Below are positions 1-64,000 of a stretch of DNA of 64,000 nucleotides, piece after piece; position 1 is the first letter of the stretch, and every line of letters starts with the position of its first letter. The notes under the pieces are model-generated. The model did not search any database. It saw only the letters and a program-made list of their open reading frames with translations, and had not been told where the DNA came from. Origin of the DNA: an uncultured Acinetobacter sp. (GTDB lineage Bacteria > Pseudomonadota > Gammaproteobacteria > Pseudomonadales > Moraxellaceae). A program made the translations under genes and the position numbers. Location: assembly GCF_947493735.1 (NCBI RefSeq), contig NZ_CANLSL010000002.1, positions 1 through 64,000 on the forward strand. The letters run 5' to 3'.

Positions 1-445
1 CTTGACCGCCACCAAAGCCACCTTGACCACCAAAGCCACCTTGACCACCAAAGCCACCTTGACCACCAAAGCCACCTTGACCACCAAAGCCACCGCCTTG
101 ACCGCCACCGAAGCCACCTTGACCACCAAAGCCACCGCCTTGACCGCCACCGAAGCCACCTTGACTCGCACCAAAGCCTGCGCCTTGACCGCCACCAAAG
201 CCACCTTGGCTTGTACCTGTAGCAGATGCGCCAGCTGGACGTGGATTACGTGCAGGGACTACTGTTGAGATTGCGTGCTTGTACACCATTTGGCTTACTG
301 TGTTTTTAAGCAAAACCACATATTGATCAAATGACTCAATATGACCTTGTAGCTTAATACCATTCACCAAGAAGATTGAAACTGGAATACGTTCTTTACG
401 AAGAGAATTTAGGAACGGATCTTGTAAGGTTTGACCTTTAGACAT
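1..445 (-). CDS. hfq: RNA chaperone Hfq with long Gly-rich C-terminal tail (3' end runs off the window)
   Basis: Reverse strand reads [70 protein letters not shown], then GGFGGGQGG-type repeats; next to miaA as is typical. Confidence 0.96.
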
Positions 446-538
446 TTTTTTACTCCAAATAAAATTTAAAATATCAGCGCAAAATTCACCTTCGTATTTC
501 ATAAAAAATTATAATAAAGGTGATATGCAAATTTTGCG

Positions 539-1483
539 CTATCTAAAGCGCTTTATCAAGTCCTTATGTCCTTGTGAAATAGTATAAAAATTGTGAAAAT
601 CATGGAGCTTTTGCAATGAGTTGAGCCAAGTATATTGACGTTTCGCCAATTGTCGTGTCGCATACAGCGCTTTTAACTGCATTTCTTCATAAGAAATGAG
701 ATTTGTATCACTTTGTTGCAAATATTCTAAAACTTGCCGATAACCAACGCTTCGCATCGACGGTGTACTTTGATTCAAATCATATTTTTCTATAAGTGAC
801 TTCACCTCATTGAAAAAACCGATATCCCACATTTGCTCAAGTCGAAGCGCAATGCGTTGATGTAATTCGGCACGATCTGGCACCAAAGCATAGTTTTCAA
901 ATTGATATTTAAAACTTGTGCTTTTCACTTGCTCAGCTTGCAATTTGGTGATTGGCTGTCCTGTCAAACGATACACTTCTAAAGCACGGATAATGCGCTG
1001 TCGGTCACTGACTTTAAACTTTTCCCCTGCAGTCGGATCGACACGCTGTAATTCTTCAAACACATGCGCCCAACCATGTTGCGCTGCTTCAGCTTCAATC
1101 TCAGCACGCACACTGGCATCAGCACTGGGTAGATTGTCCGCCAAACCCTCAAGCAAGCTTTTGAAATACAACATCGTCCCACCAACCAAGAGTGGAATTT
1201 TCCCTTTTGCATGAATTTGGTCGATTAAACGCTCTGCATCTTCAACAAACTCTGCTGCCGAATAGACCTGCGTCGGATCAATGATATCAATCAAATGGTG
1301 CGGATACTGCGCTTGTTCAGCTTTACTCGGTTTTGCTGTACCTATATCCATATCACGATAGACTAGTGCGGAATCTACCGAAATAATTTCAAACTGCCCT
1401 GTGTCATATAGCGCACATGCTAAAGCTGTTTTACCGCTAGCGGTCGGTCCCATGAGATTGATCACTGGAAGCGTACTCTGCAT
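539..1483 (-). CDS. miaA: tRNA dimethylallyltransferase MiaA
   Basis: [26 protein letters not shown]-loop and [15 protein letters not shown]; start set just after the mutL stop rather than the longer ORF start. Confidence 0.95.
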
Positions 1484-1484
1484 C

Positions 1485-3473
1485 TTATTCGCCTCGTGCA
1501 AAAAGTTTGTCCAGTTGATCGAGCGGAAAAGCTCGCCACGTTGGACGTCCGTGATTGCACTGACTGGCAAATTCAGTCTGCTCCATCTGACGTAATAACG
1601 CATTCATCTCAGCAAGACTGAGCTGACGATGTGCTCGAACAGCGCCATGACAAGACATGGTAGCCAGTAGATGATCTCGTTTTTGGGTTAATACTTGCAC
1701 GTTATCATTCGGATCAAGGTCATTAAATAATTCTGGAATCAGTCGATCAAAATTGGCTTTTTGCAAAAATGCAGGCACGCCACGTACCAAGATTTGATCA
1801 TCACCATATAAATCCACATCGAGTCCAAGTCGATACAATTTATCTTGAAGTTGTTCCAAGCGAGTGGCTTGCATCGCAGTGATTTTCACCACTTTGGGAA
1901 TCAATAATTGTTGCGATTGCCAATACTGCGGTTGATCCCACGCCTGCTTCATTTGTTGTAATAAAATCCGCTCATGCGCTGCGTGCATATCAACAATGAT
2001 CAAGCCTTCGATATTCTGCGCCAAAATATAGATGCCATGTAATTGCGCAATCGCAATGCCGAGTGGATATTCATCACGTGTGGTCTGATTATTTTCACTT
2101 GTGGAATTGGCGGTTGATTCAGAAGATTCAGCATTATTTTGCGCATGGTGCGGTTCATCGTGTTGCTGACGCAACGGCGCAAGATAACTGCTAACCGAAT
2201 TTGCCACGTAATCTTTATTGACTCGATTGCTATAACTGTGCGGTTGGCTAACATATGGCTGATTTTGATGTGGTTGCGTTGACTGTGAGCCTGCATCTAA
2301 AGGCGTACTATCATTTTGCAAATTTTGCACTTGTTGATGCAAAGATAAATTTTCCTGATAGCGAGGCTGATTGGGCGCAAAACGATCATCACGTTTCATT
2401 GCCGACGATAGTTCAGCATTTGCAGTTTGAAATTGCGACAAGACTTGCTTGGCATGATGACGGACAAATTCATGTACTTCTCGTTGTGTCAAAAAGCGAA
2501 TTTCATGCTTGGTTGGATGCACATTGACATCAATTTCATGTGGATCAATTTCAATAAATAACAAATACGCCGAATGTTGATGACCATGTAAAATCCCATC
2601 ATATGCCATGCGCAGCGCATGGCTGATGGTCTTGTCTTTGACGATGCGACCATTGACATAGATATACTGCAAATCAGCCTGTCCACGTGCATCGGAGGGG
2701 TGCCCAAGCCAACCCAGCATATGCAGGTTTTCACCTTGCGCATCAATCCAATAGGCATTTTCAGCAAACTGACGACCCAAAAGTTGTAAAACCCGCTGAT
2801 AACGCAATTCGCCACTATCGGCAATTGGCAAATTCAAGCGAATTTGATCATTATGCTCAAGGGTGAAATGCACATCAAAGTGCGTCAGCGCCATACGCCG
2901 TACAATTTCTTCGATATGCTGATATTCGGTAGAAATCCGCTTTAAAAATTTACGCCGTGCAGGCACATTAAAAAATAAATCTCGCACACGTACATGCGTA
3001 CCACGACTCATCGCAGTCGCTTCCGCTTGCTCTTGTTGCAAGGCTGCGCCGTTGATTTCGATCTGATAGCCAATGCCATCGTCACTTTGACTACTGGCAA
3101 TACTTAGACGAGAAACCGCTGCGATCGACGCCAACGCCTCGCCACGAAAGCCTAGACTTTGAATCGCAGACAGCTCATCTGCTGATCGTACTTTACTGGT
3201 GGCATGACGCATCACAGCCAAAGGTAAATCATCAGCATGAATACCAAAACCATTATCAATGATCTCAATCAGCGTGGTTCCGCCTTGCTCAATACGAATA
3301 CTTAGACGTGTCGCTCCTGAGTCGATGGCATTTTCAAGGAGCTCTTTGACCACCGAGGCAGGGCGCTCAATCACTTCTCCTGCGGCGATTTGATTGGCAA
3401 GTGCAGCATCGAGAGTTTGAATACGGCGTGTCGAACGCTCACGCATACTGATCTGCATTGCTTCTGCCGTCAT
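1485..3473 (-). CDS. mutL: DNA mismatch repair protein MutL
   Basis: [36 protein letters not shown] and the C-terminal dimerisation region [22 protein letters not shown]. Confidence 0.97.
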
Positions 3474-4006
3474 TCTGCATCACCGTTAAAGCTATGATTT
3501 TGCAAATTGCGACCTTTCATATCGTGCTTAATCGCACCAATAATCTGCTGCGGAGCGTGGATAGTGACTTGTCGGATTTCATCATCTTGGGTGGTGAGCT
3601 CAATGGTGACATCGGGTGCACGAAGCACACCCTCACCTTTGCTCGGCCATTCGATCAATAGCAAACTGTCTTTTTCATCGAGATAATCACGGATGCCCAT
3701 CAATTCTAATTCATAGGGATCTTGCAGGCGATACAGGTCAAAGTGATAAATATTTTTCGAAGCGAGATGATAGGGCTCGACTAAGGTGTAGGTTGGGCTT
3801 TTCACCGCACCTTGATGCCCAAAAGCCTGAATCCAATAACGTGTAAGCGTGGTTTTCCCTGCGCCCAAATCACCGATCAGAAACACCACACCCGACTCAA
3901 CATACTGTGCTAGGATTTGCGCTAACTGCTGTGAATCACTTTCGTTGCGAAGGTGAAATCGTGCTTGAGAAAATGGTGTCGATAAGGAAATAGACATAGA
4001 TCGCAA
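3470..4006 (-). CDS. tsaE: tRNA threonylcarbamoyladenosine biosynthesis ATPase TsaE
   Basis: GDLGAGKTTLTRYWIQAFGHQGAVKSPTYTLVEPY; overlaps the mutL start. Confidence 0.94.
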   Translation of the reverse strand: MRSMSISLSTPFSQARFHLRNESDSQQLAQILAQYVESGVVFLIGDLGAGKTTLTRYWIQAFGHQGAVKSPTYTLVEPYHLASKNIYHFDLYRLQDPYELELMGIRDYLDEKDSLLLIEWPSKGEGVLRAPDVTIELTTQDDEIRQVTIHAPQQIIGAIKHDMKGRNLQNHSFNGDAE

Positions 4007-4131
4007 AAAACATTATGAGATGTGCAAATGGAGATAAATCATAACATCAACTGAGGTTATACATGTATCTAAATTCATGTTCAGAGTTTACACATCTATC
4101 TTTGCATCTACCAAAGATGTAATTGCAAAAA

Positions 4132-4494
4132 TTATGCGAGATTCACGAGAATTAAAGCAATCACAGCAGGTACAGTTTGAATAAATAATATCTTACGACT
4201 TGCGGTTGCTGCACCATAAACACCTGCGATCGCCACGCAGGCTAAAAAGAAATTTGCCAATTGGGTCGAAAACGGCGCTGTTGCCAATAATGACCAAAAT
4301 AAGCCTGTTGCGAGAAAGCCATTATATAGCCCTTGATTTTGCGCCAACACTTTGGTGAGTTGCGCCTTTTCCAAACTATTACCAAATGCTTTTAAGCCTT
4401 TTGGTTTATCCCATAAAAACATTTCTAGAACAAGGATGTAAACATGCAAAAGTCCAATCAAAAGCACCATTGCATTGGCAAGATGTTGTAGCAT
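4132..4494 (-). CDS. DUF1304-family small membrane protein
   Basis: Four hydrophobic segments; LxxxHVYILVLEMFLWDKPKGLKAFG and NQGLYNGFLATGL typical of DUF1304. Confidence 0.8.
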   Translation of the reverse strand: MLQHLANAMVLLIGLLHVYILVLEMFLWDKPKGLKAFGNSLEKAQLTKVLAQNQGLYNGFLATGLFWSLLATAPFSTQLANFFLACVAIAGVYGAATASRKILFIQTVPAVIALILVNLA

Positions 4495-4688
4495 TTTTTA
4501 TCTCAATAAAAATGACGAAGAGATAATATCAAAGTAGTAGTCACTTCGCACGATTTAAATCAACCGAAAATGACTGCGCCGTAAAACTAATTCTTAAAAA
4601 AACGAGATAACTTAAAACTGTATCCAAAATTTATAATGTTTTAAACTCTATACTCTCAAGAAGCTTCACATCAATTTAATTCGCCTCC

Positions 4689-5612
4689 ATGAAAAGAAAA
4701 TCTGATCATATCAAACCACCTATGCGTGATGGCGTCAGCGCAAGTCAGGTATTTTTACCACAATTAAGTCAAACAGATATTCATATTCAAACCATCTTCG
4801 ATTTTTTATGTCAGCATTTTCCGCATATTTCTATTGATGAATGGGCAAAGCGCTTTGACAATCAGTTAGTATTTAATGCACAGAATCAAGTCTTAACAAG
4901 GGATACACCCTATCTTCCTGAGCAACATATTTATTACTATCGTGAGCTTGCACATGAGGTTGAAGTACCTTTTGCGCATCAAATCCTATTTGAAAATGAG
5001 CACCTCATGGTGGTGGATAAGCCACACTTTTTGACCGTAAGTCCAACAGGTCAATATGTACAGCAAACATTACTTACACGGTTAAAGTACGAAACAGACA
5101 ATCCTGAATTAAGCCCGATCCATCGCCTTGATCGTGAAACTGCTGGATTGATTTTATTCTCGAAAAAGCCTGAAACACGTCATCTTTTTCAACAACTTTT
5201 TGCTGATCGACAAGTAGAAAAAATCTACCATGCGATTGCACCTTTTAATCAGCATCTTCAATTTCCACTTGAATTTAAAGCACATCTCACAAAAGATGAG
5301 CCTTTTTATACCATGCAAATTATTGAGGGCAAACTTGAAAACAGTTGCACCATGATTGATGTTTTAGAAGTGCAAAATGACTGGGCGAAATATGAATTAA
5401 AACCGATTACGGGTAAACAACATCAACTGCGTGTGCATATGAATGCACTGGGTTTGCCGTTAAAAAATGATCAGATCTATCCAAAGATAAAGCACACTGA
5501 TAAATCTGATTTTAGTCAGCCTTTACAGCTTTTGGCGAAAAGTATTTGCTTTGTTGACCCGATCAGCGGTAAACCGATGTCATTTCACAGCAATCAGCAA
5601 TTAACATTTTAA
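4689..5612 (+). CDS. RluA-family pseudouridine synthase
   Basis: Catalytic motif HRLDRETAGLILFSK and ITGKQHQLRVHMNALGLPL. Confidence 0.9.
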   Translation: MKRKSDHIKPPMRDGVSASQVFLPQLSQTDIHIQTIFDFLCQHFPHISIDEWAKRFDNQLVFNAQNQVLTRDTPYLPEQHIYYYRELAHEVEVPFAHQILFENEHLMVVDKPHFLTVSPTGQYVQQTLLTRLKYETDNPELSPIHRLDRETAGLILFSKKPETRHLFQQLFADRQVEKIYHAIAPFNQHLQFPLEFKAHLTKDEPFYTMQIIEGKLENSCTMIDVLEVQNDWAKYELKPITGKQHQLRVHMNALGLPLKNDQIYPKIKHTDKSDFSQPLQLLAKSICFVDPISGKPMSFHSNQQLTF

Positions 5613-5863
5613 TATCAATTTTAATGATCCCCTTATCGTTAGAAATTCAATTTATTAATTAATTGCTGTGATTATTTATGTACAAAATATATTCATTTCA
5701 ATACTAAATTTCATCAGCAAATTTAACAAACTCGATCAACAACTATTTCTGTTAATCTATTGTTTTTACTAACTTTATTTTATTTTACAGAATAATAAAA
5801 CAAGCATAATATGCGCGGAAAATCCCCCACTTTTCCTGTTGTATTTTATTGTGTGATCCGCCT

Positions 5864-7046
5864 ATGAATACTTATGTTCAGACCGAGCAACCTGCGCTTT
5901 CTGGTAGTTGGGTTTGCGTCATTGCTTTGGCGCTTGCAGCGTTTATTTTTTAATACCACGGAGTTTGTGCCTGTGGCGTTACTGAGTGATATTGCTGCCA
6001 GTTATCTGATGAGCACCAACCACGCTGATATCATGCTGACAATCTATGCGTGGGTTGTGTCTTTGACTTCGATTCCCTTGATGCTACTGATACGAAATAT
6101 GGAACGTAAGCAATTGTTGCTTGGTGTTTTTCCGCTATTTGTACTCAGCCATGTGCTGTCATATTTTGCAAGGAGCTTTAGCGTCTTGGTTGTTACTCGT
6201 ATCGGTATTGCATTGTCACATGCGATTTTTTTGGTCGATTACCGCATCATTGGCTGTGCATGTCGCACCGATTGGCAAAGAAACTCAAGCACTCGGTTTA
6301 CTCTCCACAGGAACGGTACTTGCACTGGTTTTGGGTATTCCATTAGGACGATTGATCGGTGAATATTTTAGTTGGCGTAACACTTTTGCAATGATCGGAA
6401 TTTGTGCGGGAATCACTGCATTGGTGCTATTTCGTGCGTTACCGAATGTCCCAAGTGTCAACACAGGCTCCCTGAAAAGCCTGCCAATGCTAATGAAGCG
6501 CCCTGCATTAGTGTTGATTTATGTCATTACCATTTTGGTGATTACGGCGCAGTTTACAGCGTATAGCTATATCGAGCCATTTGTCATGCAAGTGGCGCAC
6601 TTTAGCTCAGAGCAAACTACCACCTTGTTATTAATTTATGGTGCAGCAGGGATTGTCGGCTCGATTTTATTTAGTCAATTTAGTCAACGTTTACCTAAGA
6701 TTTTCCTGTATTCGCAACGGCATGCTTGGCGCTTTGCTTGTGTGCACTTTTACCGATGAGCCACAATGTTTATGGCTTGAGTGTTGTAACCGTGTTTTGG
6801 GGTGTTGGTATCATGAGCTTTGGACTGGTCTTGCAATCCTTTGTACTCAAATTTGCATCTGATGCGACCGATCTCGCCATGTCGTTGTTATCTTCACTTT
6901 ATAATATTGGTATCGGCGGAGGTGCTTTGCTGGGTAGTGTGGTGAGCATTCATTACGGTTTGAATTATATCGGTATTATTGGTGGTGTGATTGCACTATT
7001 CGCCGTTGTTTTGATGATGTACACCGTCAATCGCAAAATGGATTAG
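5864..7046 (+). pseudogene. sotB: SotB-like sugar efflux MFS transporter interrupted by three frameshifts
   Basis: Joining three frames gives [44 protein letters not shown]...[14 protein letters not shown]...[18 protein letters not shown]...[26 protein letters not shown], collinear with E. coli SotB as remembered. Breaks at about 5946-5951, 6226-6232 and 6726. Confidence 0.85.
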
Positions 7047-7060
7047 CTTCAAAAAATATG

Positions 7061-7096
7061 CCATTGATGATCTTCAATTTAAAATCATCAATGGCG
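7061..7096 (+). terminator. Hairpin downstream of sotB-like gene
   Basis: GCCATTGATGAT...ATCATCAATGGC perfect 12-bp stem followed by an AT-rich tract. Confidence 0.5.
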
Positions 7097-7152
7097 AATT
7101 TATTTTTAATCAATTGGAAAAGGAACGATGTGAAAATAAAACTTAAAGCCTT

Positions 7153-8436
7153 TTAAAACCAAGACTTTTTGCCTTGTCTTAACTCATCTGCGCATTGTAA
7201 GGCGGTCTGCGTCAACCACCACAGACGATAGTCACCCGTGATACTGCCCGATTTAAAATTATGAATGTAGGCAAAAGATAGCTCACGCGTTGGATCACAC
7301 CATGCACCCGAACCGTTGTAGCCAATATGACCAAATGCAGTTGGCACACGCTTACCCAATGTGAATACACGGTGATAGCCAAGTCGCCAATGCATCGGAA
7401 GCGGCATCACTCGATCACGTGCATGCGTTTGAATGGTACTGAGTTGCTCAAAGATTTCAGGTTTAATGATCACTTGACCTTGCCAAATGCCTTTATTAGC
7501 AAGCATGGCATAGATTTTAGCCAAGCTATTGGCGCTAAATACGCCATTTGCCGATGGAATCACTGCTTGTAAGCCTGCATCACTAAAGAAGTCAAACTTA
7601 CCCATACTCCGAGGTACAAGCGCATCTTCCGCATCATAAGGGTTAATACCACTTAAACTAATCACTCGCTCGGTAAAGCTCAGCGGTCGTCGCCCTTCAC
7701 TGTTTAAAGACTTGCGTGGCTTTTGCACTAATGTTGCATTCGTTACTACTGTTTGCTCTTTTTTAAATGGTCGAGCAACACGAGATAATTCTGAATCAGG
7801 TACGCCAAAATACGCTGCATCTAATTGTAATGGTTCAGCCAAATATTGTTGCATCACTTCAGACAAAGGCTTTTGCATAACCTTTTCAATTACACCACCA
7901 ATCAACCAACCAAAACTCATCGCTTGATATGCCGTCGCTGTACCGGGTGCAAAACGTGGTGTCACCTTTTCAAAGGCACTGAGCATCGCTTGCCAATCCA
8001 ACATCACTTGCGCATTGTCGATAGTATGTCTGATATCAAACAAACCACTTTGATGACTAAGTACATGACGAAGCGTAATATTCTCTTTGCCATTTTGTGC
8101 AAATGCAGGCCAATATTGTACAATCGGTGTGTCATATTTCAAGAAGCCTTCGCTGACCAAAATATGCGTTAAAGTGGCTAAAACAGCTTTTCCTGTAGAG
8201 TAGCTCAGCGCCATATGCTGTGCATCCCACAGCTCGTCAGGATTAGCCTCGCCTGTATATAGCTCGGCAATGATTTGACCTTGATGATAGACGCTAATCG
8301 CCGCACCACCGTGCATTGTTTCAGGTTGAATTTGACTGAGTACATTGGCCAAAGGCTGAAATTGATCTATAAATTGCCCACGATAATTATCTTTATTGCC
8401 TTGTGTGATTTTCTTGAGAATTTTTAAGCTTGACAT
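7153..8436 (-). CDS. Serine hydrolase, beta-lactamase/EstB-like family
   Basis: SxxK motif in LSYSTGKAVLATLTH, HVLSHQSGLFDIR and YxAMSFGWLIGGVIE; start set at MSSLKIL. Confidence 0.85.
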   Translation of the reverse strand: MSSLKILKKITQGNKDNYRGQFIDQFQPLANVLSQIQPETMHGGAAISVYHQGQIIAELYTGEANPDELWDAQHMALSYSTGKAVLATLTHILVSEGFLKYDTPIVQYWPAFAQNGKENITLRHVLSHQSGLFDIRHTIDNAQVMLDWQAMLSAFEKVTPRFAPGTATAYQAMSFGWLIGGVIEKVMQKPLSEVMQQYLAEPLQLDAAYFGVPDSELSRVARPFKKEQTVVTNATLVQKPRKSLNSEGRRPLSFTERVISLSGINPYDAEDALVPRSMGKFDFFSDAGLQAVIPSANGVFSANSLAKIYAMLANKGIWQGQVIIKPEIFEQLSTIQTHARDRVMPLPMHWRLGYHRVFTLGKRVPTAFGHIGYNGSGAWCDPTRELSFAYIHNFKSGSITGDYRLWWLTQTALQCADELRQGKKSWF

Positions 8437-8616
8437 CTTTCTTCCAAAAACAAGGTGATTGGGTTTATATTCTAAGTGTCGTGAAACGCAATGCAATTGC
8501 AAAATATGTTTTTTTCTGCCTAACATATTTCTCAGAGCGAAAGCCTTGATCCTGAAATTTTAAAGATAAAAATCAATCAAAATAAAAATCTAAAATGTAA
8601 GAAATCTGTCATCCAA

Positions 8617-8638
8617 TATATATGCTTTTCCATATATA
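8617..8638. promoter_or_regulatory. Perfect inverted repeat upstream of arsC (possible operator)
   Basis: TATATATG-CTTTTC-CATATATA, about 30 nt before the arsC start. Confidence 0.4.
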
Positions 8639-8667
8639 CTACGCATAACATTGAACAGGTGATCACC

Positions 8668-9108
8668 ATGAATCCACAAAACAACATGACAATCTATCAC
8701 AACCCTGCCTGTGGCACTTCACGAAATACGTTGGCATTGATTCGTAATACTGGTGTTGAGCCAAACATTATTGAATATCTCGTTCATCCACCTACACGTG
8801 ATCAATTGGTCAATATGATCCGTGATGCAGGTCTCAATGTTCGTAATGCTATTCGTCAAAATGTTGATCCCTATCGAGAATTACAACTTGAACAAGACCA
8901 CTGGAAAGATGATCAATTGTTAGATTTTATGTTGGCGCATCCTATTTTGATCAATCGCCCATTTGTGATCACCTCAAAAGGCACACGTTTATGTCGTCCG
9001 TCAGAAGTCGTGCTAGACATCTTACCGCTTCCACAGCTTGGTGCATTTCAAAAAGAAGATGGCGAACAAATCATTGATACACAAGGACAACGCATCACGT
9101 CGGAATAG
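8668..9108 (+). CDS. arsC: Arsenate reductase ArsC (glutaredoxin-coupled type)
   Basis: MTIYHNPACGTSRNTLALIRNTGVEPNIIEYL, then RPFVITSKGTRLCRPSEVVLDILP. Confidence 0.93.
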   Translation: MNPQNNMTIYHNPACGTSRNTLALIRNTGVEPNIIEYLVHPPTRDQLVNMIRDAGLNVRNAIRQNVDPYRELQLEQDHWKDDQLLDFMLAHPILINRPFVITSKGTRLCRPSEVVLDILPLPQLGAFQKEDGEQIIDTQGQRITSE

Positions 9109-9190
9109 AACGAGTCATTGCGGCTAAGTGTTTAAAACGACAGCAAACACATTGAATAAATCGTTCATTAAAAAAACCAATTGAGATTTT

Positions 9191-9910
9191 ATGAATATTT
9201 CTGACCCAAGTTTACCCAACCTAAATATTGAACAATTGCAAAAGCCAAGTCTTGAGAAGATTCAGGCGGTTAAACTAGATCATCCGCCACGAATTTTATT
9301 GCTATACGGCTCAAATCGTGAACACTCGTACAGTCGTCTAGCTGTATTAGAAGCAGGTCGAATCTTGCAGTATCTCGGCGCTGAGGTCAAAATCTTTCAT
9401 CCCAAAGGATTACCTTTGCCCGAAGATGCCGAAACTGATCATCCCAAAGTCGCAGAACTCCATGAATTACTCCGTTGGTCGGAAGGTAGTGTTTGGTGTT
9501 CACCTGAACGCCACGGTGCGATGAGTTCGATTTTAAAATCACAAATAGATTGGATTCCACTTGCCAATGGCGCAATTCGTGCAACGCAAGGTAAGACATT
9601 AGCATTAATGCAAGTTAGCGGCGGCTCACAGTCTTTTAATAGCGTCAATCAAATGCGAATATTGGGACGTTGGATGCGCATGATCACCATTCCAAACCAA
9701 TCATCTATTCCCAAAGCTTTTTTAGAGTTTGATGAAAATGGACGTATGAAGCCGTCTGCTTATTACAATCGGATCGTCGATGTCATGGAGGAATTATTTA
9801 AATTTACCCTGCTTACCCGTGGACAAAGTGACTATTTTACCGACCGCTACTCCGAACGTTGTGAATCAGCAGAACAACTCTCTAAACGTGTCAATCAAAG
9901 AAGTCTTTAA
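9191..9910 (+). CDS. arsH: Arsenical resistance NADPH-dependent flavin reductase ArsH
   Basis: [68 protein letters not shown]. Confidence 0.94.
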
Positions 9911-9922
9911 GCCAGATTACAA

Positions 9923-9953
9923 AAAGCATAAGCTCAGAGTGAACTTATGCTTT
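9923..9953 (+). terminator. Hairpin downstream of arsH
   Basis: AAAGCATAAG...CTTATGCTTT 10-bp stem; weak T tract. Confidence 0.4.
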
Positions 9954-9979
9954 GAATGAATTGCTCGAAAACTGTCTGC

Positions 9980-10840
9980 TTAAACCAATTTGGTTAATTC
10001 ACCTGACAAATGTGGTTTTTTATTCTTAACATTTTGCACAAGAAAATCGGTACTTTGTTCTTGTTCTGCAGTTAAAAGCTCAACTTGTGATGGCAACTTC
10101 ATTGGCAATTTAAACCAAACATCTGCGCTATAGCTTGCAGGTAATGGTGCCAAATCAGCAAGAGCACGTGCCTTGCTCCACATGCCATGCGCAATTGCAT
10201 TGTTAAAACCAAACGCTTTTGCAGTGAGTGCATGGATATGAATCAAGTTAAAGTCACCTGAAATCATCGCATAACGACGACCTGTATTTTCAGCCAAACG
10301 CCATGTTTGTTTTAACTGATAATTTGGCTTGGTTTCAGATTTATTATTCTCAGTTTGCTTTTCTTGCACTTTTTGACGTGATAAATAGGTGGTCAAACCT
10401 TCAAACACAAGCTCATCACCCACTTTTGCCGTGATAATAAAATCAAATTGTACGCCTTTATCATGTGGTTTCAGCTCACCGAACTTACAGCTTAATTGAA
10501 ACACTTCGGTCGCTTGAATTGCTCGATATTGTTTAATTTGATTGCGAATATGCACCAAACCCAGCAATACAAATGGAAACGGCTCACTGGTCATCATGTG
10601 CATCTGTAAGCTTTGCGCCAACACTGCCAAATACATTGCAGGCACTTCATTGTTGGTAGGGAAATTACAGATTTTTTGATATTTATGCAGATGTTCAGCG
10701 TCAATCTCTAAACGATCAACTACATATTCTACTTGTGGCAATGTTTTTTCTTTGCTACCACCTTTTTTAATCAGTCCTTGAATGACCTTTGGATAAGCAG
10801 CATACGCTTTTGGCAATTGGTCAAAATGTCGTGTTCTCAT
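9980..10840 (-). CDS. MaoC-like hydratase/dehydratase domain protein
   Basis: AxxTGRRYAMISGDFNLIHIHALTAKAFGFNNAIAHGMWSKARAL hotdog hydratase motif. Confidence 0.88.
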   Translation of the reverse strand: MRTRHFDQLPKAYAAYPKVIQGLIKKGGSKEKTLPQVEYVVDRLEIDAEHLHKYQKICNFPTNNEVPAMYLAVLAQSLQMHMMTSEPFPFVLLGLVHIRNQIKQYRAIQATEVFQLSCKFGELKPHDKGVQFDFIITAKVGDELVFEGLTTYLSRQKVQEKQTENNKSETKPNYQLKQTWRLAENTGRRYAMISGDFNLIHIHALTAKAFGFNNAIAHGMWSKARALADLAPLPASYSADVWFKLPMKLPSQVELLTAEQEQSTDFLVQNVKNKKPHLSGELTKLV

Positions 10841-10890
10841 TGATTTATCCTCTAATTTTATCTGAAAAGCTTTTCATACATAGCCATGAT

Positions 10891-10920
10891 AAAAAAAGGG
10901 TGACTTGCACCCTTTTTATC
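10891..10920 (-). terminator. Rho-independent terminator downstream of the FabG-like gene
   Basis: AAAAAGGGTG-CAAGT-CACCCTTTTTTT on the minus strand. Confidence 0.8.
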
Positions 10921-10967
10921 TTTTCTTAACTTATACAAAAGATAAGTCTAATTTAAATTCTAGCTGA

Positions 10968-12359
10968 TTAAGCGCCAAGCAAGCTCTGACCACAGACACG
11001 TACCACATTGCCATTTAGACCTGTTGACGCAGTTGATGCAAAGTATGCAATCGTTTCTGCAACATCAATTGGCAAACCACCTTGACTCATTGAGTTCATA
11101 CGACGACCTGCTTCACGAATCGCAAATGGAATCGCAGCAGTCATTTGCGTTTCGATAAATCCAGGTGCAACTGCATTGATGGTAATACCATTCTTCAGCG
11201 TTGGTGCAGTGAATTTCACCAAACCAATCACACCTGCTTTTGATGCTGCATAGTTGGTTTGACCCAAGTTACCTGCAATACCACTAATCGAAGATACGCA
11301 AACAATACGACCGTTAGCATTTAAGCCGTCATTATTCAACAAGTAATCGTTTACACGCTCATTCGAAGCAAGGTTGATGTTAATCACCATGTCCCAAAGC
11401 TCAGGCTTCATATTTGCCAAAGTTTTGTCACGTGTTACACCTGCGTTATGGACGATGATGTCTAGACCACCCTTGTCCGCTGCTGCCGCTTTGATTTTCT
11501 CACCTGCATCAGCTGCTGTAATATCAAGTGCCAATATCGAACCACCGATTTCCCCTGCAACACGCTCAAGATCAGCTTGTTGTGGTGGAATGTCTAAGCA
11601 AATCACGTGTGCGCCATCACGTGCCAAAACATGCGCAATCGCCTCACCGATACCACGACTTGCACCAGTGACTACAGCTGTTTTTCCTGCCAATGGTTGT
11701 GCCCAATCGACTTTAACCGCTTTGCCTTTAGACACACGAATCACTTGACCTGAGACATAAGCAGAACGTGGAGAAAGTAGGAAACGAAGTGTAGATTCAA
11801 GATTTGCTTCTGCATCTTTGTCTACATAGACTAGCTCAGCAACAACACCTTTTTTAAATTCTTTACCGACTGATTTTACAAAACCTTCGAGTGCTCGTTG
11901 TGCAATCGCAGCAGATACAGAGCCTGCTTTCTCTGGTGTCGTACCAATTACGATTACACGACCAGAAGCTACAAGTTGACGAGCAACTGGATTAAAGAAG
12001 TTGTACAAATCTTTTAATTGATCTGCATTTTCAATACCTGATGCATCAAATACCAATGCTTTAAATTTAGACTCTTTATCACCACTATTAAATGCACGAA
12101 GATTCAAACCCACTTCAGCAGCTGTTTGCTGTAACTGTGCATTATTGCCTGCATAGGTATCCGCATGGATATTGCTCAATACTTGGCTAATTGCGCCTGT
12201 TAGCGTGCTATTGACCGCAGCACCGAGAAGCACCGCACCGTCAATCACAGGCGCACCCGCTTGAAAACGATCTAAAGCGGTTGGAGATGGTAGACCCAAA
12301 TTTTTAATGACAAACTTACCAATTGGGGATTTTGCAAAGGCTTGATATTGATCAGACAT
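10968..12359 (-). CDS. 3-oxoacyl-ACP reductase / SDR with extended N-terminal domain (FabG4-like)
   Basis: GKTAVVTGASRGIGEAIAHVLARDGAHVI, NAGVTRDKTL, NYAASKAGVIGLVK; additional ~200 aa N-terminal half. Confidence 0.88.
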   Translation of the reverse strand: MSDQYQAFAKSPIGKFVIKNLGLPSPTALDRFQAGAPVIDGAVLLGAAVNSTLTGAISQVLSNIHADTYAGNNAQLQQTAAEVGLNLRAFNSGDKESKFKALVFDASGIENADQLKDLYNFFNPVARQLVASGRVIVIGTTPEKAGSVSAAIAQRALEGFVKSVGKEFKKGVVAELVYVDKDAEANLESTLRFLLSPRSAYVSGQVIRVSKGKAVKVDWAQPLAGKTAVVTGASRGIGEAIAHVLARDGAHVICLDIPPQQADLERVAGEIGGSILALDITAADAGEKIKAAAADKGGLDIIVHNAGVTRDKTLANMKPELWDMVININLASNERVNDYLLNNDGLNANGRIVCVSSISGIAGNLGQTNYAASKAGVIGLVKFTAPTLKNGITINAVAPGFIETQMTAAIPFAIREAGRRMNSMSQGGLPIDVAETIAYFASTASTGLNGNVVRVCGQSLLGA

Positions 12360-12663
12360 GATTGTTCTCTTAAACTAAGGTTAATTCGGACTAAGGGTTA
12401 ACTTGGACTGAATGAATTACAATAAGAATGCTTCGATGTATATCAAAGTTTCAGCGGTAAAAAAACCAATGATCCAACGATATTGTCACCAAATTTTAAT
12501 CACTATTGATAAAAATGATTTTACATACCATTATCATACTGAGTTTAGATAGACTTGTCTTGACCTCTCGATTGGATTTATCCTGTCTATACAGTCAATT
12601 TGATCAAGTCTTGTTTGTGATAATATCATTACTGAAAATGAATAAAACACTTGGGAAACCACG

Positions 12664-14220
12664 ATGAGCAAAACACCTCAAGATCCATCGAAAGTGATAT
12701 CAACCGATTCGTCTTCACTGTCAGAAACATCAACCCAGTCGAAAGATACAGCTAAAACCACAGCGACAAAAAGTACAACTCGTCGCCGTACAAGCACATC
12801 GACTGCTACTCCAGCTAAAACTGCAACGCCTCGCAAAGCAGCGACTGCAACTAAAACTGAGAGCCAATCAGCGACAAAATCACCGAGTACACGTACTCGA
12901 AAATCCACAAACTCAACCCCTGTAAAAAAGGAACAATCTATGAGCCAAAATACAGTTCGCCGTGTTGCCATCATTGGCGGTAACCGTATTCCATTTGCAC
13001 GTTCAAATGGTGCTTATTTTACTGCTTCAAACATCGACATGTTTACTGCTGCATTAAATGGCTTGATCACTCGCTACAACCTACAAGGTCAACGTCTTGG
13101 TGAAGTTGTTTCTGGCGCAGTATTAAAGCATAGTCGTGATTTCAACATGACTCGTGAAAGTGTTCTAAACACTGAACTTGCCCCTGAAACTCCTGCGTAT
13201 GACATTCAACAAGCATGTGCCACTGGCTTGCAAGCAGCATTCTTAGTTGCAAACAAAATTGCGCTAGGTCAAATCGAAGTCGGTATCGCAGGTGGAGTGG
13301 ACACAACTTCTGATGCGCCGATCGCTCTTGGTGATGGTGTACGTAAAGTATTACTTGAGCTCAACATCGCAAAAACTGGTAAAGATCGTCTAAAAGCATT
13401 GTCTAAACTCAATGTCAAAGATTTGATGGATGCACCGAAAAATGGTGAGCCACGTACTGGTATGTCAATGGGTGATCACCAAGCGATTACTGCACTTGAG
13501 TGGAATATTGCACGTGAAGATCAAGACGAACTTGCTGCATCTTCTCACCAAAAAATGGCAAAAGCCTACGAAGAAGGTTTCTTCAATGACTTAATCACAC
13601 CTTTCATGGGTCTTGAGCGTGACAACAACTTACGTCCAGATTCTACTGCTGAAAAATTGGCAAAATTAAAGCCAGCTTTCGGTAAAGGTGAAAATGCAAC
13701 CATGACAGCGGGTAACTCTACGCCACTTACTGACGGTGCATCTTGTGTGCTACTTGCTTCTGAAGAATGGGCGAAAGCAAACGGTCATGAAGTCCTTGCT
13801 TACTTAACATTTTCTGAAACTGCTGCGGTTGACTTCGTTGGCAAAAAAGAAGGTTTGTTGATGGCTCCTGCTTACGCAATGCCACGGATGCTTGAACGTG
13901 CTGGTTTGACTTTGCAAGATTTTGATTTCTATGAAATCCATGAAGCATTTGCATCACAAGTATTGTCTACACTGAAAGCTTGGGAAGATCCAACTTTCTG
14001 TAAAGAGCGTCTTGGTCTAGACAAGCCACTTGGTTCTATTGATCGTAGCAAATTAAATGTCAAAGGCTCATCACTTGCAGCGGGTCACCCATTTGCAGCA
14101 ACTGGTGGTCGTATCTTGGCTTCTGCTGCAAAACTACTCAATGAAAAAGGTTCAGGTCGTGCATTGATCTCTATCTGTGCAGCAGGCGGACAAGGCGTCG
14201 TTGCAATCGTTGAGAAGTAA
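12664..14220 (+). CDS. Acetyl-CoA C-acetyltransferase (FadI-type thiolase) with low-complexity N-terminal extension
   Basis: Thiolase core VRRVAIIGGNRIPFARSNGAY, QQACATGLQAA, NVKGSSLAAGHPFAATGGR, ISICAAGGQG; first ~93 aa Thr/Ser/Lys/Ala-rich. Confidence 0.9.
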   Translation: MSKTPQDPSKVISTDSSSLSETSTQSKDTAKTTATKSTTRRRTSTSTATPAKTATPRKAATATKTESQSATKSPSTRTRKSTNSTPVKKEQSMSQNTVRRVAIIGGNRIPFARSNGAYFTASNIDMFTAALNGLITRYNLQGQRLGEVVSGAVLKHSRDFNMTRESVLNTELAPETPAYDIQQACATGLQAAFLVANKIALGQIEVGIAGGVDTTSDAPIALGDGVRKVLLELNIAKTGKDRLKALSKLNVKDLMDAPKNGEPRTGMSMGDHQAITALEWNIAREDQDELAASSHQKMAKAYEEGFFNDLITPFMGLERDNNLRPDSTAEKLAKLKPAFGKGENATMTAGNSTPLTDGASCVLLASEEWAKANGHEVLAYLTFSETAAVDFVGKKEGLLMAPAYAMPRMLERAGLTLQDFDFYEIHEAFASQVLSTLKAWEDPTFCKERLGLDKPLGSIDRSKLNVKGSSLAAGHPFAATGGRILASAAKLLNEKGSGRALISICAAGGQGVVAIVEK

Positions 14221-14269
14221 TTTCGACAAATCACATCATTTAAATTGCTGATTTAGGGATTTAACAGAA

Positions 14270-14302
14270 ACCATCAATTCTCAAGAATTGGTGGTTTTTT
14301 TA
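14270..14302 (+). terminator. Rho-independent terminator downstream of thiolase
   Basis: ACCATCAATTC-TCAA-GAATTGGTGGTTTTTTT. Confidence 0.85.
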
Positions 14303-14382
14303 ATGCAAAATAAAATTGTTAAACTACAAATGACGGCTCAATTCTTTTATACTTAGACTCTATTTTTATTGATTATTTTCCA

Positions 14383-15111
14383 GTGCAACTCGATAAACTA
14401 CTGCAATCTCAAGGCTTTGGAACACGTAAAAAATGTCAAATTTTGATTCATCGTGGACTCATTAGCATAAACAATAATGTCGTTCGTGATCACAAATTTC
14501 GTTGCAACACACCAAATTTTCAATTTTCAGTACACGGTGAAGAATTTAGCTATCGAGAAAAGGTCTATATTGCCTTAAATAAACCACAAGGCTATGAATG
14601 TTCACACCGAACACAACATCACCACAGTGTATTTGAACTACTGCCCGACTATCTGATCGAGCGTAATGTTCAAACAATTGGACGGCTTGATCAAGACACA
14701 ACAGGTTTGCTTCTATTTACCGACGATGGACAATATCTACACCAACTCACCCATCCCAAGAAACATGTTTTAAAATATTATCTAATCCACACGGCTGAAG
14801 CGCTTGGTGCAGATGCAATTAAACAACTTCAAAACGGCGTAGAACTACGCAATGAACAAGGTCTTTTTCAAGCTTTAAATTTTGTAGAAATCGGTGAAAG
14901 GCATTACCGATTTGCGATTTCTCAAGGTGTTTATCATCAGGTGAAACGGATGATCGCAGCGGTTGGCAATCATGTAGACGCATTGCATCGTGATCAAATT
15001 GCCGAATTAAAGTTGGAACAATTGTCCATACAATCAGGCGAATGGTGCTATTTGAGTGAATCAGAATATCTATCTGCAACGGTTCGAGCAATTTCAGAAA
15101 ATAACACCTAA
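14383..15111 (+). CDS. rsuA: RsuA-family 16S rRNA pseudouridine synthase (GTG start)
   Basis: S4-like MQLDKLLQSQGFGTRKKCQILIHRG, IGRLDQDTTGLLLFTDDG, YHQVKRMIAAVGNHV. Confidence 0.87.
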   Translation: MQLDKLLQSQGFGTRKKCQILIHRGLISINNNVVRDHKFRCNTPNFQFSVHGEEFSYREKVYIALNKPQGYECSHRTQHHHSVFELLPDYLIERNVQTIGRLDQDTTGLLLFTDDGQYLHQLTHPKKHVLKYYLIHTAEALGADAIKQLQNGVELRNEQGLFQALNFVEIGERHYRFAISQGVYHQVKRMIAAVGNHVDALHRDQIAELKLEQLSIQSGEWCYLSESEYLSATVRAISENNT

Positions 15112-15126
15112 GGGAATCAATTAGAT

Positions 15127-15567
15127 TTAGATAAAGCAGTGATACGACTCAAACTCGTGATCTTTGACAAAACCAAGCTTTTCATACAAACGACGAGCTT
15201 CAACATGATCCACTTCAGTTTGTAAGCTGATGCGTTTCACTTGCTGTTGGCGTGCAAACAAAATCGCCGTATCAATCAACTGATGTGCCGCACCTTGACG
15301 GCGATATTTTGGCGTGACATAAGTATCATCCAAAATATAATATTCACGACAATCAGCCGTAGAAAAACCAAGATATAAGACAATAAATCCTGTAATCACA
15401 TCATCTTTTTGACTAACAAAGATAATAGTCTGCTGGTTTTGTATACGTTTGGTTAAGAAGTCTTGGGTTTCGCTCAGATTTGAGCTCGTGCCGTAAAACT
15501 GGCGATATTCATCAAACAATACAGTTAATAAAAGCAAATCTGCTTCTGTGGCACGACGTACAATCAT
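15127..15567 (-). CDS. GNAT family N-acetyltransferase
   Basis: YILDDTYVTPKYRRQGAAHQLIDTAILFARQQQVKRISLQTEVDHVEARRLYEKLGF. Confidence 0.9.
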   Translation of the reverse strand: MIVRRATEADLLLLTVLFDEYRQFYGTSSNLSETQDFLTKRIQNQQTIIFVSQKDDVITGFIVLYLGFSTADCREYYILDDTYVTPKYRRQGAAHQLIDTAILFARQQQVKRISLQTEVDHVEARRLYEKLGFVKDHEFESYHCFI

Positions 15568-15714
15568 AATTTTTATTCCAAAATTTAAAAAACGATTAAA
15601 TCAAACCGCTCGTTAAAACGACTAAGTTTCATTGTATTGCCAGTTAGCATATACAAAAAAAGCACCCCAAAATATGTAATTTAGTGATCAAAATGCAACA
15701 AGATTTTAGCAATA

Positions 15715-16002
15715 TTATTTTTTGTCAGAATTTAAAATTTGGTCGAGTTCTGTAAAGATATCAAGATGATTTTCTTCGCTTTCAGAGGCATTTGCTGATT
15801 TATCACTTGCAGGTGTATGCAATAAAGATGGCTGAATACTTTTGCTCTCAATCTGAAATGGAATAGATTGCGTGAGTACAACCTGACGAAAAAACATTCG
15901 AATTGCTTGCGCAGGTGTCAAGCCAAGCTGGCGAAATACAGCAAATGCCAGTTTTTTTTCATCGCTATCTAAGCGAATTTGATAAACCTCAGTCTTAGCC
16001 AT
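15715..16002 (-). CDS. RelB/DinJ-family type II antitoxin, no adjacent toxin
   Basis: KTEVYQIRLDSDEKKLAFAVFRQLGLTPAQAIRMFFRQVVLTQSIPFQ matches the RelB/DinJ RHH N-terminus pattern. Confidence 0.82.
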   Translation of the reverse strand: MAKTEVYQIRLDSDEKKLAFAVFRQLGLTPAQAIRMFFRQVVLTQSIPFQIESKSIQPSLLHTPASDKSANASESEENHLDIFTELDQILNSDKK

Positions 16003-16258
16003 GACATGAATCCCTAATCATCTCCAGTAATTGTATTCCTTTACCTTACTTCTTCGCTTTAAATCATCATTCTTTTGTGATGACAAAAGTCTTGCAATTT
16101 AAATTATCTTTTATTTGCGTCATTACAAAGTAATGTGGAATACATGACTTTTGAAGTCTAGCAAAAATAAAATCATTATGGAATCAAAAAAATAACAAAA
16201 TACTACTAAAGGTGCATTCATTCTGAAATAATCACCTCATTGTCATTACAAAATTAAG

Positions 16259-17014
16259 TTAGTTTGAATGCGTTGAAAACCGTTGCAAAATGAGTGTGGC
16301 GAAATCTAAATCGTCGGGATAAGTAATTTTAATATTGTCACTACGCCCTTCTAATAGTTTGACTGGGACATTTAAGTGCTCTAATGCGCTTGCTTCATCA
16401 GTCACTAATAAATTGTTTTGGATCGCATGTTGCAAAGCTTGATCGAGCACGTCATATTTAATGATCTGTGGTGTTTGCGCTTGCCACAATGCGCTACGAT
16501 CTATAGTCGTTTCAATCTCTTGGTTTGCTTTTGATTTTTTTAAAGTATCTCGTACTGGCACAGCAATAATCGCTGCGTCTTGACCTGTTTCACAAAAGTT
16601 AGAAATCGCTTGAATCTGGCTTTGATGCAAACATGGACGTGCCGCATCATGTACCAGTACATAATCATCTTTATCCGCAAAATTTTGCAAATGCTGTAAT
16701 GCAGAAAACACTGAATCCATACGTTCTTTACCACCTATACAAAACTGTACAGGATGCGCATATTGAATCTGCTTGGCATAGGTATCATTTGCACTGATCG
16801 CAATTACACAACTCGCTAACGGAAGCTGATACAAGGCATTGACGCTATGCTCAAGCACAGTCTGCCCTGCGATCTTTAGATATTGTTTTAACTTGGTTTT
16901 GGAAAAGCGTTGACCTGAACCTGCAGCAGGAATTACGCCCCACAGTTTTGGTTTTTGATGCGTATTATTTTGTGAATTGAGCTGTTGAACAGGCTCGGAA
17001 TTATTCTGATTCAT
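16259..17014 (-). CDS. ispD: 2-C-methyl-D-erythritol 4-phosphate cytidylyltransferase
   Basis: WGVIPAAGSGQRFSKTKLKQYLKIAGQTVLEHSV, VLVHDAARPCL, VTDEASALE. Confidence 0.95.
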   Translation of the reverse strand: MNQNNSEPVQQLNSQNNTHQKPKLWGVIPAAGSGQRFSKTKLKQYLKIAGQTVLEHSVNALYQLPLASCVIAISANDTYAKQIQYAHPVQFCIGGKERMDSVFSALQHLQNFADKDDYVLVHDAARPCLHQSQIQAISNFCETGQDAAIIAVPVRDTLKKSKANQEIETTIDRSALWQAQTPQIIKYDVLDQALQHAIQNNLLVTDEASALEHLNVPVKLLEGRSDNIKITYPDDLDFATLILQRFSTHSN

Positions 17015-17372
17015 TGGTTTGCCGTTCTAAGGCAGTTTCTTCACGATCATTCAAATAGATCGGCTGATATGCACCACTAATCATACTCATTTGTACGAAA
17101 GTTTCATGTGGTTTCACCAAACCAAGATCTAAACGCGCATGTTCCTCAATCGCTTCATAACCATTTTTCAGGTCGTACACTTCCGCTGCGAGAATGCGAT
17201 TTCGTTCAGACAACTCCTGATTGGTTTCGATCTGACTGGTCATGTCATTGATGAGTTTCTCATGCATGAAATAACCACTTTCACCAAACCAGTAGGCGTA
17301 TTGCAGACTTGCGACAATAAGTATCGCAAGTCCGATGATGATTCGACCTGTTGCCGTAGCAAACATATTCAA
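17001..17372 (-). CDS. ftsB: Cell division protein FtsB
   Basis: Short TM plus coiled coil: LQYAYWFGESGYFMHEKLINDMTSQIETNQELSERNRILAAEVYDLKNGYEAIEEHARLDLGLVKPHETFVQ; between eno and ispD. Confidence 0.92.
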   Translation of the reverse strand: MNMFATATGRIIIGLAILIVASLQYAYWFGESGYFMHEKLINDMTSQIETNQELSERNRILAAEVYDLKNGYEAIEEHARLDLGLVKPHETFVQMSMISGAYQPIYLNDREETALERQTNESE

Positions 17373-17388
17373 GTGCCTGACTATAAAA

Positions 17389-18678
<1,290 letters not shown>

Positions 18679-18742
18679 TTATTTTTCCTCAATCGTTGTT
18701 CAATTTATAAAAACACACACCAAAGACTCATTAAAGTCTTAC

Positions 18743-19609
<867 letters not shown>

Positions 19610-19650
19610 TTAAACTCTTTTCCCAGGCTTGAATCAATTTGTGTAAAGTC

Positions 19651-21342
<1,692 letters not shown>

Positions 21343-21513
21343 TTACTGTAAACCCCCCTCATAAAGCAAAACTAATCGCATCTTTTGCGCAATAATTTTA
21401 ACGAAATGCTGATTAATGCATCTACGCACTATAAAGTCACAATTCTTGTCATTAATTTTTACAATTTAAAGCGTGGCTTTGATATAATCCCTTACAATTT
21501 TCTGTTTTGTGAA

Positions 21514-21981
21514 ATGAAGAAAACGATGATGAAATCTACTTTTTTAAAATTGATCATGGTCAGTTCAATAAGTGCTTTATTGCTGACTGCGTGCATGAAA
21601 AAAGAAAAGCCTGAAGACGCTGAGCAAGAGCAAACCACTCAAACTGAAGTGCAAGAATCAGACTTTCAAGAATTGGACAATGGTCAAGAACAAGCTGAAT
21701 ACACCGATCTTGAAGAGATAAATGACAATTCTGGCACAGCGGAAATCACTGCAAGCGAACAAGATGCTTATGTTGATCCAACACCTTCACCAAGTAGTAG
21801 TTCTACGAGCTCGAATAGTTCTTCATCGAATAACAATAGTTCGAACAATACATCATCTGCAAACAATGCAAATACTGTGAGCAAAGATGTCGTGAATGAT
21901 GAACATGCGTTATCTGCTGATGCCACTGAAGATGATGCTGTAGCAGCAGCAATGAAAGCCGCTCAACCTGCTTTGCAATAA
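21514..21981 (+). CDS. Predicted lipoprotein with Ser/Asn-rich low-complexity region
   Basis: Signal and lipobox LKLIMVSSISALLLTACMKKEK, acidic region, then SSSSTSSNSSSSNNNSSNNTSSANNAN. Confidence 0.7.
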   Translation: MKKTMMKSTFLKLIMVSSISALLLTACMKKEKPEDAEQEQTTQTEVQESDFQELDNGQEQAEYTDLEEINDNSGTAEITASEQDAYVDPTPSPSSSSTSSNSSSSNNNSSNNTSSANNANTVSKDVVNDEHALSADATEDDAVAAAMKAAQPALQ

Positions 21982-22003
21982 TTAATTCATAAATAGCTGT
22001 ATA

Positions 22004-22031
22004 AAAAAGCTGACTCTAGGTCAGCTTTTTA
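22004..22031 (+). terminator. Rho-independent terminator
   Basis: AAAAAGCTGAC-TCTAG-GTCAGCTTTTT. Confidence 0.85.
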
Positions 22032-22062
22032 TTTAAAATCAAAAATAGAATTACAAAATGTA

Positions 22063-23217
22063 CTAGCTTCGTTTAAAGTTTTCATCGTTTATGCAGTAAA
22101 CTAAACTATCACGCAATATTCCAACCATCCGATAAACATGCTCAGGCTTCTCCAAGAAAATTTGTCCATTATTTTGAACCTCTAAACCTGCACGCTCTAA
22201 TTCATTTCTACGAATATTATCAACCGGAACAATAAACTGAATCGTCGGACGTTTACGGTTTACGTCGTAACGAAATAACCATCTATTATTCTTATTTTGA
22301 TATAAAACAGAATAATAACTTTCAGTATCACGACCACCTAGCTCAATATCAGGTAATAACTCAGAAACAATATTAAAGATCTCTTGTTCCTCTTTAGTCG
22401 TAATAATTTTTTCATTATCAGGGTTTACAATAAAGTCAGGCTTTGCAAACAATTCTTCTCTAGGTTGTTCGATTTTCTGCTCTATAGGTTGAGCCGTAAT
22501 AACCGTTGGTGACGACAAACCCTTAACCACTGTATCGCTAATAGCCTGCTGTACTGCCTGTTTTACAAATGGCTGAATGGACTCTAAAAATTTAGCATTC
22601 AATTGACGAGGAATATTGGCTTGTTGAGCAACATAGCGAACAAAATCTATATCAGCCTCATTAATACTTCTTTTAATCACAGATTTGAATTGCTGTATAT
22701 ACTGATTTTCCTCAGCAAAGTAACGAAGTTTTTCTGCATGAAAATTATCATGCTTAAACTCTTCAAGCTGACCTAAATCCTCTGCTTTAGCCTTTGTAAA
22801 ATCAATGGAAAGAAATGGCTTTTCATCCATTACATTTGGATTAATTAAATCTGTAAAAAATCGCCATTCCTTACCATTTGTAATTGCACCGATTGTTACA
22901 CCCAAACAACTATTAAAATAACGTGAAAGTTGAGGTGCATGGTTAGTTAGGTCTGATACGTATGGTTTCGCTTCAATGAACATAACAGGCTGACCGTTGC
23001 AATAAAGCGCATAATCAACTCGCTCAGTAGATTTCACTCCAGGAAAGTCAGCAGCAAATTCTGCTAAAACTTTTGTAGGATCATAAGGACTAAAACCTAA
23101 GATATCTAACAGAGGAAGAATTAAAGCTTGCTTAGTCGTTTCTTCTGTTGTGCAATGCGTTCCAACCTTTTTAACATGATCAATGTGATTCTTTAATCTC
23201 TCTATAAAATGATCCAT
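22063..23217 (-). CDS. Orphan type I restriction HsdR N-terminal (PD-(D/E)XK)-like protein
   Basis: TKQALILPLLDILGFSPYDPTKVLAEFAADF...VDYALYCNGQPVMFIEAKPY carries the D...ExK nuclease motif; no helicase motor in this ORF and no hsdM/hsdS adjacent. Confidence 0.75.
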   Translation of the reverse strand: MDHFIERLKNHIDHVKKVGTHCTTEETTKQALILPLLDILGFSPYDPTKVLAEFAADFPGVKSTERVDYALYCNGQPVMFIEAKPYVSDLTNHAPQLSRYFNSCLGVTIGAITNGKEWRFFTDLINPNVMDEKPFLSIDFTKAKAEDLGQLEEFKHDNFHAEKLRYFAEENQYIQQFKSVIKRSINEADIDFVRYVAQQANIPRQLNAKFLESIQPFVKQAVQQAISDTVVKGLSSPTVITAQPIEQKIEQPREELFAKPDFIVNPDNEKIITTKEEQEIFNIVSELLPDIELGGRDTESYYSVLYQNKNNRWLFRYDVNRKRPTIQFIVPVDNIRRNELERAGLEVQNNGQIFLEKPEHVYRMVGILRDSLVYCINDENFKRS

Positions 23218-23324
23218 TTCTATATTCTCTAGATTCTAATGATTAAGAATTTAACACTTGAGAAAAATAAAATCTATAAAAATTAAGACTTAATAATCAA
23301 GCAATAATTCGATTTATATTTGTT

Positions 23325-23864
23325 TCAAATCGGCGCTTGGCTAATTTTCGGTGGTGTATTGCCATACTTCGGATTTTCAATCGCATCTTTGCAATATTGT
23401 TTATCACGCTCATAGTTCAGTTGTTTCTGCGCACGATCACTGCTCTGCTCTTGTACACTTCTCGCCCAAGCATCCAAGCTATTCAATGATTTACGGCAAA
23501 GTGCATATTTGCCTTCGGTCACTGAGTCTGTCATTTTAACTTCAATGCGCCAACGTGTTGAAAGTTCACGTAGTGGTTCTCGCACCATGCCATCAAGATC
23601 AGGATTACTTTTCGCATTTTCAGCATAAATGAGTTGATCCAATTGATTAATCAAAACCCATGCTTCATTCGCAACAGCAGAAGCATCATTTGTTAATTTT
23701 TTTGCAGGCTGGATTTTCTGACTTGTATTTGTATTCAGATCATTTTGACTGTTTGTACTCTGCGAGTTTGCACTTTTCTCGTTCATATTATTATTCTGAG
23801 GATTTCCACATGCAACACACAACACGCTCATCAGTACAACGGAACATTGAAGTTGAAATTTCAT
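23325..23864 (-). CDS. Predicted lipoprotein of unknown function
   Basis: Signal MKFQLQCSVVLMSVLCVACGNPQ with lipobox; start set internally in the ORF. Confidence 0.6.
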   Translation of the reverse strand: MKFQLQCSVVLMSVLCVACGNPQNNNMNEKSANSQSTNSQNDLNTNTSQKIQPAKKLTNDASAVANEAWVLINQLDQLIYAENAKSNPDLDGMVREPLRELSTRWRIEVKMTDSVTEGKYALCRKSLNSLDAWARSVQEQSSDRAQKQLNYERDKQYCKDAIENPKYGNTPPKISQAPI

Positions 23865-24000
23865 ACGATGCCACCATAGTCTAATCAATTGACAGGCTCG
23901 CATATTAAAAAATTATATTAGAATACTCAACCGCTATTCCCACATTATCCTGAAGCGATAAGTATTTTGTGATTTCTGCGCTGTATTTCTAAAGGTTTTT

Positions 24001-24780
24001 ATGTCCAACTCGCATATCGTTTCGAATCCAAGCACACCTGCGCAAAGTACCTTTTTAGATGGTGCACGAGATGCCTTAGTTATTGTATTTACGTATCTAC
24101 CTGTGGCCTTTGCCTTTGGTGTGGCAGCGGTCGGCTTTGGTTTTAATTCGTGGGAAGCGCTATTCTTATCTTCAACCATTTATGCAGGAGCAAGTCAGTT
24201 TATTGTCATTGCACTTTTGGCATCGGGTAGCTCGATTTGGGTGGCGGCGATTACCGTGATTATTTTAGATCTACGTCATGTTCTGTATGGTCCAGCGATG
24301 TATCAGCAAATTCCGCAACCTGTCCAAGCAAAAATAAGCATGAAAAAAACAGGATTTTGGGGATGGGGATTGACCGACGAAGTGTTTGCAAGAGGTTTGA
24401 TTGAACTCAGTCGGCGCAAACAAAACTGGTCTGAGGCGTGGATGCTCGGTTTGAGTTTTACCTCTTGGGCTTCTTGGGCGTTTGGTTCATTTGTCGGTGC
24501 GATGTTTGCCGATCAGATGCATCTGATGCCGAAGTTTTTACAAGCCAGTTTTGACTTTTTATTGCCTGCATTATTTTTAAGTTTTTTACTGGCAGCATTT
24601 GAGAAGAAAAACCTTCACATTATCATCACTGCTTTGCTATTCAGTGCGCTTGGTTATTTATGGCTCGGATTATCTTTTGCGATTTTCTCAGGAATTATTG
24701 CGGGAATGGTCGTTGCATTAATCAAATACTATGGCATTGATAAAAACACATCTCAAGGAGCACAATCCCATGAGCATTGA
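24001..24780 (+). CDS. azlC: AzlC family ABC-type branched-chain amino acid permease
   Basis: GARDALVIVFTYLPVAFAFGVAAVGFGFNSWEALFLSSTIYAGASQFIVIALL. Confidence 0.9.
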   Translation: MSNSHIVSNPSTPAQSTFLDGARDALVIVFTYLPVAFAFGVAAVGFGFNSWEALFLSSTIYAGASQFIVIALLASGSSIWVAAITVIILDLRHVLYGPAMYQQIPQPVQAKISMKKTGFWGWGLTDEVFARGLIELSRRKQNWSEAWMLGLSFTSWASWAFGSFVGAMFADQMHLMPKFLQASFDFLLPALFLSFLLAAFEKKNLHIIITALLFSALGYLWLGLSFAIFSGIIAGMVVALIKYYGIDKNTSQGAQSHEH

Positions 24781-25111
24781 AATTTTATTGATTGGTTTGT
24801 TGGTCGGCTTAGCTAACTTTTTTAACCGTTTTGTACCAATTTGGCTAGTACACAAAAAACAGCAACAGCAAAAAAATAAAGGACGTGCATGGATTGGCGT
24901 GGCGATGGTAAGTATTGGTGTTAGTGCGATCTGTGCCATGTTTACGATTACGACATTACCACCGTTAATTGAGCATCATGATCGGATTTTTGCCATGAGT
25001 TGTGGATTTTTGGCATTGATCATGATGTATGCGCTGAGTAAAAAGATTATTTTGGCGACCTTAACAGCGGCGCTGATTTATGGCGTATTGTTTACCTACG
25101 TGCATTTCTAA
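24770..25111 (+). CDS. azlD: AzlD domain protein
   Basis: Hydrophobic ~110 aa protein overlapping the azlC 3' end: MSIEILLIGLLVGLANFFNRFVPIWL... Confidence 0.85.
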   Translation: MSIEILLIGLLVGLANFFNRFVPIWLVHKKQQQQKNKGRAWIGVAMVSIGVSAICAMFTITTLPPLIEHHDRIFAMSCGFLALIMMYALSKKIILATLTAALIYGVLFTYVHF

Positions 25112-25208
25112 CGACAAATTAAACAAACTTAGAAACAAACACCTATCAAAAAAATCAGCAACATATATTGATGCTGATTTCCTGCAATCTGAGCAAAAGT
25201 TATTACAG

Positions 25209-26246
25209 TTATTGCAATTCCTGCACCAATTTTTCTACCAACTCTTTGGCATCCAAACGCCGAATATTCGCCACATTACTGCCCGCCCAATAGGCACCAA
25301 AACCCTGCTCGTCTTGCTTTGATGCGACTGCATGCAGTTGTTTCGCCAAATCATAAGTAAATGGATAGCCCGCATGAGATGGGCGATCAGGTAAATCAAC
25401 GAATTGATGCCATGCATTGAGCAACCCACGTGCTGGGCGACCTGAAATATTATCTGTGATTTGGGTAATCGGCTGTTCAAATAACAGCTCTCGATAGGCG
25501 TCATTGGCAGCGGATTCTTTACACTGCACAAATGCTGTCCCCAATTGCGCTGCACTAGCACCAAGCTCCAAATACAATCGAATATCTTCACCTGTCATGA
25601 TGCCACCCGCTGCAACGATCGGTAGATCAAAATATTGATTCAAAATAATCAATAAATCTAAAGTCGTCAGTCCCGCATCACAGCTTGGATTAAATGTGCC
25701 ACGATGTCCGCCTGCTTCAACACCTTGCGCAATCAACACATCAATGCCTGCCTGCTGTGCCAAATAGGCTTCACTCAACTGAGTCACTGTCACCAGTGTA
25801 ATGATGCCCGCTTGTTTTAAAGCAGAAATCTGCTCAGCCGTCGGTAAGCCAAAATGAAAACTCACCACTTTCGGCTTTGTGTCTAGCACAACTTTAAGCA
25901 AATCATCATTCGACACGAAACTTTGATAAATTTCATTGAGTTGTGTTGGCACTTCTGCATCAAACTCCTCAAAGTGAGGACGAATATAATTAATCCATTG
26001 TTGAGCTTGTTCAGCATCATAAGCAGTCGGTTGATGACAGAAAAAGTTGACCTGAAAAGGTTTATCAGTCAATTGCTGTGTTCTGAGAATGGCTTGTTTT
26101 GCAGTTTCTGCATTGCTCGCACCTAGACCCAATGCGCCCAAACCACCTGCATTAGACACTGCCGCCGCAAGCTCTGGTGTAGACGTACCTGCCATCGGCG
26201 CAACAAATATAGGATGTGTAATTCCTAAGCGTTGTAATAAATCCAT
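25209..26246 (-). CDS. Nitronate monooxygenase (2-nitropropane dioxygenase family)
   Basis: ITHPIFVAPMAGTSTPELAAAVSNAGGLGALGLG, VLIAQGVEAGGHRG, VAAGGIMTGEDIRLYLELGASAAQLGTAFV. Confidence 0.92.
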   Translation of the reverse strand: MDLLQRLGITHPIFVAPMAGTSTPELAAAVSNAGGLGALGLGASNAETAKQAILRTQQLTDKPFQVNFFCHQPTAYDAEQAQQWINYIRPHFEEFDAEVPTQLNEIYQSFVSNDDLLKVVLDTKPKVVSFHFGLPTAEQISALKQAGIITLVTVTQLSEAYLAQQAGIDVLIAQGVEAGGHRGTFNPSCDAGLTTLDLLIILNQYFDLPIVAAGGIMTGEDIRLYLELGASAAQLGTAFVQCKESAANDAYRELLFEQPITQITDNISGRPARGLLNAWHQFVDLPDRPSHAGYPFTYDLAKQLHAVASKQDEQGFGAYWAGSNVANIRRLDAKELVEKLVQELQ

Positions 26247-26460
26247 TTGACCACCCAACTCCATTCATAAATGCCATTGTATCGTCGAAGAAATTTATTT
26301 CTGACACAAGGCAACCCCTCAAGGGGAACGCTGTGGCAGGATTAAAATTCAATGACTGTAGATACTTTTAGCATACCGCTTCTTTCAGCTTTGTGTATTT
26401 TAATGATAAATATTCATTATTTATGGTGACTTGATTCATTGTGTACTTTAATGTCAAGTT

Positions 26461-27627
26461 CTAAGCCATCTTATTATTTGGCAATGCCTTGATAAAAACT
26501 AGTCCAAATAAACAGATCAATCCTGCAATGATAAATATCCATTGCCCAGACAACACGTCCCAATATTTCCCCGCGAGCAAACTTCCTAGTGCCACACCGA
26601 GCCCCCACATGGTGCTATACAGCGCCTGCCCTCGTCCCTGCTGTCGTGCACTAAAGTTTTGCAAAATCATCCGCATGGCAATCAAATGAAATAATCCAAA
26701 ACTAAACGCATGAATCCCCTGCGCAAAAAACTGTATCCAAAACAGCTCAGCAAATACGCCGACCATGATCCACCGTAGACTGGTCAAGACCAAACAAATA
26801 GCAACTAAACTGCGCCATGAAAATTGACGAAAAAACCATGTCGCATAAGCAAACATCACGATTTCTGCTACCACGCCCATTGACCATAACAGCCCTGTTT
26901 GCGTGGTGGAAAACTGATATTCATGCAGGAAATTACTATAAAAGCTATAAAACGGCGCATGCGAAAACAAAAGGAAAAATTCAATGAGAAAAAAACACGC
27001 CACCACAGGGCGTTTTATGATCGGTAGAATCGACTCAAGTTTGCGTTGTGCAGTCGATGCTTGTGTTGGCTCAGCAATGCTAAATGAACACAGAAAGGCA
27101 CAGGCGGAAATACACAATAATAGAATTGGTAGATTAGAAATTGGAATCCATTCCAAAATCGCACCAATCACAAACACACCGACAATAAAGCCGATCGAGC
27201 CCCATTTACGGATTTTGCCATATAAAGTCTGATGCTGATCACCGAGCCAAAATAGCGTGACACCTTCAAACTGCGCCAGGATCGCATTTTGAAAAAAGCT
27301 AAAAATAAGCATGATGATGGCGATGCTTTGAAATTTTTTATCAATAAAGAAAATAGTGAGCCAAATCACCGCTTCTACAAAAGTCGCAATGCGTATCCAC
27401 AGCATGCGCTTGCCCGTCAGATCGGCGAGCCAACCCCAAATAAATGGCGCAAAAAAACGAGTGATCACCGCAATGGTGCTGAGCAAACCAATTTCAAAAT
27501 GACTAAACTGTTGGAATTCTAGATATAAATTCCAATACGGCATGAATGTGCCGACGATCGCATAATAGAAAAAGTAAAATGCAGACAGGCGTATGCCGAC
27601 CTTTTGCAAGTCGGTTGACTTTTGCAT
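26461..27627 (-). CDS. MFS transporter (LacY/HcaT-like)
   Basis: 12 hydrophobic segments; FYFFYYAIVGTFMPYWNLYLEFQQFSHFEIGLLSTIAVITRFFAPFIWGWLADLTGKR. Confidence 0.87.
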   Translation of the reverse strand: MQKSTDLQKVGIRLSAFYFFYYAIVGTFMPYWNLYLEFQQFSHFEIGLLSTIAVITRFFAPFIWGWLADLTGKRMLWIRIATFVEAVIWLTIFFIDKKFQSIAIIMLIFSFFQNAILAQFEGVTLFWLGDQHQTLYGKIRKWGSIGFIVGVFVIGAILEWIPISNLPILLLCISACAFLCSFSIAEPTQASTAQRKLESILPIIKRPVVACFFLIEFFLLFSHAPFYSFYSNFLHEYQFSTTQTGLLWSMGVVAEIVMFAYATWFFRQFSWRSLVAICLVLTSLRWIMVGVFAELFWIQFFAQGIHAFSFGLFHLIAMRMILQNFSARQQGRGQALYSTMWGLGVALGSLLAGKYWDVLSGQWIFIIAGLICLFGLVFIKALPNNKMA

Positions 27628-28457
27628 TACACAAATTGCCCCAAAGTCACCCGATCATTACCACCATAATCCTGTACAGTACGCACATTTTTAAAGCCCT
27701 GTTGTTTTAATAAATTTTGTACAGTACTCGCCTGATCATAGCCATGCTCAAGCACAATCCAGCCATTCGCTTTGAGCCACTGTGGTGCTTCACGGATAAT
27801 GAATTCTAAATCAGATAAGCCTTTATTTTCAGCGACCAAAGCACGTTGCGGTTCATATTCGAGCTTAGTCACATGCGCATCATCAGGATCAATATATGGT
27901 GGATTCGATACGATCAAATCAAACTTTTCATTGCGCTGTTGTGTAGATAAAGCCTGATACCATGAGCCGAGCGCAAAATTGACTTTATTTAAACCGTGTT
28001 TCTCAGCATTAAACTTTGCCACTTCAAGACTTGGTGCATAAATATCCGTAGCTGTGATCTGCCACAGCAGTTTTTCCGAGGCAAGTGCCAATGCAATTGC
28101 GCCTGTACCTGTCCCCAAATCCACCACATTAACCACTTTCGGTAAGTCCAAAGCCAATACCGTTTCGATCACAATCTCGGTATCTGGACGTGGTACCAAT
28201 GTGTCTGAAGTGACTTTTAAATCTAAAGTCCAAAACGGCTGTGAGCCGATGATATAAGCAAGCGGTTCATTTTTCACCAAGCGCATCAAAGCATCAAGAT
28301 AGCGTTGTTCTTGTTCAGCCGAGAGCACTTGCATTATATTCATTTTCAAATGCAGTGGGCTGAGTTTAAGAATATGCTCAAGCAACCATGTCGCCTCTTG
28401 ACGTTCATAGCTATCGACTTGCCCACGCAGATTTAAGGCTTGAGCAATATTCATCAC
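27627..28457 (-). CDS. prmC: Release factor glutamine methyltransferase
   Basis: LVPRPDTEIVIE, VVDLGTGTGAIALALA and NPPY motif DLIVSNPPYIDPDDAHV; adjacent to prfA. Confidence 0.95.
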   Translation of the reverse strand: MMNIAQALNLRGQVDSYERQEATWLLEHILKLSPLHLKMNIMQVLSAEQEQRYLDALMRLVKNEPLAYIIGSQPFWTLDLKVTSDTLVPRPDTEIVIETVLALDLPKVVNVVDLGTGTGAIALALASEKLLWQITATDIYAPSLEVAKFNAEKHGLNKVNFALGSWYQALSTQQRNEKFDLIVSNPPYIDPDDAHVTKLEYEPQRALVAENKGLSDLEFIIREAPQWLKANGWIVLEHGYDQASTVQNLLKQQGFKNVRTVQDYGGNDRVTLGQFV

Positions 28458-28496
28458 ATGACCTGAATCTTTGAAATAATGAATTTTTTATAAAGG

Positions 28497-29585
28497 TTAG
28501 GCATCATTCTCTTGTGCCAACATCGCCAATTGATCAGCTTGATATTCACGGTGCAGATTGTCCAAGATTTCGGTTAAATCCCCTTCCATGATCGCATCGA
28601 GCTTATATAAAGTCAGATTGATACGATGATCCGTCATACGACCTTGCGGATAGTTATAGGTGCGAATCCGTTCCGAACGATCACCCGAACCCACCAAATC
28701 ACGGCGCATTTCTGAAGTCGCTGCATCGGCTGCTGCACGTTTGGCATTTTCAAGACGTGACGCAAGTAGCGCCATCGCTTTGGCTTTGTTCTTATGTTGC
28801 GAACGCTCATCCTGACATTCCACCACTGTACCTGTTGGAATATGGGTGATACGCACCGCAGAATCAGTTTTGTTAATGTGCTGACCACCCGCACCTGAGG
28901 CACGGTAAGTATCAATACGCAAATCCGCAGGATTAATATCGACCGACGTATCCACATCCACTTCAGGCAAGATCGCTACAGTACATGCCGAAGTATGCAC
29001 ACGCCCTTGCGACTCGGTTGCAGGCACACGCTGTACACGATGCGCCCCACTTTCAAACTTCAAACGACCATATACGCCATCACCATCAACACGGCAGATG
29101 ACTTCTTTATACCCGCCATGCTCGCCTTCATTTTCAGAGAGAATTTCAATGCGCCAACCTTGGGTTTCAGCATATTTACTATACATACGGAATAGATCAC
29201 CTGAGAAAATCGCCGCTTCATCACCACCTGTGCCTGCACGAACCTCAAGGAATGCCGCATTGGCATCATTCGGATCTTTCGGAATCATTAAAATATTGAG
29301 CTGACTTTCAAGGTCTCCGATCAATGCTTTATTTTCTTTGATTTCTTCTTGCGCCATTTCTTCAAAGTCAGGCTCAGCAAGCATCTCTTCAGCAGTGACA
29401 ATATCCGCTTCGGCTTGCGTATACTGTTGCCAAACAGCGGTGATCTCTTGTAGTTCACTATGTTCACGAGAGAGTTTGCGGAATTTATTGTTATCCGAAA
29501 TAACTTCTACATCTGCCAATAAGGCATTTAACTCTTCATAACGATCGACCAACTGATCCAAACGTAAACGTAGCGACTCTTTCAT
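28497..29585 (-). CDS. prfA: Peptide chain release factor 1
   Basis: [43 protein letters not shown]. Confidence 0.98.
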
Positions 29586-30037
29586 ATAATAACTTTCTCT
29601 TTGTCCTAGATTCTATTTCTAGGTTTTACTTCAACGAATGTGTTTCAAATTCGGTGCATCAAAATTATTTCAAAACAATGAATAGAAATCATGAATAAAG
29701 ACCATGAGTAAAAATCATTAAACATGTGAAATTGATCAATGCAATGTGGCGCATAGTTTACCGACAAATCACTGTAAATCCTATCGACAACATCAACTTT
29801 TAGACAATGTGATCGTATTGGCATTTCAAATTCAGAATAGGGAGGAGTTACGGTGAAAGTTACAGAAGATACGTCTTTCGCTACCTTTGTGTTACGCAAA
29901 GTATGTGTTTGCGCTATAGATCTCCATTTTTTACGCCCTATCCTTTGCTAAATTTATTTTCATCAAAACATTTTGACATACTTTGTCAAAAAGACTTTAA
30001 AAAGATGGCTTCAATAGAAGCTTATAAGGAGAGCACA

Positions 30038-30490
30038 ATGAAACATTATGCATATATCTTAACTGGAGTTTTAGCGAGTTCGATCATTGCAACACCTGCG
30101 ATGGCGGATAGTACGACACGTGTGGCAGCAGCGAGTGCACTTGGTAGCGTCGTTGGTAATGTCATCGGCAAACAAGTTGGTGGATCAAACGGTGCAGACT
30201 TAGGTGCTGCAATCGGTGGTGCAGGTGGTGCTGCAGCTGCAAGTAGCAAATCAAGCCGTACTGAATCAGCAATTGGTGGCGGTTTAGGCTCTTATGCAGG
30301 CTCTACACTCGGTAAAAACTATGGTTCAAATGGTCAAATCATCGGTGCGGCGCTTGGTGCGGCAGGTGGTGCAGCACTAGGTAATAAAATCAGCGATGAT
30401 AAAGACGCTGAAAAACGTAAGTATAACAACTCACGTAAATACAAACGTAGCCAATGGAAACGCTCACGCCACAACCATTACCATGACTAA
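30038..30490 (+). CDS. Glycine zipper 2TM-type outer membrane/periplasmic protein
   Basis: Signal MKHYAYILTGVLASSIIATPAMA, then GSVVGNVIGKQVGGSNGADLGAAIGGAGG and GGGLGSYAGSTLGKNYG; basic tail. Confidence 0.8.
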   Translation: MKHYAYILTGVLASSIIATPAMADSTTRVAAASALGSVVGNVIGKQVGGSNGADLGAAIGGAGGAAAASSKSSRTESAIGGGLGSYAGSTLGKNYGSNGQIIGAALGAAGGAALGNKISDDKDAEKRKYNNSRKYKRSQWKRSRHNHYHD

Positions 30491-30508
30491 TAGCAAAATA
30501 CGTTTAAG

Positions 30509-30531
30509 AAAGCACCTTCGGGTGCTTTTTT
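30509..30531 (+). terminator. Rho-independent terminator
   Basis: AAGCACC-TTCG-GGTGCTTTTTT. Confidence 0.88.
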
Positions 30532-30671
30532 GTTGCCTGAGAAAGCATATTTAAAAATTAAAATCAGCTTATTTACAACCTTATGAGAAATTTAAAAGAT
30601 AAAAATTGATTTTATCCGAATCAACCTCATATTTAGAGATATACAAATTTATGCTTTGATGAGGTGGTTCT

Positions 30672-31715
30672 GTGTCCACAGCCGATACAGCGTTCAATGA
30701 AAACGCATTCCCTAACCTTCACGATGTAAAATTCTCCATCTTAGAACTTGCGCCTATTCGTGATGACGGTTCAGCAAAAGATGCTTTAGAGAATGCAAAA
30801 CAACTTGCGCAACATGCCGAAAAACTTGGTTATCACAGGCTTTGGGTCGCCGAACATCACAATATGAAAGGCATTGCCAGCTCTGCGACCAGTGTGTTGC
30901 TTGGTTATCTTGCTGCGAACACCTCAACACTGCGATTAGGTTCTGGTGGCATCATGTTACCAAATCATGCGCCACTCGTCGTTGCAGAGCAATTTGGGAC
31001 ATTAGCAACACTCTACCCTGATCGGATTGATCTCGGATTAGGTCGTGCACCGGGTACAGATCAGACCACCATGCGTGCTTTGCGCCGTGGACGTTTTGAA
31101 ACTGAGGAGCAATTCCCGCAAGATGTAAGTGAAATTTTAACTTATTTCGATGACGCCAAAGCAGTACAGCAAATCATTGCTGTTCCAGGACAAGGTTCAA
31201 AAGTGCCTGTTTACCTACTCGGTTCAAGTTTATTTAGCGCACAGCTTGCTGCACGACTCGGCTTACCTTATGCCTTTGCTTCACACTTTGCGCCACGGAT
31301 GATGATGCAAGCCATCGCGTTGTATCGTGAAAACTTCCAAGCCTCGGCTTATTTGGAGAAACCTTATGTGATAATTGGTGTGCCAACTCTTGTGGCAGAG
31401 AGTGATGAAGAAGCAAAATATCTTGCCACGACCAATTATCAACGTATCCTTGCACTAATTCGTGGTCAACCAACCAATCTTGTGCCACCTGTAGCGTCGA
31501 TGGATGGTTTATGGTCTGAAGTAGAAAAACGTGGTGTTGAAGGTTTCTTTGGTGTTGAGCAGATTGGCTCAAAAGAAACCGTGAAACAAGGCTTAGAGGA
31601 ATTACTACAGCGTACTCAGGCGGATGAATTCATCTTTACTTGTGATGTGTATGATCCTGAAAAGCGTCTAAAAAGTTTTGAATTGTTAAAACAAGTTCAG
31701 GCTGAATCTCAATAG
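30672..31715 (+). CDS. LLM class flavin-dependent oxidoreductase
   Basis: [75 protein letters not shown]. Confidence 0.92.
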
Positions 31716-31725
31716 CTTAGACTGT

Positions 31726-31761
31726 AAAAAAAGCCAAATTGCGCATCAATTTGGCTTTTTT
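31726..31761. terminator. Bidirectional-type terminator between convergent genes
   Basis: AAAAAAGCCAAATTG-CGCAT-CAATTTGGCTTTTTT. Confidence 0.85.
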
Positions 31762-31801
31762 ATATTTCCGCTTCGAAAAAATCAATTTTTCAAATTAAAT
31801 T

Positions 31802-32638
31802 CTAACCAATCCGACGTTTTAAGCCTGTGGTTTGCAAAATACGTGTGGAAATTTCTTCGATCGACATTTCAGATACATTCAAATATGGAATACCTTCGGA
31901 AATATAAATCCCTTCGATTGCCCGAAGCTCCATCTGACATTGACTAAAGCTTGCGTAACGACTATTCGCTTTGCGTTCACTACGAATCGCAACTAATCGC
32001 TCCGCATCAATCATCAAGCCAAATAGTTTGCTTTTATGTGGTTTAAGTACCGCAGGCAAACGATTGTCATCAAGATCATCTTCAGTGAGTGGATAGTTTG
32101 CCACACGAATACCAAACTGTAATGACAAATAAATCGACGTTGGTGTTTTCCCTGAGCGTGATACACCGATCAAAATCAAATCCGCCTGATCATAATGACG
32201 AGTACGTGCACCATCATCATTATCAAGGGCAAAATGAACCGCATCAATCCGTGCTTTATAATACTCTGAGTCTGTTACTGCATGGGTCTGACCGACTAAT
32301 GTGGTCGCTTTGGTATCCAACTCTGTTTCAAGCTTACTGATGATGCCTTCAAACACATCAAGGTTAATCGCATTGGCTGTACTGATGATGTCACGGACTT
32401 TTGGATCGACTAAAGTATCAAATACAATGGGTAAACATCCATCACCAGCTGCGATATGATTAATCTTCATGACCACATTCATTGCGCTTTCTTCGCTATC
32501 AATATAAGGCATGATATGAATGTCAAATTTTACGTTTGGAAATTGTGCTAAAAGTGAATGCCCTAAGGTTTCCGCTGTAATCGCTGTACCATCGGAAATA
32601 AAGAATACACTTCGATGGATCATGTTACTTTCTGACAT
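31802..32638 (-). CDS. ppsR: PEP synthase regulatory kinase/pyrophosphorylase
   Basis: RSVFFISDGTAITAETLGHSLLAQFP, LILIGVSRSGKTPTSIYLSLQFGIRVANYPL; divergent from ppsA. Confidence 0.95.
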   Translation of the reverse strand: MSESNMIHRSVFFISDGTAITAETLGHSLLAQFPNVKFDIHIMPYIDSEESAMNVVMKINHIAAGDGCLPIVFDTLVDPKVRDIISTANAINLDVFEGIISKLETELDTKATTLVGQTHAVTDSEYYKARIDAVHFALDNDDGARTRHYDQADLILIGVSRSGKTPTSIYLSLQFGIRVANYPLTEDDLDDNRLPAVLKPHKSKLFGLMIDAERLVAIRSERKANSRYASFSQCQMELRAIEGIYISEGIPYLNVSEMSIEEISTRILQTTGLKRRIG

Positions 32639-32957
32639 GTTTTTTTCACCTTTAGCATTTGTTTTCATAGCACATAATCTTTATAGTAAACGCATGTTGA
32701 TCTCCTGTCGCCTATTATTGCTGTATTCGCTGATAAAACGTGCAAACTGTGAAAAATAGTAAAAAATAATATGCCACTAGGGGTGGAAATTTGAATCATT
32801 GGTACGCATATCACAACTTAGATTTACGAAGAGATTGACGACATCGATTTATGAAATACGTTTTCGAGATTTTTTGATTTAGACTTGGATGTAGACGTTC
32901 GAAAGAAATTTTCGAATCAGTTAAATTTTTAATGAAGCACACAGTGGAGTAACGATT

Positions 32958-35333
32958 TTGGAAGCACGCGTTATTGGTCTGGAAAAATTAGGCAAGCATG
33001 ATGTAGATAAAGTAGGCGGAAAAAATGCCTCTTTAGGTGAAATGATCAGTCACCTCTCTAATGCTGGAGTTTCAGTCCCAGGTGGATTTGCAACAACTGC
33101 TGAAGCGTATCGTGAATTCCTTGATAAAAGCGGTCTAAAAGAAAAAATCTCCAATGCACTGAAACAGCTTAATGTCGATGACATTACTGCTTTGACAGAA
33201 ACTGGTGCAAAAATCCGCCAATGGATTATCGACTCTCCGCTGACTCCCGAGCTTGAGCAAGAAGTTCGTAGTGCTTTTGAAACCATGTCAAATGGTAATC
33301 CTGAGATTGCTGTTGCTGTGCGCTCTTCTGCAACAGCGGAAGATTTACCTGATGCTTCATTCGCAGGACAACAAGAAACTTTCCTCAATATTCGTGGTAT
33401 CGACAATATCTTAGTTGCGATCAAAGAAGTCTTTGCTTCACTGTATAATGACCGCGCGATTGCTTACCGTGTTCATCAAGGCTTTGAGCATGACATCGTT
33501 GCCCTCTCTGCAGGTGTACAACGTATGGTTCGTTCTGAAACAGGGGCAGCTGGGGTGATGTTTACCCTTGATACCGAATCAGGCTTCCGTGATGTGGTAT
33601 TTATCACTGCGGCGTATGGTTTGGGTGAAATGGTCGTGCAAGGTGCGGTCAATCCTGACGAATTTTATCTATCTAAACCATTATTAAATAACAGTAAACA
33701 TGCTGTACTGCGTCGTAATCTTGGCTCTAAACATAAAAAAATGATCTATAGCGCAGACGGTGCAGCGGGTCGTTCTGTAGAGATCGTTGATGTGGATAAA
33801 GCTGATCGTCAACACTTTGCCTTAAATGATCATGAGCTCACCGAACTTGCGAAACAAGCCCTGATCATTGAAAAGCACTACGGTGCGCCAATGGATATCG
33901 AATGGGCAAAAGATGGTGATGATGAGCAAATCTATATTGTTCAAGCTCGTCCTGAAACTGTGAAAAGCCGTCAAAATGTCGGCACGATGGAACGCTACTT
34001 ACTCAAGCAAAAAGGCACAGTACTTTGCGAAGGTCGTTCAATCGGTCAACGTATTGGCTCAGGTAAAGTACGTGTCGTCAACTCAATCAAAGAGATGGAT
34101 AAAGTCCAAACTGGCGATGTGCTTGTTTCAGACATGACTGACCCAGACTGGGAACCTGTGATGAAACGTGCAGCAGCGATCGTCACCAATCGTGGTGGTC
34201 GTACTTGTCACGCAGCGATTATTGCCCGTGAGCTTGGTGTACCTGCGATTGTCGGTACAGGTAATGCCACAGAGATTTTATCTGATGGTCAAGAAGTCAC
34301 TGTATCTTGTGCCGAAGGTGATACAGGCTTTATTTATGAAGGTGCTTTGGACTTCGAAGTACAACGTAACTCAATTTCTTCAATGCCACCTTTACCATTC
34401 AAAATCATGATGAATGTCGGCAACCCTGACCGTGCATTTGATTTTGCGCAAATTCCAAATGAAGGGATTGGCTTGGCACGTCTTGAATTCATCATCAACC
34501 GTATGATCGGTGTGCATCCAAAAGCATTATTAAATATCGACAGTCTACCTCGTGAAACACGTGCTGCGGTTGCAACACGTACCGCAGGTTATACTTCGCC
34601 AGTAGATTTCTATGTGGAAAAATTGGTTGAAGGAATTACCACGCTTGCAGCAGCATTTGCTGATAAGCCAGTGATCGTACGTATGTCAGATTTCAAATCG
34701 AATGAATATGCAAACTTGATCGGCGGTAAGCTCTACGAGCCTGAAGAAGAAAATCCAATGCTTGGCTTCCGTGGAGCAAGTCGTTATGTATCTGATAACT
34801 TCCGTGACTGCTTCGAACTTGAATGTCGAGCCTTGAAAAAAGCACGTGATGAAATGGGTCTGACCAATATTCAAATCATGATTCCATTCGTACGTACTGT
34901 AAACGAAGCAAAGCGTGTGATTGAACTCCTTGCTGCAAATGGTTTAAAACGTGGTGAAAATGGCTTAAAAGTCATCATGATGTGTGAATTGCCAACCAAT
35001 GCGCTATTGGCTGATCAATTCCTCGAACACTTTGACGGCTTCTCGATTGGCTCAAACGATTTAACTCAATTAACACTTGGTCTTGATCGTGACTCAGGTA
35101 TTGTTTCGCACCTCTTTGATGAGCGTGACGAAGCAGTGAAAACATTGCTTTCTATGGCGATCAATGCGTGTCGTAAAGCAGGGAAATATGTCGGGATTTG
35201 TGGTCAAGGACCTTCCGACCACCCTGACCTAGCTTTTTGGTTGATGGAACAAGGCATTGACTCAGTGTCATTAAACCCTGACTCAGTGCTCGATACATGG
35301 TTCTACCTGTCAGACAACCAAAACAAAAAATAA
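32958..35333 (+). CDS. ppsA: Phosphoenolpyruvate synthase
   Basis: [74 protein letters not shown]. Confidence 0.98.
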
Positions 35334-35372
35334 TTGGCATTTTGTGATAAAATTATCATATCACTACAATAG

Positions 35373-35399
35373 AAAAGACCCGCTCATGGGTCTTTTTTA
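35373..35399 (+). terminator. Rho-independent terminator downstream of ppsA
   Basis: AAAAGACCC-GCTCAT-GGGTCTTTTTT. Confidence 0.88.
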
Positions 35400-35460
35400 T
35401 AACAACTTTTTAATGAAAGCAATTTTTAAAAATCATCAAGATTGCATTTGAGGTTATACA

Positions 35461-36228
35461 TTGGATATTTATTTAGCTCGAAATAATGAACAAGCAGGCC
35501 CATATACTTTGGAGCAAGTTCATCAAATGATTGAAAGCCAACAAGTCGTTGCAACAGATTTGATTTGGTTCAAAGGCATGTCTGAATGGAAAACCATTGG
35601 CGAAGTCAAACAAAGTGGTCAACTTCCGCCTGCTGTAGATGAGGCAAATAATAGCGACTCAAAATGGGCAACGCCTGCATCTACTACACAGCAATATGAT
35701 TGGAAAAATAACATTCAGGTTAATAAAAATGAAAACACCGATGGTGGCTTAGCACCATTTTCAAAACGTATTTTTGCCAAAATTATTGATTTGTTGTTAT
35801 GGCTTCCTGCATTTTTATTTTTAACTGCATTTATGTCACCTGCGCAACATGCAGAGCTTGCCAAGCTTCAAGCACAAGGTATGTTGCCAACGCCTGAAAC
35901 TCAAGAAGCGCTGTTTAGCCTTATTCCACAGATTGGTTGGATTGGCATGGGCGTGTATCTCGTTTTGATGTTGACTGCACAAGCCGTTTTACTGACACGT
36001 AGCGGTCAAAGTATCGGTAAAAAAATCATGAAAATACAAATCGTAGATGCCGAAAGCAAAGAAACTGTAGGCTTCGGACGTGTATTTTTTATGCGTAGCT
36101 TTTTATTTATTATTTTAAATGTGCTCTTTATGCCATTTAGCACCATTATCGACCTTGCATTTTCTGCAACGAAAAAGCGTCAAACCTTGCATGACAAAGT
36201 TGCAAAAACTATTGTCATTGAAAAATAA
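35461..36228 (+). CDS. RDD family membrane protein with N-terminal GYF_2-like domain (TTG start)
   Basis: YLARNNEQAGPYTLEQVHQMIESQQVVATDLIWFKGMSEWKTIGE, then RDD-type FSKRIFAKIIDLLLWLPAF...GQSIGKKIMKIQIVDAES. Confidence 0.85.
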   Translation: MDIYLARNNEQAGPYTLEQVHQMIESQQVVATDLIWFKGMSEWKTIGEVKQSGQLPPAVDEANNSDSKWATPASTTQQYDWKNNIQVNKNENTDGGLAPFSKRIFAKIIDLLLWLPAFLFLTAFMSPAQHAELAKLQAQGMLPTPETQEALFSLIPQIGWIGMGVYLVLMLTAQAVLLTRSGQSIGKKIMKIQIVDAESKETVGFGRVFFMRSFLFIILNVLFMPFSTIIDLAFSATKKRQTLHDKVAKTIVIEK

Positions 36229-36592
36229 TTGAGTGTATAAATGACTCGCTATTCATTTATTTTATAGTGAACCTTTAGCCGCAAAATACACCATTTTGTG
36301 GCTATATTTTTATATACGACATACAAAAAATATTTATTCTTCAAAGAATTATTGAAAAATTATGGCTTTTGGTTTTAAACCATTACTTTTTTTATGGAAT
36401 TAATTGTGTTTTATCAGAGTTTTGTTATAGCTTCGTGTCGTTGAATCAGGCATAATGCCCTATAACGTAGCGGTGCCACATGATTGGCTAGAAAATAGCC
36501 TATTTGCTAATCAAATATCTAATCAATCATGCAGCACTTAAATCGCTATCCCATATTTATTGAAAATTGGGTCTCTTCACCGAGGTTGTATT

Positions 36593-37693
36593 ATGAGACA
36601 AACGACTTTATCAGTATTGTCTTTATTGGTCGCAGCGATTGCCCTAACAGGCTGTGGCGGCGATTTGGTACTTCTTACTTCAGCAGGTCCTGTTGCTGAA
36701 GGTCAATCAAGCTTAATGATGACAGCCATCTATGTGATGTTGCTTGTTGTTGTGCCGTCGATTTTGATGGCGTTATGGTTTGGTTGGAAGTATCGTGAAT
36801 CTAATAAAGATGCTGACTATCAACCACATTGGGCGCATTCAACGGCAATTGAGATCGTTGTTTGGGGTGTTCCAATTATAATTATTGCTTATCTAGCATA
36901 TCTCACTTGGTGGGGTTCGCATGAATACGATCCTTACAAGCCACGTGCGACATCACCTGATCAAGAAATGACGATTCAAGTCATTGCTGAACAGTTCAAA
37001 TGGGTATTTATCTACCCTGAACAAAATATTGCAACGGTCAATGAAGTTCGTTTCCCTGAAGATCAAGAGATTGCGTTTCGTGTCACGTCGAACTTCACCA
37101 TGAACTCATTCTTCATTCCGAAGCTTGCAGGTCAGATTTACGCAATGGCAGGTATGCAAACACAGTTGCATTTGAGTGCAACTGAAACTGGGGTGTATCG
37201 CGGATTCTCATCCAACTATAGTGGTTATGGCTTCTCCCAAATGCGCTTCCTTGCACACAGTGTGACTGCACCTGAGTTTGAACAATGGGTTCAAGCGATC
37301 AAGAGTGGTCAAGGCAATACAGTTGTTGTTGATGACAAAGGTACTACTGCTGTTCAAAAAGGTCTACTTGACCAAGCAGAATTCAAATCACTTCGTGATG
37401 GTAACCGTGCTCAATTCCAAATTGATGCAATGGTGAAAACAGCACGTACAGAAGTTGAGAAAAAAGCGGCTGCAATTGCACAAGCGGAAGGTCCTTACCC
37501 TTATCACCCTCACCCAGTGACTTATTACTCATCGGTTGAAGCAGGTCTTTTTGAATCTGTGATTAATCATTACATGAGTAACTACCACGGTGATGACCAT
37601 CACGCTGAACATGCAGTGGATACACATGCTGCTCCAAGTTCTCAGCCTGAAGCTGTAGCGCATGACACCGCTACACCTGTCACAGGAGAATAA
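36593..37693 (+). CDS. cyoA: Cytochrome bo3 ubiquinol oxidase subunit II
   Basis: Lipobox [51 protein letters not shown]. Confidence 0.96.
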
Positions 37694-39696
37694 TGATGTC
37701 TACACTTTTATTAGGCAAATTAGGCCCTGAAGCAATTCCACAAGATCCAATCGTATTGGTGACTGCTGCAATTATGTTTTTAGGTGCATTCGCGCTATTA
37801 GGTGCGATTACCTACTTCAAACTATGGGGCTACTTGTGGAAAGAATGGTTTACCACTGTTGACCATAAGAAAATCGGTATCATGTACTTCCTTTTGGCAG
37901 GTATCATGTTAGTTCGTGGTTTTGCCGATGCAATCATGATGCGTCTACAACTGTTCCTCGCAGGACCAGGTGGCGAAGGCTATCTGCATCCCGAGCACTA
38001 CGATCAGATCTTTACAGCCCACGGCGTAATTATGATCTTCTTCGTAGCGATGGGTCTAGTTGTTGGTATGTTTAACATCACTGTACCACTGCAAATCGGT
38101 GCGCGTGACGTTGCATTTCCACTACTCAACTCGTTGAGCTTCTGGTTATTCGCTGGTGCGGTTGGTTTGATGATGGCTTCATTGGTCATCGGTGAGTTTG
38201 CTGCGACAGGTTGGATGGCTTATCCACCACTTTCAAATATTGAGTACAGCCCAGGTGTGGGTGTGGACTATTATATTTGGGCACTACAGCTTTCAGGTTT
38301 AGGTTCATTGTTATCAGGTGTCAACTTCTTCGTGACCATCATCAAGATGCGTGCACCGGGTATGAAGTTGATGGATATGCCTGTATCAACTTGGACGACC
38401 TTGTGTACAAGTGCTTTGATCATTGCAACTTTCCCTGTATTGACAGCAACTTTGGCAATGTTAACACTTGATCGTTACTTCGGTTTCCACTTCTTCACTA
38501 ATGAGCTTGGCGGTAGCCCAATGCTTTATGTGAACTTGATTTGGACTTGGGGTCACCCAGAAGTATACATCTTGGTATTGCCTGCATTTGGTCTATATTC
38601 TGAGATTGTTGCAACGTTTAGCCGTAAGACGATATTTGGTTACAAGTCTATGGTGTATGCGACGATCGCAATTACCATCTTGTCTTTAATCGTTTGGTTA
38701 CACCACTTCTTCACCATGGGTGCAGGTGCAAATGTCAATGCCTTCTTCGGTATTATGACAATGATTATCGCGATCCCGACTGGGGTGAAAATGTTCTCGT
38801 GGTTATTCACCATGTATCGCGGTAAGATTACTTTCGCCTCTCCGATGTACTGGACGCTTGGCTTCCTCGTAACATTTGGTATTGGTGGTTTGACTGGCGT
38901 ATTGATGGCGATCCCACCTGCTGACTTCCTTGTCCACAACTCATTGTTCTTGATTGCGCACTTCCACAACGTGATCATCGGTGGTGTGGTATTTGGTATG
39001 TTCGCTGGTATTACATTCTACTGGCCAAAAATGTTTGGTTGGAAAATGAATGAATTCTGGGGCAAAGCAGCCTTTTGGTTCTGGTTCTTCGGTTTCTATT
39101 TTGCATTCATGCCACTTTATATCCTTGGTTTCATGGGTATGACTCGTCGTCTAAATACATATGACAATCCAGAATGGACACCTTATCTCAACGTCGCAAT
39201 GGTCGGTGCAATCTTGGTTGCTATTGGTATTGGATGTTTGCTTCTTTCTGTATTTGTTGGTTTCTTAAAACGCAAAGAAACTATCGACTATACAGGCGAC
39301 GCATGGAATGGTGCTGGTCGTACTTATGAATGGTCTACCTCTTCGCCTGCACCGTTTTATAACTTTGCAAGTGACTTAGATGGTGCTGGTATTGATCGCT
39401 TCTGGTCTGACAAAGAAAATGGCGTCGCTTACCAACGTCCGACGAAATATGAAGACATTCATATGCCGACCAATCGTGCAGCTGGTTTTGTGATTGCAAT
39501 CGTATTGACAGTCATGGGCTTTGCATTGATCTGGCATATTTGGTGGTTAGCGCTAGTTACTTTTGTAATTGCGATCATCAGCTTCATTCGTAGTTCATTT
39601 ACTAAAGAAGTGGATTACTACGTCCCTGCTGCCGAAGTAGAACGTATCGAAAACGAACGTTATGCTTTGTTAGAAAAACATTTGAAGAAGGACTAA
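37693..39696 (+). CDS. cyoB: Cytochrome bo3 ubiquinol oxidase subunit I
   Basis: [57 protein letters not shown]. Confidence 0.98.
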
Positions 39697-39700
39697 GACA

Positions 39701-40360
39701 ATGGCTGAAGTACTTCATCACGACAACCACGGGCATGACGATCATCACGAACATGATGATACCGATCTAACGGTCTTTGGTTTTTGGACTTACTTGATGA
39801 GTGACTTGATCTTATTCGGTACACTCTTCATCGCTTTCGCCGTACTGAGCACACATATTCCACCTGGTACGCCAAGTGCCAAGGATTTGTTTGGTGACTC
39901 TTTAGGCTTTGTATTAACAGAAACCATGGCACTTTTGATCTCATCAGTGACCTTTGGTTTTGCAGTATTGGCTCGCTACCGTAATGATGTTAATGGCGTA
40001 TTGAAATGGTTAGTCATCACTTTCCTTTTTGGTGCAGCGTTCATCGGCATGGAGCTTTATGAGTTCAATCACTTAGCTTTCCATTATGAATATGTAAATT
40101 CATTAGGTGAAACTGTCCATGGGGCTGGACCATCTACCAGTGCATTTCTATCTGCATTCTTTACTCTTGTTGGTACACACGGTATTCACGTGACTTCTGG
40201 CTTGGTGTGGATGTTGGTCTTAATGTACCAAATCAAAAAGAACGGTTTGACATTACCAAACACTCGTCGTTTGGCTTGCTTGAGTTTGTTCTGGCATTTC
40301 CTTGATATCGTATGGATTTGTGTGTTTAGCTTAGTTTACTTAGGAGGCATTCTCGCATGA
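39701..40360 (+). CDS. cyoC: Cytochrome bo3 ubiquinol oxidase subunit III
   Basis: [56 protein letters not shown]. Confidence 0.97.
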
Positions 40361-40680
40361 GTCATGATGTGAATAATCCTGGTGCTGCGCACGGTAGCTT
40401 CAAGCAATATACAATCGGCTTTATCTTGTCTATCATCCTGACCCTTATCCCTTTTGGGATGGTCATGGCTGGTATGACTGGTGGTCTTGTCATTGCGACG
40501 ATTGCGATTACTGCGATTGCTCAGGTACTCGTCCAGTTGGTGTTCTTCCTTCACTTGAATGGTTCTGAACAACAACGTTGGGATTCGATTGCCTTTATCT
40601 ATACCATTTTGACCATTGCGATCTTGTTGATTGGTTCGGTATGGGTAATGACCAACCTACATGCGAACATGATGATCTAA
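40357..40680 (+). CDS. cyoD: Cytochrome bo3 ubiquinol oxidase subunit IV
   Basis: [27 protein letters not shown]...[20 protein letters not shown]; 4-nt overlap with cyoC. Confidence 0.96.
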
Positions 40681-40689
40681 ACGCTTGTC

Positions 40690-41568
40690 ATGTTTAAAAA
40701 GTACTTATTCCTGACCAAACCAGGGATTCTATTTGGTAATTTCATTACCACTTTGGGCGGCTTCTTTTTAGCCGCCCAAGGTTCAATTGATCTCCCCTTT
40801 TTGCTCCTTACGCTACTTGGTACGACTCTTGTCGTGGCATCTGGCTGTGTCTTTAATAATATTATCGACCAAGATATTGACCAAAAAATGCAGCGTACTA
40901 AAAATCGTGCTTTGGTCACCAAAACGATTTCTGTGCCAATTGCATTTATCTTTGGCTTCATACTCGGCGTAGTTGGCTTGGTGATTTTGTATTTTTTGGT
41001 CAATCCGTTAGCATGTTTATTTGCGGTCATTGGCTTCATTGTCTATGTCTTTCTCTATAGTCTTTGGACAAAACGTCATAGCATTCACCAAACCATCATT
41101 GGTAGTATTTCAGGGGCTTGTCCGCCTGTGATTGGCTATGTGGCAGTTGCAGAACAATTCGATTATGCTGCTTTACTCCTGCTTTTAGGCTATGCATTTT
41201 GGCAGATGCCACATTCTTGGGGCATTGCGATTTATCGGTACCAAGACTATGCCAATGCCAATATTCCAATCTTACCTGTTGCTCGAAATATCAAACGCAC
41301 TAAGATTGAATCATTGATTTATGTGGTGCTATTTTTGATCACCATGAATCTGCTCTATGTATTTGGTTATGCAAATATTTTTTTTGCCGTCTTGTTAAAC
41401 CTGTTGAGCTTCTATTGGATATACCTCAGCATCAAAGGCTTTAAAGCCGATGATGATCAAGCTTGGGCAAAACATTATTTCTTATTTTCAGTGCAACTCA
41501 TTACCATTTTGAGTTTGAGCTTTTATTTCACCGCTGTCTCTCCTGCACCGCAGCTCTTTTTATTTTAA
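40690..41568 (+). CDS. cyoE: Protoheme IX farnesyltransferase
   Basis: KYLFLTKPGILFGNFITTLGGFFLA, NNIIDQDIDQKMQRTKNRALV. Confidence 0.96.
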   Translation: MFKKYLFLTKPGILFGNFITTLGGFFLAAQGSIDLPFLLLTLLGTTLVVASGCVFNNIIDQDIDQKMQRTKNRALVTKTISVPIAFIFGFILGVVGLVILYFLVNPLACLFAVIGFIVYVFLYSLWTKRHSIHQTIIGSISGACPPVIGYVAVAEQFDYAALLLLLGYAFWQMPHSWGIAIYRYQDYANANIPILPVARNIKRTKIESLIYVVLFLITMNLLYVFGYANIFFAVLLNLLSFYWIYLSIKGFKADDDQAWAKHYFLFSVQLITILSLSFYFTAVSPAPQLFLF

Positions 41569-41753
41569 GCATATCAGTTTCACTTAAAATTTTGGGAGAC
41601 TTGCGCTTCAACAGACATTTCCCTTGTATTTTCAGCGTTAAAGCATTAAAATTTCCGCTTCGCAATTTGCGACATAACATTTAACTTTATAAATGCTATG
41701 ACTCCTTGCTTCTGACATATGCTCAGGGGCTGTTTAAACCGTAAGGAGCTGAC

Positions 41754-42146
41754 ATGCGTCACTACGAAATCGTGATCTTGGTTCATCCAGATCAAAGCGA
41801 TCAAGTTGTTGGTATGGTTGAACGCTATATCGCACAGATCAAAGAAGCTGGTGGTCAAATCCACCGTCTAGAAGATTGGGGCCGTCGCCAATTGGCTTAC
41901 CCAATTAACAAAATTCATAAAGCGCACTACATTTTGATGAATGTTGAATGTGGTCAAACTACGCTTGACGAATTAGAAGAATTGTTCCGTTACAACGATG
42001 CAATCATCCGTAACTTGATCATCCGTCGTGATGAAGCAATCACTGAAGAATCTTTGCTTGCTAAGAGTGCTGAAGAAAAACGTGCTCGTAAAGCGCAACG
42101 TGAAGACAATCAGCCGTCTCATCAAGACGAATCTGTTGAAGGATAA
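41754..42146 (+). CDS. rpsF: 30S ribosomal protein S6
   Basis: [59 protein letters not shown]. Confidence 0.98.
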
Positions 42147-42157
42147 GGAGAACACAC

Positions 42158-42385
42158 ATGGCACGTTTTTACCGTCGTCGTAAGTTCTGCCGCTTCACAG
42201 CTGAGAACGTTACATACATCGACTACAAAGATATCGATACTCTAAAACAGTACATCACTGAAAACGGCAAGATTGTTCCTAGCCGTATCACTGGTACTCG
42301 TGCTCGTTATCAACGTCAATTGGCTCTTGCGATCAAGCAAGCTCGCTACTTGTCATTGATTCCATACACTGACAACCATAAGTGA
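42158..42385 (+). CDS. rpsR: 30S ribosomal protein S18
   Basis: [42 protein letters not shown]. Confidence 0.98.
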
Positions 42386-42393
42386 GGTGATCT

Positions 42394-42840
42394 GTGGACG
42401 TTATCTTATTACAACGTATTGTTAACCTTGGGAAGCTTGGCGACAAAGTATCAGTAAAAGCTGGTTACGGTCGTAACTTTTTGATTCCTCAAGGTAAAGC
42501 TGTTGCTGCAACTGAAGCAAATACTGCTGCATTTGAAGCACGTCGTGCGGAACTTGAAAAGCAAGAAGCTGAAGTATTGGCTACTGCTCAAGCTCGTGCT
42601 GACCAATTGAACGAAGTAAATATCGTGATCACTGCGAAAGCTGGTGATGAAGGTAAACTCTTCGGTTCTATCGGTACGCGTGATATCGCAGATGCTTTGA
42701 CAGCTGCTGGTCTTGAAGTAGATCGTACTGAAATTCGCTTGCCAAATGGCGCACTTCGCCACACTGGTGAGTTCCACATTGCAGTTCAATTGCACCACGA
42801 TGTGACTTCTGAAATTTTAGTAACAATCGTTTCTGAATAA
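42394..42840 (+). CDS. rplI: 50S ribosomal protein L9 (GTG start)
   Basis: [37 protein letters not shown]. Confidence 0.98.
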
Positions 42841-42866
42841 TTTATTTATTCCTAAATGATTGACCA

Positions 42867-42897
42867 AAAGACATATGCTTGCATATGTCTTTTTTTA
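42867..42897 (+). terminator. Rho-independent terminator downstream of rplI
   Basis: AAAGACATATG-CTTG-CATATGTCTTTTTTT. Confidence 0.88.
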
Positions 42898-43076
42898 TTG
42901 CCTTCATTCAAAATAGCGTCAAAACATAACTTAAAACTAAGTTCTCGTTTTTTATCCACCATGCCTGCCCCATCAACCCACTTTAGTGCTAGAATTTATC
43001 GCTAAATCTGTAGTCAGACAAAATCTCCAAACTACTTATTTGATCGTTTAATTTCATGCAATAGGCATATGGCAAT

Positions 43077-44516
43077 ATGGTAGCAACGGATTCCACCGCA
43101 AAAAAAACGAAGAAATCAAGCAATACCGAAATCTCGGAAAACAATCCGAATCTTCGCACGCCACCGCACAACCTGACGATGGAGCAAGCTGTTCTCGCTG
43201 CGTTAATGACAGTTGCCGAATCTTGGGAAAGTGTTGCTGACATTTTGCTTGAAAATGAGTTTTATGCGACACGTCACCGCCATATTTTTCGTGCGATTAA
43301 AAGTCTTGCAGATTCAAATCAGCCTTATGATGCCGTGATGGTCAACGATTGGCTCACCAATCAACACATGCTAGAAGATGCCGGCGGTGAAGCCTATCTG
43401 ATGCAACTCCTTGCAGAATCGCCACCGTCGCTATTTAACTTGCCTGCCTATGCAGAAAAAGTCAAAGAAACCGCAACCTTACGTAATATGATCTCTGTCG
43501 GAAATGAAATCCTGCGCACTGCTTATGATCCAAAAGGTCAAAGTGTCCGTGATATTCTCGATCGTGCAGAAACCAATATCTTCTCACTCGCAGAACAACA
43601 CAATAATCGTCAGAGCCAATCAGGACCGCAATCTATCAGTGATGTCACGGCAAAAGTCGTGACCAAGCTAGATGAGCTTTCCAAGCTTGAAGGCAATATC
43701 ACAGGTTTGACCACAGGTTTCTTAGAACTTGATAATAAAACCTACGGCATGCAATCTGGTGATTTGATTATTGTTGCAGCTCGTCCCTCGATGGGTAAAA
43801 CGACTTTTGCCATGAACTTGGTGGAAAGTGTATTGTTTAACTGTGACCTTCCTGCTTTAGTGTTTTCAATGGAAATGCCTGCGGATTCAATTGCGATGCG
43901 TTTGATTTCCGCATTTGGACGGGTCAATCAAGGGCATTTGCGTTCGGGTAATTTGGATGCAGATGAGTGGTCAAAAGTGACCAGTAGTATGGTTCATCTT
44001 CAGCAAAAGCATTTGTATATTGATGATTCTTCAGCACTTCCGCCGACAGAACTACGTTCACGTGCACGTCGTATCGCCAAGCAACATGGTGGAAAACTCG
44101 GCTGTATCATGGTCGATTATCTACAACTCATGAAAGTACCGGGTATGGGCGATAACCGTGTGGGTGAGATTTCAGAGATTTCTCGAAGTCTAAAAGCGTT
44201 GGCAAAAGAAATGAATTGCCCTGTGATCGCCCTTTCACAGCTCAACCGTAGTCTTGAGAATCGTCCAAACAAACGCCCTGTGATGTCAGATTTGCGTGAA
44301 TCTGGTGCGATCGAGCAAGATGCCGATTTGATTATGTTTATTTACCGTGACGAGGTTTATAATAAAGAATCGAAAGAAGCAGGTACTGCTGAAATCATCA
44401 TTGGTAAACAACGTAACGGCCCGATTGGTACAGTACGGCTCGCGTTCGAAGGTCAATACACCCGATTTAGTAACCTTTCTCCAGAGTTCTACAATCAATT
44501 CCAAGATGATGAATAA
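43077..44516 (+). CDS. dnaB: Replicative DNA helicase DnaB
   Basis: LRTPPHNLTMEQAVLAALM, DLIIVAARPSMGKTTFAMNLVE, VIALSQLNRSLENRPNKRPVMSDLRESGAIEQDADLIMF. Confidence 0.98.
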   Translation: MVATDSTAKKTKKSSNTEISENNPNLRTPPHNLTMEQAVLAALMTVAESWESVADILLENEFYATRHRHIFRAIKSLADSNQPYDAVMVNDWLTNQHMLEDAGGEAYLMQLLAESPPSLFNLPAYAEKVKETATLRNMISVGNEILRTAYDPKGQSVRDILDRAETNIFSLAEQHNNRQSQSGPQSISDVTAKVVTKLDELSKLEGNITGLTTGFLELDNKTYGMQSGDLIIVAARPSMGKTTFAMNLVESVLFNCDLPALVFSMEMPADSIAMRLISAFGRVNQGHLRSGNLDADEWSKVTSSMVHLQQKHLYIDDSSALPPTELRSRARRIAKQHGGKLGCIMVDYLQLMKVPGMGDNRVGEISEISRSLKALAKEMNCPVIALSQLNRSLENRPNKRPVMSDLRESGAIEQDADLIMFIYRDEVYNKESKEAGTAEIIIGKQRNGPIGTVRLAFEGQYTRFSNLSPEFYNQFQDDE

Positions 44517-44560
44517 AGTCATTACCCTCTCAGTGTCATTACGGTTTTAAGGAAGTTATA

Positions 44561-45643
44561 GTGCGTCACGCTGTTATTCGTATCCGCAAATCTGCGCTAC
44601 AACACAATCTACAACGAGTTCGACAACTTGCACCCAACAGCAAGGTGATCAGCATGGTGAAAGCCAATGCTTATGGTATTGGTGTGCAGCATGCGATTGA
44701 GGCATTTTCAAATACAGATTCTTTCGGTGTGGCAAGCCTTGCTGAAGCACTAGAAATTCGCACTCTTGGTAATGACAAACCAATTACACTCATTGAAGGT
44801 GTATTTGAAGCTGAAGAAATGTCGATTGCGATTCAACAAAAATTTGAATGCGTCATTCATCATCAGCAACAACTAGATTGGCTACTTTTACATAAAGACA
44901 ATTATAAAAATGCAGGCTTAAAAGTTTGGGTCAAACTCAACAGTGGCATGAATCGTCTTGGCTTTAAAGCCGATCAAATCATTGAAGTGATTCAACACTT
45001 AAAAAGTGAAGGTTTCCACTGCGTACTCGCAATGCACTTCGCCAATGCGGACGTCCCTGACCATCCAATGAACCAAGTGCAAATTGACCAACTTTTATCC
45101 ATCAAACAAGCTTGTGAACCGATCGAAGTATCATGTTGTAACTCTGCGGCGATTTTTAATTGGGCTGATTTGCATTTTGATTATGTCCGTCCCGGAATTA
45201 TGCTGTATGGCGCTTCCCCGTTCTTTGATCGCACGGCTTCATCTTTAGGTCTTGAAGTGGTGATGCAGTTTGAAGCCCAAATCATTGCGATCAATCCGAT
45301 AAAAACTGGCGAACATGTTGGCTATGGCTCTAGCTTTACGGCTGAACGAGATATGACCATTGCTGTGGTATCTATTGGCTACGGTGATGGCTATCCACGT
45401 TCTTTATTTGCGCAAAACTTCGTCGCTATTGCAGGTCAAAGAGTCCCTGTGGTCGGTCGTGTCAGTATGGATATGATCACAGTTGATGTGAGCAATATTC
45501 AAAATCAAGTAAAATTAGGCGATGTAGTTGAGCTTTGGGGAGATACACAATCTATTGATAAGGTTGCACAGTGCAATCAATCAATTGGTTATGAGTTACT
45601 GTGTCGATTGACCAAGCGACCGCAAGTAATTGTTGAAGACTGA
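44561..45643 (+). CDS. alr: Alanine racemase (GTG start)
   Basis: VISMVKANAYGIGVQHAI PLP lysine motif; VGYGSSFTAERDMTIAVVSIGYGDGYPRSL; VVGRVSMDMITVDV. Confidence 0.97.
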   Translation: MRHAVIRIRKSALQHNLQRVRQLAPNSKVISMVKANAYGIGVQHAIEAFSNTDSFGVASLAEALEIRTLGNDKPITLIEGVFEAEEMSIAIQQKFECVIHHQQQLDWLLLHKDNYKNAGLKVWVKLNSGMNRLGFKADQIIEVIQHLKSEGFHCVLAMHFANADVPDHPMNQVQIDQLLSIKQACEPIEVSCCNSAAIFNWADLHFDYVRPGIMLYGASPFFDRTASSLGLEVVMQFEAQIIAINPIKTGEHVGYGSSFTAERDMTIAVVSIGYGDGYPRSLFAQNFVAIAGQRVPVVGRVSMDMITVDVSNIQNQVKLGDVVELWGDTQSIDKVAQCNQSIGYELLCRLTKRPQVIVED

Positions 45644-45720
45644 AGATATAGTCAGAGAACTTAATTTGTTCGACTATAAATACTCAAAGTTTCGGTTTTA
45701 TATTTCATGCACTGATCATA

Positions 45721-45751
45721 AAAAGCGCATTCAAGTTGAATGCGTTTTTTT
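45721..45751 (+). terminator. Rho-independent terminator downstream of alr
   Basis: AAAGCGCATTC-AAGTT-GAATGCGTTTTTTT. Confidence 0.88.
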
Positions 45752-45775
45752 GATTTGACTTAATTTTATGACCGA

Positions 45776-48619
45776 TTAAGGATTCACCGACACCAAAACA
45801 CGAATCGCTTCAGGAGAAATGCTGAGCTGTTTCAGTAAGCCTAAACCTTCTTGTTGATGCTTGACCAAACGATCCACTTCATCTTGGCGAATGCTTGGAT
45901 TATGCTGTTTGAGATAATTCAAACGATCAATTTCTTTTTGCCAACGCTTCTCATAATGTTGCTGTGCACCATCTTGAATCTGTGGCAATTGTGCTTTGAC
46001 CATGTCTAGCGCTTGGGCATAACGTGCTTCAATCACTTCACGGCGAGCTTTGATCACTTGGCGTGCATTATTGCCATCAAGATGTTGCGTGTACGGTTGC
46101 AAGATATGGGATGCGATTTTCTCCGACAGGTCTTGACCATTTTCAGTGAGCAAGACACGAATCAATTGTTTTGGCAGACTTGCGCCGAGATTTAAGACTT
46201 TAGGTGCAATCACATCGATTTTAAACCACAGCTCAACCAACATGGTGCCTGCTTTGATGGCACTGCTTTTCAGCAAAGCGACGTTAGTGCTACCAAAAGA
46301 TTGGGTATTGATCAGCTCCATGACACTTTCCACAAAAGGATGCTCAAGGGTTAAGAACTGACTATCTTCACGTGTCTGCGCTTGATCACGATAGAACGTC
46401 ACAGTCATGCCATCTTCTTCAAGTTGCAAACCTTGCACTTGCATTTGATCAGTCGGGCGAATGATCACTGTGCCGTTACTTTGTTCATCAAAGTCGATAT
46501 TGGTCGCAGACATAAAACGTTTGATAAAATCTGGCACAAGTGAATTATCTTCGTAATCTTCAAGTGCTTTGACGATGCGCTTCGCCACTTGCGGACGACA
46601 CGAGTTGTATTCGAGTAGACGATCTCGCCCTTCTTGCATGGCCGCTTCAAGCTGTAAGCGTTCTGCATTGACCTGTTCTAGTAATGCTTCAAATGCTGGC
46701 GTATCGGTAAGCAAGCAATCTTTCAGCTCAACGATAAAGTTTTCTTGCAAAGTCTGCGCTGTCGGAGAAATCTGACTAAAAATATTCAGCCCTTCGTTAT
46801 ACCAACGGAACATGCGCTCTTGCGCTGTCCCTTCGATATACGGCACATGGATTTGAATGCGATTTTCTTGACCGATACGATCTAGGCGACCGATACGCTG
46901 TTCCAACACATCAGGATTGGCAGGTAAATCAAACAACACTAAATCACTGGCGAATTGGAAATTTCGTCCTTCCGAACCAATTTCAGAACAGAGTAGAATC
47001 TGTGCGCCGTAGCTGTCTTCGGCAAAGTACGCCGCCGCTTGGTCACGTTCTAATAAGCTCATGCCTTCATGGAACATGGCGGTGCGAATGCCTGCATGGA
47101 TACGCAGTGCACTTTCAAGCGACTCGACCACTGGACCACTACGAGCAATCAATAAGACTTTTTTATGTTTTAACTCATGGCGTAGCGCATTCATCAGCCA
47201 TGACACACGTGGATCGTGCTCCATCCATGCGCCATCAATCTGCAATTCTTCAGGCCACATTTGCTCACGCAGTTTGCCTTCGGTTTGCCAATTTTCAGGA
47301 CGTGGCAACGGCACAGGCAAGCAATCACGCCCTGGGAAACCTTGAATCGCTTCACGGGTGTTACGGAACAAAATTCGCCCTGTACCATGACGATCAAGTA
47401 ACTCATGAATGGCACGATAGCGTGGTTCAGGCTCATCTTGGATTGGATGACCAAGTAATTTTTCTAATGCGGTCAATTGCTCTTCTTCCAAAGGCATATC
47501 CGACATTAATACTTCGGCGATTTTTGCGGTTTGTTGATATTGTTCTTCTTCTGCCAAGAAACGATCAAGATCATTAAAGCGCTGTGGATCGAGCAAACGC
47601 AAACGAGCAAAATGACTTTCTACACCAAGCTGTTCGGGTGTTGCGGTGAGGAGTAATACACCTGCAGTTTTATTGGCAAAATCCTCAACCAAATCATAGC
47701 GATCATTACCGCCTTCTTGCTCCGACCAAATCAAATGATGCGCTTCATCGACAACAAGTAAATCAAAACCTGCTTCAATGGCTTGTTCATGCAAATCAGG
47801 GTGATCGAGCATCAAGTCGATACTAGCGATAATGCGCTGTTCGGTGCTAAACGGATTCAGCTCAGGATCATGCTCTTTGATTGATGCGGTACGGGTCAGG
47901 TCAAAAATCGAAAATGGCAAATTGAAACGACGACGCATTTCAATCATCCATTGATATTGCAATGAATCCGGCACCAAAATCAGCACACGTTCACTGCGAC
48001 CAGTTTTGAGCTGCTGGTGAATAATCAAACCTGCTTCAATGGTTTTACCCAAACCCACTTCATCGGCAAGTAAAACACGTGGCGCAAGCCGAGTGCCCAC
48101 TTCATTGGCAATATAGAGCTGATGCTGAATCAAACCAACACGTGCGCCGAGCAAGCCACGTAACGGACTACGTTTCATGGTCGCTTGCATCATCAAGGCT
48201 TGGATACGCAAGTCGTACCATTCTTTATAATCGACCTGACTGGCAAGCATCCGCTCCAATGGCTTAGACAGTTGGATGTGCGCACCTAGACGGGTTTCAT
48301 TGAGGTCTTTGATAACCTCATCGCCGTTCTCATCGTTACGCTTGGCATGATACTTCATCACGCCACCACGATCTTCAACCGACAACACTTGCCATTCAAG
48401 TCCTTCTTGATCTTGAATCATATCGCCGACATTGAACACAATGCGTGATAAAGGTGCATTGCTTCGTGCATAGACCCGTGTTTCATCACTTTTTGGGAAC
48501 AGAATACTGATTGCTCGCTCATCAACATCAATGAGCACGCCCAGTCCAAGCTCTGATTCCGTATCTGAAAGCCAACGTTGTCCGATCGCAAATTGTTGCA
48601 AGTTTTTCACCTTAATCAA
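45776..48619 (-). CDS. rapA: RNA polymerase-associated SNF2-type ATPase RapA
   Basis: RVLLADEVGLGKTIEAGLIIHQQL, LLVVDEAHHL, LLLTATPEQLG, FQFASDLVLFDLPANPDVLEQRIGRLDRIGQ. Confidence 0.95.
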   Translation of the reverse strand: MIKVKNLQQFAIGQRWLSDTESELGLGVLIDVDERAISILFPKSDETRVYARSNAPLSRIVFNVGDMIQDQEGLEWQVLSVEDRGGVMKYHAKRNDENGDEVIKDLNETRLGAHIQLSKPLERMLASQVDYKEWYDLRIQALMMQATMKRSPLRGLLGARVGLIQHQLYIANEVGTRLAPRVLLADEVGLGKTIEAGLIIHQQLKTGRSERVLILVPDSLQYQWMIEMRRRFNLPFSIFDLTRTASIKEHDPELNPFSTEQRIIASIDLMLDHPDLHEQAIEAGFDLLVVDEAHHLIWSEQEGGNDRYDLVEDFANKTAGVLLLTATPEQLGVESHFARLRLLDPQRFNDLDRFLAEEEQYQQTAKIAEVLMSDMPLEEEQLTALEKLLGHPIQDEPEPRYRAIHELLDRHGTGRILFRNTREAIQGFPGRDCLPVPLPRPENWQTEGKLREQMWPEELQIDGAWMEHDPRVSWLMNALRHELKHKKVLLIARSGPVVESLESALRIHAGIRTAMFHEGMSLLERDQAAAYFAEDSYGAQILLCSEIGSEGRNFQFASDLVLFDLPANPDVLEQRIGRLDRIGQENRIQIHVPYIEGTAQERMFRWYNEGLNIFSQISPTAQTLQENFIVELKDCLLTDTPAFEALLEQVNAERLQLEAAMQEGRDRLLEYNSCRPQVAKRIVKALEDYEDNSLVPDFIKRFMSATNIDFDEQSNGTVIIRPTDQMQVQGLQLEEDGMTVTFYRDQAQTREDSQFLTLEHPFVESVMELINTQSFGSTNVALLKSSAIKAGTMLVELWFKIDVIAPKVLNLGASLPKQLIRVLLTENGQDLSEKIASHILQPYTQHLDGNNARQVIKARREVIEARYAQALDMVKAQLPQIQDGAQQHYEKRWQKEIDRLNYLKQHNPSIRQDEVDRLVKHQQEGLGLLKQLSISPEAIRVLVSVNP

Positions 48620-48794
48620 AAAGTTGAATGTATTTTATCGTATGTAAAATCAAAATGATCAATCAGCCGATCAAAGCAATAATAAGCAAAAAGTATGACA
48701 GTCGAGTCCCTGCTTTTTGAAAATTATCATTCATCCATAATCATAGCCGATTGCTATCTTGCATTTTAACCGATTAAAAAACCATCATAAAAGT

Positions 48795-49451
48795 CTAAAA
48801 TGGCGTTTGACAAACAAAGTTCAATGTTTGCTCTGTAACAGGATGTACAAAACTCAGCTCCGCCGCATGCAAACACAGGCGCTCAGAGAGCGATTGCCCT
48901 TGTACTGTGGCGTATAGCGTATCGCCAATAATCGGATGACCGATATATTGGGTATGTACACGCAATTGGTGCGAACGTCCTGTAATCGGTTTTAAAACAA
49001 TCCGACTCACAGGCACATCCTGAATATAAAAATTTTCGATAATTTGATAATAACTTTGCGCAGATTTAGAATGCGATTCATCGGCGATATGCAGTGGCGG
49101 ATGCGCTTCGTCATAACGCACAGGCACATTGATCTCGGCAAAATCGTCAAAATGTCCGCTCAAATGCCCTTCGACAATGGCGTGATATTTTTTTTCCGTT
49201 TGACGCTGTTGGAATTGAATGGAGATATGACGCTGTGCTGCTTTATTTAAAGCAAAGACTAAAATGCCCGAAGTATCTCGATCAAGACGATGAACGAGGA
49301 GTGTTTTTGATTCTTCTTGTAAAAGGCGTGTCTGTACACTGTCAGTGAGCGCTTCGCCTTTTCCTGGCACACTGAGTAGACCTGCAGGCTTGTTGATGAC
49401 CATCACATCGTCGTCACGATAAATCAGACAGTCTTGCAAAAAGTTCGGCAA
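48795..49451 (-). CDS. RluA-family pseudouridine synthase
   Basis: INKPAGLLSVPGKGEA, LLVHRLDRDTSGILVFA, ITGRSHQLRVHTQYIGHPIIGDTLYA. Confidence 0.9.
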   Translation of the reverse strand: MPNFLQDCLIYRDDDVMVINKPAGLLSVPGKGEALTDSVQTRLLQEESKTLLVHRLDRDTSGILVFALNKAAQRHISIQFQQRQTEKKYHAIVEGHLSGHFDDFAEINVPVRYDEAHPPLHIADESHSKSAQSYYQIIENFYIQDVPVSRIVLKPITGRSHQLRVHTQYIGHPIIGDTLYATVQGQSLSERLCLHAAELSFVHPVTEQTLNFVCQTPF

Positions 49452-49673
49452 CGCCTTTCCACCTAATGATCATTAAAGTTTGCAGGTGCAGATGATAGTA
49501 ACTTAGGCGATACTGCGCAAGCAAATCTATCTAAAAATATTTGAACATATAGTCAAATCAATCAACCATTGAGTCGGAATAATTAGTTGTGTATAAATGA
49601 TCTACAGCACTTGAACTTCAAGGCGTGAATGGTTAAGCTCAAAGTTATTCGTTTGATAATATCTGCATTAAAA

Positions 49674-50630
49674 ATGTCTAATTCTTCACATCAACATTCA
49701 CACGACCATGCAACTGATCAGCACGATCATAAGCATAACCACGACCATAGCCATATCCCCAATAATAAAAAAATCCTGACCATCAGTTTTATCCTGATCA
49801 CCATATTTATGGTGGCAGAGTTTGTCGGTGGCTATATGACTAATAGCTTGGCGCTGATCTCTGATGCAGGACATATGCTCAGTGATTCTGTGGCACTGGG
49901 TATTGCTCTCTTTGCCGTTTTTCTCGGTGAAAAAACCAGTAATGCTCGTAAAAGTTTTGGCTATCAACGCTTCGAAATCCTAGCCGCAGCCATCAACGGC
50001 ATTACCCTTGTGGCGATTTCGATTTATATCTTTGTTGAAGCGATTTTACGGTTACAAACACCTGAAGACATTCATGTGCAAGGCATGTTGATCATCGCCA
50101 GTTTGGGCTTATTGATTAATATCATTGTGGCGTGGATGATGTTTAAAGGTAGTGATACCGAACACGATCTCAATATGCGTGGTGCATTTTTGCATGTGCT
50201 CAGTGATTTGCTCGGTTCGGTTGGCGCAATCATTGCGGCATTGTGTATTTATTTCTTCGCATGGCAATGGGCGGATACGGTGGCGAGTGTATTGGTGGCG
50301 CTCTTGGTACTGCGTAGTGGTTGGAGTGTAGTGAAGCAATCCACACACGTATTAATGCAAGGCACGCCTGAGCGATTCGATGTTGCTGAGATTCAAGCGC
50401 AAATCATGGCTAATGATCGTATCCTCGATGTGCACGATCTGCATATTTGGAGTTTATCGAGTAAGCGTTATATCTTGAGCTGTCATATCGTGGTCGATGA
50501 TCAGATGACCATGCAATCTGTACAAAGTCTACTGCATGAGGTTGAGCAATCGTTACAAGCCATCGGTATTGAGCATGTGACCATACAGACGGAAACTCGA
50601 AATCATCAGCATGCCGAGCTTGATTTTTAA
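49674..50630 (+). CDS. Cation diffusion facilitator (Zn/Cd/Co efflux, CzcD/ZitB-like)
   Basis: His-rich N-terminus HQHSHDHATDQHDHKHNHDHSH; ALISDAGHMLSDSVALGIALFAVFLGEK; HVLSDLLGSVGAI. Confidence 0.93.
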   Translation: MSNSSHQHSHDHATDQHDHKHNHDHSHIPNNKKILTISFILITIFMVAEFVGGYMTNSLALISDAGHMLSDSVALGIALFAVFLGEKTSNARKSFGYQRFEILAAAINGITLVAISIYIFVEAILRLQTPEDIHVQGMLIIASLGLLINIIVAWMMFKGSDTEHDLNMRGAFLHVLSDLLGSVGAIIAALCIYFFAWQWADTVASVLVALLVLRSGWSVVKQSTHVLMQGTPERFDVAEIQAQIMANDRILDVHDLHIWSLSSKRYILSCHIVVDDQMTMQSVQSLLHEVEQSLQAIGIEHVTIQTETRNHQHAELDF

Positions 50631-50665
50631 AGGGCTTGATTTTTGAAGCGTTTGATTTTTAAAGT
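50618..50665 (+). repeat. Three tandem imperfect 16-bp repeats spanning the CDF gene stop codon
   Basis: GCTTGATTTTTAAAGG / GCTTGATTTTTGAAGC / GTTTGATTTTTAAAGT, contiguous. Confidence 0.7.
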
Positions 50666-50762
50666 GCTAGGTTTAAACGATAGATTATTAAAGCGAGTTA
50701 TGTTTTAATACGCACAGTTTGAGATGAGCCTCATACAGTATACGGCTTGATCTGTATACGAC

Positions 50763-50789
50763 TAGCCCTGCTGATGCGGGGCTTTTTAT
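50763..50789 (+). terminator. Rho-independent terminator
   Basis: AGCCCTG-CTGATG-CGGGGCTTTTTATT. Confidence 0.82.
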
Positions 50790-50808
50790 TGCTTAAAATT
50801 TCTTGCAG

Positions 50809-51147
50809 TCACTTTGTTCGGTAATGTGGATCTTTTTTCCAAATAATCTGATTAAAATAAAGTTCAAAGAACATTGCGATTTTCTTCGCAATAGAGGTTT
50901 TAAACAACTTGGAATCCATGTAAATCATCGGCTGATCTTTTTTAGTATTGAAAATTACACGACCTCGTGGAATTTCCTCATATTCGATATATTGTAAATG
51001 CGAATTTTCCACACGCAACTTTTCCCAATACTGCACATGGTTATAATCGCTGTCGATTAAACCCAATGAATCTGCATCATTTTGATCAAAATGATGCGCT
51101 ATACCAATCACTCGATCTTGATCATACCAAAAGATACCGATTTTCAA
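50809..51147 (-). CDS. Small conserved-looking protein of unknown function (TTG start)
   Basis: Begins (TTG) MKIGIFWYDQDRVIGIAHHF...; start codon abuts the stop of the upstream ORF (TAA TTG). Confidence 0.7.
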   Translation of the reverse strand: MKIGIFWYDQDRVIGIAHHFDQNDADSLGLIDSDYNHVQYWEKLRVENSHLQYIEYEEIPRGRVIFNTKKDQPMIYMDSKLFKTSIAKKIAMFFELYFNQIIWKKDPHYRTK

Positions 51148-51882
51148 TTATTTACTCGGAAGAAGTTCTAAAAGTTTATTGCGAGCAATTTTTGCTTCTT
51201 TTCGCCCTCTAATCGTCGATGGATGCTGAATCCTGAAACATTGATATTTATCATTAAAGTTAAATTGCCATAGCTGATTTTTCGTAATGTCATTACTTTC
51301 AAAGGTTTTTGAGTCTTTACACTTATCTAGCGGAAACATTTCACGTCTGTACTTAACAGAGGACAATCCATTCGCCAAGATGATGAAATTTGGCTGAAAA
51401 TAGTTTAATTGAGCTTGCAACAAACTTTTTGAAACCTCATGAATTTCTTTAAAATATTTTGTATTGATCGGACTTTTCTTCCTCCACGAAAAAGCAAATA
51501 AATTGCAATACAACAGCCCATCACTTCCACTCCTTTCAGAAACAGCTCTCGTGAAATCATGAAAAGTAATTTTGCCTGTATTTTTTAACGACAATTGTTT
51601 CTCAAAGAAATTTTTTTGCTTAGCTATTGAACGATCAATATAATCTTTCAAATTCGAATAATGACTTTCTCCTTGCACATCCCACCCTCGCGTTTCCGCA
51701 CCAATGATCATAATTTTATTTTTTGCTTCAAAGTATTGATCAGGCTGGCTTGGCAAAAACAGCCCTGATAGACCTGCTTTTTCATGATATTTCGTTTCGG
51801 GATGATTTTTATCAAAGTAACTTTCATCTAAATTTGAAAGTATGTCTAAATATTCATTCTTAAGAGTGTTTGCGTTTTTCAT
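51148..51882 (-). CDS. Uncharacterised protein, possible uracil-DNA glycosylase-fold protein (paralog of 51913..52629)
   Basis: KIMIIGAETRGWD ... NFIILANG ... FRIQHPSTIRGRKEAKIARNKLLELL; motif order resembles the UDG superfamily. Confidence 0.7.
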   Translation of the reverse strand: MKNANTLKNEYLDILSNLDESYFDKNHPETKYHEKAGLSGLFLPSQPDQYFEAKNKIMIIGAETRGWDVQGESHYSNLKDYIDRSIAKQKNFFEKQLSLKNTGKITFHDFTRAVSERSGSDGLLYCNLFAFSWRKKSPINTKYFKEIHEVSKSLLQAQLNYFQPNFIILANGLSSVKYRREMFPLDKCKDSKTFESNDITKNQLWQFNFNDKYQCFRIQHPSTIRGRKEAKIARNKLLELLPSK

Positions 51883-51912
51883 ACTGTTTCCCTATTGAAA
51901 AAAATAAGTAAA

Positions 51913-52629
51913 TCACATCATTTCTTTTAAACTTTGCATTGCATCGTTCTGATATTTTTTAGTAAATTTTCCATAATAACTTGGATGATATAATCTAATA
52001 CCGTTAAATCCACATAATTCAAGTTGTGCTATTTCACGAATTGAATAACCATTTCCAAATTGGCTAATCTTTATTTCTGGAAAATGAAATCTTATGTCAT
52101 GGTCTCTATTTGGTCCAGTCATAAATATACATAAATCAGGTTTGATAATTTGTAACTCATGGGAAATGACAGAAAAATTTTCACGTTCTATTTTTCTTAT
52201 AGCATCAAATATTCCCGATCCCAAATTTTTAGATTTACCTATTTTAGAAATATTATTCCAAATAAATACTGGTGACTTTCCCTGATCTAAAACAGCATTT
52301 GAAAGTTCTCTTTCAAAATAACGGAATTTTTTCCAAAACGAACTTTTAGAGTATCCCTCATAGAAATTACGTTCTAAGAAAAATTTTTCGTACTCTGACA
52401 TCCCAATCTCTATCCACTCTTCTAATGTGCGGTGGTCATACCACCCTAGAGTTTCTTGCCCAAAGATAATAATTTTATATGCGGTAGGATTATTTATAGC
52501 TTCAGGAACTTTAATCAAGAAAGGCATTGCATACTTTTTATTCTGATTTTCCAGCGCATTAGATATATCATCCCAATGATTTCTATATAACATTTCTAAT
52601 TGTTCATTCTGATTCATACGTAAACTCAT
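51913..52629 (-). CDS. Uncharacterised protein, possible uracil-DNA glycosylase-fold protein (paralog of 51148..51882)
   Basis: KIIIFGQETLGWYD ... DLCIFMTGPNRDHDIR ... IRLYHPSYYGKFTKKYQNDAMQSLKEM. Confidence 0.7.
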   Translation of the reverse strand: MSLRMNQNEQLEMLYRNHWDDISNALENQNKKYAMPFLIKVPEAINNPTAYKIIIFGQETLGWYDHRTLEEWIEIGMSEYEKFFLERNFYEGYSKSSFWKKFRYFERELSNAVLDQGKSPVFIWNNISKIGKSKNLGSGIFDAIRKIERENFSVISHELQIIKPDLCIFMTGPNRDHDIRFHFPEIKISQFGNGYSIREIAQLELCGFNGIRLYHPSYYGKFTKKYQNDAMQSLKEMM

Positions 52630-52637
52630 ACTTCGGA

Positions 52638-53024
52638 TTATATTTCAGACAAATCATATAAAAAGTCTGATACTTTATTTGCAAGTATTTCATGTTCATC
52701 TTGTAATTCAACAATTTCCACCATCAAATCATCCAAGCCAGTTTGCTCTTGAATGCTGACACCTTGAATTTCCAAAAAAGTCAGCATCACAGCCAATCCA
52801 GTGCGCTTATTCCCATCAACAAAGGCATGACCTTTAGAAATTGCTATACCAAACCACGCCGCAATCTCGAACAAATCTTCGACTTGATTGTAGTACATTT
52901 GCTGTTCGATTCTGCCGAGGACACTTTCTAATTTCCCAATGTCACAACCCGCACGACCAACACCAGTTTGACGCAAAATTTCATCGTGTACCGCAACGAC
53001 GAAGGTCAGATTAATCAGACTCAT
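52638..53024 (-). CDS. doc: Doc/Fic-family type II toxin
   Basis: Fic/Doc motif HAFVDGNKRTGLAVMLTFLEIQG; 4-nt overlap with the upstream small ORF. Confidence 0.9.
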   Translation of the reverse strand: MSLINLTFVVAVHDEILRQTGVGRAGCDIGKLESVLGRIEQQMYYNQVEDLFEIAAWFGIAISKGHAFVDGNKRTGLAVMLTFLEIQGVSIQEQTGLDDLMVEIVELQDEHEILANKVSDFLYDLSEI

Positions 53025-53200
53025 TTATATGCCAACGCTTGTAATTCTGCTTTATGTTGTTGAATGATACGTTTCGCACTATGCATTACCACACGTTTAG
53101 TCGCTTCATCATCACTAAACTGCATCTCTAACACCTGTGCTTTGATGGCAGATCGCTGTTTACGATCATCAGAATTATATTTTTCAAGGCGCTTATTCAT
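53021..53200 (-). CDS. Small antitoxin-like protein upstream of Doc
   Basis: MNKRLEKYNSDDRKQRSAIKAQVLEMQFSDDEATKRVVMHSAKRIIQQHKAELQALAYK; positioned as the antitoxin, with translational coupling. Confidence 0.72.
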   Translation of the reverse strand: MNKRLEKYNSDDRKQRSAIKAQVLEMQFSDDEATKRVVMHSAKRIIQQHKAELQALAYK

Positions 53201-53280
53201 ATCATTTCTCACTCTTAAATCTCTTCAAAATATAGCATAGTAAAATGAATTATAGATTGTCATTTTTATTACTGCCAAAA

Positions 53281-53308
53281 AATAAGGGCTGATTACTCAG
53301 CCCTTATT
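53281..53308 (-). terminator. Rho-independent terminator downstream of acnB
   Basis: AATAAGGGCTGA-TTAC-TCAGCCCTTATT with a T tract on the minus strand. Confidence 0.85.
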
Positions 53309-53337
53309 CTACTCAATTCAATCTATTTATCAATAGA

Positions 53338-55977
53338 TTAGGTTAATTGAGCTGCTTGGATTTTCTTGGTATCTACAGTGTCAGCAGCTTTGGTGTAGTC
53401 AGCCATTTGATCAAAGTTGAGATACTTATAGATGTCACCTGCCATGCTGTCGATTTGCGACGCATATTGCTTGTATTCTTCAGGTGTAGGTAGTTTACCT
53501 AATACCGCAGCCACTGATGCAAGCTCAGCAGATGCAAGATATACATTTGCACCTTGACCTAGACGGTTCGGGAAGTTACGAGTCGAAGTCGATACCACAG
53601 TCGCACCTGGTTTCACACGTGCTTGGTTACCCATACACAGTGAACAGCCTGGCATCTCTGTACGCGCGCCTGCACGACCATACGTATTGAAGAAACCTTC
53701 TTCCATCAACTGCGCTTCGTCCATACGTGTTGGTGGAGCGATCCACAATTGCGTCGCGAGTGAGCCAGCAGGTACTTTCTCAAGCAATTTACCCGCCGCA
53801 CGGAAGTGACCGATGTTAGTCATACAAGAACCGATGAATACTTCATCGATCTTGTCGCCTTGTACTTCAGAAAGCAATTTTGCATCATCTGGATCGTTCG
53901 GGCAGCAAAGCACTGGCTCTTTGATGTCTGCAAGGTCGATTTCATAGACTTTGGTATATTCAGCGTCTGCATCAGCTTGAAGCAATGATGGATTAGCCAA
54001 CCATTTTTCCATGTTTTCGATACGACGAGCCATGGTACGTGCATCGCCATAACCTTGTGAAATCATCCACTTGAGCATAGTGATGTTTGAACGTAGGTAT
54101 TCAGCTACTTTCTCTTCTGACAATGTGATCGCACAGCCTGCAGCAGAACGCTCAGCAGAGGCATCAGACAATTCGAATGCTTGTTCAGCAGTCAGGTCTG
54201 TTTCCATTTCAGTTAAGTCGATCTCAAGGATACGACCAGAGAAGATATTTTTCTTACCTTTCTTCTCTACGGTCAAGTCGCCTTCTTTGATCGCATAGTA
54301 AGGAATCGCATGCACGAGGTCACGTAGTGTGATGCCCGGTTGCATTTTACCTTTGAACTTCACCAATACAGATTCAGGCATATCGAGTGGCATTACACCA
54401 GTCGCTGCAGCGAATGCAACTAGACCAGAACCCGCAGGGAAAGAAATACCGATTGGGAAACGTGTATGTGAATCACCACCAGTACCGACGGTATCAGGCA
54501 ACAACATACGGTTTAACCAAGAGTGAATAATACCGTCACCTGGACGAAGCGATACACCGCCACGGTTCATGATGAAGTCAGGCAAGCTGTGTTGCATTTC
54601 TACGTCAACTGGCTTTGGATATGCAGCCGTGTGACAGAAAGATTGCATTACAAGATCCGCTGAGAAGCCCAAGCACGCCAAATCTTTCAATTCGTCGCGT
54701 GTCATTGGACCTGTAGTATCTTGAGAGCCAACCGTAGTCATCTTCGGTTCACAGTAAGTGCCTGGGCGAACGCCTTGACCTTCTGGCAGACCGCATGCAC
54801 GACCAACCATTTTCTGAGCTAGAGAGAAGCCTTTGCCAGAGTCAGATGGTTGAACTGGAGTACGGAACAATGTAGATGGTTCAAGACCCAATGCTTCACG
54901 TGCTTTATTGGTCAAACCACGACCGATGATCAAGTTAATACGACCACCTGCACGTACTTCATCTAGAAGTACAGGGGTTTTCAATTGAGATTCAGCGATT
55001 TGCGCACCGTTTTTAAATGCAGTCACAGTTGCTGTGTCTTTGTTCACTTTTAGGGTCACTTCGTCGCCCATGTTCATGTCGTTCACATCAATCTCGATTG
55101 GCAATGCGCCTGCATCTTCCATCGTGTTGAAGAAAATCGGTGCGATCTTGCCACCTAGACACAAACCACCATCTTTTTTGTTTGGAATGTGAGGAATGTC
55201 ATCACCGAAGAACCACAATACAGAGTTGGTTGCAGATTTACGAGAAGAACCTGTACCAACAACGTCACCTACGTAGGCAACTGGATTACCTTTTGCGATC
55301 AATTCTTTGATTTGGTTGAGTGGACCAACTTCACCAGGTTGTTCAGGTTTGATGCCGTCACGTTCGTTTTTCAACATTGCATTGGCATGTAATGGGATGT
55401 CTGGGCGACTCCAAGCGTCTTGTGCAGGTGACAAGTCGTCAGTATTAGTTTCGCCAGTCACTTTGAATACTGTGAATGTAATTTCATCAGCAACGTCTTC
55501 ACGGCTCGTAAACCATTCTGCATCTGCCCAAGATTGAACAACTGCTTTAGCATTGGCATTACCTGCTTTCGCTTTATCAGCCACGTCATGGAATGCATCA
55601 AATACAAGCAAAGTCTTTTTCAATGCGGTTGCTGCAAGTTCTGCAAGCTCAGCATCATCCAAAAGCTCAACCAATGGTGCAACGTTATAACCACCCAGCA
55701 TTGTGCCAAGCAAATATACAGCACGCTTTTTATCGATCAGTGGAGAAGTTGCTTCGCCTTTTGCAAGCGCAGCCAAGAAAGCAGCTTTAACATAAGCGGC
55801 TTGGTCAACACCTGCTGGCACACGGTTTTCAAGCAAATCAACGATATACTCTTCTTCACCTGCTGGTGGATTTTTTAACAATTCAACCAAGTCAGCTGTT
55901 TGAGCATCGTCAAGCGGCTTCGGTGGGATTCCGAGTGCGGCACGTTCTTCTACGTGTTGGCGGTAAGCTTCTAGCAC
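53338..55977 (-). CDS. acnB: Aconitate hydratase B
   Basis: MLEAYRQHVEERAALGIPPKPLDDAQTADLVELLKNPP, GDSHTRFPIGISFPAGSGLVAFAAATG, CSLCMGNQARV. Confidence 0.98.
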   Translation of the reverse strand: MLEAYRQHVEERAALGIPPKPLDDAQTADLVELLKNPPAGEEEYIVDLLENRVPAGVDQAAYVKAAFLAALAKGEATSPLIDKKRAVYLLGTMLGGYNVAPLVELLDDAELAELAATALKKTLLVFDAFHDVADKAKAGNANAKAVVQSWADAEWFTSREDVADEITFTVFKVTGETNTDDLSPAQDAWSRPDIPLHANAMLKNERDGIKPEQPGEVGPLNQIKELIAKGNPVAYVGDVVGTGSSRKSATNSVLWFFGDDIPHIPNKKDGGLCLGGKIAPIFFNTMEDAGALPIEIDVNDMNMGDEVTLKVNKDTATVTAFKNGAQIAESQLKTPVLLDEVRAGGRINLIIGRGLTNKAREALGLEPSTLFRTPVQPSDSGKGFSLAQKMVGRACGLPEGQGVRPGTYCEPKMTTVGSQDTTGPMTRDELKDLACLGFSADLVMQSFCHTAAYPKPVDVEMQHSLPDFIMNRGGVSLRPGDGIIHSWLNRMLLPDTVGTGGDSHTRFPIGISFPAGSGLVAFAAATGVMPLDMPESVLVKFKGKMQPGITLRDLVHAIPYYAIKEGDLTVEKKGKKNIFSGRILEIDLTEMETDLTAEQAFELSDASAERSAAGCAITLSEEKVAEYLRSNITMLKWMISQGYGDARTMARRIENMEKWLANPSLLQADADAEYTKVYEIDLADIKEPVLCCPNDPDDAKLLSEVQGDKIDEVFIGSCMTNIGHFRAAGKLLEKVPAGSLATQLWIAPPTRMDEAQLMEEGFFNTYGRAGARTEMPGCSLCMGNQARVKPGATVVSTSTRNFPNRLGQGANVYLASAELASVAAVLGKLPTPEEYKQYASQIDSMAGDIYKYLNFDQMADYTKAADTVDTKKIQAAQLT

Positions 55978-56360
55978 GGTGTTATTCCTCTTTTTTAAAA
56001 AATTATTTGCGTTTCAGGTGCCTTAAGGCGTCCTTGCAAATAATACGGACGGACAAATTGTACTAAATTTGACGATAAAAGTTAATGCAATCATTGTGCA
56101 CAAAACTTGATGACGATTATTTTTTAAGAAAATACCATGCACCAATCTGTACTATTTCTGAACACTAACCACCTTTACTACAAATCAATTCGACGCTATT
56201 TTTACCAAAAATAATTTTGCCAAAATTTGATCAATAAACAACTACGACCTTTAGCGATGCGTTGTATCAAAATGTGTTCGCTCTATATTTAGAGATGTCA
56301 AGCTTTCATCAATCTTTAAGTTCAAACCTGCGATTGAGTATCACAGGTTCGAACTATTTC

Positions 56361-59300
56361 CTAAAATTTCCAGTTATAGAACACATCAATCGCACGCTCT
56401 AGCGATGATGTTGCTTCCAAATACAAACGACGGTTGACTTGATAACGCAAGGTCAAAGTATTGACTGGCGTAAAGATACCGACACCATAACGCAGATAGA
56501 GATCAGGCGTAATATAACCTGTCACACTCACTTGGGTATCGTTCCCAGAACCCTGTGCATCAAGCGCCAATCCACTCAAACCAAAACTACGTCCAATCTG
56601 ATTGGTCAAGGCACGTGTACCACCGAGCCCCATACTAATCCCTGCTGCTGCAAGCGTGTTATTAACATCAGACTTAAAGCCTTCAGTGTTTTTGACTGAG
56701 CCAGCACCCGAGCTAATCCGACCAGTAAGCAAGGCATTGAGTGCCTCTTGCTCTGTCAGTCCTGCGTCATTATAAATCTGAATATTTGGGCTAGATGCTT
56801 GGCCAGTGATTCTTACGCCAATCGTGCTGTTTTGAATATCTTTACTTGCTTCAATATCAAGGCCAGGATTGGCAAGTTCTCCACCAAAACGAGCGATGGC
56901 TCGAGTAAGCTCTAAGCGTTGACCATAAGCTTCAATCGTGACCTGACGACTGACACCGATTGCACCATTGGCTTGCAATGCAATCTGAGTCCCTCGCTGA
57001 CGTAGATTAATTCGACCCACTAATGGTATGGTACTATTAAAGCCTCTGAATATGACTGCATCACCTAAGTTCAGTGCAACATCAGCATTGATACGCCACG
57101 GACGTGATGCTTTTAAAATTGCCAATTGATCTTCGTTGCTACGCACTACACGAACATCACTCGATGTCCCAACAACATTCGCACTACCTTCTGGCATCGA
57201 AATAACTGCACGGGGTACCTTAATCTCTCCATTAACGACTAGCAAATGCTGTGTAGGTCTAATTTCAATATCAATATTTGGAGAAACTGAAGCACTAATC
57301 ATCGGCGGTTGCGCAACCAGTAATTCTTGACCACTAACATTCAACTGTATTCGAGGTGAACCAGCCCATGTGGCAAGGCCTGTAATTTTCCCTACACCTT
57401 TTCCTGCATTGAATGCACCCTCTAGAGTAGCTCCCGTATCACGAATCGATGTGGCAAGTTGAATATTTTGCAAATTCAACGGCACACTAATCATCGCAAT
57501 CTTGCCGTCTTTTAAGCGTACTTCTCCATTAAAGCTTGGTTGCTGTAATGTACCCGACAATCGTCCTGCAGCGGACAATGTGCCATCTAACTCACGAACA
57601 TCTGCAATAAATGGTTTAAATAGATTCAGTTTTACTTGATCAAGTGCAACCTGCCCAGAAACAGATTTATTTTCACCTTGTGTCCCCACTAAGACATCTA
57701 CATAGCCTGTACCCAGTAGTGGTGAGTCTGCATTGAGCTTGAGTGCTAAAGCCTGTGCTTGAGTTTTTGCACTCAAACGTACTTCTCGATATTCAATCAA
57801 GGTTGGTGGGATACCTTCCTCATTAGAAAGCCCAATATGCCCTTGACGTGTCACAAGCTGAGCATCGACATCCATTGGCTGACCTTCACGCCAAGACACA
57901 TGCGTATAGCCATTGAGCTGACCGTCAAGAGCTAGTCCTGATGGCATGAATGCTTGAAAATCGGCTAGTTCGAGATTCTGCATTTTTGCGGATACAACAC
58001 CTTGTGCTTTGCTTGCGATCAAAGGCTGATCAAGACAAATTTGGCTTTGCTGACGACCTTGACTCATCCAGCAATGCGCTGTCACCGTGATTTGTCCTTT
58101 TGCTTGACGATAAATAATCGAAGCATTTTGATTTTGTGTCAATCGGACACGCTGTGAATTGAAATCGCCTTTTTGGATTTGTCCAAGCCAATCATTTTGT
58201 GCATTAAAGCCACCTGCCATTTGCACATTAAATTTTGACTTATCATTGTTACCATCAAGCTTGAGCAAGTGTGCTTGTCGTGTGCCGACGAGTTCTGCTT
58301 TGACCTGATCAATACGACGCTTATTACTAGTGAGCCCTTGTAGATTAAAGATCAATTGCGAAGCAGTTTGACCTGTTGGCAACGTCCCGATCAGTGAAAC
58401 TTTCTCCACATTGATCTTATCTGAATAACTCAAATTCTCTGCGATCAGATTCGATTTTGCTTGAATCGTTGGCTGACTTTGTACTGATAAGAAGCCTTTG
58501 ATTGTTCCACCAAGCCCTACATAAAGTTCATCTAAGTTTGGTGCATTGACATTAAGTTGAAGTCGTTGAGCATTGCCTGCCGCATGCAAAATATTATTGG
58601 CATAACTCAACACCAAATTGTTTGCTTCAAACTGCGGCGGGACAAAACTATTATTCTCACCGAAGCTCACACTGAGATTACCTTTCCCAAGCAAAGGTTT
58701 ATTGTTGATATTGCCTCGAAGGTTTAAGTTTTGTACTGAGATATTTTTTTGTTGCTCAGACCATCGTCCCGACGTATTTACCCGACCCGTAACATTGCCT
58801 GATACATTGCCGACAAAGTATTGTGGCTTGAATTGATCCAATACAGCCTGAATATCCCAACCAATACCATTTTCAAGATTCACCATGCCTTTTGCATCAA
58901 GCTTACCTGCCGCACCTTGATGAAAGAGTTCATTGATTTTAATGAGCTTTGGCGTACCTGAAACATTAATTTTTAATGGGCCTTGACTATAATTTTGCGC
59001 ATTCAGTGACCCATCATATTGCACGGCAAAGCCTCTTAAACCAGACTGTGATTTGCCATCATGCATTAATAAAACAGCTGTAGACTGCCCTGTCAGCGCT
59101 ATCGTTTGCGTTTTATTGCCTTGTGGAAGCTGTCCGATTAAGTCAATACCTTTAAGCTGTATCACTTGTTTATTCGGTTCAGCATAGCCTGTTGCATGGA
59201 TGCTACCGTCCAAACGGTTGACTGGCGCACTTGGGCTAATCGTTTGCGGATTAAACCGTTTTGCAAGCAAATCTGCTTGCCAACGTAGCTGTGATTTTGT

Positions 59301-60884
59301 CGTCGGTAAATTGACTTTTGCTTTGCCACTAAGCCGACCTTGTCCTTGCATCAAGCTAAAGTCTTTTACATTTAAAATATTGTTGGCAAAATTTAATGTA
59401 GTTGCATATTGTCCCGCTGGCAGACTCGATGATTCATGCTCACGAATCAAGGTCGCTAAGCGAATATCCTGCCCCTTGTCAGAAAGTGCTAAATCGACGT
59501 CACCCTCTTGGCTATTCAACCATCCAATATATGGAAACTTGCGATCAATATCTTGCCAAGCGACTTGAACTTGCCACGGTTGGGCGATTTTTTCATTATT
59601 GGTAGTTTGCTTAGCTTGATCTTGGTGAAGCTTTACATCCCAACGCTCATAACGATCAAAATCAACTGTGGCGATAATATCTGAAGCATTTTTCATGCTT
59701 CCTTTCGTAAACAATTTTGCACTCATATCTGGTGGTAGAAATTCACGAATCGATGCTGGAATGACCTCATCTTTTGGATTAATGCCGTTTAAGCGACCAT
59801 TCAAATCCCAATTCACACCATCTTGCCATCCGACAAGCCCTGCAAGCTCAACTTGACCACTCATCAGCGAACCGACAAAATCTTCGATGTTGAGTTGTTT
59901 TAGATCAGTGTGCATCTTGGCTTGATAGTAGCCTTGAGGAATTTGTTTACCACTTAGATCGGTATCGACATTGATGTTAAGCTTTTTGATATCGCCATCT
60001 AAGTTGACCTCACCCGACTCAGAATACAGCTCCTGCTCAGGCGCAACTGGCCAGTGATATTTCGACCAATAGACTTTGCCAAACATTGGTACATTTTTAC
60101 GTACAGGATGGAGCACCATATATCCTGAGATCACATCAGGACTCGCCGCAGCGAATCCTGCTTTCAGCGTATCGACATCTCCACGGGCAACCAATTTCAG
60201 CTTGTTCGTTTTTAAATTTTCTAAGGCAGGTATTGTCGCATCTGCACTTAGGCTGAGTGGATATTTACCGTCAAGTTGCAAATAGCCATTGATATTATCT
60301 GCTTTGAGAAAATCCATCGCCATAGATGAATTAACCAACTGAATCTTCGCACCGGACCATTCGCTATCATTGAGCTGAATACTATAAAATTTGGTGGTAG
60401 ATGTTGTCGTTTGTAAGATCAATTGCTTGATATACGCTTCATCCATGCGAAGCACAAAAGGTAATTTTAATTCTTTAAACTCAAACTCTTTGTCTGTAGG
60501 AGCTGCATGATTAATCACATGCACCGTATCAATATTGGCGTGCATCAGATGAATTTCTTTTTTCACCACAGCACGCCAACCAAGATGTACATCAGCACGA
60601 TCTATTTTGACTTCCACATCCTTGATTTTGACCAAGATATTTTTAAGAATAATGCCTCGAATCAGATTGCCATCTTCATATTGATAAGTAATCGCTTGCT
60701 GACGATCTAAGACAAATTCTAGTAACCATTTACTACCACGATCTGAGCTTGCGAATAATCCCAAAGCGACAATGATCAACAACAATAAACCCAATAGACC
60801 AAACACCAACCATCGTGCTGTACGAACAGCATGTGTACGTATCTTTAGTTTCGTCTTTGGCTGTTCTGGTTGTTGCTCAGTCAT
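56361..60884 (-). CDS. tamB: Translocation/assembly module protein TamB
   Basis: ~1500 aa beta-helical AsmA-like protein with N-terminal TM; C-terminal DUF490-type SLGLGGTRALTNQIGRSFGLSGLALDAQGSGNDTQVSVTGYITPDLYLRYGVGIFTPVNTLTLRYQVNRRLYLEA. Confidence 0.93.
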   Translation of the reverse strand: MTEQQPEQPKTKLKIRTHAVRTARWLVFGLLGLLLLIIVALGLFASSDRGSKWLLEFVLDRQQAITYQYEDGNLIRGIILKNILVKIKDVEVKIDRADVHLGWRAVVKKEIHLMHANIDTVHVINHAAPTDKEFEFKELKLPFVLRMDEAYIKQLILQTTTSTTKFYSIQLNDSEWSGAKIQLVNSSMAMDFLKADNINGYLQLDGKYPLSLSADATIPALENLKTNKLKLVARGDVDTLKAGFAAASPDVISGYMVLHPVRKNVPMFGKVYWSKYHWPVAPEQELYSESGEVNLDGDIKKLNINVDTDLSGKQIPQGYYQAKMHTDLKQLNIEDFVGSLMSGQVELAGLVGWQDGVNWDLNGRLNGINPKDEVIPASIREFLPPDMSAKLFTKGSMKNASDIIATVDFDRYERWDVKLHQDQAKQTTNNEKIAQPWQVQVAWQDIDRKFPYIGWLNSQEGDVDLALSDKGQDIRLATLIREHESSSLPAGQYATTLNFANNILNVKDFSLMQGQGRLSGKAKVNLPTTKSQLRWQADLLAKRFNPQTISPSAPVNRLDGSIHATGYAEPNKQVIQLKGIDLIGQLPQGNKTQTIALTGQSTAVLLMHDGKSQSGLRGFAVQYDGSLNAQNYSQGPLKINVSGTPKLIKINELFHQGAAGKLDAKGMVNLENGIGWDIQAVLDQFKPQYFVGNVSGNVTGRVNTSGRWSEQQKNISVQNLNLRGNINNKPLLGKGNLSVSFGENNSFVPPQFEANNLVLSYANNILHAAGNAQRLQLNVNAPNLDELYVGLGGTIKGFLSVQSQPTIQAKSNLIAENLSYSDKINVEKVSLIGTLPTGQTASQLIFNLQGLTSNKRRIDQVKAELVGTRQAHLLKLDGNNDKSKFNVQMAGGFNAQNDWLGQIQKGDFNSQRVRLTQNQNASIIYRQAKGQITVTAHCWMSQGRQQSQICLDQPLIASKAQGVVSAKMQNLELADFQAFMPSGLALDGQLNGYTHVSWREGQPMDVDAQLVTRQGHIGLSNEEGIPPTLIEYREVRLSAKTQAQALALKLNADSPLLGTGYVDVLVGTQGENKSVSGQVALDQVKLNLFKPFIADVRELDGTLSAAGRLSGTLQQPSFNGEVRLKDGKIAMISVPLNLQNIQLATSIRDTGATLEGAFNAGKGVGKITGLATWAGSPRIQLNVSGQELLVAQPPMISASVSPNIDIEIRPTQHLLVVNGEIKVPRAVISMPEGSANVVGTSSDVRVVRSNEDQLAILKASRPWRINADVALNLGDAVIFRGFNSTIPLVGRINLRQRGTQIALQANGAIGVSRQVTIEAYGQRLELTRAIARFGGELANPGLDIEASKDIQNSTIGVRITGQASSPNIQIYNDAGLTEQEALNALLTGRISSGAGSVKNTEGFKSDVNNTLAAAGISMGLGGTRALTNQIGRSFGLSGLALDAQGSGNDTQVSVTGYITPDLYLRYGVGIFTPVNTLTLRYQVNRRLYLEATSSLERAIDVFYNWKF

Positions 60885-60931
60885 ACGCTTTTCTTTTCCC
60901 TAAAAATTCTCTTCGTTCAATATGTTGTGTT

Positions 60932-63706
60932 TTATAAAGGTGGACCAATGAAGAAATGTAGACGAATCGGTACGCTATCTTCACTCACGCCTGCCGCCAC
61001 ATCGACACGAATCGGTCCTACTGGAGATGCCCAGCGTACACCAAGACCCACGCCATATTTAGTTTCATTGCTAAAGTTTTCATCATAGGCATTACCTGCA
61101 TCGGCAAATACTGCGGCACGCCAACCTTCACGAAATTGATAATTATATTCCAGCGAGCCGACCGCAAGTGTCTGACCACCTAACAGCAATCCGTTTTCCT
61201 CAGGTGATAAACTTTCATAATCATAGCCACGCACGCTTTGATCGCCACCTGCAAAATAACGCAAGTTGTACGGCACACGATCAAAATTGTCTGTCACGAT
61301 ATAGCCTAAATCACCTCGTCCAACGAATTGATGATCGGCATTTTCACCCAATGAATAAATAAAACGCCAGCCCGCATTCAGTATGGCCATATCGGTTTCA
61401 GTCAATAAGCTTTCCGAGCCAACTTCTGCCCGATAAAACTGACGAAAACCTTTGGTTGGATTGACATAATTATTTTGATCAGTTCGACTGATTTCATAAC
61501 CAAACAACAGTGATTCCTGCTCAGGGTCGGTACTTACTACTCGAAAAGCATCAGGCATATCCGCAGGATCAACATTGCCTGTTGCCTCAATACTATCTAA
61601 GCGATAACGCACAGACATATTGTGTTGCCATTGCCCCATTGGTTTTTTAATGGTTCGTTCCGCACCAATTACAGCCGATTCGATATTTAACTCGACACCT
61701 TGACCAATTTTATCTTTGATCTCACGCTCATAACCGCCAACAACACTAAAATAGTCATTTAATGGATGTTTATACGGAATGTTGTAACGCCCATCAATGG
61801 ATTGATAGTTTTCAGACAGTTGTAAATTAATATCCAAGCTGTGTCCACGATCATTGACGATTGCACGACGGTATTGAGAACGCAGACGTACGCCTGTGTC
61901 GGTGCCATAACCGATACCCGTTTCAAGGCTATTTGGATTATCTGCATTTAAGGTCACGATCACTGGGACTTGCTTTGTTTCACGTGCTTGCGCTTTTAAC
62001 TTTTCGGTTTCTTCAGTAAGCTTATCCGCTTCTGACTGACTTTTTGCCAAAGCTTGCTTTTTGCTATCGTTTTCATTGCCATCAGCTTCGTCTTGCTCAG
62101 CTTGGTTTTCATTACCTGCTGATTTGCTGTTTATTGATTCACCACTTTGTACATCGCTGTTTTGCGCTTCATTGCCTGCTGTACCGATAAACTCACCTTC
62201 ATCAACGACATTTTGACTTTTTACTTCAACGCCGTCAGTGATTGGTGGTGTAGGCACTTGGGATTGCTGTGCTTCATGCAGTGCTGCCAAATCAGGTGGT
62301 AGTTCTAAAGGTTTAGTGATTGGATCAGGCTTTGCGACATTGACAAGCGTGTAATTAAAATAACGACTATTGATGAGGTTGCTTGATAATAAATTACTAC
62401 GCCATTCTGTATAGTCATCACCCTCTTTGAACGGAACAAGCTGTTGTAAGATCTCTTTACGTAGTGGAAATTCCTCATTAGGATCACTCATGCGAAACTC
62501 AACTGCATTGAGCTTGTAACGTTCACCTGTTTCATATTTCATCAAAATATCAGCAGTATTTTCAGGCAAAGTTACTTTGACATCACGCATACGCCAAAAA
62601 CCATCAAAATAACCACGACTATCTGATGCGTTATCAATACGTGTACGCATATTTTCATAATCGCCATGATTCAGAATATCGCCTTCATTTAAGTCAGGTA
62701 CAACACTCACGACTTGGAAGACTGGCTCTTCTGCACCATCACCAGTGAACTCAATAACAGGTTGTTCTGCAACTAAGACTGGCTCATTTTGCACGACATC
62801 TACGATCAACGTATCTTCATCTTGCTTACTAAATTTGAACTCTGCTTCATAGTAGCCAACCGCTTGCGCAGCGAGATTAGCCATTTCTTTGATTTGAGGT
62901 AATGCAACATTAAACGCTTCGAATGCTTCTTGGGTAAAAGTAGACAGTTTCGCGTCTAAATTCTTCTCAAGTTTTTCATCAAGCTTTCCTTCTGCACTAC
63001 GAACTTCAACCTTAATTTTTGGTAGTTTTTCCAAAATACTGTCATCTTCATCACGATTAAACAGTCTTGCGAAAAAGCCTCTTTCTTTTTTTGGTTCAAT
63101 ATTCGTTGCCTGCGCTTGGCTTGGATCGGCAGAATTCTCTTGAAAATCAGGTACAGTGACTTGCTGTTGCTGTAGTGTGGTGACTAATTGATCAACATTC
63201 ACCGTTTCCATTTGACTTGTTGTCGTTTGAAATTCACTTGCCGTCGTGCTTTTTTGGTTTACCTGAATCTGTGAAATACTTGGTACGGAGCGCTCTTGTT
63301 GCTCAGCATCCTGCTGCGCTTGTGCAGCGATTTGATTGATTTCATTCAGCATTGCCTGATCGGGCGCAGGAATATCACTATCTTGCAGTTGATACACTTC
63401 ATCTACCTGAAATTGATAAACCACTTGATCTAGACTTACTTGCTCCTTCTCGACTTCTTGCTTATCTTCAAGCGCTTCATTGATTTGTTCTTGTTGCTCT
63501 TGTTTTTCTTTCGCAATCGCTTCATCCACCGCTTCTGTATTCGGGTTGGAAATAACCAACACATTCTCAGCATAGCTCAGTTGTACAAAAGCACAGCTCA
63601 GACCAAACAATAATGCAGACGGCGCTGCATGCCTTGTCATGATCTGTAAAACTGACTGATTCAAAACATTAAAAGAGAATAATTTTTTGTTTAAATCTAG
63701 CATACT
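60932..63706 (-). CDS. tamA: Autotransporter assembly factor TamA (Omp85 family)
   Basis: POTRA-like region, then C-terminal barrel VRGYDYESLSPEENG...GVGLGVRWASPVGPIRVDVAAGV...LHFFIGPPL; adjacent to tamB. Exact start uncertain. Confidence 0.9.
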   Translation of the reverse strand, partial: SMLDLNKKLFSFNVLNQSVLQIMTRHAAPSALLFGLSCAFVQLSYAENVLVISNPNTEAVDEAIAKEKQEQQEQINEALEDKQEVEKEQVSLDQVVYQFQVDEVYQLQDSDIPAPDQAMLNEINQIAAQAQQDAEQQERSVPSISQIQVNQKSTTASEFQTTTSQMETVNVDQLVTTLQQQQVTVPDFQENSADPSQAQATNIEPKKERGFFARLFNRDEDDSILEKLPKIKVEVRSAEGKLDEKLEKNLDAKLSTFTQEAFEAFNVALPQIKEMANLAAQAVGYYEAEFKFSKQDEDTLIVDVVQNEPVLVAEQPVIEFTGDGAEEPVFQVVSVVPDLNEGDILNHGDYENMRTRIDNASDSRGYFDGFWRMRDVKVTLPENTADILMKYETGERYKLNAVEFRMSDPNEEFPLRKEILQQLVPFKEGDDYTEWRSNLLSSNLINSRYFNYTLVNVAKPDPITKPLELPPDLAALHEAQQSQVPTPPITDGVEVKSQNVVDEGEFIGTAGNEAQNSDVQSGESINSKSAGNENQAEQDEADGNENDSKKQALAKSQSEADKLTEETEKLKAQARETKQVPVIVTLNADNPNSLETGIGYGTDTGVRLRSQYRRAIVNDRGHSLDINLQLSENYQSIDGRYNIPYKHPLNDYFSVVGGYEREIKDKIGQGVELNIESAVIGAERTIKKPMGQWQHNMSVRYRLDSIEATGNVDPADMPDAFRVVSTDPEQESLLFGYEISRTDQNNYVNPTKGFRQFYRAEVGSESLLTETDMAILNAGWRFIYSLGENADHQFVGRGDLGYIVTDNFDRVPYNLRYFAGGDQSVRGYDYESLSPEENGLLLGGQTLAVGSLEYNYQFREGWRAAVFADAGNAYDENFSNETKYGVGLGVRWASPVGPIRVDVAAGVSEDSVPIRLHFFIGPPL

Positions 63707-64000
63707 GCACTCAAACACATATACGCTCAAACAGAGCATTGGATTTGCATAAATTAATCAAGGATAAAAGCTTGATTATGTCGGTCTATAGTTTTAACTA
63801 AAGTTTTTTACTAATAACGCAATAAATGATTGAAATGCCAATAGACACTCAGCACTTCGTCAAGCTTTTTAGATTGTCTTAAGTTATTGTAAAATTGTAA
63901 AGTAGCTATACCCCAAAAATACAATCTCTATTACACTTAAATACAAAACTTAGCCTATTAACGCTAAATACTCGTATTTTTTCGTGAAATAAAGAAGATT

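Follow-up and report, generated by a model that had tools for sequence, protein, structure and literature searches.

What is the function of a compact cluster of five genes, among them one for a Doc toxin and two for proteins resembling uracil-DNA glycosylases (UDGs), that lies between the housekeeping gene acnB and a CDF transporter gene in an uncultured Acinetobacter sp., and do these genes belong together? The stretch of DNA that we analyzed, referred to here as the window, comprises 64,000 nt (GCF_947493735.1, contig NZ_CANLSL010000002.1, positions 1 to 64,000, forward strand). The initial annotation had described five packed minus-strand ORFs at this place and had proposed that they form an inserted cassette, possibly for defense, in which a toxin is tied to UDG-like partners. 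All five ORFs, encoding an antitoxin-like protein, Doc, UDG3, UDG4 and S5, are present in this interval (Table 1). The antitoxin and doc frames overlap by 4 nt, gaps of 8 nt and 30 nt separate doc from UDG3 and UDG3 from UDG4, and the TAA of UDG4 abuts the TTG start of S5 (0 nt). Comparison with a second copy of the cassette, found in genome G102, yielded dN/dS values of 0.14 (antitoxin), 0.03 (doc), 0.29 (UDG3), 0.20 (UDG4) and 0.05 (S5); purifying selection acts on all five ORFs. The G+C content of the cassette is 33.7%, essentially the minimum of the window, whose mean is 41.4%.

Table 1. Features of the cassette in the window and of related modules on Acinetobacter plasmids.
Feature	Position	Strand	Evidence
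Predicted promoter of the cassette	53249..53278	-	TTGGCA-18-TATAAT, 11/12 consensus matches, sigma-70-like
Intrinsic terminator of acnB	53279..53310	-	14-bp hairpin and U-run, -23 kcal/mol, z -6.3
Antitoxin-like ORF, 62-63 aa	53021..53212	-	No antitoxin family match; upstream of doc in other loci too
Doc toxin, Fic fold	52638..53024	-	TIGR01550 7.5e-18; PF02661 2.4e-13; phrog_577 6.7e-31
UDG3, UDG-superfamily-like	51913..52629	-	GQETLGW..WNN..HPS; UDG4 profile 9e-10; invariant A6 columns
UDG4, UDG-superfamily-like	51148..51882	-	GAETRGW..F107..N127..H220-P221; model; profile to 4zbx 9.2e-5; phrog_29550 3e-16
S5, 112-aa companion, undescribed family	50809..51147	-	A5 alignment, confident model
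Terminator of the convergent CDF transporter gene, not of the cassette	50764..50783	+	U-run on + strand only
pdif-bounded S5-antitoxin-doc-macro modules	L071 4020-6383; L084 1831-4186; L089 2736-5110		

Terminator hairpins had been suggested to close the cassette on each side. This holds for the acnB side, where the terminator serves acnB and separates it from the cassette, but not for the other side, where the hairpin lacks a U-run on the cassette strand. A promoter-like site comes directly after the acnB terminator, and the two elements together make the cassette look like a transcription unit of its own; promoter-like sites are no more common there than in shuffled sequences, so that it is position and score that speak for the predicted promoter.

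Pairwise BLASTP comparison of UDG3 with UDG4 gave a weak match (20%, E 0.002). Despite this, a UDG4 profile finds UDG3 (Table 1) and, by sequence, the two proteins are distant paralogs, as had been surmised. In a 16-member alignment of UDG3- and UDG4-type proteins (A6), residues G61, E63 (90% or more), T64, W67, F107, N127, P164, H220 and P221 are kept, and both paralogs retain the motif order G-x-E-T..W, F, N, H-P. In UNG, the active-site elements follow one another as Asp, Phe, Asn and His; the A6 motifs are arranged in the same order, and the succession of an acidic motif 1, an aromatic residue, Asn and His-Pro that marks the UDG superfamily is present. The AlphaFold2 model of UDG4 (pLDDT 83.4) adopts an alpha/beta fold, which extends to UDG3 by homology to UDG4, and all six PDB matches of the model at E<=0.001 belong to the UDG superfamily (TM 0.38-0.57). 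The best of these is the family-4 UDG of Sulfolobus tokodaii, which the A6 profile also reaches by sequence (Table 1). Hence, the fold matches and the profile match show that the name UDG-like had been chosen correctly. UDG3 and UDG4 have the fold and the order of active-site motifs in common with family 4 and the wider superfamily (PF03167; 4zby, UdgX, SMUG1, TDG, MUG). They differ from it in that two paralogs share one operon, in motif 1, which is GQDPYH or GEAPG in known UDGs and G-x-E-T-x-G-W here, and in falling below the Pfam cut-off: the UDG model PF03167 matched neither protein, and their relatives score 17-23.8 bits against a gathering score of 24.3. We regard UDG3 and UDG4 as probably diverged members of the UDG superfamily with a predicted glycosylase activity.

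The UDG4 family is patchily distributed (6/399 genomes of the phylum). UDG4 matches phrog_29550, a PHROG without assigned function; phage-borne relatives of UDG4 thus exist. Phage GenBank records contained no match for UDG4, and viral contigs searched with single-protein queries none for UDG3 or UDG4. Directly 5' of UDG4 homologues in Pseudoalteromonas and in another genome from the window's own family lies the gene for a different small protein of 109-113 aa, a candidate alternative partner (L142 3669-3998, L150 1160-1501). On a Hymenobacter plasmid (L147 4001-7914), a UDG3-type homologue adjoins SIR2 and Piwi genes, resembling short-Argonaute defense, and a DNA methyltransferase gene.

The place in which the cassette resides is itself informative. 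A survey of 118 acnB-downstream loci of Moraxellaceae revealed 37 different first-cargo clusters, while 23 loci carried no same-strand cargo within 700 nt of acnB (material of the site: window 53338-50631; L053-L070, L081, L082, L110, L111, L154-L253). Many of the occupants are restriction or abortive-infection genes. The occupants include Abi_C, putAbiC (twice), GmrSD_N, AAA_15/21, AlbA_2+NACHT, HNH and DUF4062 proteins and nucleases of the Mrr_cat and PDDEXK_4 types; these two nucleases match the PADLOC candidates PDC-S02 and PDC-S26 as well. The cargo thus provides a defense-island context of the kind known for Brig-type proteins, the acnB 3' flank is a defense exchange site in Acinetobacter, and the suggestion of an inserted cassette in a defense setting was borne out.

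Exchange at this site separates the members of the cassette from one another. UDG4 follows acnB alone, without doc and without S5, in seven genomes. UDG3-type genes lacking doc are found at acnB in G011, G120, G109 and two Alkanindiges genomes; S5 is present in G011 and both Alkanindiges genomes, broken in G120 and reduced to a fragment in G109. The gene order in G078 is antitoxin-doc-UDG4-S5. In G086, a close relative, an Mrr gene has taken the place of UDG3, UDG4 and most of doc, of which 18 codons are left, and the ends are kept (antitoxin 98% and S5 96% identical): this is an effector swap between conserved ends. It follows that the Doc pair is separable; S5 is the hinge of the cassette. 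S5 is intact in six of eight acnB loci with a UDG partner, compared with four of 14 with another partner or none (one-sided p 0.048), a difference that is only suggestive since the loci are related and not independent. At least 10 genomes carry S5 remnants at acnB without a UDG partner.

The tie between the toxin and the UDG-like proteins that the initial annotation had proposed stands in part. Doc carries an intact HAFVDGNKRTG motif of the Fic type, and it scores 64.9 bits against TIGR01550 (cut-off 38.65). Family searches, including Pfam, NCBIfam, PADLOC and PHROGs, assigned the overlapping upstream ORF to neither Phd nor any other antitoxin family. With the Phd-Doc type II toxin-antitoxin systems the pair therefore shares a Doc protein with its motif and an overlapping antitoxin gene upstream, and it differs from them in an antitoxin of no recognized family and in being embedded in a larger cassette. 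Within the genus, 9 of the 15 places occupied by the window's Doc subfamily lie within ~1.6 kb of S5, so that the association of Doc with S5 and the UDG-like genes is not accidental. It is not obligatory, however: most UDG genes occur without doc, as the acnB loci described above and the loss of doc in G086 illustrate. Wide occurrence of the paralogs without their partner, which the initial annotation had named as speaking against the unit, thus applies to Doc but not to S5, and S5 proved the more telling partner of the two. Doc is best read as part of a separable toxin-antitoxin pair.

Searches of Pfam, NCBIfam, PADLOC, PHROGs and PDB sequences returned no match for S5. Its family is undescribed, and S5 is a broadly distributed, unannotated companion protein. 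The conserved residues are H37, W41, E55, Y56, R61, G62, R63, D106, H108 and Y109, of which the first eight are invariant among 39 members (A5) and the last two nearly so. Strict conservation within this set (H, E, Y, R, R, D, H) points to an activity that has so far not been recognized. The S5 model (pLDDT 96.8) has the order beta-beta-alpha-beta-beta-alpha-beta; no solved fold in the PDB matched it significantly, and a single phage protein in BFVD did (3.4e-4, TM 0.63). Two candidate identities were rejected. A DNA-mimic inhibitor of UDG of the Ugi type does not agree with the near-neutral charge of S5 (net charge of the family mostly -3 to +3; pI 7.0 for the window copy), and no inhibitor was among the listed fold matches. 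BapA differs from S5 in size and fold order, and S5 matched no Pfam family and is not of the ASCH type.

Homologues of S5 occur in Moraxellaceae, Chromatiaceae, Alteromonadales, Alphaproteobacteria, Campylobacterales, Hydrogenedentes, Acidobacteria and some large phage contigs, with 5/399 genomes of the phylum positive; phage GenBank records gave no match. Outside the Moraxellaceae, S5 is often a lone gene. Together with its presence in large phage contigs, this indicates that S5 is not dedicated to UDG partners and that the link between the two is recurrent but not exclusive. Several of the viral contigs with lone S5 homologues are 85-341 kb in size (L134-L139, around 5000), and there S5 might possibly be a DNA-metabolism or counter-defense protein. 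In three different lineages (L122, L123, L126), an S5 homologue adjoins a gene for an MBL-fold protein with an RMMBL-type (RNA-specificity) domain, the domain having been tested in L123. Elsewhere (L255 1468-3113), the S5 homologue overlaps by 4 nt the gene for a 425-aa protein that by eye has a RecB/exonuclease-type look.

The pairing of a UDG-like gene with S5 is found in the window, G102, G078, G011, the two Alkanindiges genomes, an Acetobacter plasmid, where the UDG4 homologue overlaps the S5 gene, and a Campylobacterales contig, where S5 lies beside a UDG-fold gene (profile E 1.2e-6). An Alteromonas plasmid (L092) carries S5 beside a UDG-like gene recognized by a weak match (E 5e-4, probability 31%). 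The neighbor of S5 in Microvirga (L094) was rejected as a UDG; its likeness is one of motifs only, and profile comparison gave E 0.3. Plasmids of Acinetobacter provide exact units. Inverted pdif sites enclose precisely UDG and S5 in L062, L087 and L088, and precisely an EVE-like protein and S5 in L074 and L076; longer pdif modules have the order S5-antitoxin-doc-macro-UDG-like (L071, L072, L084, L085) or S5-antitoxin-doc-macro-DUF1643 (L089). A comparison with hhalign relates the UDG-like protein encoded in the long module to A6 (probability 94%). Among 30 Acinetobacter plasmids with the UDG subfamily of the pdif modules, at least 26 have S5 within ~2.3 kb, many of them being near-identical copies. 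When as many as three mismatches are allowed, chromosomal DNA seldom yields a pdif match (6 in 799 kb). A search for inverted XerC/D sites flanking the chromosomal cassette of the window found none, which sets it apart from its plasmid relatives, whose S5-UDG, S5-EVE and S5-antitoxin-doc-macro units are exact pdif modules. A published description of the p3E072658 module lists a toxin-antitoxin pair and a macrodomain protein along with hypothetical proteins (PMC10272872); S5 was not analyzed there.

Two antiviral glycosylases invite comparison. Brig1 is an alpha-glucosyl-hmC DNA glycosylase that acts by antiviral base excision, and its best structural match was reported to be the family-4 UDG of S. 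tokodaii (Nature 2024; PMC11078745), the same as that of UDG4. Further likenesses are that Brig1 is encoded in defense islands, in some cases with toxin-antitoxin cassettes, and by one effector gene. No match in NCBIfam (E<=1) or PADLOC joins UDG3 or UDG4 to Brig1, and an S5-like partner has not been reported for Brig1. The Brig3-BapA operon, in which a 5hmC glycosylase is combined with a glucosyl hydrolase accessory (preprint PMC13160076), resembles the cassette in being a small operon that encodes a UDG-like glycosylase together with a single accessory protein, and S5, like BapA, could broaden the substrate range. BapA is, however, an ASCH-type protein of two beta-barrels (PMC13160076), whereas S5 has 112 aa, another fold order and an unrelated set of residues. 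DefensePredictor lists UDG in a figure legend among the domains of predicted, unvalidated defense systems (Science 2026; PMC13092281); its text names neither an Acinetobacter locus nor an S5-like partner.

Taken together, we read the cluster, with a probability of roughly 55%, as a mobile base-excision defense cassette at the acnB exchange site, in which S5 is a partner-independent accessory and the Doc pair is separable. Acting on invading DNA, UDG3 and UDG4 would probably remove a non-canonical base, in the manner of Brig1 and Brig3 (PMC11078745, PMC13160076), and the abasic sites left behind would block the replication of that DNA. S5 would work with the UDG-fold enzyme or with the nuclease exchanged for it; given that glycosylases in one genome and an Mrr nuclease in another are accompanied by almost identical S5 proteins, it would most likely act on the damaged nucleic acid or on a step that these effectors share, rather than bind one particular partner. 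The antitoxin-Doc pair may stabilize the cassette or back it up through a shut-off of translation. We count against this reading the seven genomes with UDG4 at acnB in the absence of S5, the repair-gene neighbors of some UDG4 relatives, the missing Pfam UDG match of UDG3 and UDG4, and the lone S5 genes outside the Moraxellaceae and in large phage contigs. More tentatively, and at odds clearly below even, S5 might found a new family of small enzymes that are accessories common to unrelated DNA-attacking effectors, with UDG-S5 as a new two-gene immune system.

The repair-gene neighbors raise the alternative that mobile DNA repair, or an anti-mutator function, is the task of the UDG-like proteins, which would remove uracil or deaminated bases from host or plasmid DNA with the assistance of S5. 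The fold of UDG4 is that of repair UDGs, a Cupriavidus homologue (L095) lies beside genes for a NucS-domain protein, ImuA, an error-prone polymerase, LigD and Ku, and the Hymenobacter UDG3-type gene is a few genes away from umuD and a Y-family polymerase gene. Yet this same Hymenobacter locus also holds the SIR2, Piwi and DNA methyltransferase genes, the alternative occupants of the acnB site are restriction and abortive-infection genes rather than repair genes, and the presence of the family is very patchy; we therefore consider a repair role rather unlikely. The position of S5 directly 3' of the enzyme gene or overlapping it, its place at the edge of pdif modules, and the frequency of toxin-antitoxin pairs in such modules (PMC13141974) would all suit an antitoxin or immunity protein that protects against a toxic UDG-fold or nuclease effector, each S5-enzyme pair being a toxin-antitoxin unit. 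Such a protein would hardly be expected to accompany UDG3 and UDG4 in one genome and, at 96% identity, the unrelated Mrr nuclease in another; UDG4 and UDG3 are moreover found without S5, and S5 is near-neutral, unlike the acidic DNA mimic Ugi, and matches no solved fold. On balance, an immunity function is improbable.

The lone S5 genes elsewhere and the S5 remnants at acnB would be explained if S5 were a selfish or orphan gene, an ancestral resident downstream of acnB, past which UDG, nuclease and Doc genes move as independent cargo. We give this no more credence than the immunity function: adjacency of UDG and S5 arose separately on plasmids and in other classes, pdif modules contain just UDG and S5 or an EVE-like protein and S5, and S5 is more often intact beside a UDG partner (p 0.048, uncorrected for relatedness). 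Least probable of all is a Doc-based abortive-infection or addiction module in which the UDG-like proteins serve as sensors of foreign or damaged nucleic acid and set the toxin free. The intact catalytic motif of Doc and its own antitoxin, its genus-wide proximity to S5 and the plasmid modules S5-antitoxin-doc-macro-UDG-like and UDG-S5-antitoxin-doc speak in its favor, but at most loci UDG genes, paired with S5 or by themselves, are maintained in the absence of doc, and in G086 doc was lost whereas the antitoxin and S5 remained.

The cassette is, in our preferred reading as a mobile base-excision unit, swappable and probably antiviral, and its S5 is met again elsewhere next to enzymes of a similar kind, to nucleases and to toxin genes, in many cases within modules on plasmids. 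Very few proteins (Brig1, Brig3) are known to use base excision against viruses, and the cassette would add a distinct mobile family of this kind in a medically relevant genus. Were S5 indeed a general accessory, its effectors would comprise UDG-fold glycosylases, Mrr and PD-(D/E)XK nucleases, S5 would act on the nucleic acid that these damage, and a UDG-S5 base-excision system would travel in the form of XerC/D modules on plasmids of Acinetobacter, clinical isolates among them. For this widespread companion, whose strict conservation hints at a new activity, G086 offers a natural experiment, the same S5 with a different effector, and the acnB flank is a place in Acinetobacter where further defense systems can be read off directly.
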